Shown here one piece after another: positions 1 to 43,862 of a stretch of 43,862 bases of DNA. Position 1 is the first letter of the stretch, and each line of letters starts with the position of its first letter. The DNA is from Methanotorris formicicus Mc-S-70. GTDB taxonomy: Archaea; AGJL01; Methanococci; Methanococcales; Methanococcaceae. The notes under the pieces were generated by a model, which worked only from the letters and a program-made list of their open reading frames with translations, did no database searches and was not told the origin of the DNA. The DNA lies in assembly GCF_000243455.1 (NCBI RefSeq), contig NZ_AGJL01000008.1, positions 1-43,862 on the forward strand. Reading direction: 5' to 3'. The position numbers and the translations under genes were made by a program.

Positions 1-160
1 GATAGTTCTAATACACGAATTAAACTCTGACAATAGAAGAAAGAGCATATAAACAATTGCATTCGCTTTTTTGAGAATATTCTCACCATAAACAATTTTT
101 ATTCGAAAAATAGTAAAATGTTGTGGTAGAAATATCTTATCATAAATGCTATATCATTAT

Positions 161-310
161 ATTCGAATATGCTTGCGAAAGTCCTATGCTAATTTTTTGG
201 ATTTGGATGTTAAAGGAGATATATGCTTTGTAGATTTATTTCCATATATGGAATCAGATATTTATTTAAAAAAGGCAAAGGAACTTGCTGATGAAGTAAT
301 TGTTGTTTAA
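161..310 (+). pseudogene. C-terminal fragment of an unrecognised protein
   Basis: An open frame of about 50 codons ends at the TAA at 308-310. Its last 40 or so residues look like real protein: hydrophobic and charged residues alternate (GDICFVDLFPYMESDIYLKK is typical), and it ends in a helix plus a short beta strand (ADEVIVV). There is an in-frame stop at 143-145, and the residues before about position 185 look like random translation, so the 5' part seems lost. The stop lies one base from the stop of glmS on the other strand, the tight convergent packing seen between intact genes elsewhere in this window. I could not assign a family. It may also be a very short intact gene. Confidence 0.4.
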
Positions 311-311
311 T

Positions 312-2111
312 TTATTCAACAGTAACACTCTTAGCCAATCCTCTTGGCTTATCAACATCTCTCTTTAACTCAACTGCCTTATAATAAGCAAGTAATTGGC
401 ATGCTGGGGCATAAACAAATGGACTAACCTCCTCCATAACATCCGGGACTTTTATAATTTCATCAACATCAACATCTATTGGAGAGATTGCAACAACCTT
501 TCCATTCCTTGCTTTAATTTCCTCTATATTGGATAAAACTGAATTTAAAAGTTTGGAGTTTGATGGCGGAACTAATGCAATTGTATCCATATTTTCATCA
601 ATCAATGAAATAGTTCCATGCTTTAAGAATCCGCTACTCATTCCTTCTGCATGTAAGTATGTAATTTCTTTAAATTTCAATGCCCCTTCTAAGGCATTTG
701 GTAGATTTATCCCCTTAGAGATGAATAAATAATTATGAACCTTTAAGTTCTCTGCAATCTTTTTTATATTTTTTCTCTCATTTAAAACTTCTTTTATGTA
801 GTTGGGGATGTTTTTAATCTCCTCTTTATATTTACTCATATCTTTGCCAATAACTTCCCCATATTCAATAAACAACCTGTATAAAACCATCAACTGTGCC
901 ACGTATGTTTTTGTTGCACATACTGCTATCTCTATCCCTGCCCCCATCATAATTGTTATATCTGCCTCTCTTGTTGCAGTGCTTCCCAAAACATTTACAA
1001 TCGTTGCTGTCTTTGCATTTTTACTCTTTGCATACCTTATTGCTTTTATTGTATCATAAGTTTCTCCACTCTGAGTTATTGCAATAACCAAGGTTTTTTC
1101 ATCAACAACCCCCTTAATCAAAAACTCTGATGCATCTATTGGAATAACAACCTTCCCCAACTCAGCAAACCAATATTCAGATACCATTGCTGCATGTAGA
1201 GATGTCCCCATTGCAACGATATAAACCCTATCGCATTCAGTCATTAATTTTGCAAGTTTTTCTATCTCTTCTCCTGAAATTTTTGCAGAAACTTTTAATA
1301 TTTCTGGTTCTTCCATAATCTCTTTTAGCATGAAGTGAGGATAACCTCCCTTCTCAGCACTTTCTATACTCCACTCTATCTCCATAACATCCCTGTCTAT
1401 TTTTTTGCCATTGTTTTCAATTATTAATAAAAATTCATCATCCTTTTTAATAACCACAAAATCCCCATCTTCTAATGGTATCGCCTTGTTTGTAAATTCC
1501 AAAAAAGCGGAAATATCACTCCCTAAGAAGTATCCATCCTTCCCAACACCAACCATGAGAGGGCTTTCATTCCTTGCTCCAATTAATACATTCGGGAAGT
1601 TTTTGTTAATTATTGCCAATGCATAGGTTCCATTTAGTTTTTTTATGGCATTTTTAACTGCATTTATGTAATCATCTTCTGAAGGATTTTTATATTTTTT
1701 TAATTCCTCTTCAATTAAATGCGGAACTACTTCTGTATCAGTTTCTGATTTAAATTTGTGTCCTTTTTTAATTAATTCCTCTTTTAATTCTTTATAGTTG
1801 CTTATAATACCATTATGAACAACTGCAATTTCCCCTTTGCAATCTGTATGTGGATGAGCATTTTGTGTACTTACGTTTCCATGTGTTGCCCATCTTGAGT
1901 GCCCTATTGAGACACAACCACAAACATCCAAGAATCTCTCTTTTTTGGCAACTTCCTCAACTTTACCAACATTCTTTTTAATGATTAATTCATTATTATC
2001 CACAACACCAATTCCACAACTATCGTAGCCCCTATATTCTAACCTTAAAAGCCCTCTTAATAAAACTTCTGATGCCTTTTTATTCCCAATATATCCAATT
2101 ATCCCACACAT
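312..2111 (-). CDS. glmS: glutamine--fructose-6-phosphate aminotransferase (isomerizing)
   Basis: GlmS makes glucosamine-6-phosphate from fructose-6-phosphate and glutamine, the entry to UDP-GlcNAc and surface glycans. The 599 residues match the family length of about 600. The class II amidotransferase domain (roughly 2-220) starts MCGIIGYIG with nucleophile Cys2 and carries HSRWATHG near 73, HNGIISNY near 99 and TDTEV near 124. Two SIS sugar-isomerase domains follow (about 280-410 and 450-590) with TQSGETYDT and CATKTYVAQL. The C terminus KPRGLAKSVTVE is the conserved tail that shields the active site. The gene stands alone. A TATA-like ATTATAAAG lies about 30 bases upstream, against the 3' end of the methyltransferase gene, so it probably has its own promoter. 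Confidence 0.97.
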   Translation of the reverse strand: MCGIIGYIGNKKASEVLLRGLLRLEYRGYDSCGIGVVDNNELIIKKNVGKVEEVAKKERFLDVCGCVSIGHSRWATHGNVSTQNAHPHTDCKGEIAVVHNGIISNYKELKEELIKKGHKFKSETDTEVVPHLIEEELKKYKNPSEDDYINAVKNAIKKLNGTYALAIINKNFPNVLIGARNESPLMVGVGKDGYFLGSDISAFLEFTNKAIPLEDGDFVVIKKDDEFLLIIENNGKKIDRDVMEIEWSIESAEKGGYPHFMLKEIMEEPEILKVSAKISGEEIEKLAKLMTECDRVYIVAMGTSLHAAMVSEYWFAELGKVVIPIDASEFLIKGVVDEKTLVIAITQSGETYDTIKAIRYAKSKNAKTATIVNVLGSTATREADITIMMGAGIEIAVCATKTYVAQLMVLYRLFIEYGEVIGKDMSKYKEEIKNIPNYIKEVLNERKNIKKIAENLKVHNYLFISKGINLPNALEGALKFKEITYLHAEGMSSGFLKHGTISLIDENMDTIALVPPSNSKLLNSVLSNIEEIKARNGKVVAISPIDVDVDEIIKVPDVMEEVSPFVYAPACQLLAYYKAVELKRDVDKPRGLAKSVTVE

Positions 2112-2137
2112 TGTTTCTACCTTTATTAAATTTTTAA

Positions 2138-3082
2138 TTACTTTATAATAATATTTTTAACAACCTCTGCAATAGCCTCTGATAATGTGGGAGGAACGCT
2201 TTCACCGATCATGTTATACTGCGTATTTCTCCCACCAAAGAATACAAAATCATCGTCAAACCCCATTAACCTTGCATGTTCTCTAACAGTTAATAGCCTA
2301 TCTTCGTAGGGATGAACAAACCTCCCCTTCCCCTTAACTGTTGGTGCTAATTTGTAGGGGTGAAGGCGGAACCAGTTTTCCATGACTTTATTTTTCCCCT
2401 CGAATTTATATAAACTTTCCCCCCATTTTAGTTTTGAAATTAATGCCAATTTTTTTGGAGATAGTTTTTGTATCTCATGATTTGGTGTGTTTTCATCTAT
2501 ACCACCAATAGCATCAACGACAACTTTCTTCTCTTGTTTTTTTGGTTTTAATTTTATGTTGGATATAAACATCCTTGCTCTTTTTGATGGATTTCCATAA
2601 TCCTCTGCTCTTAATATGTTGAAATAAACCTTATGCCCAATATCTCCAAACAATTTTTTTAATTCATCTTTAATTTCTTTTATTTGTGGAACATTCTCCA
2701 TAACAAAAATTAAATCATCGTTCTTTTTTGTAAAGTAATCAACATAGTTTATATAATAAAGGACGAGTTGCCCTATTTTATCCTTATATAGTCTATCCAA
2801 TGGATTATCTTTAATTTTTATATTTGCCTTTGTGAATGGTTCACATGGTGGAGAACCGATAATTACATCGACCCTCTCTTTATTTATAAATTCATCAAAC
2901 GCCATTGGCGGAATTCTCTTAATATCATCTACCCAGATCTTTGCATTTATATTGTGCATGTATGTTTTTGCAGAGGGTTTGAAGTTCTCAATTCCTGCCA
3001 ATATATTAAAATACTTTTTAAACCCTATAGAAAATCCTCCGCATCCGCAAAATAAATCTATAACATTCGGTTTTTTATCCAT
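2138..3082 (-). CDS. DNA (cytosine-5-)-methyltransferase, orphan
   Basis: A C5-cytosine DNA methylase of 314 residues. Visible motifs are motif I DLFCGCGGFSIGF (about 9-21), motif IV GSPPCEPFTKAN with the catalytic Cys (about 95), motif VI MENVP (about 132), a motif VIII-like SKRARMF, and motif X GESVPPTLSEAIAEVV near the C terminus. The target-recognition part between VIII and X is short. I placed the start at ATG 3080-3082 because GGTGA lies five bases upstream and the next residues lead straight into motif I; the open frame extends 47 codons further but that stretch does not look like protein. No endonuclease gene lies nearby, so it may be an orphan or regulatory methylase. Target sequence unknown. 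Confidence 0.92.
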   Translation of the reverse strand: MDKKPNVIDLFCGCGGFSIGFKKYFNILAGIENFKPSAKTYMHNINAKIWVDDIKRIPPMAFDEFINKERVDVIIGSPPCEPFTKANIKIKDNPLDRLYKDKIGQLVLYYINYVDYFTKKNDDLIFVMENVPQIKEIKDELKKLFGDIGHKVYFNILRAEDYGNPSKRARMFISNIKLKPKKQEKKVVVDAIGGIDENTPNHEIQKLSPKKLALISKLKWGESLYKFEGKNKVMENWFRLHPYKLAPTVKGKGRFVHPYEDRLLTVREHARLMGFDDDFVFFGGRNTQYNMIGESVPPTLSEAIAEVVKNIIIK

Positions 3083-3157
3083 AGAATTCACCAAAATTTT
3101 TATAATGGATTGATTATATTCTTTTAAGATTTTTAAAATTTTCTTAGGGGTATTCTT

Positions 3158-4024
3158 ATGTTGGAGGATTTCAAACCAACAATAAATATAAATTATAAAG
3201 GGAAAACCATAACTTCCAATCAAATAAATATTTTAAAGGCAATTTTAAAAACAAAATCCCAAAATAAAGCAGCAAGGATATTGAAAATCCCGCCATCATC
3301 AATAAACATACAGATAAAGAGGCTTGAGAACAAGTTAAACACTAAATTAATTTATTCATCCCCCTCTGGGACAATGTTAACAGAGGAGGGTATAAAAATT
3401 ATAGACCATTTTAACTCAATACAAAACCGACTAAAAGATAATGAATTTATTGCCTGTGGGTTTGTTAGTGGTGAGATAGGGAAACTTTTATTTGATGATG
3501 TTATTGTTTCTTCATTTGATAATGTTTTGAAGTTATACAATATGGGATTGACAAAAATTATTGGTGTTGATGACCCATATTGGAGTTTTAGGGTTATGGA
3601 TGGTAGATTTTTAAGAAGCGAAGGCGGGTTGGGGATGGAGAAAGACGGGGATGTTTACCCCATTGCTTATGATTACTTTGTTATGGTTTATAAGGATGAG
3701 TTTGACTTCAAAAATTTGGTTGGGATTAGATACTCTGCCCAAAGGATTGTATGGAAGATTCTAAAAAATGAAGGAATTCCTTTTAAAATAACAACAGTTG
3801 TAAAAAACCCACTCCATGCAATTGAGTTAGTTGAAGACGGATACAGTTTATTTTTAAATAAGAGTTTTTCAAGATACATTAACAAATGTAATATAGAAGA
3901 ACCAAAGTTCTATGAAAAAACAAAGCATACCATCAACTTTATCGGTGATTTAAATAACATGGAAAAATTAATTGAAAAGAGGAAGAAAAAAATTAAAAGA
4001 ATTGGATTTGATGTTATATATTGA
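3158..4024 (+). CDS. ModE/LysR-type transcriptional regulator with ligand-binding domain
   Basis: A 288-residue protein. The N-terminal winged helix-turn-helix (about 22-85) has the LysR/ModE pattern: ILKAILKTKSQNKAARILK followed by a recognition helix and GTMLTEEGIKIIDHF. From about 95 on, the rest resembles a periplasmic-binding-protein-like fold of the kind found in ModE- or tungstate-type regulators. It contains VDDPYWSFRVMDG and GLGMEKDGDVYPIAYDYFVMVYK. The ligand cannot be told from sequence; molybdate, tungstate or another small anion is a guess from the family and from wtpA elsewhere in the window. It is divergent from the DNA methylase with 75 bases between starts, and its stop abuts nikR directly. 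The ribosome binding site is weak (AGGGGT). Confidence 0.8.
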   Translation: MLEDFKPTININYKGKTITSNQINILKAILKTKSQNKAARILKIPPSSINIQIKRLENKLNTKLIYSSPSGTMLTEEGIKIIDHFNSIQNRLKDNEFIACGFVSGEIGKLLFDDVIVSSFDNVLKLYNMGLTKIIGVDDPYWSFRVMDGRFLRSEGGLGMEKDGDVYPIAYDYFVMVYKDEFDFKNLVGIRYSAQRIVWKILKNEGIPFKITTVVKNPLHAIELVEDGYSLFLNKSFSRYINKCNIEEPKFYEKTKHTINFIGDLNNMEKLIEKRKKKIKRIGFDVIY

Positions 4025-4450
4025 TTATTGTGGTACTTTACCCCCCGGTACCATAACAGTTAATTTAACCTGTTTAACACCTTTTTGAGCAGTTAGTTTA
4101 TCAGTTAATTCTTTTATTTCCTTTGCATCTCCTCTAACCAATATAACCTCCATGCAATGGTCGTGGTCTAAATGCACATGAAGGGTTGCCACAATAATAT
4201 CTGCATAGTCGTGCTGAATCTCTGTTAATTTTTCTGTAACATCTGACATGTGGTGGTCGTAAATAACATTAATCGTTCCAGCCCTTTCCCCTTCTAAACT
4301 ATGTATCCACTTATGCTTTATTATATAATCCCTTATAGCATCCCTTATTGCTTCACTCCTGCTTGCATAACCCCTTTCTGCAATAATCTCATCAAATTCA
4401 CTGAGTAATTTCGTTGGAAGGGATATACTTATTCTATCCATGTCCACCAT
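4025..4450 (-). CDS. nikR: nickel-responsive transcriptional regulator NikR
   Basis: NikR represses nickel uptake genes when nickel is plentiful; nickel matters here for hydrogenases, methyl-CoM reductase F430 and CO dehydrogenase. The 141 residues hold an N-terminal ribbon-helix-helix (RISISLPTKLLSEFDEII, then SRSEAIRDAIRDYI) and a C-terminal ACT-like metal-binding domain. The expected Ni ligands are visible: a His in the QHDYADIIVATLHVHLDHDHC stretch (positions about 79-98), the HVHL pair, and the Cys of DHDHC. The ATG at 4450 is preceded by GGGGT at a suitable distance. The gene ends exactly where the regulator on the other strand ends. A 20-base palindrome covers its likely TATA region, suggesting autoregulation. 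Confidence 0.94.
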   Translation of the reverse strand: MVDMDRISISLPTKLLSEFDEIIAERGYASRSEAIRDAIRDYIIKHKWIHSLEGERAGTINVIYDHHMSDVTEKLTEIQHDYADIIVATLHVHLDHDHCMEVILVRGDAKEIKELTDKLTAQKGVKQVKLTVMVPGGKVPQ

Positions 4451-4494
4451 ATTGTTACCCCTTTGTAGTTTTTACAATTCTTCATTATTAATAA

Positions 4495-4514
4495 TTGATA
4501 ATATATATTATTAA
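4495..4514. promoter_or_regulatory. near-perfect AT palindrome between nikR and DUF2121 gene, candidate operator
   Basis: TTGATAATATATATTATTAA reads the same on both strands at 18 of 20 positions. It sits about 45-64 bases upstream of the nikR start and overlaps the most TATA-like sequence for that gene. It also lies directly upstream of the TATA-like TATATAAAT (4519-4527) of the divergent gene starting at 4562. Its placement suits a repressor site for NikR autoregulation, but its pure AT content makes chance symmetry more likely than for a GC-containing dyad. Confidence 0.4.
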
Positions 4515-4518
4515 CTGA

Positions 4519-4527
4519 TATATAAAT
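4519..4527 (+). promoter_or_regulatory. TATA box for the DUF2121 gene
   Basis: TATATAAAT lies 35 bases upstream of the ATG at 4562. A start site about 25 bases downstream would leave a short leader holding the ribosome binding site GGTGA (4553-4557), four bases before the start codon. Confidence 0.55.
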
Positions 4528-4561
4528 CCTTGCATATAATATAATACTAAGTGGTGATAGC

Positions 4562-5440
4562 ATGAGTGTAATAATAGGGTACTATGGGAAAAATGGAGCC
4601 GTATTGGGCGGAGATAAAAGACGTATTATGTTCAGAGGCGATGTAGAAAAAAGAAAAATGCTTGAAAAGTTATTATACAATGGAGAAATTAAAAATGATG
4701 AAGAATTATTAAAAAAGGCAGAAGAACTTGGTATTAAGTTGCATATTGAAGATGGTAAGAAGAAGGTTAGGAAAATAGGAAACGATGTTTTAGTTGGAGA
4801 AGTAAAAACCATAGGAATCGATTCAAAGAGGAGAAGGGTTTACCTAACCAAAGGAAAGTGCATGATTGTTGATGTATTCAATGATGAAATAAAAAACAAA
4901 TTAATAAAAACAGGTTCTGGAGTTGTGGTTTTTGGAAATAAATATGTAAAAAAAATTGCTGAGGATGAATTTAAAAAGATTGGACATAGATTAACTATGA
5001 TGAGTTTGGAGGAGATTAAAGACATTATTGAAAATATCTTCAAAAAGTATGATACCCCATCAGTAAGTAAGGAATACATCGTTGTATATACAACAAAAGA
5101 GTGTAAAAATTTGGAAGAGGTGGTAAAGAAGGATTTAGATGAGTTATTTGAATATAGAGAAACATTGAGAAAAAAGATGATTGATTTTAGTAAAGTCATG
5201 ACCATTGTGAACAAGATTGTAAAGAATGGAGAAGTTGGAGTAGTAAAAAATGGAAAACTTGTTTTATATGACAAATACATTGCAATAGACAAAATTTGCC
5301 CAAATCCAAATATATTCAATGATATTGAAATTAGGGGGGATGTTGAAGAGGGAGATGTTGTTGTTATAGAAAATGGAGAAATGAAGATTAAAGGAAAAAA
5401 TACACCTGTTTTTGTTGATCACATCATTTGCGAAAAATAA
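4562..5440 (+). CDS. DUF2121 family protein (methanogen-conserved, possible Ntn-hydrolase fold)
   Basis: A 292-residue protein of the methanogen family DUF2121, function unknown. The start MSVIIGYYGKNGAVLGGDKR resembles the first two beta strands of Ntn-hydrolase/proteasome-like proteins, and I recall the family being placed in that clan; this is family knowledge, not visible proof. A lysine-rich helical insertion spans about 30-65 and a beta-rich tail ends in FVDHIICEK. No signal peptide or membrane segment is seen. The start is supported by GGTGA four bases upstream. The stop abuts the stop of the convergent DUF192 gene with no spacer. Confidence 0.75.
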   Translation: MSVIIGYYGKNGAVLGGDKRRIMFRGDVEKRKMLEKLLYNGEIKNDEELLKKAEELGIKLHIEDGKKKVRKIGNDVLVGEVKTIGIDSKRRRVYLTKGKCMIVDVFNDEIKNKLIKTGSGVVVFGNKYVKKIAEDEFKKIGHRLTMMSLEEIKDIIENIFKKYDTPSVSKEYIVVYTTKECKNLEEVVKKDLDELFEYRETLRKKMIDFSKVMTIVNKIVKNGEVGVVKNGKLVLYDKYIAIDKICPNPNIFNDIEIRGDVEEGDVVVIENGEMKIKGKNTPVFVDHIICEK

Positions 5441-5791
5441 TCAGTCCAATTTTACTTTTTTTCCAAGTAATCCTTCAATATCGATATTTCCACTTTTTAT
5501 TTCCAACATTGCATTTGAATAATTTTTACATTTGTAAGTTTTCCATGGCTTTAGGTTCTTTACTACCTCAACAACTTCACCATCTTTGAAAAATATTACA
5601 TCTATCGGATATCTCATAAAAAACGTGTGTATGTGGAGTTTTCTGTTGTTGTATAGGAAAAGCATACCTTCATCATCCCCAATATCCCTCATCATTAAAC
5701 CAAACGCCCGTTTTAAAAAATTATCTGCCAATATTATTTTATATTCTTTATCTCCTAATTTGACCCTTTTTATTTCATTTGCTCTACCCAT
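5441..5791 (-). CDS. DUF192 family protein
   Basis: A 116-residue protein that nearly consists of one DUF192 domain. Family hallmarks visible are [12 protein letters not shown], the GMLFLY segment, [14 protein letters not shown] and the closing [10 protein letters not shown]. Many bacterial members carry a signal peptide; this one has none and should be cytosolic. Function of the family is not established. The start codon lies just after the stop of the upstream SDH-type protease gene, and the ribosome binding site (AGGGG) overlaps that stop, so the two are very likely one transcript with coupled translation. Confidence 0.85.
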
Positions 5792-5799
5792 ATTTTCCC

Positions 5800-6621
5800 C
5801 TAACGCTTTGGATGATATGGAACTGGAATGTATTGAACTGAAGGTCTCTGATTTATTGGTTGTTGATATAAGTCAAACAACTCATAGACCTTCTTTGGAA
5901 CGTTGGTGTTAACTTCTATTCCCAATTCCTTCAATTTTTTAACAGTCAATGGATAGTCATGTGTCCAAACACCATGTGATAACGTTTTTGCCAGTTCCTT
6001 TGCCTTTTCTTCATCCACCTTATCTCTTAATAACTCAAACACAAATTCCTCAACTTGGTTGATTGCTTTTTTAGAAATATCCGCTAAAATTAGGGTTTCG
6101 TCATCCAACTCATCAACATGTTTCATTTCTAAGGTTTTTAATATAGATGCTGCTGGATATTGACCAATTTGAGGATCCACTGGACCCATAACTGCATTTT
6201 TGTCCATTATTATCTCATCTGCTGCAAGTGCTATCAAACTTCCCCCACTCATTGCATAGTGCGGAATTATTGCCGTGGTTTTTGCTTTATGTTCCTTTAA
6301 AGCCATTGCTATCTGTTCTGCTGCTAAAACCAAACCTCCTGGTGTGTGGAGGATAATGTCTATTGGCATATTGTCTGGTGTCATCCTTATTGCCCTCAAA
6401 ACCTCCTCCGAGTCCTCAATACTTATAAATCTATATATCGGAATTCCAAATAAAGCCAGTTGCTCCTGCCTGTGAATTAAAACAATAACCCTTGTTTTTC
6501 TCTCTGCTTCCAATTCCTTTATACATTTGTATCTCTGCAACAATCTAAACTTAAACATCATTTGTGGATATATTAGCATGAATATGAAAAATAGCCAAAA
6601 CAGACCGGAAAACGGATCCAT
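5800..6621 (-). CDS. membrane-anchored SDH-family serine protease (ClpP/SppA-like fold)
   Basis: A 273-residue protein of the serine dehydrogenase proteinase family (SDH_sah, formerly DUF114). An N-terminal membrane helix (about 5-22, [13 protein letters not shown]) anchors it. The ClpP-like core follows: [25 protein letters not shown], and the nucleophile region [17 protein letters not shown] with the probable catalytic Ser in MSGGS (about 125). [12 protein letters not shown] follows, as in SppA-type enzymes. A substrate cannot be inferred; the family probably degrades or trims membrane-associated proteins. AGGTG six bases upstream supports the ATG. It is the first gene of a two-gene unit with the DUF192 gene. 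Confidence 0.88.
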
Positions 6622-7055
6622 AATCTACACCTGTTTCAGTAACTTATACAGATTAATTTTTTCAGCAATTAATTATTTAATACAATCTCTAATTTTAAAC
6701 TTAATGTTCCAAAATCCCCCTCCAATTTCTGAAGTGGATAAATAGTCAGATATGTCTTAATTGGTATTAAAGATTTACTTAAATTATTTAATTGGAAAGT
6801 TTTAATAAGGATATTTGCAATCCCATAAAATTTTAAGTTCATTGAATTAATTAGGGGTAATCTTACACCTAAATCATTAGAACTGGAAATAGGTGATAGT
6901 TAATCGTTCGATGGTTTTTTTGTATGAGAAGGGCAGGTTTATCCTCAAATGCTTTATGGTTTGGTTATTATAGCATTCTGAGATACCTTTAAATATCAGT
7001 ACACTAATACCAGATTAATGTATTTAAATTATAATAACTATTTAGGGGTGTGCCA
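6622..7055. other. 434-base divergent intergenic region
   Basis: No convincing gene is seen on either strand. It must hold the promoters of the protease gene (minus) and of the AAA ATPase gene (plus). TTTAAATA occurs near 6984 and GTATTTAAATTATAA near 7019, both possible promoter elements for the plus gene. A dyad (TAGGGGTAA-TC-TTACACCTA, 6852-6871, 8 of 9 arm positions matching) lies in the middle. The composition is as AT-rich as other spacers, so a stable structural RNA is unlikely. Confidence 0.5.
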
Positions 7056-8168
7056 ATGAGCAACATCAATGTAAACACCATTAGAATCAAACCATTATTA
7101 TCAAAATCACTCCCATTACCTGATGAAACTATGGCTCTCAAATATGTTGTATTAGAGCCTGTGGGATTTCCTATAAAAGTAAGTAGCGAGAACGTTAGAG
7201 TCACTACTGATGACCCAAAATTATTCAATTTTTATGCGAGGGACCAGTGGGCTGGCGAGATTGTTAAAGAAGGAGATTATTTATTCGATAACACAATCAT
7301 CCCTGATTACGCATTTAAAGTTGTTTCAACATACCCAAGAGAGGGAGGAATTGTAACAAAAGATACCCTATTCAAATTAGAGACCCCAAAGGTTGTTAAG
7401 AAGGACTTTAAAAAAGCGAGATTTAGTGATATTGTCGGTCAGGAAGAGGCAAAGAGAAAATGTAAAATTATTATGAAATATCTTGAAAACCCAGAGTTAT
7501 TTGGAGACTGGGCTCCAAAGAACATCCTCTTCTACGGCCCTCCAGGAACAGGGAAGACGTTATTAGCAAGGACTTTAGCAACAGAAACTGATGTTCCCCT
7601 CTTCCTAATAAAAGCACCAGAGTTAATAGGGGAGCATGTTGGTGATGGTTCAAAGCAGATTAGAGAACTCTATGAGGAGGCATCAGAAAATGCCCCATGT
7701 ATTGTGTTTATTGATGAACTTGATGCTATAGCATTGAGTAGGCAATATCAATCATTAAGAGGGGATGTCTCTGAGGTAGTTAATGCTCTATTAACTGAAC
7801 TCGATGGAATTAAGGACAATGAAGGGGTTGTAACTATTGCTGCAACAAACAACCCAAATATGCTTGACTCTGCAATTAGAAGCAGGTTTGAGGAAGAGAT
7901 TGAATTCAAATTACCAAATGATAAGGAAAGATTAAAAATTATGGAACTCTATGCAAAGAAGATGCCAATACCAATTAAAGTAGATTTAAGAAAGTATGTT
8001 GAAAAAACCAAAGGTATGAGTGGTAGGGATATAAAGGAAAAATTCTTAAAACCTGCATTACATAAAGCAATATTGGAAGATAAAAACTTTATTGGTAAGG
8101 AGGACTTAGATTCTTCATTAAAAAGAATATTTGGAGATAGAAAAGAACCTCTACATTTATATGGATAA
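7056..8168 (+). CDS. AAA+ ATPase related to proteasome-regulatory/PAN-type ATPases
   Basis: A 370-residue single-AAA protein. The first 110 residues are beta-rich and lack the coiled coil of true PAN. The AAA domain follows (about 115-300): FSDIVGQEEAKRKCK, Walker A GPPGTGKT (about 163), pore-like segment EHVGDGSKQIRELYEEA, Walker B CIVFIDELDAI, sensor 1 ATNNP and SRFEEEIEF with the arginine finger. A helical lid closes the protein. Homologues in Methanocaldococcus are annotated as 26S protease regulatory subunit homologues; no C-terminal HbYX motif is visible (it ends PLHLYG), so docking to the proteasome is doubtful. I took the ATG five bases after AGGGGTG rather than the in-frame GTG two codons earlier. 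Confidence 0.9.
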   Translation: MSNINVNTIRIKPLLSKSLPLPDETMALKYVVLEPVGFPIKVSSENVRVTTDDPKLFNFYARDQWAGEIVKEGDYLFDNTIIPDYAFKVVSTYPREGGIVTKDTLFKLETPKVVKKDFKKARFSDIVGQEEAKRKCKIIMKYLENPELFGDWAPKNILFYGPPGTGKTLLARTLATETDVPLFLIKAPELIGEHVGDGSKQIRELYEEASENAPCIVFIDELDAIALSRQYQSLRGDVSEVVNALLTELDGIKDNEGVVTIAATNNPNMLDSAIRSRFEEEIEFKLPNDKERLKIMELYAKKMPIPIKVDLRKYVEKTKGMSGRDIKEKFLKPALHKAILEDKNFIGKEDLDSSLKRIFGDRKEPLHLYG

Positions 8169-8236
8169 ATTTGCTATTTCTTTAAAAATTTTGCTTTTCT
8201 TTTTATTAAAGTATATCCATATATTTGAGTTTAATA

Positions 8237-8247
8237 TTTATATATAC
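8237..8247 (+). promoter_or_regulatory. TATA box for the precorrin-2 dehydrogenase gene
   Basis: TTTATATATAC lies 22-32 bases before the ATG at 8269. With normal archaeal spacing the start site falls within a few bases of the ATG, so the mRNA may be almost leaderless, and the GGGAAAT upstream may not act as a ribosome binding site. Confidence 0.55.
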
Positions 8248-8268
8248 AAAAAATGCCAAAGGGAAATC

Positions 8269-8895
8269 ATGATACCCATATTTGTTAATTTGGAAGGTTT
8301 TAAAGTTGCCATTTTTGGATTTGGAGAAGTTGGGAAGAGGAGGGCAAAGAAGTTATTGAAAGCAGATGCAGATGTGGATATCTATTCAAAAACATTTGAT
8401 ACTGGAGGATTCGAAAAAAAAATTAATTTTATAAAATGTGATGTAAATGAAATATCTGATGAGGATTTGGAAAAAATCATCAAAAAATACGATATAATAG
8501 TTGCTGCAATTGACAAAAAAAACAATGATAGGATCGTAAAAATTGCAAAGAGACTGGGAAAGTTTGTAAACTCCGCCACATTTGAGGATGAGGCAAATTT
8601 GATTATTCCCGCATGCACTGAGGTTGGTGGTGTTTTATTTGCAGTATATACAAAAGGAAAAAGCCCTCTAATAGCAAGGGAGATAAGAAAGTTGGTTGAA
8701 AACTATTTGTTATCTCATGAGGAAGATTTAATCATCCAAAGTTACGTAAGGGAAAACTTAAAAGAAAAAATCGATAATCAGAAAAAAAGAAAAGAAATTC
8801 TTGAAGAACTATTCAGGAATGATAAATTTAAAAAGGAATTATTAAAATTAATTGAAAAATATAGCATACATGATTTATCACACTTAAAAAATTAA
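8269..8895 (+). CDS. precorrin-2 dehydrogenase / siroheme-synthase-type NAD-binding protein
   Basis: A 208-residue protein like the N-terminal half of CysG (Met8-type). It oxidises precorrin-2 to sirohydrochlorin with NAD; sirohydrochlorin feeds siroheme, F430 and, in anaerobes, cobalamin. The start MIPIFVNLEGFKVAIFGFGE holds the Rossmann glycine pattern G-x-G-x-x-x-x-x-R. Conserved later segments are VVAAIDKKNNDRIV, FVNSATFEDEANLIIPA and the family block TKGKSPLIAREIRKLVE (about 150). The C-terminal 50 residues are a charged helical tail. The open frame extends 46 codons upstream, but that stretch overlaps the AAA gene, covers the TATA box and is not protein-like, so ATG 8269 is taken. Chelatase activity cannot be judged from sequence. 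Confidence 0.9.
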   Translation: MIPIFVNLEGFKVAIFGFGEVGKRRAKKLLKADADVDIYSKTFDTGGFEKKINFIKCDVNEISDEDLEKIIKKYDIIVAAIDKKNNDRIVKIAKRLGKFVNSATFEDEANLIIPACTEVGGVLFAVYTKGKSPLIAREIRKLVENYLLSHEEDLIIQSYVRENLKEKIDNQKKRKEILEELFRNDKFKKELLKLIEKYSIHDLSHLKN

Positions 8896-8915
8896 TCATG
8901 CAAAAGGTGTTAAAA

Positions 8916-9230
8916 ATGTATGCTTTAGTTTATATCACCGCAAGCAATCGCGAAGAGGCAAAAAATATAGTATCTCATCTTTTAGAGAATAGATTAGTAG
9001 CATGTGCAAACATCTTCCCAATAGAATCCATGTATTGGTGGAAGGGAAGAATTGAAAATGATGGTGAAGTAGCAATAATATTGAAAACAAAGGAAAAATT
9101 GGTAAAAAAGATTATTGAAGAGGTTAAAAAACTCCACAGTTACACAAACCCCTGCATTATTGCAATACCAATAATTAATGGCTCAGAGGAATTTTTGAAG
9201 TGGATTGACGAAGAGACATCCAATTGTTAA
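8916..9230 (+). CDS. cutA: CutA1-type divalent-cation-tolerance protein
   Basis: A 104-residue CutA1 protein, expected to be a cytosolic trimer with a ferredoxin-like fold. Family signatures are YALVYITASNREEAKNI, RLVACANIFPIESMYWWKG, the IENDGEVAIILKT strand and HSYTNPCIIAIPI. Its physiological role is unsettled: copper tolerance in the E. coli literature, but mostly described as a very stable trimer with a signalling-like fold. The start is ATG 8916 because GGTG lies six bases upstream; the open frame begins six codons earlier. It follows the precorrin-2 dehydrogenase gene by 20 bases and is probably cotranscribed. Confidence 0.93.
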   Translation: MYALVYITASNREEAKNIVSHLLENRLVACANIFPIESMYWWKGRIENDGEVAIILKTKEKLVKKIIEEVKKLHSYTNPCIIAIPIINGSEEFLKWIDEETSNC

Positions 9231-9252
9231 TTATTTTTAATTATTTTTTATT
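9231..9252 (+). terminator. T-rich terminator region after cutA
   Basis: Right after the cutA stop the plus strand has several T tracts (TTATTTTTAATTATTTTTTA), the usual archaeal intrinsic termination signal without a hairpin. It extends into the 3' end of the convergent MFS gene, so the termination signal is shared with coding sequence. Confidence 0.4.
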
Positions 9253-10394
9253 CTCAAATAACTTATAACACCTATTATAATTGAAAATATGGCTGAAACT
9301 TTGAACATGTTTGATATTCCTAAAATATCAGATAAAAATCCAAAGAATATTGAACCTATGAACATCCCTATATTCATACTCGTTGTAAAAAGCCCCATGG
9401 CTTCTCCTTTTCTATGTGTTGGAATGTCTTTAATTGCAAGGGATGTTGTGGATGTGGTTGATATTGAACTTCCAATTGCCACAATTGTTAATGAGGTTAA
9501 TATACTTAGAATTGAGGATGACATTGATAACATATATATTCCAAATGATATTATAAAAATTCCAAATATTATCATTACATTCCCAAATCTATCGTAGAGT
9601 CTTCCAAAACTCCTTTGTAGAAATGCCATTAAAAGATTGGTTATTGCAATCATAAAACCAACACTACCTATAGAAATATCATAACTGGTTGCATATAATG
9701 CTAAATAAGCAATTATTCCCGCATTTACCATTACATTAGATATGTTGATAACAAAAGAAGATAAAAAATTTCTATTTTTTAAGAATTCAAATGAAAATAA
9801 CTTAATTTTGTTTTTTTTAATATTTTTTATGTCTCTATTAAAAGCAATATCTTCCAACTTCGTATAACTTATAATTGCCGCCAAAATTCCCAAAAATCCA
9901 CAAAAATAGAATGGTGTTTTAATCCCATAAATATCAGCAAGAGTTCCACCTATAAACGGCCCTATTCCAAAACCCAATGTAATTGCAGAATTAAAGAATC
10001 CCATATACTCTCCCAATCTTGCCCTTGGGGCTATAGATGCCACATAAGAACCTGCTACTGGTGTTACAAAAGAGGAAAAAATTCCTGTGAAAATTCTAAC
10101 AATTAAAAGACCCAAAACCGTATCAACAAAATTATACATTAATGTAAAAACCCCATAAAAAAGCGTTCCACTCACAATAAAAAATTTCTTCCCATATACA
10201 TCAGACAAAACCCCAACAGGAATTTGAGCTATTGTTCTTGCAAGTGCAAATGAACCAAATATTAAACCAATCTCAAAATTTGTCGCCCCTAAAGTTTGGG
10301 CATATATCGCCATAATAGGGGCGATAAAACCAACACCAAGCATAGTTGTAAAGGCAGTAATCCAAATAACAAACATACTCCTTTCTAACCCCAT
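9237..10394 (-). CDS. MFS drug/solute exporter (DHA1-like)
   Basis: A 385-residue major facilitator protein with about 12 hydrophobic segments. It has the MFS motif A between TM2 and TM3 (GVLSDVYGKKFFIVSG), the RIFTGI segment of TM4 and an antiporter-type TM5 (FNSAITLGFGIGPFIGGTLAD), which favour proton-coupled export. The NorA-like architecture fits a multidrug or metabolite exporter, but the substrate is unknown. GGTGATGTT before the ATG supports the start. It lies 66 bases downstream of the CARDB protein gene on the same strand and may be the last gene of the operon led by the MarR-type repressor; the AT-rich spacer could also hold its own promoter. Confidence 0.88.
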   Translation of the reverse strand: MGLERSMFVIWITAFTTMLGVGFIAPIMAIYAQTLGATNFEIGLIFGSFALARTIAQIPVGVLSDVYGKKFFIVSGTLFYGVFTLMYNFVDTVLGLLIVRIFTGIFSSFVTPVAGSYVASIAPRARLGEYMGFFNSAITLGFGIGPFIGGTLADIYGIKTPFYFCGFLGILAAIISYTKLEDIAFNRDIKNIKKNKIKLFSFEFLKNRNFLSSFVINISNVMVNAGIIAYLALYATSYDISIGSVGFMIAITNLLMAFLQRSFGRLYDRFGNVMIIFGIFIISFGIYMLSMSSSILSILTSLTIVAIGSSISTTSTTSLAIKDIPTHRKGEAMGLFTTSMNIGMFIGSIFFGFLSDILGISNMFKVSAIFSIIIGVISYLRIKNN

Positions 10395-10460
10395 AACATC
10401 ACCTAAAAATATTAAAAATAAAAAAATAAATAAAAATTTGGAAAAAATGATAATGATAAG

Positions 10461-12035
10461 TTATTGCTGTTTCTTTTTCAAATGATAGTACCCTATTGCC
10501 ATTAAAGCAATTACAATTGCTATTAACCCAACATAAGTTCCAAAGTTTCCTCCAGTGGAATTCTCGACAACCACTTTTAAAGGCTTTTGGGAAATGTAAA
10601 CGTTGTCATCTCCCTCATCCCTATCTCCTGCACACCTAATTTCAAGTGTTATTATGTATTCTTTTGGATTTGCATCATTATCTACATCAATAACAATAAC
10701 TCCAGTTCCATTTTCTCCAGGATATAAAGTCCCTATCGTATCACTTTTCTGCGGATAGTCAAATGGCTGCCCAGAGTTTCTTATTGCAGAAATCTTGACA
10801 TTTTCTGCCTTTTCATTACCAATGTTTTTAACGGTTATATAAACCTTATTTTCTTTCCCTGCCTCTACTTTAACCTCTTTTGTGAGTATTTCAAATATTG
10901 GCTTTGGCTTTATGTATATGGTTATTGTCTTTGTTGTAGAGTGTTCTTTGTTGAATATATCCAAATAGGTTATATTTATTGGCACTTCATAATGCCCAGA
11001 TTTTGCATATTTATCAACATCTATGTAGAAGGTTACTGTTTTTGACTCCCCACCATGCAAGGTTCCAATGTTCTTTATATTGCAACTGCTCCAACTGTCT
11101 TTAAATGGATATTTGGCAATTAAATTAAGTCCGACATCTTTTGCCTCACCATGACCGTTGTTTGTTACCGTCACATCTATCTTGCAGTATGTATCACCAG
11201 GCTTTATTTCCTTCGGTTCTGTCACAACGTTACTTATGCCAAGTAAAATATCTCCTCTCACAACAAATCCAAGGTTTATATTTTCTGTTCTCTGGGTTCC
11301 ATCTTCATCTATCCATGTTATTGTTGAGGGGATTATGTAAGAGTTCTCTAAGGCATTATCTGATGTATGAAGTTTTATATACAAAGTTCTTTTTTCATTT
11401 GGTTCCAATCCTCCCAAGTAGAACTTTGTTTTATCCACTGGTGAGATGAAGTTGTTGTTTCCAAGATTTAAAGATACTTCCTTTGCAGTTCCTGTTCCTT
11501 TATTTATTATGGTTATTGGGATTGTTTGAGTTTTTGCAGGGGTTAAAGTTAAATTATTTGCACCTATCTCAAAGTTTGCAATCCCATAAACTGGCAAATA
11601 ATACACCTTGGTAAATTCATGATGGGTAATGGTTTTCTCTCCATTATCATCCTTAACCTCATCATAACTAACCGTAACATCGATTCTATAATCCCTTGAA
11701 GGGGCGTTCTCATCAACGTGGAGTTTAAAGTAAACGGTATCACTCTCTCCTGTGTTTAAATGGGAAATTGTTGCTTTTCCTATCTCTGGATTAACCTGTC
11801 TTAACTCAAATGGGTAATGAGGAGTTATTTTAACAGTTATGTCCCTAATTTCATTATCGTAGTTATCGTTTGTTATTTTAAACCAAACATCAACATCATC
11901 CCCTGGATGTATTTTTAATGGCTGATATTGAGGGCTATCTATTTGAAGGGCATTTACACTAAGTAGTATGGAGAATACCAATGGAATTACAAACAATTTT
12001 TTAAATCTTAATATCTTTTCTATTTTAATCAGCAT
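10461..12035 (-). CDS. secreted, membrane-anchored CARDB/S-layer-like beta-domain protein
   Basis: A 524-residue surface protein. An N-terminal signal peptide or anchor (KLFVIPLVFSILLSVNA, about 13-29) is followed by three or four repeated beta-sandwich domains of the CARDB/NEW1 type. The repeat mark is an N-x-G-x-x-x-A-K-x-V strand pair, as in NKGTGTAKEVSLNL, NNGHGEAKDVGLNL and NIGNEKAENVKIS. A C-terminal membrane helix (FGTYVGLIAIVIALMAIGYY) and the tail KKKQQ leave the domains outside the cell. I chose the second of two adjacent ATGs because it sits five bases after GGTGG. It lies between the MMPL transporter and the MFS gene, so it may be an extracellular partner of the transporter; that is inference. 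Confidence 0.82.
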   Translation of the reverse strand: MLIKIEKILRFKKLFVIPLVFSILLSVNALQIDSPQYQPLKIHPGDDVDVWFKITNDNYDNEIRDITVKITPHYPFELRQVNPEIGKATISHLNTGESDTVYFKLHVDENAPSRDYRIDVTVSYDEVKDDNGEKTITHHEFTKVYYLPVYGIANFEIGANNLTLTPAKTQTIPITIINKGTGTAKEVSLNLGNNNFISPVDKTKFYLGGLEPNEKRTLYIKLHTSDNALENSYIIPSTITWIDEDGTQRTENINLGFVVRGDILLGISNVVTEPKEIKPGDTYCKIDVTVTNNGHGEAKDVGLNLIAKYPFKDSWSSCNIKNIGTLHGGESKTVTFYIDVDKYAKSGHYEVPINITYLDIFNKEHSTTKTITIYIKPKPIFEILTKEVKVEAGKENKVYITVKNIGNEKAENVKISAIRNSGQPFDYPQKSDTIGTLYPGENGTGVIVIDVDNDANPKEYIITLEIRCAGDRDEGDDNVYISQKPLKVVVENSTGGNFGTYVGLIAIVIALMAIGYYHLKKKQQ

Positions 12036-12094
12036 CATTACCACCTTTTATTTTCTTAATATCACTCCTTCCTGCAGTTGTCTAAATTAGGTTT

Positions 12095-13252
12095 TTAATG
12101 TGATTCTTTGCCTTTTATTTTCTTAATTAGTGGCATAACATACCTCTCTTCAATGATTATCATTGCTGGCAATAAAGTCAGAACTGCAACCATACAGAAA
12201 AAGATCCCCAAAGCACAAACCTTTCCAAGGTTTGCCATCATTGGTAGCGGGGCTAAAACTAAAGCAAGGAAACCAACAACTGTTGTTGCTGTTGTAGCCA
12301 TGACTGCAGTTCCTGTTTGGACAACTGCTGTTTCTATTGCCTCTTTTACCGGTCTTTTCTTTTTTCTTTCCTCTTCATATCTATGCATTAAGTGGATTCC
12401 ATAATCAATTCCCATACCAAGTAATAATGAACCCATTCCTGCTGTTGCCATGTCCAAGGGAACTCCTAAGAGCCCCATTGCTCCTCCAGTCCAAATAACT
12501 GCTATTAAGACAGGCATTAAAGGCATTACTGAAGATATTGGCTTTTTGAAGTATAAGAACAATACCACCAAAACACCAATTAAACCTACCATTGTTGTGA
12601 AAGATTGGCTTTCTTTCATTAACTCATCCATCAACTTCCTCATTGGTGGAGTTCCTGTGCAAATAACCTCAACTCCAGGAGGGAATGGTGTTTCATCAAT
12701 TCTCTCATTTACATCATCCAAAACTCTCATCAACTTCTTCTGATCCCCACCTGCATCAGTATAGGCATTAACAACAACCATTGAGAAGTCATCATTAAAC
12801 ATCTTCGCCTTTTGCTCATCTGAAAGAGAGTTGTAAATTCTCTTTACAGTATCAATGTCATTGGGCACAACTCCTCCGTTTGCAGTTATTATAACATCAA
12901 CAGGGGAACTAACTCCAGTTATCCCATCAATTCCTTTTAAATCATCTTCAAGATACTTTATCGCCTTTAAAACCCTTGGATCTCTTATATCAACAACTTT
13001 ATCAGAACTATCAGACGGCTTTAGTTTTATACAGATGGTTATGATGTCCGTTCCTCCAAAGTTGTCCCTAACCTCGTATAGCGTTTTAATTATTGGGTTA
13101 TCTTGAGGAAGCATCTTCTCAAATGCTGTTTGAGATTTTATATTTGTTGCAGATAATCCAGCAAAGATCGTAATGATGAGTATAATTAAAATCATTAGAA
13201 AGGGCTTTTCTTCTGAAAAGTTTGCTATCTTTTTTAGTATCTCTTCAAGCAT
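12095..13252 (-). CDS. half-size RND/MMPL-family transporter
   Basis: A 385-residue protein equal to one half of a normal RND permease. TM1 (about 17-37) is followed by an extracellular domain of about 170 residues (porter domain) and then five more membrane helices (about 208-370). The fourth-helix signature GMGSLLLGMGIDYGIHLMHR carries the Asp-Tyr pair that relays protons in MMPL/HpnN-type proteins. EEERKKKRPVKEAIETAV forms the conserved cytoplasmic loop. Full RND pumps have two such halves, so this one should work as a homo-oligomer; half-size archaeal members exist. GGTGG five bases upstream supports the start. It follows the repressor gene by 41 bases. Confidence 0.9.
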   Translation of the reverse strand: MLEEILKKIANFSEEKPFLMILIILIITIFAGLSATNIKSQTAFEKMLPQDNPIIKTLYEVRDNFGGTDIITICIKLKPSDSSDKVVDIRDPRVLKAIKYLEDDLKGIDGITGVSSPVDVIITANGGVVPNDIDTVKRIYNSLSDEQKAKMFNDDFSMVVVNAYTDAGGDQKKLMRVLDDVNERIDETPFPPGVEVICTGTPPMRKLMDELMKESQSFTTMVGLIGVLVVLFLYFKKPISSVMPLMPVLIAVIWTGGAMGLLGVPLDMATAGMGSLLLGMGIDYGIHLMHRYEEERKKKRPVKEAIETAVVQTGTAVMATTATTVVGFLALVLAPLPMMANLGKVCALGIFFCMVAVLTLLPAMIIIEERYVMPLIKKIKGKESH

Positions 13253-13293
13253 TTATACCACCATATCTATGCCCTGGCAAGACATTTTTGAAA

Positions 13294-13743
13294 CTAACAT
13301 TCTAATCTGTTGAGAAGTTCCAAAACCTTCTCTGAAACTTTCTTCATCTTTTCAATACCTTTTAATTTCCTTTTTATGAATTCTTTTTCTTCTCCTTCAG
13401 ATTCCTGTTCCATTTCTTTTAATTTCTCGTAGGTATTGGTTATCATTGTATGTTTCTTGTTTACTATGTCCTTATATAATGAAAATCCATCCATTGCTTC
13501 ATAGTAATTTTTTCTCTCCCCTTTAATCCACACCTTCTTTACAAAACCCAATTTTTCAAGTTTATTTAATGCCATACTTACATTTCCTTTGCTAATTCCC
13601 AATTGTTCCATTATATCTGCTATGCATAACGGCTCATCGGATAAATAAAGGATTGCATAAACCTCTCCAACAGATTTACTTAAACCATGAATCTTAGCAA
13701 TTTCTGAGAATAACTCTATAACTGCCTTTTTTACCTCCTCCAT
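13294..13743 (-). CDS. MarR/GbsR-type transcriptional regulator
   Basis: A 149-residue winged-helix protein. [20 protein letters not shown] begins the [24 protein letters not shown] is the recognition helix and wing, and a long charged C-terminal helix (about 88-147) should form the dimer interface. This is the GbsR/MarR layout seen in archaeal regulators placed beside RND transporters. It is the first gene of the operon with the MMPL transporter and the CARDB protein. An inverted repeat over its promoter (13820-13853) makes autorepression likely, with release by a transported or membrane-active compound as the likely signal. GGTG five bases upstream supports the ATG. Confidence 0.88.
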
Positions 13744-13769
13744 AATTACACCATTATTCCATTTTCTTC

Positions 13770-13799
13770 TTATTTTGAATCTTCAATGATTGTTGGCAT
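13770..13799 (-). CDS. possible nine-residue leader peptide upstream of the repressor gene
   Basis: ATG at 13797-13799 is preceded by AAGGTGA with a four-base spacing, the best type of ribosome binding site in this window. It reads MPTIIEDSK and then TAA, ending 26 bases before the repressor start. It sits in the expected 5' leader of the operon, just downstream of the inverted repeat. It could be a leader peptide controlling translation of the repressor, or a chance reading of a former start site. No family comparison is possible at this length. Confidence 0.35.
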
Positions 13800-13819
13800 T
13801 TTCTCACCTTAAGGTTAAG

Positions 13820-13853
13820 TTCAAAATGTTCAAAATTTTCTGAACAAATTGAA
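13820..13853. promoter_or_regulatory. inverted repeat over the repressor-operon promoter, candidate operator
   Basis: TTCAAAATGTTCA (13820-13832) and TGAACAAATTGAA (13841-13853) are inverted copies matching at 11 of 13 positions, with an eight-base centre. On the minus strand a TATA-like ATATATTC (13852-13859) borders the repeat, which places the likely transcription start inside it. A protein bound here would block the promoter, as expected for an autoregulated MarR-type repressor. Confidence 0.6.
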
Positions 13854-13891
13854 TATATGATACTATATAAAGTTTACGTTTTAAAGTTAAG

Positions 13892-13910
13892 AACAATTTA
13901 TAAAATTGTT
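13892..13910. promoter_or_regulatory. perfect palindrome centred on the thrB TATA box
   Basis: AACAATTT-ATA-AAATTGTT has eight-base arms that match perfectly. Its centre is the TATA-like TTTATAAAA about 55-60 bases before the thrB start codon. It resembles a repressor or activator site that occludes TATA-binding protein. It differs from the TTCA-type repeat nearby, so the two divergent genes probably answer to different regulators. Confidence 0.5.
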
Positions 13911-13930
13911 TTTTATAGTTTGATGTATAA

Positions 13931-14863
<933 letters not shown>

Positions 14864-14936
14864 TTAGATTCTTTAATATCATCTATTAAATTTTTTAATT
14901 AACTGTTGTATCTTGAAATTATTTCGCCATAATTTT

Positions 14937-15365
14937 TCATACGCTAATCACCTCCTTATCACACTCTACACCATAATAAACTTCATAAGGCGTCTTAAAA
15001 TTAAGAGAACGATGTGGTTTTACTCGATTATACCAATCTACGAACTCTTCTAAACTATTGAACATATATAATCGATACTCCACCTTTCTATTTATCCTTT
15101 TAACTTTTCCTATTGTTTGGGATGTCTAACAGAGGTTCTTATATGCAAAATCCGATTTTCCAGTAGAAACTTCTGGAATTTAGATACCCCTCCTCTCGCA
15201 GGAACGAATTGAGTTCCATTATCGGTTAATATCTTTTTAGGTTTCCCATACTTTTTAAAGTAGAAATTACAACGTCTGATGTCGCTTCTTCATACAACTT
15301 AACATGTAAAATATATCTACTATGGTCGTCTATTATTAGCAGTAGGTTAATTTTTGAGTTAATCA
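14937..15365 (-). pseudogene. degenerate integrase-core (rve) transposase fragment, IS481/IS3-like
   Basis: Read on the minus strand, three successive frames give one integrase core. The first has LLIIDDHSRYILHV with the first catalytic Asp. The second has KKILTDNGTQF with the second Asp. The third has GKVKRINRKVEY, then EEFVDWYNRVKPHRSL and TPYEVYYG. Frameshifts fall near 15255 and 15112. At the expected third catalytic position (GK-E-R in active enzymes) there is Lys, so it would be inactive even if in frame. The helix-turn-helix N terminus is missing; the similarity stops about 70 bases before wtpA. Family placement within rve transposases is approximate. Confidence 0.8.
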
Positions 15366-15419
15366 ATTTACATTAACATAAAATTTAAATATAGTATTCA
15401 ATTTAATTTAACAGTGTAG

Positions 15420-16499
<1,080 letters not shown>

Positions 16500-16500
16500 A

Positions 16501-16520
16501 TTATTCTCTTTTATTTTTTA
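16501..16520 (+). terminator. T-rich terminator region after wtpA
   Basis: The plus strand directly after the wtpA stop reads TTATTCTCTTTTATTTTTTA, a typical archaeal oligo-T termination region. It runs into the left end of the IS element. Confidence 0.45.
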
Positions 16521-16614
16521 TAACTGATAGTGTGATTTAACACTATTAAAATTAAAACCAAAAAATAGAAATAGATAGCACTTAAATAACTTATTAAAAA
16601 ACGGTGAAACCTCC

Positions 16615-17372
16615 ATGCTAACAGCACTTAATAATATACTCACTAATTCTATAAATAGTTTAAGATTTAACTGTTCAGAGGGATTATCCAAGTTCGCACA
16701 GGTTAGAATCATAATAATAAAAATTATTTCGATTTATACTACAATAAAACCACTTAGCAAAAAATCAACAGATATATTTATCGAAATTATTAGATTTCTA
16801 TTTCACATAGATATCGGGACGGTCGTAGGAGACACTTTTGTAACGACAAAGAAAATTATGAAGAAATCTAAAGAATTAGGGATGGAATATATTGGTAAAC
16901 TTAGGAAAAACATTATAGTCGAGTATTTCGGTAAGAAGGTTAAGGTAGAAGAATTGTTTAGGAAGGATTTTAGCGAAGATAAGCTTAAATTAAGGACTGT
17001 TAATGGAATAGAGTTTAGATTATCTGCTAAAATCGTGAATATCTCCGATGTTGGTAAAGTTAAAATCGTTGCAGTGTTTATGGAAAATCAGAGATTAGAC
17101 GAAATGCTTCGCATTTCGTTGCTCGCTTACTTCGTAAGCGAAAACCCAAGTATTTAGTATCTACAAGCTATAAAAAGAAGGCAGAGGATATTATAAGCGA
17201 GTATATGAAGAGACCGAAGATAGAAGAAAAACATCGAAGAGACAAATCGATTTTAGAAATCGAAGGAAACTATCTAACGTCTGAAAAGAGCAATATTGGA
17301 TTTGTTAGATTTATGGCGATAGTATCAAACTGCATAGAATATTTGAGATACAAATATGGACTATCATTTTAA
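16615..17372 (+). pseudogene. broken transposase gene (DDE type, probably IS4-like)
   Basis: The 5' part encodes about 160 plausible transposase residues, including VVGDTFVTTKKIMKKSKELG and KIVNISDVGKVKIVAVF. Frame is lost inside two tandem hairpins at 17099-17141, where the reading stops. In another frame just after the hairpins the protein resumes: KPKYLVSTSYKKKAEDIISE, then KIEEKHRRDKSILEIEG, and GFVRFMAIVSNCIEYLRYK, ending at TAA 17370-17372. The N-terminal 70 residues join abruptly to the core (FHIDIGTVVGD), which suggests an internal deletion too. The KKKAEDII and IEEKHRRDKS segments fit IS4-type C-terminal regions, but the exact family is uncertain. Confidence 0.75.
17099..17141. repeat. 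two tandem perfect hairpins inserted in the transposase pseudogene
   Basis: Hairpin 1 is ACGAAATGC-TTC-GCATTTCGT (17099-17119): nine-base arms and a three-base loop. Hairpin 2 is TCGCTTAC-TTC-GTAAGCGA (17123-17141): eight-base arms and the same TTC loop. The reading frame of the transposase is lost exactly here. Both are more GC-rich than the surroundings and look like a short palindromic insertion rather than part of the gene. Confidence 0.7.
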
Positions 17373-17440
17373 AGTGGCTAAAGAGTGTAGTAAGGAACTA
17401 ATAAAGAAGGAATATTGTAATCACACTGTAGTTTTATAAA

Positions 17441-17467
17441 CATTTTTCAAAAAAATAAAATTAAATC
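17441..17467 (-). terminator. T-rich terminator region after hisS
   Basis: On the minus strand the bases after the hisS stop read TTTAATTTTATTTTTTTGAA, an oligo-T archaeal termination signal that ends at the right border of the IS element. Confidence 0.4.
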
Positions 17468-18712
17468 TTATAGATACCCGCTTATTTTATTGATATCGAC
17501 TAATTTTTGCTCTCCACTAACCATATCTTTTAAAGTAACTTTTCCTTCATTCAACTCCTTACTACCAACAATAATAACCTTTTTAATACCTTTTGTGTTT
17601 GCATAATCTAATGCCTTATTTAACCTTCTCCCCATCAATTCAACTTCAACGATTTTGTTGTTTTTTCTTAATGTATCCGCTATATCTAAGCACACCTTTA
17701 TTAATTCCTTATCCTTCTTCACTGGAGTTATTAATATTGCCTCTTCTTCAACCTCAAAGTCTTCTATGTTAAGCATAATCCTATCAAAACCATAGGCAAA
17801 TCCAACCGCTGGTGTTGCCTCTCCTCCAAATGTTTCTATTAAATTGTCATATCTTCCTCCACCGCAAACCTGCCTTGCCCCCTCTCTTCTTCCATAAATC
17901 TCAAATACCATTCCAGTGTAGTAATCAAGGCCTCTCGCAATTCCCAAGTTTATAACATAATCATGCCTTACAAAATCCAATATCTCCTCGAGATTCTCCA
18001 CTGCTTCAATTGCCTTTGGATAATCTTTTAAGTCTTCTTTAACTTTTTCCAATATTTCTCTTCCTCCCCTATACTCCAAAACTTTAAAGATGACGTCCTT
18101 CTTCTCTTCACCAATCTCTTCATTTAAAAACTTCTCAAGACCATCTATATCTTCCTTATCAATCAAATGCCTTATTTTGTTTTGTGTTTCAACGTCCAAT
18201 CCCATTTCATCAAACACTCCCCTTAAAACTCCTAAATGCCCAATATGAACTTCAAAATCCATATTTATGCTTTTAAGTCCCTCAATTGCAAGGTTTAATA
18301 CTTCTGCATCTGCCAATGGACTTTTACTCCCAATCAACTCACATCCCATCTGCCAAAATTCCCTATATCTTCCTGCCTGTGGTCTCTCATATCTAAAACA
18401 GTTTGCAAAATAATAAATTTTAAGAGGTTTTGGCAACATCTTCAACTCATTTATATAAAATCTCGCTACTGGGGAGGTGAGTTCTGGTCTTAATGCCATT
18501 TCCCTGTTTCCATGGTCTTTAAATACAAAAAGTTGCTTCCTAATCTCTTCTCCTGTTTTCTTTGCAATTAAATCAAAGGATTCAAAAGTTGGGGTTAAAA
18601 TTTCTTTATAGTTGTAACTCTCTATAACCTTCCTCATTTTGTTCTCAATGATTCTCCTCTTCCTCATCTCTTCTGGTGTAAAGTCCCTTGTTCCTCTTGG
18701 TTTTTGAAACAT
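17468..18712 (-). CDS. hisS: histidyl-tRNA synthetase
   Basis: HisRS charges tRNA-His. The 414 residues follow the class II order: N-terminal [15 protein letters not shown], motif 1 around [11 protein letters not shown], motif 2 [20 protein letters not shown] (about 111-130), the HisA-type block [16 protein letters not shown] (about 260), motif 3 [13 protein letters not shown], and an anticodon-binding domain (about 325-414) with [13 protein letters not shown]. Length is normal for an archaeal HisRS. The second of two adjacent ATGs is taken as start because it sits about five bases from GGTGG; the first would be only one base away. The DUF59 gene precedes it on the same strand by 61 bases. 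Confidence 0.95.
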
Positions 18713-18773
18713 CATTCCACCTTAAATTATAAATTTTTAAAAAATTAACAAAATGAAAAAAATGGATAAAAAA

Positions 18774-19058
18774 TTATTCTTTGCTCAGTATCTCATTTAG
18801 ATCTTTTTCCATCATGTGTCCTTTAACTTCAACCTTTACACTCTTTACGCCTTCAATACCTTTAACTACTTCCTTTGCATGCATTGCCATCCCTAAAACA
18901 CTCATACATGCAGGATTTGTTGGGGTTAATGTAAAACTAACATTCCCCTCATCATCAACTTCAACATCACTTATCAATCCCATATCAACAATACTAATCC
19001 CCATGTGAGGATCGGCAACTCTTTTTAATGCATTTATTACATCTTCTTTTGAAACCAT
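18774..19058 (-). CDS. MIP18/DUF59-family Fe-S assembly-type protein
   Basis: A 94-residue DUF59 protein. The motif ADPHMGISIVDMGLISDVEV (about 15-34) and the PTNPACMSVLGMAM stretch with the conserved Cys (about 51) are diagnostic. Relatives (SufT, PaaD, MIP18) help load Fe-S clusters onto target proteins, and a role in cluster assembly for the many Fe-S enzymes of a methanogen is likely by analogy. It is the first gene before hisS and shares its strand. Confidence 0.88.
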   Translation of the reverse strand: MVSKEDVINALKRVADPHMGISIVDMGLISDVEVDDEGNVSFTLTPTNPACMSVLGMAMHAKEVVKGIEGVKSVKVEVKGHMMEKDLNEILSKE

Positions 19059-19341
19059 AATCTTCCACCTTCCTAATCATTTTATTGCAAATGGACTTGC
19101 GTTATATGAGCACGTACCTTCATAAAATTAAAAGGTAAATTGTGCTCTATTGAAAATTTTAACCATATAAGTTATGTTCTTTTAGAAATATTTATTATAC
19201 CCAAATAAACAATATAGAATTCACAAACGACTATATAAATAAAGTTCTATTTTATATTTTCGTTTCCCATAAATAAAACCCAAATAACAAAAAACCCTTT
19301 TGTAAAATTTTACTGAACCTAAATCGGTTGGGTGTTGTTTT

Positions 19342-19734
19342 ATGTATTTGGTGGTTCCAGACACAAATTTTTTAATATATGCATTTAAGCATAAGATAAA
19401 TTTCGACTATGAATTAGAAAGAGCATTAAACGCAAAGTATAAGATAGTTGTACTAAAATGTGTTTATGATGAATTACAAAAACTCCAAAAGGAATTAAAA
19501 GGTAAAGAAAAACTATCAGTATCTTTGGCATTAGAGATGATTAAAAAATATGATATCGTTGATTACAACAAAGGTCACTACACGGATGAGATAATTATAA
19601 ACTTTGCAAAGGAAAATAAAAACATAGTTGTATGCACAAATGATAAAGAATTAAAAAACAAACTTATTGACTTAAACATCCCAATAATATTTGTTAGACA
19701 GAAGAATTACTTTGATATTATTGGACTTATATGA
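19342..19734 (+). CDS. PIN-domain nuclease, Fcf1-like
   Basis: A 130-residue single PIN domain. Acidic active-site positions are visible: Asp in VVPDTNFLIYAF (about 7), Glu in VYDELQKL (about 46), and the Asp pair near VVCTNDKELKNKL (about 98-103). The spacing resembles the Fcf1/Utp24-like archaeal PIN group (rRNA or RNA processing) more than VapC toxins, and no antitoxin-like gene sits beside it. GGGTG seven bases upstream supports the ATG. It precedes dtdA by 35 bases and is probably cotranscribed. RNase activity is inferred from the fold. Confidence 0.82.
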   Translation: MYLVVPDTNFLIYAFKHKINFDYELERALNAKYKIVVLKCVYDELQKLQKELKGKEKLSVSLALEMIKKYDIVDYNKGHYTDEIIINFAKENKNIVVCTNDKELKNKLIDLNIPIIFVRQKNYFDIIGLI

Positions 19735-19769
19735 AAAATATTAATTTTAATTAAAAGGAGGGGTTATTT

Positions 19770-20528
19770 TTGGAGTATTTGTTGATATCTTCAAAAAAAG
19801 ATTTAGCAAGCCAAAATATAAAAGATTGCATTGAAGATTATGGATTTGATGTTTTTGAGGTTGATGAGGAGTTGATTCAAATTACACAGAAGGATTTACC
19901 AAAGGCAGATGCATATATTTTTTTATCGAAGCACAGAAGTGAAAGTGGAAAGCCAACATTAACAGTTCATACGCCAGGAAATTTAACAGAAGATAACAGT
20001 TTTGGTGGAAATAAAGAGGAAATCTGCCCATGCGATCCTATTTTAAATACCCTATTACTAAGAAATATATTCAAACACAACAACCAGTATAAAGAAAAGA
20101 TAGACATTTTTGATGTTTCTTTTGAAGTTGTTCATCATGGACCTTCAGATTTAAACGCTCCAGCAGTATTTGTGGAAATTGGAAGTTCTGAGAAAGAATG
20201 GGTTATAAAAGAGGCAGGAGAGATTATTGCAAAAGGTGTAATAGATACAATTAACCAAATTAAAAACATCAAAGATGTAGAGGATAGGATTATTGGATTC
20301 GGTGGGGGACATTACGCACCAAGATTTACAAATTTGGCTTTAAATAATTGTTATGTTGGTTATATAGTTCCAAAATATGCGTCAATATCCAATAGAGTCC
20401 TTGAACAGATGATCAACAAGCAGAAGTTTGATTACATTGCCTTTGATTGGAAGGGTTTGAGAGGAGATGACAAGAGAAGATACATTAAATTTTTTGAAGA
20501 AAGAGGAATACCTTGGAAAAAAATATAA
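19770..20528 (+). CDS. dtdA: D-aminoacyl-tRNA deacylase, archaeal/plant GEK1 type
   Basis: DtdA frees tRNA from wrongly attached D-amino acids. The 252 residues show the GEK1/DtdA pattern: [20 protein letters not shown] (about 50-69), [20 protein letters not shown] (about 112-131) with a conserved His pair, EIGSSEKEW, and [16 protein letters not shown] (about 172-187). The start codon is TTG at 19770, six bases after GGAGGGG; no ATG or GTG is available near the N terminus. Length agrees with archaeal members. It lies behind the PIN gene; both concern RNA. Confidence 0.9.
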
Positions 20529-20605
20529 AACATCATTTAAAACTAAATTGAAATTTAAGATAATTATTTATCTTTATTGCAGATAGGTATCTCAGGAGGC
20601 GTTCT

Positions 20606-20647
20606 AATGTATTCAAACGTGTTTAAAAATATACATTTGAATACATT
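20606..20647. repeat. 12-base perfect inverted repeat upstream of the tRNA thiolase gene
   Basis: AATGTATTCAAA (20606-20617) and TTTGAATACATT (20636-20647) are perfect inverse copies with an 18-base centre. It lies 110-150 bases upstream of the gene at 20757 and covers the first codons of a small open frame. It could be an RNA stem in the leader, a regulator site or a 3' structure for dtdA transcripts. Confidence 0.5.
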
Positions 20648-20708
20648 CGGAATAAATAAAATTAAAAATAAGGACCATATACAACAAATACTTAACAGTG
20701 TTACATAA
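20607..20708 (+). CDS. possible 33-residue small protein or leader ORF
   Basis: ATG 20607 is preceded by GGAGGCG at a five-base spacing, a strong ribosome binding site. It opens a frame of 33 codons (MYSNVFKNIHLNTFGINKI, then further basic and polar residues) ending at 20708, 48 bases before the tRNA thiolase gene. The first arm and the start codon are part of an inverted repeat that could hide or expose the start. Composition is compatible with protein but gives no family match I recognise, so it may not be translated. Confidence 0.3.
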   Translation: MYSNVFKNIHLNTFGINKIKNKDHIQQILNSVT

Positions 20709-20756
20709 AATTGAAATCAAAATTAACCAATCCAAAAATTTGAGAGTTGAGGTATT

Positions 20757-21665
20757 ATGAAATGCAAAATATGCAAAGGAGAGGTATATATAACGATAAA
20801 ATATCCAAAAATGGCTCTGTGTAAGGAGCATTTCATAGAATATTTTGAGAAAAGAGTTAAAAAAACCATCAAAAAATACGAGATGATTAAACCGGAAGAT
20901 AAAGTGCTAATTGCCATTTCTGGTGGAAAAGATGGTGCTGTTGTAACTTATGTATTAAAAAAATTGGGTTATAACGTTGAATGTCTCCACATTAATTTAG
21001 GTATTGGAGAATTCTCAAAGAAGTCATTGGAATGCGTTAAAAAACAAACCTCATATATTGGGGTAAGATGTCATATAGTTGATTTAAAAGAACTTACAGG
21101 AAAAGGTATCCCAGAAGTTAAAAGTAGAAAGCCAAAATGCTCAATTTGTGGAACTGCCAAAAGATACATAGTTAGTAAGTTTGCATGCGATAATGGATTC
21201 AACGTTATTGTTACAGGGCATAACTTGGATGATGAAGCAAGTTTTATACTCAACAACGTTATGAATTGGAGTACTGGGTATTTGGCAAGACAGGGTCCAA
21301 TTTTACCACAAAAAGGAAAACTGCCAAAGAAAGTAAAGCCTTTGTATGAATTGACTGAGGAAGAGATTTCATCCTATGCAGAAGTTGTAGGTCTTGAAGT
21401 TTTCTCTGAAAAATGCCCATTTGCAAAAAAAGCAATAACCTTAGAATATAAGGAAATGCTTAACAAAATAGAAGAAACTCGTCCAGGGACAAAATACAGA
21501 TTCGTTATAGGATATTTGAAAAATAGGCATTTGTTTGAAAAAGAAATTGAAGATATTCCATTAATGGAGTGCAAGATCTGTGGAATGCCATCATCTGGAG
21601 AAGTTTGTTCATTCTGTAGGACATGGGAGTTAAAGGAGGAAATCGATTTAAAAGTTAAGGGGTAA
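20757..21665 (+). CDS. tRNA 2-thiolation enzyme, TtuA/Ncs6 family
   Basis: A 302-residue PP-loop protein of the TtuA/Ncs6/CTU1 group, which makes 2-thiouridine in tRNA using ATP and a sulfur donor. Seen in order: an N-terminal zinc site CKICKGEVYITIKYPKMALC (about 3-22), PP-loop ISGGKDGAVVTYVL (about 57-70), the Fe-S/catalytic Cys regions KPKCSICGTAKRYI (about 124) and CPFAKKAIT, GHNLDDEASFILNNVM, and a C-terminal zinc site CKICGMPSSGEVCSFC. This is the standard TtuA layout. Thiolated tRNA stabilises the anticodon or T-loop in thermophiles. The fdhD gene follows 32 bases later. Confidence 0.93.
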   Translation: MKCKICKGEVYITIKYPKMALCKEHFIEYFEKRVKKTIKKYEMIKPEDKVLIAISGGKDGAVVTYVLKKLGYNVECLHINLGIGEFSKKSLECVKKQTSYIGVRCHIVDLKELTGKGIPEVKSRKPKCSICGTAKRYIVSKFACDNGFNVIVTGHNLDDEASFILNNVMNWSTGYLARQGPILPQKGKLPKKVKPLYELTEEEISSYAEVVGLEVFSEKCPFAKKAITLEYKEMLNKIEETRPGTKYRFVIGYLKNRHLFEKEIEDIPLMECKICGMPSSGEVCSFCRTWELKEEIDLKVKG

Positions 21666-21697
21666 TTTTTACTTTTTATTATATTTTGAGGGATATT

Positions 21698-22378
21698 ATG
21701 ATAACTAAAGTAAATGCATACAAATGGGAAGGACAACTTACTTTAATTGAGGATTATTTATGTGTTGAGGAGGTCTATGAACTTTATATTAACAATAAAT
21801 TTGTAGAAGAATTGGTAACATCTCCAAACCAGATAGAAGAGTTGGGCATTGGTCATGCAATATGTGAAGGTTACATTTCTAAAAACAGTGTTATCAATGT
21901 TCATTTGGATGAAAATAAAATTTATGTGGAAAGTAGGGAAATTAAAAATAATATTGAAAAAGATATACAAATTAAAATAAACGTAGATACAATACTAAAA
22001 ATAATAAAAACTATGCATACCCTATCAGAAGTTTGGAAATTAACTGGCGGAGTTCATTGGGCAGCACTTTTCAACACATCTGGAGGAGTTATGGCATTTA
22101 GTGAAGATATAGGAAGGCACAATGCAGTGGATAAAGTTGTTGGTTATGCCATCTTAAACAACATAAACTTAGGGAATTGCATATTGGCATCAAGTGGAAG
22201 GCAACCTTACGCAATGGTAAAAAAAATCGTAAATGCAAAGATTCCAATTGTAATAACGAAATCTCCTCCAACAGACAAAGGTGTTAAATTAGCAAGAAAA
22301 AACAACATAACATTAATTGGATTTGCAAGGGGAAGTAGATTCAACATATACTCTGGTGAAGATAGGATAATAATTTAA
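21698..22378 (+). CDS. fdhD: FdhD-family protein lacking the usual CxxC
   Basis: FdhD is the sulfurtransferase that adds the sulfido ligand to the Mo/W cofactor of formate dehydrogenase. The 226 residues keep the family core: EELGIGHAICEGYI, LTGGVHWAALFNTSGGVMAF, EDIGRHNAVDKVVGYAI (about 140), ASSGRQPYAMVKKIV and the C-terminal GFARGSRFNIYSG. The usual pair of cysteines in a CxxC ahead of the TGG-H motif is absent; only isolated cysteines remain. The start is ATG 21698 with GAGGGAT just upstream. Placed after the tRNA thiolase gene and probably on the same transcript. Function in formate dehydrogenase maturation is assumed from the family. Confidence 0.87.
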   Translation: MITKVNAYKWEGQLTLIEDYLCVEEVYELYINNKFVEELVTSPNQIEELGIGHAICEGYISKNSVINVHLDENKIYVESREIKNNIEKDIQIKINVDTILKIIKTMHTLSEVWKLTGGVHWAALFNTSGGVMAFSEDIGRHNAVDKVVGYAILNNINLGNCILASSGRQPYAMVKKIVNAKIPIVITKSPPTDKGVKLARKNNITLIGFARGSRFNIYSGEDRIII

Positions 22379-22384
22379 AAAAGT

Positions 22385-23512
22385 TTATTGGTTTTTCAAT
22401 AACTCCCCAACGTATTTCTTTAAGCCCTCTGCTTCTCTTAAAACTTCATCAACAAATTCAGATGGTTTTCCGCTCTCTTCCGCTTTTCTCTTAACATCCT
22501 TTAAGGTCATGGCTATGCTGTTTATCTTCCCAAAAATTTCAAGAACCTTTCTGTATTCAATACCTCCAAGTGGTATCCTATCTTTGTCTATCTTCTTCAA
22601 CTCATTCATCAGGCTATTTAAAATTTCCCTCTGCTCCATAGCAAAGCCAGAGAAGTGATTTGAGATTTTGAAGATGGTTATCGATACCTTATAAAACTCA
22701 TCCGGCTCATCCCAATATATATGCCTTAAAATATCTAAATCATTTTCATCTGCCTTATCCTTTCCGTTTAAAAAAGCAAATGCTTTAACTGCTTTAACAG
22801 ACTTCCTAAATCTCCTATCAGAAATATATATACCCTCATTTTCCAATGTCATTTTAATGTCTATTAGATATTTCTTTATGTTGGATATATCAACCTTCTC
22901 TATCTTTTCTCTCAACTTTTTTATCTCTTCTATATCCATCGTTGTTTTTGGTTTGTAGTCCTCATCCAAATCAATTAATTTTTCAAGGTTTAGCATAGAT
23001 TTTATCCTATCTACCTTTTTCCTAAACAAAAACCTATCATAAAATGCCAACAACTCATTCTCCTCTGGCAGTTCATTGGATGCACCAAACAAACTTATCA
23101 AAGGCACTCTTTGGATAACATCTCCGTTGTGGTAAATTCTCTCATTCATTATTGATAGTAAAGCGTTTAATATGCTGCTATTTGCTTTAAAAATCTCATC
23201 TAAGAATGCAATTTCAGCATTTGGTAGATAGTTCTCTGTTTTTCTAACGAATCTATCATTTTCTTTGAGTTCTTTAATACTTAAAGGTCCAAAGAGTTCA
23301 TCCTCTGTAGAGAATCTCGTTATAAGTTTTTCAAAGTAATTTGCATTTATGTGGGATGCTATCGCTCTAATCAGTTGGGATTTAGCAACTCCAGGATTTC
23401 CTAAGAATATACAGTGTTCATTCGCAATTAATGCAGTTAAGGCAATATCTATTTCTTCCCTTCTTTCTAAGAAATAATCATTGAGTTCCTTCCTAATTTC
23501 CTGTAGTTCCAT
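22385..23512 (-). CDS. RavA/MoxR-type AAA+ ATPase without a VWA partner
   Basis: A 375-residue MoxR-superfamily ATPase. Walker A FLGNPGVAKSQL (about 36-47), the insertion FSTEDELFGPLSIKEL (RavA/MCM-like helix-2 insert), Walker B IAFLDEIFKANSSILNALLS (about 100) and sensor region SLFGASNELPEENELLAFYDRFL are visible, followed by a helical lid and a C-terminal helical region from about 220. The YDRFLFR arginine finger is present. RavA normally acts with ViaA, a VWA protein; no such gene is next door. The start after GGTGA (five bases) is 18 bases inside the longest open frame. It follows cobJ by 30 bases and is probably cotranscribed; a cofactor-insertion or chaperone role is possible. Confidence 0.88.
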   Translation of the reverse strand: MELQEIRKELNDYFLERREEIDIALTALIANEHCIFLGNPGVAKSQLIRAIASHINANYFEKLITRFSTEDELFGPLSIKELKENDRFVRKTENYLPNAEIAFLDEIFKANSSILNALLSIMNERIYHNGDVIQRVPLISLFGASNELPEENELLAFYDRFLFRKKVDRIKSMLNLEKLIDLDEDYKPKTTMDIEEIKKLREKIEKVDISNIKKYLIDIKMTLENEGIYISDRRFRKSVKAVKAFAFLNGKDKADENDLDILRHIYWDEPDEFYKVSITIFKISNHFSGFAMEQREILNSLMNELKKIDKDRIPLGGIEYRKVLEIFGKINSIAMTLKDVKRKAEESGKPSEFVDEVLREAEGLKKYVGELLKNQ

Positions 23513-23542
23513 TTTTTCACCAAATTGCAATTACATTATAAT

Positions 23543-24301
23543 TTATTCCACTTTATACTTATTTAAATATCCCCTTGGGGTTACCATCTTTCCATCTATT
23601 ACTTTTGTGTTTGAATTTCCAATTATTAAAGTTGTGTTCATATCGATAAATTCCACATATTTTTCTAAATTATCAATCAGTTCGTTGATTGTTGTTATTT
23701 TATATTCCTCATTCTCCCTACTCGCATTTTTAACAATTCCAACAACATAGTTTATGTTGTTCTTTTCCGCATGTTCCTTAACAATTTCCATGGCTTTTAA
23801 AAATGGTTCTTTTCTTGATTTACTCATTGGGTTGTAGATTGTAATTACAAAATCCCCATCCAAAGCACATTTAACCCTCTTTAAAATAATATCCAATGGG
23901 GTTAACAAATCACTCAAACTCAAAACAACAAAGTCATGATTGAGTGGAGATCCTAAGATTGCAGAACATGAACTTGCAGAGGTTATGCCAGGAATTACCT
24001 CTATTTTAATATTATAATTTTTCTTTTCATTTAACTCATAGGCAAGAGACGCCAAACCGTAAATTGTGGCATCACCACTTGAAACTAAAGCAACATCTTT
24101 ATCTTTACTTTCTTTTAGTGCATAATCTACCCTATCAATTTCTTTCTTCATTCCGGTTGTGTATATTGGCTTGTTAAACCTCTCTACAAATTTTTTATAT
24201 CCTTTATAGCAAACTATTAAATCGATATTCTTTAAAATCTCTTCCGCCTTTTTTGTAAAATATCCTTCTCCTCCAGGACCTATACCAACAACATAAAGCA
24301 T
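23543..24301 (-). CDS. cobJ: precorrin-3B / cobalt-factor III C17-methyltransferase
   Basis: CobJ/CbiH methylates C17 and contracts the corrin ring, a key cobalamin step. The 252 residues have the tetrapyrrole methylase signatures: VVGIGPGGEGYFTKKAEEIL at the N terminus, VALVSSGDATIYGLASLAYE (about 73-92), VIPGITSASSCSAILGSPLN (about 104-123), FVVLSLSDLLTP and VITIYNPMSKSRKEP. The DLLTP and NPMSKSR blocks point to CobJ within the family. I chose the second ATG, about eight bases from GGAG, since the first is only two bases away. A TATA box lies at 24341-24347, so it should have its own promoter, independent of the KamA gene upstream. Confidence 0.92.
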   Translation of the reverse strand: MLYVVGIGPGGEGYFTKKAEEILKNIDLIVCYKGYKKFVERFNKPIYTTGMKKEIDRVDYALKESKDKDVALVSSGDATIYGLASLAYELNEKKNYNIKIEVIPGITSASSCSAILGSPLNHDFVVLSLSDLLTPLDIILKRVKCALDGDFVITIYNPMSKSRKEPFLKAMEIVKEHAEKNNINYVVGIVKNASRENEEYKITTINELIDNLEKYVEFIDMNTTLIIGNSNTKVIDGKMVTPRGYLNKYKVE

Positions 24302-24340
24302 AAACATCTCTCCTTAAAAACGATATTAAAATTCGTCTAA

Positions 24341-24347
24341 ATTTATA
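24341..24347 (-). promoter_or_regulatory. TATA box for cobJ
   Basis: TATAAAT on the minus strand, about 40 bases before the cobJ start. Normal spacing puts the start of transcription near 24318, leaving a leader of about 17 bases that holds GGAGAG. Confidence 0.5.
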
Positions 24348-24459
24348 GAAAATATTGTTGAAAACCTATTAAATATAAAATATTTAAAACTAACGAAGGT
24401 TTATTTTAAATAGTTTGTAGGTAATCTACTCAACAACTTGAAAGGACATGCAGTTTAAA

Positions 24460-26256
24460 TTAGAAGTAATACCATATTGTTTTATAATCCTCCAAGTTTT
24501 CTCCCCTTCTCTCCAACTCTTTTAGGTAGTCATAAATTGGTACGTCTGTATAGATGTAGGTATTTGCGAGTGATATGTTCTTTTCCCATGGGTGGAACTC
24601 ATAAACCCTCCTACCATCTGGTGTTATCATTATTACCTCATGATCTTGCCATGCATTTAAATTAACCTTTCCTAACCTTGGCACATTGAATATTGGTTTA
24701 TCTATCCTCTCTACACCAGGAACCAATCTTGCCTCTTCTTTTTGCTCCTGCAACAACCTTGCTATTGGAACTCTGTATCTTCTTGTTTCTTCTTTTCCTT
24801 TTGTGTTGAAGGTATAGTATGGCTCTATTCCAATGAGTCTCAACAACTTCCTCAATGCAACGGTTTCAAATCTCCTACTATTTTCTATTGTGAATACCTC
24901 TTGGTTATATACACAAATTCCTCTCTTCCTTATTTTTTGGATAGCATTTGCTAAATCCTCAGTTACCTCATAAACATGCTCAACGTGTGTTGAGATAACA
25001 ACTTCCCTCCTACCCGCCTCGTGATATTGTTCAATGATATCTGCAAGGTTGTCAGTTATCCTCTGTGGTAATACAACAGGTATTCTTGTTCCAAACCTTA
25101 TCCTATCAATATGCTTCATCTCTGCAAATTCTGACAATATTTTATCCAAAAATTTATCATTAAGGATAAATGGATCTCCACCAGTTATAAGAACCTCTTT
25201 TATTGATTCATGTTTTCTAAACCAATCTATTGCCTCTTCAAGTTTATTCTTTGGAGCAAGAGCATCTTTCGAAAGAACCTCTTTTATTTCCCAATTTCTT
25301 TGACAATAGACACAAATTTGAGCACATGTATTGTATGGTTTTATTATTGCAATCATCGGATACCTTCTTGTTATCAAGTCAATTGGTGAAGTATCATTTT
25401 CCCCCATAAAGTCCAATTTCTCCCTATTGCTCCTTGCCTTTATCATCTTCTCAACATAATCCAATGGAGGAATTACTTGAGCCCTAACAGCATGATCGTA
25501 TTCCCTACTTGCATCTTTGTCCATCAATGAGACATAGTATGGGGTTATTCCAAATGGTATATGATTTTTTACTGCAAGGTCTATGGCTTTTATCTCTTCC
25601 TCAGTTAAATCTATTAAATCACTAAGAGTTTTGCTATCTTTTATAATATGTTTGAGATGCCACTTCCAATCATTCCAATCTTCTTCATCCCCTCCAAAGT
25701 ATTCCAATATTCTCTTTTTATTTTCTTCCCTCCTTTTCTTTACCCCCTCCAACAACCCAGATGGATATCTATCCATAAACTTCTTTGCATACTCTGCAAG
25801 TTTATCAAGTTCATCTGACCTTACAATTGCCGCCTCCCTACCTTTCAACTTTAAGAATATTGGTTCTTCTTTACCATCGTATATTCCAGAGTTGCCAATT
25901 ATTCCTTTAAATAAATGCTTGAATTCCTCTATGAAACCCACACTTACCTCAACATCAATTTCTGAAAACCTTTCATTTGCAAGTAACCACAACAATCTCA
26001 AAGCACTAAAACCACTCAACTCTTCATTTTTTGGAGCCAATATGTTTTTAAATACCCTTATGCATTCTTTCATATTTATTCTTTCCAATGGATGTACATC
26101 TATATCCCCATAGTATATTCTTTTTTCAAGGTCAATTAGGTAGTTGTATAGTTTCTCCCTTGCAGTTTCTACACTATCGCTATTTCTCAATATCTCATAA
26201 ACTTCTTTATTTGTGTCCCAAAGTTCATTTAATGTTTCTCTATATAAATTTGCCAT
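24460..26256 (-). CDS. KamA-family radical SAM aminomutase-like protein
   Basis: A 598-residue protein related to lysine 2,3-aminomutase and glutamate 2,3-aminomutase. The radical SAM cluster motif CAQICVYC (CxxxCxxC) lies near residue 310, after PMIAIIKPYNT. Then follow EVLITGGDPFILNDKFLDKI, RIRFGTRIPVVLPQRIT, a STHVEH block, and GICVYNQEVFTIENSRRFET, all as in KamA proteins. The N-terminal 220 residues are a helical extension longer than in bacterial lysine aminomutase. Methanococcales accumulate beta-glutamate as a compatible solute, so a beta-amino-acid mutase role is attractive but not shown. GGAGGTGG six bases upstream fixes the start; the open frame extends nine codons further. Confidence 0.87.
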   Translation of the reverse strand: MANLYRETLNELWDTNKEVYEILRNSDSVETAREKLYNYLIDLEKRIYYGDIDVHPLERINMKECIRVFKNILAPKNEELSGFSALRLLWLLANERFSEIDVEVSVGFIEEFKHLFKGIIGNSGIYDGKEEPIFLKLKGREAAIVRSDELDKLAEYAKKFMDRYPSGLLEGVKKRREENKKRILEYFGGDEEDWNDWKWHLKHIIKDSKTLSDLIDLTEEEIKAIDLAVKNHIPFGITPYYVSLMDKDASREYDHAVRAQVIPPLDYVEKMIKARSNREKLDFMGENDTSPIDLITRRYPMIAIIKPYNTCAQICVYCQRNWEIKEVLSKDALAPKNKLEEAIDWFRKHESIKEVLITGGDPFILNDKFLDKILSEFAEMKHIDRIRFGTRIPVVLPQRITDNLADIIEQYHEAGRREVVISTHVEHVYEVTEDLANAIQKIRKRGICVYNQEVFTIENSRRFETVALRKLLRLIGIEPYYTFNTKGKEETRRYRVPIARLLQEQKEEARLVPGVERIDKPIFNVPRLGKVNLNAWQDHEVIMITPDGRRVYEFHPWEKNISLANTYIYTDVPIYDYLKELERRGENLEDYKTIWYYF

Positions 26257-26775
26257 AAATTCCCACCTCCTGTCAACTCTCAAAATGATCTAAAATGTAA
26301 AAAACTACAATATTCTTTCTAACTATACAAACTCAACATATTCTCTCCTAAATCATCAAAATCCATTATTTCTTAAGAATATCGGAAAATAAAAAAATTT
26401 CCTATTTTTGCTCTATAGTGCTAAATTATAAACCAAAACCTCAAAGATTGTTACAATTACTAAGGAAATTACGAAACGATACTATTTTAGGTTAAAATTG
26501 TATTCCGGCTTTTGAATAAAATAGTCAGAACAAAACAGAATCTCGCTAAAGATCCAAAATTAAAAATCCTACAAAGTGCTCATTAATAAAAAGCAACATA
26601 CTAATATTATCTACTTACAATTCAAATTAATTATTTACATTAATCTTATATAAATTTTTCTGTTTAGATTACATATAAGTAAAAATAATTTTTCATATTT
26701 TTAGCAAACAAAAAGAAACAAAACCAATTGTGCCCATTTGTGGATTTTTATAACTTATTCAAATAACCATACTAT
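26257..26775. other. 519-base AT-rich region between the KamA and NAD kinase genes
   Basis: No open frame with a ribosome binding site is seen. Besides GGAGGTGG of the KamA gene, the minus strand has a TATA-like TTTATAATTTAG near 26424-26435, about 170 bases before the start, so the KamA transcript may have a long leader. Short A and T tracts dominate. I found no strong hairpin and no IS end. Confidence 0.45.
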
Positions 26776-28515
26776 TTAACGATATAGTTTTTTTAATTTA
26801 TTGTAGAAGTTACCTCCTTTAACAAAATATGCATAAGAATCGGATTTTTTTAATATAACCTCATCCCCAAAATCTATCTTAGATTCAACATCACCATCCA
26901 CTACAACCAGTGCAGGTTTTCCAGATGAAATTAATCTTATCCTAATCTCAGAATTTCCATTAACAACAATAGGTCTTGATGATAACTTAAACGGGCATAT
27001 TGGAACGATAACAAATCCATCCACCAACGGCTCTATAATAGGACCTCCAGCACTTAAAGAATAGGCAGTTGATCCTGTTGGGGTTGATATTATTATCCCA
27101 TCTGCTCTAACATCCTCCACAAAATTTCCATTTACAAAAACTTCAAAATGTAACATCTTTGCAGGATTTTTAGTGATTAAAACTACTTCATTTAAAGCAT
27201 CGGATATTTTAGATTCTTTTCCATTCTTAAATTTGATTTTTCCACTCAATCTTGTTCGTTTTTCGATTTCATACTCCCCTTTTACAACATCATCTATAAC
27301 TTTAAATACTTCCTCCTCATTAAACTCTGTTAAAAATCCAACCATACCCATGTTTATACTTATTAATGGGATTTCATTACCATCTATCAACTTTAACGTC
27401 CTCAAAACTGTTCCGTCCCCACCAATAGACACCACATGTGAAATTGAGGATAAAGATTTGAAATCTTTGGAATTTATTTCTTCAACATCAATATCTACCA
27501 ATTTTTTCTTTAAATGAGGTTCTACGGTACATTTTATTCCTTTAGAATTTAAGTAGTTTACAATTTCAACGCCTAAGTCAATAGCCCTTTCTTTGTCCCT
27601 CCTTGTTATTATGGCAAATTTTGTTGGTTTTATTGCCCACTTGTTTCCAAAGATACCTACTAATTTTTTGTGGATTAATTTATTTGAGCAAATTAAGGAT
27701 GTTCTTTCATTCACATCCAATCTTAAATTAAGTTCTTTTCCATTCTTATCAGTTATTTCCCCCCCAGCCTCTTTAACTATAACATACCCCCCGGCAATAT
27801 CGCACAATCGAGTGTTTTCATTTATATTTATAAATGCATCTAATGCCCCTCTTGCAACATAGCACATCTCCAAAGCAATTGAACCAAATAACCTAATCCT
27901 CCTAACCTTTTTATCCTTTATAAAATCCAATATGTTATTTGACAACCCATAGACAAAAAGTCCTATAGATGCATCCTTTAAGTTGCTTGTAGGTGAAACG
28001 ATTATTTTTTTCTCCTTCTTTTCCCCATTTTTTAATAAATATGCCCCTTCCCCTTTTTTCGCATAGTATAAATCCCCAGTGTAAAGATTTTTAACAACCC
28101 CAACTTCCAAATCATTGATTGTTTGGTTTTTTATAGATTTTGCTATTTCTTCCTTTTGCATATTATTTAATTCCTTTTTTAAATCTTCATTTATCCTTCC
28201 TATTGCCACAGATGTTGAATAAATAGGAATATCTTTTAATGCATTATACGTCCCATCTATCGGGTCTAAAATAATAATATATTCCAAGTCCTTTCCAATA
28301 ACGTTAATTCCAATTTCTTCACTTATTAATACTGCACCACAATATTTTTCTATTGTATTTGAAGCAATATTCTCCGCAATTAAATCAATTCGTTTTGTTG
28401 GAGTTCCGTCTGCCCCAATTTTAATAACCTCATCAGACTTTTCCCATCCAATTAAGGGTTTAACACCTTTATCAATATTATCAACAATTTTTTTAGCAAG
28501 ATTTAGCATATCCAT
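26776..28515 (-). CDS. bifunctional NADP phosphatase / NAD kinase
   Basis: A 579-residue fusion known from Methanocaldococcus: an inositol-monophosphatase-fold NADP phosphatase joined to an NAD kinase, so one protein can both make and remove NADP. The phosphatase half (about 1-270) shows LISEEIG, the metal-binding ILDPIDGTYNALKDIP (about 80-95) and CDIAGGYVIVKEAGGEIT. The kinase half (about 300-579) shows VVSIGGDGTVLRTLKLID (about 368), NMGMVGFLTEFNEEE and the nucleotide-binding DGIIISTPTGSTAYSLSAGG, then PICPFKLSSRPIVV. Length fits the fusion. GGGTG six bases upstream supports the first ATG. The gene stands alone; an IS1595-type remnant sits directly upstream. Confidence 0.95.
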   Translation of the reverse strand: MDMLNLAKKIVDNIDKGVKPLIGWEKSDEVIKIGADGTPTKRIDLIAENIASNTIEKYCGAVLISEEIGINVIGKDLEYIIILDPIDGTYNALKDIPIYSTSVAIGRINEDLKKELNNMQKEEIAKSIKNQTINDLEVGVVKNLYTGDLYYAKKGEGAYLLKNGEKKEKKIIVSPTSNLKDASIGLFVYGLSNNILDFIKDKKVRRIRLFGSIALEMCYVARGALDAFININENTRLCDIAGGYVIVKEAGGEITDKNGKELNLRLDVNERTSLICSNKLIHKKLVGIFGNKWAIKPTKFAIITRRDKERAIDLGVEIVNYLNSKGIKCTVEPHLKKKLVDIDVEEINSKDFKSLSSISHVVSIGGDGTVLRTLKLIDGNEIPLISINMGMVGFLTEFNEEEVFKVIDDVVKGEYEIEKRTRLSGKIKFKNGKESKISDALNEVVLITKNPAKMLHFEVFVNGNFVEDVRADGIIISTPTGSTAYSLSAGGPIIEPLVDGFVIVPICPFKLSSRPIVVNGNSEIRIRLISSGKPALVVVDGDVESKIDFGDEVILKKSDSYAYFVKGGNFYNKLKKLYR

Positions 28516-28543
28516 TTTTCACACCCAATTTAAAAAATATTAT

Positions 28544-28978
28544 TTAATTTTGCCTTCTTCGTTTTTTATTCTTTTTAATGCCTTTATCTCCAGAGTTAAT
28601 GTAAAATTCATCTATCTCCAATTCGTTTCCAGTAATTTTTTTAAAATGTTGTCTTTTTCAGACGATTTCATAACTTCTTTTGCAAACGAATGAACTGTCC
28701 TATAATCTCTTCCTAACTCCTCGGATATTTGATTAATCGATGAATTCTTGAGATTTTTAATTATGTAAAACATCTCTCCTAAAGGTATTCGCCTTTTAGC
28801 GAATATAGTTCCAGTTAGGTCGTTAAAGTGTCTTTTACACGAATTACATCTGTATCTTTACAACATCTTTCGAACCACAATATGGGCAAGTATATCTATC
28901 ACTCCATCTAATCTCCCTTATAATTGCAATACACTCCTCATCCTTTGGTATGAATAACTTATATACTTCGACGCTCAT
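28544..28978 (-). pseudogene. degenerate IS1595-type transposase
   Basis: On the minus strand, three frames in turn read as one IS1595-like transposase. It starts [20 protein letters not shown] and has the zinc ribbon half [11 protein letters not shown], then after a frame change [20 protein letters not shown] with the other Cys pair, then ISEELGRDYRTVHSFAKEV. After a second frame change it continues with GNELEIDEFYINSGDKGIKK, where the EIDE carries a catalytic Asp. It then ends early at a TAA after a short Arg-rich stretch, so the C-terminal half including further catalytic residues is gone. No terminal repeats were recognised. Confidence 0.8.
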
Positions 28979-29101
28979 AAAATTATATATTGCGATTATT
29001 ATTTGTATATGTAATTGTAAGTGAAGATGAGCGTATAACACATATTTTAATGTGAGATTTGTTGTTTAATTGCAGAACGAATATAGCAACTACAATTTAA
29101 C

Positions 29102-30502
29102 TCATCCCCAATTTCTCAACCTTCTTAAAATAACCACATCTCCCTTCTCCACATTTCCATCAAATTCCACAACCAAATGTCCCTTAGTTCCAAAAGTACC
29201 TTTTATAATCCCTCTTATATCCTTTGAAGGAACATAAACAACCTCTCCAATAAGTTTCTCCGCAGAGGTTTTTGAGGATGCCAAACCCTCAACGAATAGT
29301 TTGTCTTTTTTTGCCACAACTTTACCTTCTCTGGTGACTATCTTCTTTATATTCAATTCTTCAATTCCTTTAAACTCAGCAACATTTCCATGTCCACAAA
29401 TCCTTAATGTAGTTGGAGGAAGATCAAGTCGCGTTATTAAAACCCTATCTCCAATTTCAGCAACAACCTTCTCTTCCAACTCAAATGCACAATAGCATTC
29501 ATCCCCTTTCTTTACTTCATTTAATATTATATTAACTTCTTTTCCTTCAAAGTCCATCTTTTGGAAAGGAACAACAGTTGCTGGAACAACCATCATTCCA
29601 ACGTTTAAATGCACCTTCATCTTTGGAGTTAAGTTGTATTTGAAGATGTCAGAGATTTTCACCTTTGCAACGATTTTATCCACAACTTCCAATTTTGTAT
29701 CTTTTGAAGTTAAAACACATCCCCTAAAAATTTGCCTTGGTTCAACACCCTGCAACGCTATCCCCGCCCTATCTCCTGCATAAGATTCATTTACATCCTT
29801 TTTAAAACACTGAATACCTTTAACCTTAACATCAACATTTATTGGGAAGATTCTCATCTCATCTCCAACAGATATTTTTCCTTTGTGTATAGTTCCAGTG
29901 ACAACTGTCCCTACACCTTTTATTGAAAATGCATGGTCTATTGGCATTTTAAAGTAATTATCAATATCCCTGTTAATTTTCATACTGTCTAATGTTTCCT
30001 TAAGCGTTCTCTTTAACCCATCAATTCCAATACCTTCTTTTGCAGAAATTTTGACAATCTTTGCATTTTTTAAATTGTTTGTGGAGTTTAAAATAGCCCT
30101 CATAAACGTTTCGGTATTTTTTATATCTTCCTCTGATGCAATATCAATCTTATTCATCACAACAATGGTTGGAATGTTAAATAAATCTAAGATTAAAAGA
30201 TGTTCTCCTGTTTGGGTTTTTGGTCCCTCTCTTGCATCAACAACAAGTAAAGCCAAATCGATAATATCCGCTGCCCCAACAACCGCCTTTATTAAATCCG
30301 CATGCCCAGGAGCATCAACTAATGTAATTCTATAATTTTCTAATGTGAATGATGAGAATCCAATGTCTATGGTTATTCCTCTTCTCTTTGATTCTGGAGG
30401 CTTATCCAGTGCTGATGTTGAGGCAATTTCAGTTAGTTGCTTAGCGAGTGATGTTTTACCATGGTCTATATGCCCAAAGATTCCAAGATTTACATTTATC
30501 AT
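29102..30502 (-). CDS. selB: selenocysteine-specific translation elongation factor SelB
   Basis: SelB delivers Sec-tRNA to UGA codons. The 466 residues form EF-Tu-like domains I-III plus a domain IV: G1 GIFGHIDHGKTSLAKQL (about 7-23), the switch region ESKRRGITIDIGF, G3 DAPGH (about 66), G4 NKID (about 119), then domain II with GTVVTGTIHKGKISVGDE and domain IV near the C terminus. Archaeal SelB binds the 3'-UTR SECIS indirectly and lacks the long bacterial RNA-binding tail, as here. The start is ATG 30502, five bases after GGTGA. A TATA-like TTTATATTA at 30531-30539 gives it its own promoter. Its presence implies selenoproteins, such as formate dehydrogenase and hydrogenase subunits, elsewhere in the genome. 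Confidence 0.95.
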   Translation of the reverse strand: MINVNLGIFGHIDHGKTSLAKQLTEIASTSALDKPPESKRRGITIDIGFSSFTLENYRITLVDAPGHADLIKAVVGAADIIDLALLVVDAREGPKTQTGEHLLILDLFNIPTIVVMNKIDIASEEDIKNTETFMRAILNSTNNLKNAKIVKISAKEGIGIDGLKRTLKETLDSMKINRDIDNYFKMPIDHAFSIKGVGTVVTGTIHKGKISVGDEMRIFPINVDVKVKGIQCFKKDVNESYAGDRAGIALQGVEPRQIFRGCVLTSKDTKLEVVDKIVAKVKISDIFKYNLTPKMKVHLNVGMMVVPATVVPFQKMDFEGKEVNIILNEVKKGDECYCAFELEEKVVAEIGDRVLITRLDLPPTTLRICGHGNVAEFKGIEELNIKKIVTREGKVVAKKDKLFVEGLASSKTSAEKLIGEVVYVPSKDIRGIIKGTFGTKGHLVVEFDGNVEKGDVVILRRLRNWG

Positions 30503-30564
30503 AAAAATCACCATGATATTTGTGGTTCTATAATATAAAATGTAAAAATAATTTGCAGAAATTC

Positions 30565-31545
30565 TTAAATTTCCCCAACATCAACATTTAATTTTAAACT
30601 TAATATTTTTCCATCTATTGCATCTAAAATCCTTTGAGTTGCATTTGTTTTTGCATAGTCGTTATTTGCTGGTTTTGGTAGTTTGGGTTCTTTATCTTTG
30701 AATAGTAAAAACCAAAGTTGCCATTTTCCGGGTTTATCTATTGTAAAGGTGTAATTTTTCTCCCATTGTGGTGTCCAATTACCCTCAACAACTATTGGTT
30801 TTGGTAGTAGGGAGATATTAAATTTATCCATTAAATACATATTGTGGATTGTTGTTTGATTTGTTGTTGTATTGTAGGTTAAATTAACAAGCCATATCTC
30901 AACGAAGTAATTAACTTCCCTTCCTTCATGATTAACTATTCCAATAATTACCGTTCCATTTTCACCAACAAAAAGTTTTGTTGGGTAGTCATAGGCTTTC
31001 CCACTCTTCCCAAGGATATAAAATTCGGTGAAGTATTCAGATTGTTTTGGATGGGTGATTATGTAGATAAGGGTTGCAAATGAGGAGATTATTGCTATAA
31101 CCAATACAACTGTTAAAATTTTATCCAATTTACTTATTTTATCCCATTCAAGTTCTTCCTTTAATTTTTCGATATCTATTTTTGGAATATATGGTTCTTT
31201 AACATTTTCTCTCCTATAAATTGCAAGAGTTGAGAATACTATATTAAATGCTCCCAAACTAATTAATATTGGAGTTAATCTAATCCCATATGGTGTGTAA
31301 TTTAAAACTAATCCAATTAATGGTGTTATAGCAATAGATAAACCAAAACTTAATGCTAATCTTTCTAAGGTATCAAGTTCTTTTTTCTTTGGAAATAGGA
31401 AGTTTATAAATGCATATCCTGGAAAGAATAAAATGAATCCTATTCCAATTACTTTCCTCAATGAATTCTCTGGAGAAATGTAAATTATGGCAATTAAAAG
31501 TAAAGATAATAATATGATTAACATCAAATCCCAATGCCTCTTCAT
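30565..31545 (-). CDS. DUF1616-type membrane protein
   Basis: A 326-residue protein. Four membrane helices (about 7-24, 32-49, 64-84, 91-112) are followed by a cytoplasmic loop and a fifth helix (about 143-166). A C-terminal extracellular domain of about 150 residues has a beta-sandwich look and contains N-glycosylation sequons (NLT, NTT, NQT). LGKSGKAYDYPTKLFVGENG marks the start of that domain and is typical of DUF1616. The gene starts at the second of two ATGs, five bases after GGTG, and its ATG overlaps the stop of the preceding gene (TGATG). It is the last gene of the left arm of the MoxR locus, with selB 62 bases beyond. Confidence 0.8.
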   Translation of the reverse strand: MKRHWDLMLIILLSLLLIAIIYISPENSLRKVIGIGFILFFPGYAFINFLFPKKKELDTLERLALSFGLSIAITPLIGLVLNYTPYGIRLTPILISLGAFNIVFSTLAIYRRENVKEPYIPKIDIEKLKEELEWDKISKLDKILTVVLVIAIISSFATLIYIITHPKQSEYFTEFYILGKSGKAYDYPTKLFVGENGTVIIGIVNHEGREVNYFVEIWLVNLTYNTTTNQTTIHNMYLMDKFNISLLPKPIVVEGNWTPQWEKNYTFTIDKPGKWQLWFLLFKDKEPKLPKPANNDYAKTNATQRILDAIDGKILSLKLNVDVGEI

Positions 31546-31787
31546 CATTTCACCAATATCTCATAAACTTTCTTAACAACTATAAACGCAAAGATTATTA
31601 TCAAAATATATACAATGGACTTTAAGATTTCCTTTGACTTCTTATTTATAAAAAAATCACCAACCTCCAGGCAAATCAAAGAACCAATTAAAAGAAGGGT
31701 GAGGAAGATATCAACTGAGGGAGATAGTAGAGCACTTAAAATAGCCCATATTGATAGAAAAGATATTATATAATCCTCAACCCTCAT
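31545..31787 (-). CDS. small membrane protein of the MoxR locus, unrecognised
   Basis: An 80-residue protein, nearly all membrane: three hydrophobic helices (about 6-20, 24-41, 55-74) and short charged loops (NKKSKEIL). I recognise no family. The ATG lies five bases after GGTGA, and that GGTGA contains the stop codon of the upstream gene. Its own stop overlaps the next start. Translation is therefore coupled in both directions, which argues that its product is needed in a fixed ratio with its neighbours, for example as a complex subunit. Confidence 0.72.
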   Translation of the reverse strand: MRVEDYIISFLSIWAILSALLSPSVDIFLTLLLIGSLICLEVGDFFINKKSKEILKSIVYILIIIFAFIVVKKVYEILVK

Positions 31788-31791
31788 CATT

Positions 31792-32451
31792 TCACCACAA
31801 ATGTTCATCAACACTTCCAAGTTTTTTTAAATTTATCTCAATGTAATTTTCTTCTTTTTTAATATTTTCAATGTAAATTAACTGATTCAACGATAAAGAA
31901 ACAAGATACACTATAGAGGATATTATTGGACAGGGTATTTTGTATCCATTGTACTGCACTTTTAAGTTTTCAACGATTATTTTAATAGATTCATTTTTTT
32001 CTTCAAAATCAATACCTTCAACCAACCCAAAGATCTTTAAAACAGAGGATGCAACAGAGATTGCAAGCCCCAAATCTGTCTCTTTTAATTTTATATCCGA
32101 ATAATCTTCAAAGTCCTCTATAAATCTATATCCAATTGGAGGGGTTATCAATATCCCCCCACCATTTACTAAGAATGTTTCCTCATCAAACATTCCAAGA
32201 TTTATTGAAAAATTCTTATATTTTGGAATGAAAATTCCTCCATTTGGTAGGTCTTCATAGGATGGGATAAAGACAGGATTTCCTTCCAAATTTAATGCCT
32301 TGACCATATTGTTTAAAGATGATTGGTAAGAGATAATGGTCTTTATATAAACATCTAAGTCAATAACTTTTGGAGGAATAAAGGCAATGATAACAAATCC
32401 AATAAATATTCCTGCCAGTCCAAGATTTATATAACTAACCCCCTCATACAT
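31792..32451 (-). CDS. membrane protein leading the left arm of the MoxR locus, unrecognised
   Basis: From the first in-frame ATG the protein has 219 residues: a membrane helix (about 11-28, LGLAGIFIGFVIIAFIPP) and a cytosolic domain with GNPVFIPSYEDLPNGGIFIP, GILITPPIGYRF and DIKLKETDLGLAISVASSVL. No family is recognised. Codons upstream of the ATG remain open to 32532 and encode a second perfect membrane helix (VVLIILGLLSLYLGI). The only good ribosome binding site, GAGGTGAT (32533-32540), lies four bases before an ATA codon at 32527-32529, and no ATG, GTG or TTG lies between the upstream stop and TTG 32460. The real protein is therefore probably 245 residues, starting at ATA 32529 as a two-helix hairpin. 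Confidence 0.75.
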   Translation of the reverse strand: MYEGVSYINLGLAGIFIGFVIIAFIPPKVIDLDVYIKTIISYQSSLNNMVKALNLEGNPVFIPSYEDLPNGGIFIPKYKNFSINLGMFDEETFLVNGGGILITPPIGYRFIEDFEDYSDIKLKETDLGLAISVASSVLKIFGLVEGIDFEEKNESIKIIVENLKVQYNGYKIPCPIISSIVYLVSLSLNQLIYIENIKKEENYIEINLKKLGSVDEHLW

Positions 32452-32532
32452 GATGCCCAAGTATAAGGAGAGGAGACCTAATATTATTAAAACTACCCCT
32501 ACAAATAAGTTTTTATATGTTAAGTTTATAAT

Positions 32533-32540
32533 ATCACCTC
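32533..32540 (-). promoter_or_regulatory. ribosome binding site that points to a non-standard start codon
   Basis: GAGGTGAT on the minus strand is the strongest ribosome binding site in the divergent spacer and is followed by ATT and ATA codons. GGTGA is four bases before ATA (32529-32527). The same spacing is seen for the confirmed-looking TTG start of the divergent gene. Confidence 0.55.
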
Positions 32541-32562
32541 AAAAATGTCTTTTGGTGATAGG

Positions 32563-34338
32563 TTGAGGGTTTTGGCGTTTGTATTTTTAATGCTTTTAGT
32601 GGGAAATGTGTTTGCGTTGGGGATAAATCCAAACAACGTAGATAGGGATGACCAATACACATATGACTACTTTACCAATACACTTAACTCTTTTTCAAGC
32701 ATCTTTGAAAGGATGATTTATGACAATGAGAGTTATTTGGATGATTCAGTATTGGTTTTTAATGAGTTGGATTTGTTAAGAAATGAAACGATATTGTATA
32801 AAAACCACAACATATCAAGTTCAGTAGAATATGTTATACCTCCTTTTTATAAGTTTTCGAAGGAACTGGTTTATTTGAGTAATTTGAATAAAAGGTTATA
32901 CGATGACTTAAATGAAAATACAACTGAAAGTTTAATAGATGCAAAGGCAACATTTGTAGGAATAAATAAAACTTTATTATCAATGGAATGTATTTTGAAT
33001 GAAATAGACAACATAACTTACTTAAAGAAAGGCAATGAAACATTAAAATTTGATACCTCAAATGTTAGGGAGATGATAAAACTCTACAAACTTAAATTTT
33101 CTAAGTATAATGTATCAGCACTTAACATATCAATCAGTAAATTGTTGGAAAAAACCCCCAATAAATTGAGAATTTACATTTCAAATCCAAATCCAATAAT
33201 ATTTGAAAATGTTTCTATTTATGGGGTAGGGGAGAATGGAATGGTTGTAGTACATATAAATAATATTTCCTATAGTTTATTTGTAAAAGACCATGCCTTT
33301 TCAATGGGATATTCATTTGATAAAGAGGGAATTTATGAGATATATGCCACTCAAAATGGCAATAAATCCAATACAATATACGCCAACGTATCAAAAATTC
33401 CAACCTATATTTTTACTGATAAAAATGTTTATAAGGGTTATGTTAACAACAACATCACAATAAATGGTTATGTGGTTGATTATTACGGCAACCCTATCAA
33501 TGGAACAGTTCATATTCTGAATAATTCAATTCCATTAAATAACAGTTCATTCACTTACAATATCTTCTCAAATAAGAGTTGTAAAATAAATGGAAATATT
33601 TTTTATAACGGGGATACCTACCACCTTCCATCAAAGAAAGTCATAAGCATAGAATTTACCAAATATCCAACAAAGATTGTAATCTATACCGATAAATGCA
33701 ACGTATCTCCACATGAAACCATAAATCTAATTGGGGAGATTTTTGGAGTTAGTGATGTAGTTGGAATTGATGTAATTGTTAATAACCAAACATACAAAAA
33801 AATATACACAAATGGAAGATTTAAAACAAATTTATCATTTAACTCGTCTGGAACTTATGAGATATATGCTATTTACCAGGGAAGTAATATTTATGAGGGA
33901 TCTAAATCAAATATCTTAAAGATTAACGTTGAGAAGAGGGGATTTTTAATATATATTGTTATTGCAATTGCTCTTGGTTTGATTAGTATCTACACATACA
34001 AATTTACAAAGAGAAAGGAGGACGAAACTGAATATGTGGAAAGTCCAAAGATTGAAGTCAAAGAAGAAGTTGATAGAAAAAACATTCCGAACGACATTGG
34101 GGAGGCATATAAAATATTATTCGATAGTTTGATTAAACACTATTCTCTTCCAAAAAACCTAACACCAAGGGAACTCTTGGAGATAATAAAAAATAAAAAC
34201 CTAAACATCTATAACGACTTAAGATTCATAACAAAGATACATGAGATGCATGTTTATGGGGGCTTTGAAATAGATAAAGATGTAGTTGACAAATATCTCC
34301 AATTAATCAAAAAAATCTTGGGGGAAATCAATGGCTAA
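32563..34338 (+). CDS. DUF4129-type secreted/membrane protein with Ig-like domains
   Basis: A 591-residue protein. A signal peptide (LAFVFLMLLVGNVFA, about 4-18) leads into a helical extracellular region with many Asn-x-Ser/Thr sequons, then two Ig-like or beta-sandwich domains (about 270-455) seen in TNTIYANVSKIPTYIFTDKN and GTYEIYAIYQGSNIYEGSKS. A membrane helix (about 460-480) is followed by a cytosolic tail with a DUF4129 domain: GEAYKILFDSLIKHYSLP, LTPRELLEII and HEMHVYGGFEID. DUF4129 often accompanies MoxR/DUF58/transglutaminase loci. The start is TTG 32563, four bases after GGTGA; an ATG six codons earlier has no ribosome binding site. It heads the right arm and overlaps the next gene by eight bases. 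Confidence 0.85.
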   Translation: MRVLAFVFLMLLVGNVFALGINPNNVDRDDQYTYDYFTNTLNSFSSIFERMIYDNESYLDDSVLVFNELDLLRNETILYKNHNISSSVEYVIPPFYKFSKELVYLSNLNKRLYDDLNENTTESLIDAKATFVGINKTLLSMECILNEIDNITYLKKGNETLKFDTSNVREMIKLYKLKFSKYNVSALNISISKLLEKTPNKLRIYISNPNPIIFENVSIYGVGENGMVVVHINNISYSLFVKDHAFSMGYSFDKEGIYEIYATQNGNKSNTIYANVSKIPTYIFTDKNVYKGYVNNNITINGYVVDYYGNPINGTVHILNNSIPLNNSSFTYNIFSNKSCKINGNIFYNGDTYHLPSKKVISIEFTKYPTKIVIYTDKCNVSPHETINLIGEIFGVSDVVGIDVIVNNQTYKKIYTNGRFKTNLSFNSSGTYEIYAIYQGSNIYEGSKSNILKINVEKRGFLIYIVIAIALGLISIYTYKFTKRKEDETEYVESPKIEVKEEVDRKNIPNDIGEAYKILFDSLIKHYSLPKNLTPRELLEIIKNKNLNIYNDLRFITKIHEMHVYGGFEIDKDVVDKYLQLIKKILGEING

Positions 34339-35266
34339 ATACTTAAAATACGTAACATTTGGTATTTTGGGGATTTTGTTACTTTCTCTACCTTCTACCC
34401 TTCCAGTAATAAAGAGTTTCTGTCCGTATAGTATATTCAATACAGATTGGAACGGATGCTCTAAATTTGCAAAGATGATACATGATAGGGGGGAAGTAGT
34501 TCCACTAATATCTCCTTACGATTCTTATAATATAAAAAATGGGGTTTTATTTATCATATCTCCAGATATACATTACTCTTCTAAGGATGTTGAAAAGATT
34601 AAAACTTTTTTGGAAAATGGAGGTACTGTGATTATTGCAGATGACTTTGGATATGGGAATGATATCTTAGAGGGATTAAACATCTCCCCAAAAATCTCAA
34701 AAAGAAGGGCAGAAGATCTGTTTTATTACAAAAACTATTCCCTTATTGAGACGTATAGGATTGAGGATTTTGATGGGAAGATAACATTCAACATCCCGTC
34801 TTATATATCATCGAATAATGGGGAGATAAGAACCAGTTCTATATCAAAAAAGATTTTAATGAAAAAAGTTAAATATGCCAATGGGAAAGTTGTGATTATC
34901 TCAGACCCAGATGTGTTTATAAATGCAATGGAAACCTACAACAAAAATTTTTGGGATGTATTTTTAAATAATTTGGATGGGTATGTTTATTATATTGACG
35001 AAGTTCACCATTCCAAATTTAGTCCATATGATATTGGTGTTGTTTATGTGCAAAGTAACTTATCCAACAACACAAAATTTATAATATTTTCTTTAATTGT
35101 GATAGGAATTTTTATAATAAATAACATAGACTTTTCAAGAATCATTAAATTTAAAAGAAAAACATCCTTAGAGAAAATTGCAGAAGAAAACAATATTGAC
35201 ATAAATGAATTAAATAGAGTAATCTCTAAAATAAAAGAAGGAAAAAATTATAACGATTTGCGTTAG
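34331..35266 (+). CDS. DUF4350-type membrane protein
   Basis: A 311-residue protein. An N-terminal membrane helix (about 5-27), then an extracellular domain related to the ThuA/GATase-like fold of DUF4350: FAKMIHDRGEVVPLISPYDS, GVLFIISPDIHYSSKDVEKI, KTFLENGGTVIIADDFGYGN and GKVVIISDPDVFINAM. A second helix (about 249-267) and a cytosolic tail of about 45 residues follow. DUF4350 proteins usually sit with MoxR and DUF58 in such loci. It overlaps the DUF4129 gene by eight bases, so translation is coupled. The function is unknown; the catalytic Cys of true GATases is not evident. Confidence 0.82.
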   Translation: MAKYLKYVTFGILGILLLSLPSTLPVIKSFCPYSIFNTDWNGCSKFAKMIHDRGEVVPLISPYDSYNIKNGVLFIISPDIHYSSKDVEKIKTFLENGGTVIIADDFGYGNDILEGLNISPKISKRRAEDLFYYKNYSLIETYRIEDFDGKITFNIPSYISSNNGEIRTSSISKKILMKKVKYANGKVVIISDPDVFINAMETYNKNFWDVFLNNLDGYVYYIDEVHHSKFSPYDIGVVYVQSNLSNNTKFIIFSLIVIGIFIINNIDFSRIIKFKRKTSLEKIAEENNIDINELNRVISKIKEGKNYNDLR

Positions 35267-35322
35267 GATGTTAATAATAGTTTAACTTATTAACAAATTT
35301 CACAAACTTGGGGGGAAGTATC

Positions 35323-36252
35323 ATGGATGGTTGTGAATTTTTAAACAAAATAATGGATGAAATGAAAAAATGCATAGTTGGAAATGAGATCCCTATAAAG
35401 TTGTTAACTATTGCTTTACTATCTGGGGGGCACGTTTTATTGGAAGGAACTCCAGGTATTGGAAAAACCACTATTGCAAAGAACTTTGCAAATATCTTTG
35501 GATTAAAATTTTCGAGGATACAATTAACACCAGATATGATGCCCTCTGATATCACTGGTTTTTATTATTTTAATCAAAAAACAGGCGAATTTGAGTTCAA
35601 AAAAGGCCCTATATTTGCAAACATTATCTTGGCTGATGAGATAAACAGAACTCCACCAAAAACCCAATCTGCCCTATTGGAGGCAATGCAAGAAAATGCT
35701 GTAACTATTGAAGGAAAGACCTTTAAACTTGAAGAACCGTTTATGATTATAGCAACAAAAAACCCTATTGAGTTTGAAGGGGTTTATGAACTACCTGAGG
35801 CAGAGAAGGATAGATTTATGTTTAAAATTCGTATTGATTATCCAAAGGAGGATGAAGAACTTGATATTTTACTTAGAAAGCATGAGGGAAGGTTTCATGA
35901 AACAAGTAATATTATTTCTCCAGTTGATTTAAAATATGCTATGATATCGGTAAAGGATATTAAAATTGGAGATAAAATTTTAAGATACATTTGTAACATC
36001 GTAAGAGCAACGAGAAACGATGAAAGATTAGAATTTGGAGCATCTCCAAGGGCTTCTGAGTATCTACTCTATGCATCGAAGGCACTCGCTTATCTAAATG
36101 GAAGGAGTTATGTTATTCCTGATGATGTCAAGTTTCTTGCCAAGTATGTTCTAATTCACAGAATCAAGGTTAAAGGGACGTATGAACTGGATAATATAAC
36201 TGAAAAGGATGTTGTTGAAGATATATTGAGGAAAGTAGAGGTTCCAAAATAA
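35323..36252 (+). CDS. moxR: MoxR-family AAA+ ATPase
   Basis: A 309-residue MoxR protein. Walker A LLEGTPGIGKTTIAKNFA (about 44-61), RIQLTPDMMPSDITGFYYF (MoxR helix-2 insert region), Walker B IILADEINRTPPKTQSALLE (about 105-124) with the MoxR-typical EINR and EAMQE, sensor 1 IATKNPIEFEGVYELPEAEKD, and the arginine finger DRFMF. A helical lid follows with GASPRASEYLLYASKALAYL. MoxR ATPases assist assembly or metal loading of other proteins, most often with a VWA partner, here the DUF58 protein. The start is ATG 35323 after a G-rich site; the open frame begins five codons earlier with TTG. Confidence 0.95.
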   Translation: MDGCEFLNKIMDEMKKCIVGNEIPIKLLTIALLSGGHVLLEGTPGIGKTTIAKNFANIFGLKFSRIQLTPDMMPSDITGFYYFNQKTGEFEFKKGPIFANIILADEINRTPPKTQSALLEAMQENAVTIEGKTFKLEEPFMIIATKNPIEFEGVYELPEAEKDRFMFKIRIDYPKEDEELDILLRKHEGRFHETSNIISPVDLKYAMISVKDIKIGDKILRYICNIVRATRNDERLEFGASPRASEYLLYASKALAYLNGRSYVIPDDVKFLAKYVLIHRIKVKGTYELDNITEKDVVEDILRKVEVPK

Positions 36253-36266
36253 AGATAAGGGATATG

Positions 36267-37499
36267 ATGGATAGGGAGGATTTGTTAGTTGTTACTGCAA
36301 TTCTACTGTTTGCACAGGGGTACTTGTTTATAAATATCATCCCACCACTTATTGGGATTGGTATCTTAATTTACCTTTTGTCAATAAAGGTTTCTTTCAA
36401 TGCAGATGTTACCATAGAATTATTAAATAAAAAATTTGAGGTTAATGAGGGGGAGGGTGTTGATTTAATATTCAAAATAAAAAATAATTCAAAGATTCCC
36501 TTAAAATTAAAAATCAAAGAATGGGGAAATAATTTTAAATGGTATGTTGAGGAATTATTTATCGATAAAAATGAAGAAAAAAGATATAAAGTAAGATTAA
36601 TTCCAAAAAAGAAGGGAAGATTTGAAATTGAAAACTTTATATTTACTGTTTTTGATGTGAATAGGATATTTTTTAAAGATGTTGAAGTTGAGGAAAAAGT
36701 TGTTTTAGATGTTTATCCATCAATAGAAAGTTTAAAAAATTCCATTAAAAGAAGTAGAAATATTAAGATTGGTAAAGAAATATTAACTGCATTAAAAATT
36801 GGTTATGAGAGTTTAGAGTTTGGTGAGTTGAGGGAATATTTTCCAGGAGATGATTATAAGCATGTTGATTGGAAGAGAACTGCAAAATTTGGATATTTAA
36901 TTGTCAGGGATTTTTTGAGGGAGAAAGAAGGGAATGTCCATGTTTTAGTTGATGTTAGTAATGCATTTAGAAAATCAAAAACTGACTACCTATCTCTTTT
37001 AGTTTATTACCTAATCGGTTTTTTAAATACAAAAAATAAAAATTACAAGATAGTTATTTTTGACGATTTGGGGGTTAAGAAAGTATATGAAAACTTAAGT
37101 TTAGATTCCGGAAAAAAGTATCTTGAAGAGTTTTTGAAGGGATTGGACGGAATTCCAAACTTAAGAATTTATAAAGAAAAAAGTGGGGTTCTAAGCCATA
37201 TCCCAAAACTTATTGAAGGGGGGGAGGTCATACTAATAACTGATGTTGGTTTAAGGTTTGGAGATATTATTGTTTTTGTAGAGTTTATGAAGAAGAGAGG
37301 AATTAATACCTACATCATCTCTTTAAATCCATTGCTATTCTTAGGAGAGAAGTATTTAAATGAAGATAACATCCCAAAAATTTATGATAGGTTTATCGAA
37401 AGGGAGGTAATTGTTAAAAAATTAAATATATTATGCCCCACTGTAGATTTAGGTCCCAACGATTTAGTAGAACTTGCATTTAAGAGGGGGGGAAAATGA
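36267..37499 (+). CDS. DUF58 protein with VWA-like domain
   Basis: A 410-residue protein. Two membrane helices at the N terminus (about 5-42), then a beta domain (about 45-150), and the DUF58 signature GELREYFPGDDYKHVDWKRT (about 190-209) with GYLIVRDFLREKEGNVHVLV. The VWA-like region starts at VLVDVSNAF; the usual MIDAS D-x-S-x-S reads D-x-S-x-A, so metal binding may be weakened. It is the expected client or partner of the MoxR ATPase and starts 14 bases after it. The second of two adjacent ATGs is taken. Its stop overlaps the next start (ATGA). Confidence 0.92.
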   Translation: MDREDLLVVTAILLFAQGYLFINIIPPLIGIGILIYLLSIKVSFNADVTIELLNKKFEVNEGEGVDLIFKIKNNSKIPLKLKIKEWGNNFKWYVEELFIDKNEEKRYKVRLIPKKKGRFEIENFIFTVFDVNRIFFKDVEVEEKVVLDVYPSIESLKNSIKRSRNIKIGKEILTALKIGYESLEFGELREYFPGDDYKHVDWKRTAKFGYLIVRDFLREKEGNVHVLVDVSNAFRKSKTDYLSLLVYYLIGFLNTKNKNYKIVIFDDLGVKKVYENLSLDSGKKYLEEFLKGLDGIPNLRIYKEKSGVLSHIPKLIEGGEVILITDVGLRFGDIIVFVEFMKKRGINTYIISLNPLLFLGEKYLNEDNIPKIYDRFIEREVIVKKLNILCPTVDLGPNDLVELAFKRGGK

Positions 37500-38038
37500 G
37501 AGTCTCATCCATAATTGCCTTTATTGTTGGTAGTTTATTTGTGAACTTTTATTATGGATTTTTTGTCATATTTGTTCTTATCTTGAAAATTTTGAAAAAA
37601 TATAATCTATCTTTGATTTTGTATTTGCTTTATCTATTGTCTATTGGATATTTTGTTAATTTTTGTTCTATCTACGAAAGTTGGAGGGTTTTATTTTTTG
37701 TTGCTATTCCAAGTATCGTTGTTTTAGGAGATGTTTTAAAAGATGAAGTTACTTATAAAAAATCCGACATAATTTTGGCACTTTTATTTTTACTGAGTTA
37801 TTTAAATGAGTATTTGTTTATGACTTTGATTTTAGGTAAGTTATTTGTATCACTACATGGGGAAATTGACTTACGAGGATTTCTTGTTTATTTTTTGTTT
37901 CTTGGAGTTGGATTTCTTATATTTGTGGATAAATATAACTTACTTAAGGGCGACTATCTAAATCAGGTGATTATTTTAATTGGCATTGGGTTTTTAAGTT
38001 TCTTTGGATTTGTTTTAGAGAAGAATGGAAAATCATAA
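37496..38038 (+). CDS. polytopic membrane protein ending the MoxR operon, unrecognised
   Basis: A 180-residue, strongly hydrophobic protein with about six membrane helices and a short polar C terminus (VLEKNGKS). No family is recognised. Its ATG overlaps the DUF58 stop (ATGA) and GGGGGG lies close upstream, so it is made with DUF58. The stop lies one base from the stop of the convergent radical SAM gene. In other genomes the equivalent place is often taken by a transglutaminase-like or DUF3488-type membrane protein; this could be the membrane part only, but that is a guess. Confidence 0.72.
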   Translation: MRVSSIIAFIVGSLFVNFYYGFFVIFVLILKILKKYNLSLILYLLYLLSIGYFVNFCSIYESWRVLFFVAIPSIVVLGDVLKDEVTYKKSDIILALLFLLSYLNEYLFMTLILGKLFVSLHGEIDLRGFLVYFLFLGVGFLIFVDKYNLLKGDYLNQVIILIGIGFLSFFGFVLEKNGKS

Positions 38039-38039
38039 G

Positions 38040-39374
38040 TTAAAGTTCAATTCTATCCCAGGGCAATTCTCCTTCAATCCTACCTAAATATTCATCCAAT
38101 AAACCAAGATTTTTTATATTTTTAATTAATCTTATGGGTTTTTCTGAATTCTCCAATATGTTGCCCAACTCTTCTCCTCCTCTGCAAAGTATGCATTGAC
38201 ATATCATTGAATTGAAATTTTCACTTTCAACACCTACGCCAATTTTTTTGAGATTCTTCTCTATGTATTTTATCTTATTTTTTGCAGTTAAATCAAAACT
38301 TTCTCTTTCAAAAGGCGTTCTCGGTTTTGGAATCATTGGATTTATGCTAATCTCAACCTTTCTTATGTTTTCTTTTATTCTTTTTGTGAGTTTTATAATC
38401 TCCTCAATATCTTCCTTTCCCTCATCAACAATCCCAACCATGAAATATAATTTAATCTTGTCTATACCATGTTCTTTTGCCAATTCTACAGCATTTAAAA
38501 TATCTTCTTCAGTAATGTCTTTTTTGATCACTTCCCTTAACCTCTCGCTCCCTGCCTCTGGAGCAATTGTCAGTGTTTTTAATTTCAACAAACTTAATAG
38601 TTCATCTGTTATAGTGTCTGCTCTTAATGAGGATGGGGATATTTGGACTTCCTTCTCATTTAAATATTGGCATAAATCAAGGATATGTTTATAATCCCCA
38701 ACAGAAGGGGCTATTAACGCAACTTTATTAACTTTTGTGTATTTCAAACCTTTATCTACCAAATAAATCAAATCGTCAAGTTTTCTAAACCTTGGAGGGT
38801 GGTAAATGCTCCTCGCCATGCAGAATTTACATCTCCTTGGACATCCCCTTCCTATTTCCAATAAAAATGCCTTTCCATAAGCCCCACTTTCATGAGTTAT
38901 TTGATTTATTGGATAATCCTCTATCGTCAATTTTTTTGGATATATGCGTTTTATTTTACCTTCTCTATTTGGGAAGTGAACACCTTCTTTTATCCAATCG
39001 AAATTTCTGGTTATTAGGTTATACATTACCTCAGTTCCCTCTATCTCCCCAACAACAAATGCATCAAAAAACTTACTTAATGGGAATGGATTGCTTATTG
39101 CACACGGTCCTCCGCCAATGAAGATTGCATTTGGATTTTTTGCTTTTAGGTCTTTTATTATTTTTACAACATTAAAATAATCGTTTTCATATTGGAGTGT
39201 AATTATTATTGAATCATAGTTCTTAATTTCTTGATAATTTTCAATGAAAAACATCTTGCAATCAATATCTCTATATTTATTTAAATGATGGTAAAGAATA
39301 TGCATAGCAAGACAAGAAATACCGCCTTTAAATTTATTTGGAAAAATTACTGCAACATTTTTTATATTTTTCAT
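38040..39374 (-). CDS. B12-binding-domain radical SAM protein
   Basis: A 444-residue protein. The N-terminal 140 residues form a B12-binding-like Rossmann domain (NVAVIFPNKFKGGISCLAMH, FIGGGPCAISNPFPLSKFFD, AFVVGEIEGTEVM). The radical SAM domain follows with the normal GRGCPRRCKFC motif (about 179), IAPEAGSERLREVIKKDITE and INPMIPKPRTPFER, all typical of this group. CQCILC near the C terminus may bind metal. Methanogens carry several B12/radical SAM families with mostly unassigned substrates, often methyl transfer. I set the start at ATG 39374, before the domain; the longer frame would add a chance hydrophobic stretch over the promoter. It is divergent from another radical SAM gene. Confidence 0.87.
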   Translation of the reverse strand: MKNIKNVAVIFPNKFKGGISCLAMHILYHHLNKYRDIDCKMFFIENYQEIKNYDSIIITLQYENDYFNVVKIIKDLKAKNPNAIFIGGGPCAISNPFPLSKFFDAFVVGEIEGTEVMYNLITRNFDWIKEGVHFPNREGKIKRIYPKKLTIEDYPINQITHESGAYGKAFLLEIGRGCPRRCKFCMARSIYHPPRFRKLDDLIYLVDKGLKYTKVNKVALIAPSVGDYKHILDLCQYLNEKEVQISPSSLRADTITDELLSLLKLKTLTIAPEAGSERLREVIKKDITEEDILNAVELAKEHGIDKIKLYFMVGIVDEGKEDIEEIIKLTKRIKENIRKVEISINPMIPKPRTPFERESFDLTAKNKIKYIEKNLKKIGVGVESENFNSMICQCILCRGGEELGNILENSEKPIRLIKNIKNLGLLDEYLGRIEGELPWDRIEL

Positions 39375-39536
39375 GTTATCACTATATAGAGCGTTTGTAA
39401 TAGAAAAAATTAAAATGACAAAAAAGCACAGATATATCATTTAAATTAAAATTTTATCATCATTAGAAGAAAAGAATAAAAAAATTTTAGAACAACTAAT
39501 ATTTAAGTTTTGTGAAATGGGATAAAGGTTTTGATT

Positions 39537-41129
39537 ATGAAGGCTTTAATTATAGATTGTTTGGCAACAGTTGATGGAAAAAAATTATTGACAAGAGATG
39601 TTATAGGATGTGGTCCAAGAACTGTTAAGGGAATTTTAAAAAACGAGGGAATTGATGCAAAGATTGCTCCATTGGAATATTTTAAAGTGGAAGATATAAA
39701 AAACTACGACTTACTTTTTATCAGTGGTATGACGGTTGATTTTAAAGGAATTAAAAATTTAGTTGATAAAATAAACAGGAAAAGGAACGAAGACCAAAAA
39801 ATCATTATTGGGGGACCAATAGCAAATAATCTCTATATCTTGGAAGAGATTGAGGGTGATATTTCCATCGTTGGAGAGGGAGAGATTACCATAAGGGAAC
39901 TAATAAAAAAGGATTTCAATGCTGAGAATGTTGAGGGAACAACATACTATGATTATTATAAAGAAGAACTAATAATAAATCCACTGAGGGGAATTATTAA
40001 AGATATGAAACTAATAACCCCTTCAACTGAGATAGAGGATTATCCAAACTATTTTTCAGGTAGGGTTTATGTTGAGGTTGTGAGGGGGTGTAGTAATTTT
40101 AAAAGAGCCCTATTGTTATGCGACAATAAAAAATGTAATCTATGTGAAAATGGGACTACAAGATGCCCATTAAACATAAATCCAGGTTGTGGTTTTTGTT
40201 CAGTCCCTTCAGTATTTGGTTATGCAAGGAGTAGGGATTTAGAGGATATCTTGTTTGAGATTGAGGATTTGTTTAAGAGGGGCGTTAAAAGGGTTGTTCT
40301 AAGTGCTCCTGATTTTTTGGATTATAAAAGAGGAAACATGTTAATAAGAGAGAATGCCGAGCAAAGCGAGGCATCCTATCATTTTGATGAAACTTTTTTA
40401 AAGTTTCGGGGAGATGATATTTTAATCAATCCAAAAGAACCACATCCAAATTATGAAGCAATAGAAGAACTTTTATCAAATTTATATGATTTAAAAATCA
40501 AATATAATGCAAGTGTTAGTTTGGAAAATGTTAAGGCAAATTTATTTGATGAAAAAGTGGCAAAAATCATCTCCAAGTACCTTCCAAACACACCACTTTA
40601 TATCGGATGTGAAACAGGAGATGAAGTTCATTCAAAATTGTTGGGGAGACCATCGCTTCCAGAAGATGTTCTAAAGGCTGTTAAAATAGCAAGAAAATAC
40701 AGCTTAAGACCCCAAGTTTATTTCATCTATGGACTACCTGGGCAAAATATGGAAACTGCAATGAATACAATAAACTTTATGGATAAGATAAAAAACCATA
40801 TCGATAAAATTACGGTATATAAATTTAAACCTCTTCCAATGAGTGCGTTTGAGAACTTTAATCCCATAATGGACAAATCATCTATGTTAATAAAGGAAAA
40901 AGCAAGAGAGATAAATAAATATGTTAAAAAGAAATATTTGAGTAAAAAAGTGGATGTTATTGTATCAGAAAGGCATTTTAAAAATAAGAAAGATGCTGTT
41001 GGATATATGGTCAATGGGGGACCAATGGTTGTTGTAAAAAATGGAGCAAATTTTATAGGAAAAACAGTAAAGGTTAAAATCACAAAAACTTATGAAAAGT
41101 TTGTTGAGGGAATTGTATACTCCAAATAA
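39537..41129 (+). CDS. radical SAM protein with TRAM domain and unusual cysteine cluster
   Basis: A 530-residue protein. The N-terminal 130 residues are B12-binding-like (VIGCGPRTVKGILK, LLFISGMTVDFKGIKNLV, IIIGGPIANNLY). Then comes VEVVRGCSNFKR and a Cys-rich stretch (Cys at about 185, 195, 200, 203, 210, 218, 221) ending NPGCGFCSVPSVFGYARSR. There is no CxxxCxxC; the likely cluster cysteines are spaced CX7CX2C, and the four extra cysteines may hold a second cluster or zinc. Later blocks are KRVVLSAPDFLDYKRG, LYIGCETGDEVHSKLLGRPS and VYFIYGLPGQNMETAM. The C terminus (about 470-530, HFKNKKDAVGYMVNGGPMVV) is a TRAM-type RNA-binding domain, suggesting tRNA or rRNA modification. Residues of about 270-290 come from a palindromic insertion. 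Confidence 0.88.
   Translation: MKALIIDCLATVDGKKLLTRDVIGCGPRTVKGILKNEGIDAKIAPLEYFKVEDIKNYDLLFISGMTVDFKGIKNLVDKINRKRNEDQKIIIGGPIANNLYILEEIEGDISIVGEGEITIRELIKKDFNAENVEGTTYYDYYKEELIINPLRGIIKDMKLITPSTEIEDYPNYFSGRVYVEVVRGCSNFKRALLLCDNKKCNLCENGTTRCPLNINPGCGFCSVPSVFGYARSRDLEDILFEIEDLFKRGVKRVVLSAPDFLDYKRGNMLIRENAEQSEASYHFDETFLKFRGDDILINPKEPHPNYEAIEELLSNLYDLKIKYNASVSLENVKANLFDEKVAKIISKYLPNTPLYIGCETGDEVHSKLLGRPSLPEDVLKAVKIARKYSLRPQVYFIYGLPGQNMETAMNTINFMDKIKNHIDKITVYKFKPLPMSAFENFNPIMDKSSMLIKEKAREINKYVKKKYLSKKVDVIVSERHFKNKKDAVGYMVNGGPMVVVKNGANFIGKTVKVKITKTYEKFVEGIVYSK
40352..40408. repeat. in-frame palindromic insertion with two hairpins in the radical SAM gene
   Basis: First hairpin: ATGCC (40354-40358) pairs with GGCAT (40370-40374) around a GAGCAAAGCGA loop. 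Second: GAAACTTT-TTT-AAAGTTTC (40389-40407), eight-base perfect arms. They are translated as a polar stretch (ENAEQSEASYHFDETFLKF) unlike the sequence on either side. The layout, two close hairpins with a 14-base linker, recalls the twin hairpins at 17099-17141. Confidence 0.6.
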
Positions 41130-41138
41130 GATTTAAAT

Positions 41139-42182
41139 TTAAAGATATTTCTTAACAAACAACTCTGCATTTAGAACACTTGCTCCTGCTGCTCCTCTTA
41201 TTGTGTTGTGTTCTAATGCAGTGTATTTAACATCAAATATTGGGTCTTTTCTTATTCTACCAACAACAATGGACATACCATTTCCTTCATTTCTATCCAA
41301 TCTTGGTTGAGGTCTATCTGGTTCTTCTTTAACAACAATTGGTTTTGCGTAGGTTGGTAAATCCAAATCCTTCAATGGGTCAAATTTATCCATTGCTTCT
41401 TTTATGTCCTCTGGCTCAGCAGGTTCTTTTGTTTTTACAAATATGCTCTCAATGTGTCCATCAATTACACAAATTCTGTTGCATGATGCCCCTACTTTGA
41501 AGTTTGCGTTTTTAACTTCACTTCCATCAAACTCTCCCAATATTTTTAAACTTTCTGTTTGCATTTTCTCTTCTTCATTTTTAATGTATGGGATTACGTT
41601 GTCAATTATAGCCATTGATGGAACTCCATCGTAACCTGCCCCACTTACTGCTTGTAGTGTTGTTACATTAACCGCCTCAATGCCGAATTTATCCAATATT
41701 GGTTTTAATGTTATAACTAAGCAAATTGTTGAACAGTTTGGATTTGTTACAATTGCCCCATCCCATTTTCTATTCTCTCTTTGAATTTCTATCAACTTAA
41801 AGTGCTCCTCATTAACCTCAGGAACTATTAATGGAACATCCTTCTCCATTCTCATTGCTGATGCGTTTGAGAATACCAACTTCCCTTCTTTTGCAAATGC
41901 TGGTTCAAGTTCTCTTGCTAAATCTGCTGGCAATGCTGAGAATACAACATCAACATCCTTAAATGCCTCGTGTTTTGGGTCTGTTGGAACAACAACCATC
42001 TCTCCAATATCTTCTGGAATTGGCTCACTTTGATACCAGTATGCTGCATCTTTATACTTTTTCCCTGCACTTCTTGGGGATGCTGCTAAAACCTCCAATT
42101 CGAACATTGGATGGTTTGAGAGCATTTGGATAAATCTTTGCCCAACCATCCCTGTTGCTCCTAAAACTCCCACTTTAATCAT
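41139..42182 (-). CDS. asd: aspartate-semialdehyde dehydrogenase
   Basis: Asd reduces aspartyl phosphate to the semialdehyde, the branch point to threonine, methionine and lysine, with thrB further along the pathway in this window. The 347 residues start [20 protein letters not shown] (NADP Rossmann fold), with [20 protein letters not shown], the catalytic Cys in [20 protein letters not shown] (about 150), the [16 protein letters not shown] block and the C-terminal [20 protein letters not shown] with [16 protein letters not shown]. This is the archaeal/fungal-type enzyme. ATG 42182 is used because GGTGA lies five bases upstream; the GTG three codons earlier is part of that site. Confidence 0.96.
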
Positions 42183-42398
42183 AACTTTCACCTTTTTTGT
42201 TTAATTCAGTTTTCATTTTTAGGGATTAATAATTTTTAAGATTTTCGCAATATGTTTTTTGTGGAATTTATGTCAAGTATTTAACCACAACAAATTTTTT
42301 AAAGAGCAACAAATCATACGTAAAATTTCAAATAAGCCTATTTACCCTTTTAATTTCATTGGAGTTTTTAGCCACTTATAACGTAAACGACTAATAAA

Positions 42399-42809
42399 CT
42401 ACTCAACAATTATTCTAAAAGTTAAATTAGCCCCATTTTTTAATTTCTCTATTATTTCTCTATTAATATCCTTTGCTCCTTTATCTGCCTTAATCATCAA
42501 AGTCCTTGGACAAATGAAATCGCTCTTCCTAATAACAATATCGGTTGGATGGTTTAGGATTAACCTCTCATCCCCCCTCCCAATAACAACATCTTTAATG
42601 CCTTCAACTTCAATTTCAACAATAATCTTTTTACTCTTCCTTATTTTTTCTTTAAATTCCTCTGGAAAATCTTGCATGGATTTGTCTGCTGAAACCCCAA
42701 TAATGCAATCTCCCTTTGGAGTTAAATGCATTTCTTTTGTAATTTCCAATGTTGTTTTGTGCAAACCTCTTATGTTTTCATGTCCTTTTGCATAGATTAC
42801 AAATTCCAT
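42399..42809 (-). CDS. DUF371 family protein
   Basis: A 136-residue protein of DUF371, a small archaeal family conserved in methanogens, function unknown. The N terminus MEFVIYAKGHENIRGLHKTT and LTPKGDCIIGVSADKSMQDF, then RGDERLILNHPTDIVIRKSD and FICPRTLMIKADKGAKDINR mark the family. The fold appears as a beta barrel with few helices; no membrane segment. The ATG at 42809 has GGTGA four bases upstream. The open frame reaches 37 codons further back but that part has no protein character. It is divergent from the UPF0173 gene, with 156 bases between the starts. Confidence 0.88.
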   Translation of the reverse strand: MEFVIYAKGHENIRGLHKTTLEITKEMHLTPKGDCIIGVSADKSMQDFPEEFKEKIRKSKKIIVEIEVEGIKDVVIGRGDERLILNHPTDIVIRKSDFICPRTLMIKADKGAKDINREIIEKLKNGANLTFRIIVE

Positions 42810-42965
42810 AACATCACCGCAAATTAACCACATTTTTATATACTTTTGTGTTAAATACTGTAAACTCCATTTAAGGTATGGATAACTGCAAAGAATTTCG
42901 CAAACAACTATATATACCATAAGGATATAAATTAAAATAAAGTTGATTTAATTTGGGGTGGTTGT

Positions 42966-43619
42966 ATGATAACATGGTACGGACATGCCTGCTTTAAAGT
43001 AGATAACGTCCTTATAGACCCATTTGTTCCAAATCCTCTATGTGATATTCCATTTGATGAAATAATGGAGGGGGTTGATGTAATAGCAGTAACTCATGGG
43101 CATGCTGACCACTTAGGTAATGCAGAAAAACTTTCAAAAGAATACAATGTTCCTGTTGTGGCAAACCATGAGATTAGTGTTTATCTACAAGATTTGGGGG
43201 TTTGTGCAGAAGGTATGAACATTGGAGGCACCATTGTTATAAACAATGCAAAACTAACCATGGTTAAGGCAGAGCATTCCTCAGATATCGCCCCTAACAT
43301 TAGCGGTGGCGTTGCAGGAGGATTCATTGTAAATGATAGGGTTTACCATGCAGGAGATACTGGAGTATTTAGTGATATGGAGTTGATTGGGGAGATTTAT
43401 TCGCCAAGTGTTGCTTTATTGCCTATTGGTGGAAGATACACAATGGACATAAAAGAGGCATTGGTGGCTATTGAGTTACTCTATCCAGAGGTTGTTATTC
43501 CAATGCACTACAACACATTCCCAATAATAGAGGTAAACCCTAACGAATTCAAAAGATTAGCGGAAGGTTTAGGCGTTGAAGTAATAATCCCAAAAATAGG
43601 GGAACCAATAGACCTCTAA
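42966..43619 (+). CDS. UPF0173 metal-dependent hydrolase (metallo-beta-lactamase fold)
   Basis: A 217-residue protein of UPF0173, like Methanocaldococcus homologues. The metal site is visible: ITWYGHACFKV at the start, the signature VTHGHADHLGNA (HxHxDH, about 39-50), the His in KAEHSSDI (about 101), and YHAGDTGVFSDMELI with the Asp/His pair, then VVIPMHYNTFPIIEV with the last His. It is the short Zn hydrolase type; the substrate is unknown, possibly a lactone, ester or nucleotide. GGGGTGG four bases upstream supports the ATG, and two TATA-like boxes (near 42908 and 42923) precede it. Confidence 0.92.
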   Translation: MITWYGHACFKVDNVLIDPFVPNPLCDIPFDEIMEGVDVIAVTHGHADHLGNAEKLSKEYNVPVVANHEISVYLQDLGVCAEGMNIGGTIVINNAKLTMVKAEHSSDIAPNISGGVAGGFIVNDRVYHAGDTGVFSDMELIGEIYSPSVALLPIGGRYTMDIKEALVAIELLYPEVVIPMHYNTFPIIEVNPNEFKRLAEGLGVEVIIPKIGEPIDL

Positions 43620-43740
43620 ACTTCAGTATCTCCGAATATGCATTAGGTATGCACAACTGAGTATTATCTATTGGTTTATTTGTATATATGTGCATTCGAA
43701 TTAATTCATTAATTTTGATAACGAATTCTTTTAAATTCAT
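43620..43740 (-). pseudogene. possible N-terminal fragment of a transposase-like protein
   Basis: On the minus strand MNLKEFVIKINELIRMHIYT and then QLCIPNAYSEILKF look like a natural amphipathic N terminus, reminiscent of transposases of methanogen IS elements. The match stops at about 43620, where it runs into the hydrolase gene. No ribosome binding site precedes the ATG. It may instead be chance. Confidence 0.3.
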
Positions 43741-43862
43741 GGTTTATAATTCGTATTTTGTTTCCATTGCATTGCAACCCATAGATTGTGAATAATCGCT
43801 CTAAGTATAAACAAGAATAATCTTACTTCTAAAATCTTTGATTTCGTTTTTATAGTCTATTG

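Follow-up and report, generated by a model that had tools for sequence, protein, structure and literature searches.

An in-frame palindromic element in a radical SAM gene of the archaeon Methanotorris formicicus

Introduction

Palindromic elements that are translated as part of the proteins they enter came to light first in Rickettsia (RPE) and next in Wolbachia; they are also known from the archaeon Methanocaldococcus jannaschii (PMC2229807, PMC2996958). An RPE measures 105-146 nt, folds as one long stem-loop and has 12-bp terminal inverted repeats; its target duplication is listed as unknown, and copies are found in RNA genes too (PMC2229807). The M. jannaschii repeats, named MJRE (Suyama, Lathe and Bork 2005, FEBS Lett 579:5281), appear in the passages of the two reviews that cite them as short palindromic repeats, some of which lie within coding genes that remain unbroken; those passages make no mention of long target duplications, of a target motif, or of a bias towards tRNA genes and gene ends (PMC2229807, PMC2996958). 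A search for reports of long target duplications in archaeal repeats found none; the original 2005 description lay outside that search, and such a report may exist. Given the MJRE of M. jannaschii, a palindrome translated in frame in an archaeal gene has a precedent. The 2005 work reportedly distinguishes three groups, MJRE1-3, with a few MJRE2 copies in genes.

Here we analyze one such palindrome in Methanotorris formicicus Mc-S-70. By the window we mean the whole stretch of DNA that was analyzed, the 43,862 nt of contig NZ_AGJL01000008.1. A preliminary description of this locus, made from the sequence alone, had likened the palindrome to RPE. In behaviour the likeness stands, for RPE and the Wolbachia palindromes alike: the element is a mobile palindrome, multicopy and dispersed, and it is translated in frame in an otherwise conserved protein at a place where the orthologues have no counterpart. 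In family it does not stand: the archaeal unit is 62-66 nt long with two hairpins, as opposed to the 105-146 nt of RPE, and this size and architecture, along with its long target duplications, set it apart.

Most likely the element is of the same kind as MJRE, in another genus, a likeness drawn from the descriptions in the reviews (PMC2229807, PMC2996958, in the passages mentioned above) and not from MJRE sequences. Both are short archaeal palindromes, some of them tolerated inside coding genes; the difference is the genus, and that here a sister species has the empty site. The preliminary description had also considered a mobile palindrome inserting in frame in an archaeon to be notable. Such an insertion is confirmed here, but its kind was already represented by MJRE. 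What appears to be new is the mode of insertion, marked by a fixed 3′ end, a motif at the target site and long duplications of the target.

The element also resembles MITEs in being small, non-autonomous, multicopy and target-duplicating (for the copy in the window, the duplication is suggestive only). Unlike MITEs, it has no terminal inverted repeats that span the unit, no parent transposon was found, and its duplications are far longer than is typical of MITEs. The ends of the unit, AAGAGG... and ...GTTTC, are not complementary, and pairing is confined to the two internal hairpins.

Most of the good documentation of translated mobile palindromes comes from Rickettsia and Wolbachia; the archaeal counterpart described here has empty sites in a sister species and a reproducible insertion signature. 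Which enzyme moves the palindromes, and why genes are spared, are questions that can now be tested directly in culturable archaea; M. jannaschii has a genetic system (PMC6616113). Such insertions are also a route by which new peptide segments can get into conserved enzymes.

The insertion in the radical SAM gene

The features of the locus are collected in Table 1 (G and L numbers in the text are our handles for genomes and loci). The host protein comes near the families TIGR04013 and TIGR04014, under their cut-offs (NCBIfam). Head to head with the host gene lies another B12/radical SAM-type gene (38040-39440, minus strand), which too resembles TIGR04013/TIGR04014-like families with scores below the cut-offs.

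Table 1. Coordinates of the host gene, the insertion and its parts, in positions of the window.
Feature	Position	Strand	Basis
Host gene with B12-binding, radical SAM and TRAM domains	39537..41129	+	ORF; Pfam PF02310, PF04055, PF01938
Whole in-frame insertion, 78 nt, 26 residues	40330..40407	+	nucleotide alignment to the sister-species locus L032; protein alignment with 15 orthologues; exact register uncertain by a few nt
Probable target copy on the upstream side, GAGGAAACATGTTAAT, 16 nt	40330..40345	+	78-nt insertion minus 62-nt element; suggestive only
Palindromic element, 62 nt, AAGAGAGAATGCC...AAAGTTTC	40346..40407	+	covariance-model match, 76.1 bits, E 1.2e-14; DNA copies elsewhere in the genome
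Hairpin 1, 27 nt; apical part GAGCAAAGCGA	40351..40377	+	MFE fold; pairing kept across copies
Hairpin 2, GAAACTTT-TTT-AAAGTTTC	40389..40407	+	fold; its end is the sharp 3′ boundary of the element
Probable target copy on the downstream side (the original), GGGGAGATGATATTTTAAT, AGA motif at positions 5-7	40408..40426	+	nucleotide alignment to the sister species; 3′ boundary and motif of other copies; resemblance to the upstream stretch

When aligned to its orthologue in the sister species (G001, the only other genome of the genus, with a host protein 88% identical), the window gene carries exactly 78 extra nucleotides, in frame, and the site in the sister species is empty. The 26 residues are missing from all 15 orthologues, which come from G001 and from 14 genomes of a second family. 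Because the surrounding sequence is strongly conserved, these 78 nt in frame amount to a clean lineage-specific insertion. The unit translates as RENAEQSEASYHFDETFLKFRG within an open frame of 532 codons, and NAEQSEASYHFDETFLK is an example of the peptide that translation of the insertion would be predicted to give. In a predicted structure of the host protein (AlphaFold), residues 267-299 have pLDDT below 50, which fits a flexible loop; we give this little weight, as the underlying alignment is shallow (16 rows) and the cluster region, residues 182-230, is also below 50.

Hairpin 2 of the window copy has 8-nt arms without any mismatch around its TTT loop, while hairpin 1 has a single A-C mismatch and a GC-rich apical part with a tandem G-A internal loop. 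The 86-nt region around the element folds with an MFE of -23.8 kcal/mol (z = -3.99), and none of 200 shuffles was as stable. The preliminary description was right about both hairpins, about a translated in-frame insertion in the radical SAM gene, and about the position, as its 40352-40408 is within 6 nt of the element. It had also named two checks, whether the unit has copies elsewhere in the genome and whether the residues are missing from other species, and its reading is upheld in both, by the orthologues above and by the copies below.

A covariance-model scan finds just this one copy in the window. The two stretches flanking it, the probable target copies of Table 1, resemble each other to a degree that 85 out of 20,000 randomly drawn pairs with equal spacing also reach. 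The flanks are consistent with a target duplication that is short and diverged, and they are suggestive rather than proof of one.

Many copies, one fold

The element is multicopy. A BLAST search with a 74-nt query finds 20 other places in the same genome (E < 1e-3, the query itself excluded), at 77-97% identity, and a covariance model reports 34 copies in this genome and 95 in the sister species (E up to 0.1). At E-values up to 1e-3, the same model detects the element in 23 of 61 relatives, chiefly in the same genus and in a related genus, g5; one genome, G028, has 36 matches. A set of contigs without near relatives gave no match to the host protein or to a degenerate pattern of the element, and is uninformative on the distribution. 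We read the element as a palindromic DNA, dispersed and non-autonomous, whose copies have multiplied in Methanotorris and in archaea of the Methanocaldococcus type.

To what extent do the copies share a structure? The statistics come from an alignment of 22 full copies (A1), with the covariance model serving for the genome scans. All 10 pairs of hairpin 1 are altered on both sides, and 96.4% of its cells are paired. For the whole two-hairpin structure, 97.5% of the cells are paired and 13 pairs have changed on both sides. The covariation amounts to 0.350, compared with 0.154 +/- 0.014 in shuffled alignments and at most 0.077 when the partners are slid. The structure is kept while the sequence varies across copies, and the unit, 62 to 66 nt in size, has two separate hairpins.

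The tip of hairpin 1 can also change as a block. At L147 it is inverted with respect to L121, with CTCGCTACGCTCG in place of CGAGCGAAGCGAG, and at L170, L174, L206 and L220 it has been swapped for unrelated palindromes. The inversion and the replacements suggest that the arms of the palindrome are flipped or exchanged at the DNA level.

A signature of insertion

Direct repeats flank many copies. With a score of at least 18, they are found at 25 of 71 copies, a set that leaves out loci with CRISPR arrays (direct repeats by nature), and at only 2 of 5,688 control sites chosen at random within those loci. In a second, separate set, made up of 42 copies in genomes of g5, g3 and g2, the figures are 7 of 42 against 1 of 1,993 control sites. 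More than half of the copies have no recognisable flanking duplication. Where there is one, the duplicated host sequence spans 18-75 bp, typically about 40, the longest being the 75 bp at L145.

The position of the downstream repeat is also constrained. Its start lies no more than 3 nt from the element's 3′ terminus, mostly at 0, in 24 of 35 copies compared with 40 of 211 control repeats, a control set that still included sister-species CRISPR-array loci, which inflate it. In these 24 end-adjacent cases the repeats measure 13-54 bp (median 38.5). Just 3′ of the element there is a target motif, NTNNRRAR, whose instances include tRNA T-loops; its position 7 is A in 22 of the 24 copies and in 35 of the 42 copies of the separate set. 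Of the element's two ends, the 5′ one seems the less fixed, because extra sequence lies between the upstream repeat and the element at L161 (17 nt) and at L003 (28 nt). The statistics show that insertions in general place one and the same 3′ end (...GTTTC) beside NTNNRRAR and duplicate 18-75 bp of target.

Comparison of the two Methanotorris species gives three pairs of loci in which the other species has an element-free site with one copy of the target (L095/L182, L096/L183, L161/L180). Other insertions are common to both species: L010 clearly, L003 and L011 in part, and, by flank matches, L002/L158, L004/L144 and L159/L143. Since several duplicated sites are present in both, these shared insertions must be older than the split of the two species.

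Two side observations concern landing sites. L183, the element-free counterpart in the window's genome of L096 (a SelB-like gene), carries a different, GC-richer insert directly after the stop codon, and because of this other inserted sequence the 3′ end at L096/L183 appears as a repeated landing place. In the sister species, many copies lie in or beside CRISPR arrays with the repeat GTTAAAATCAGACCCTTAGGGGGATGGAAAC (L092, L098, L101, L103, L115, L119); a partial CRISPR repeat follows directly after the element at these loci, as if the element had inserted into an array and the composite had then spread.

Gene ends and tRNAs

Most copies sit at the 3′ ends of genes or tRNAs, or between genes, and copies within genes are rare. 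The 3′ end of a same-strand gene is abutted by 30 of the 71 copies. In 7 of these 30 the stop is formed as T-AA at the edge of the element, with the element's first bases; other gene-end copies have the native stop within the duplicated target, or a stop supplied by the element a few codons in. Examples, identified by inspection, are smc, pheT, selB, argF and the gene of the F420-hydrogenase beta subunit. About 10 copies follow tRNA genes, and there the downstream repeat starts in the T-loop, at a GTTCGAATC-like sequence. The F420-hydrogenase beta-like gene has the element at its 3′ end in both Methanotorris-type genomes and in G028 (L159, L143, L167), each with a T-AA stop; a second copy of this gene end, with the element, lies elsewhere in G001 (L099).

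Of the 132 copies examined, no full copy but the one in the window lies well within an ORF on its own strand. Others that might have passed for in-gene insertions, such as L131, L152 and L226, run antisense to the ORF or lie close to one of its ends, and we left them out of the count. There is a partial second translated case at L016, in a flavoprotein-like gene: hairpin 2 is read as NFDETF.K and forms part of the linker that joins two CxxC clusters. This piece is common to both Methanotorris-type genomes and missing from 11 relatives.

Are the hairpins then primarily a structured RNA, or a 3′-end processing or termination signal, which spread behind genes because it was useful there and of which the window copy is an accident? 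The 30 of 71 copies at same-strand gene ends and the ten or so behind tRNAs are in line with such a role, as are the strong conservation of pairing and of the tandem G-A loop of hairpin 1. However, Rfam 15, run at the gathering score on nine loci, places no family on the unit (in the same loci it reports an SRP RNA, a tRNA and a C/D box RNA, all off the unit), and survival at 3′ ends is explained by the duplicated flanks alone. The inverted or replaced apices of hairpin 1 also point to exchange at the DNA level, and not to a conserved RNA motif. We regard an RNA signal as an unlikely primary explanation.

Proposed explanation

The explanation that we favour, with a probability of about 85%, is that a multicopy palindromic element inserted in frame in the host gene, probably duplicating its target, and that the frame was kept. 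The copy would have landed among the codons that separate a strand of the radical SAM domain from the helix after it. The 62-nt element plus some 16-19 nt of duplicated target would make up the 78-nt insertion without a stop, and the enzyme would have gained 26 residues with its frame intact. Within genes, insertions would be expected to survive only if their length, taken as a whole, is divisible by three and leaves the frame open. At 3′ ends, an insertion would leave the gene working if the duplicate carries the last codons and the stop, or the 3′ end of the tRNA from the T-loop on, so that the gene keeps its end owing to the long duplication of the target; alternatively, a TAA supplied by the 5′ edge of the element itself may spare the gene. 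As mover we assume a candidate integrase acting in trans.

It is possible, and we propose it tentatively, that this is an undescribed type of archaeal mobile element: a gene-less DNA of two hairpins that targets NTNNRRAR, with a sharp 3′ end and duplications of about 20-75 bp. The same tentative proposal includes that extra donor sequence is sometimes brought in at the 5′ side, that integration is perhaps Cas1-like, and that genes are spared through duplication of their 3′ ends or through the frame.

An alternative origin of the flanks is that the direct repeats came first, as local tandem duplications, and that the element was inserted later or expanded by recombination between repeats, in which case no insertion mechanism with long duplications would be required. 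At L011 the window's species has the arrangement X-E-X-E-X against a single E in its sister; L004 has three copies of X, and both loci fit such a history. The repeats of L003 look homogenised, which fits it too and makes repeat identity unusable for dating insertions. But the downstream repeat mostly starts exactly at the element end, and with a common target motif; the empty sites of the other species carry a single target copy; and the repeats derive from many unrelated genes. We find repeats that predate the element rather improbable, and retain target duplication at insertion as the preferred reading of the flanks.

Candidate movers

What could move an element that has no genes? Casposases target tRNA genes or the 3′-distal parts of genes and duplicate 14-15 bp, while Cas1-Cas2 duplicates a whole repeat (PMC6614799). 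A Cas1-type integrase, either the CRISPR adaptation proteins or a relative of the casposases, would give both long duplications and targets at tRNAs and gene 3′ ends. Casposases and CRISPR integrases share a preference for these targets and duplicate them (PMC6614799), and our element has the same target bias and sits between copies of a duplicated target. The distribution across genomes may point in this direction too: a Cas1 of at least 275 bits is found in 19 of 36 genomes, and the element is in 17 of these 19 against 4 of the 17 without it (Fisher p 1.1e-4, counted by genome, in a sample where genomes are phylogenetically non-independent and CRISPR goes with thermophily). There are exceptions in both directions: G016 has 19 element matches but lacks that Cas1, and the element is missing from G014 and G017, which possess it. 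Moreover, casposons carry genes, have terminal inverted repeats and make fixed duplications of 14-15 bp (PMC6614799), and our element has no genes, shows no terminal inverted repeats, and duplicates a variable 18-75 bp. As the specific mover, a Cas1-type integrase seems to us improbable, at about the level of repeats that came first.

Insertions of the IS200/IS605 type produce no target duplication. The long duplications observed here clash with a REP-type palindrome moved by a Y1 transposase of that type (TnpA-REP/IS200-IS605). Small palindromes with fixed ends would suit this enzyme, or a reverse transcriptase that copies back an RNA, and the extra 5′ sequence before the fixed 3′ end at L003 and L161 is as expected of 3′-anchored copying. 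Pfam searches, however, find no Y1 transposase in G001 or G028 (one is present in G000), nor any RVT_1 reverse transcriptase (PF00078) in G001 or G028; because both enzymes are absent from these two copy-rich genomes, we consider either of them very unlikely as the mover. A tyrosine recombinase was rejected because it does not follow the element: G023 and G026 have copies but lack the enzyme, and G004, G010 and G012 have the enzyme without any copies.

Finally, an ordinary lineage-specific loop that involves no repeat would agree with the low predicted confidence and with a loop-like placement that is common in natural length variation, but it is ruled out for practical purposes by the multicopy DNA at 77-97% identity and the exact empty site of the sister species.

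Other repeats around the element

The element keeps company with other repeats in the sister species. Two further palindromes, CGGCAAAACC..GGTTTTGCC and TTTAATAT..ATATTAAA, are nested with it at the G001 loci L135, L137, L147, L089 and L113, and one of these nested palindromes makes up the duplicated target at L135 and L137. Another repeat of about 70 nt, near GTGTGCG, occurs some 30 times in the same genome.
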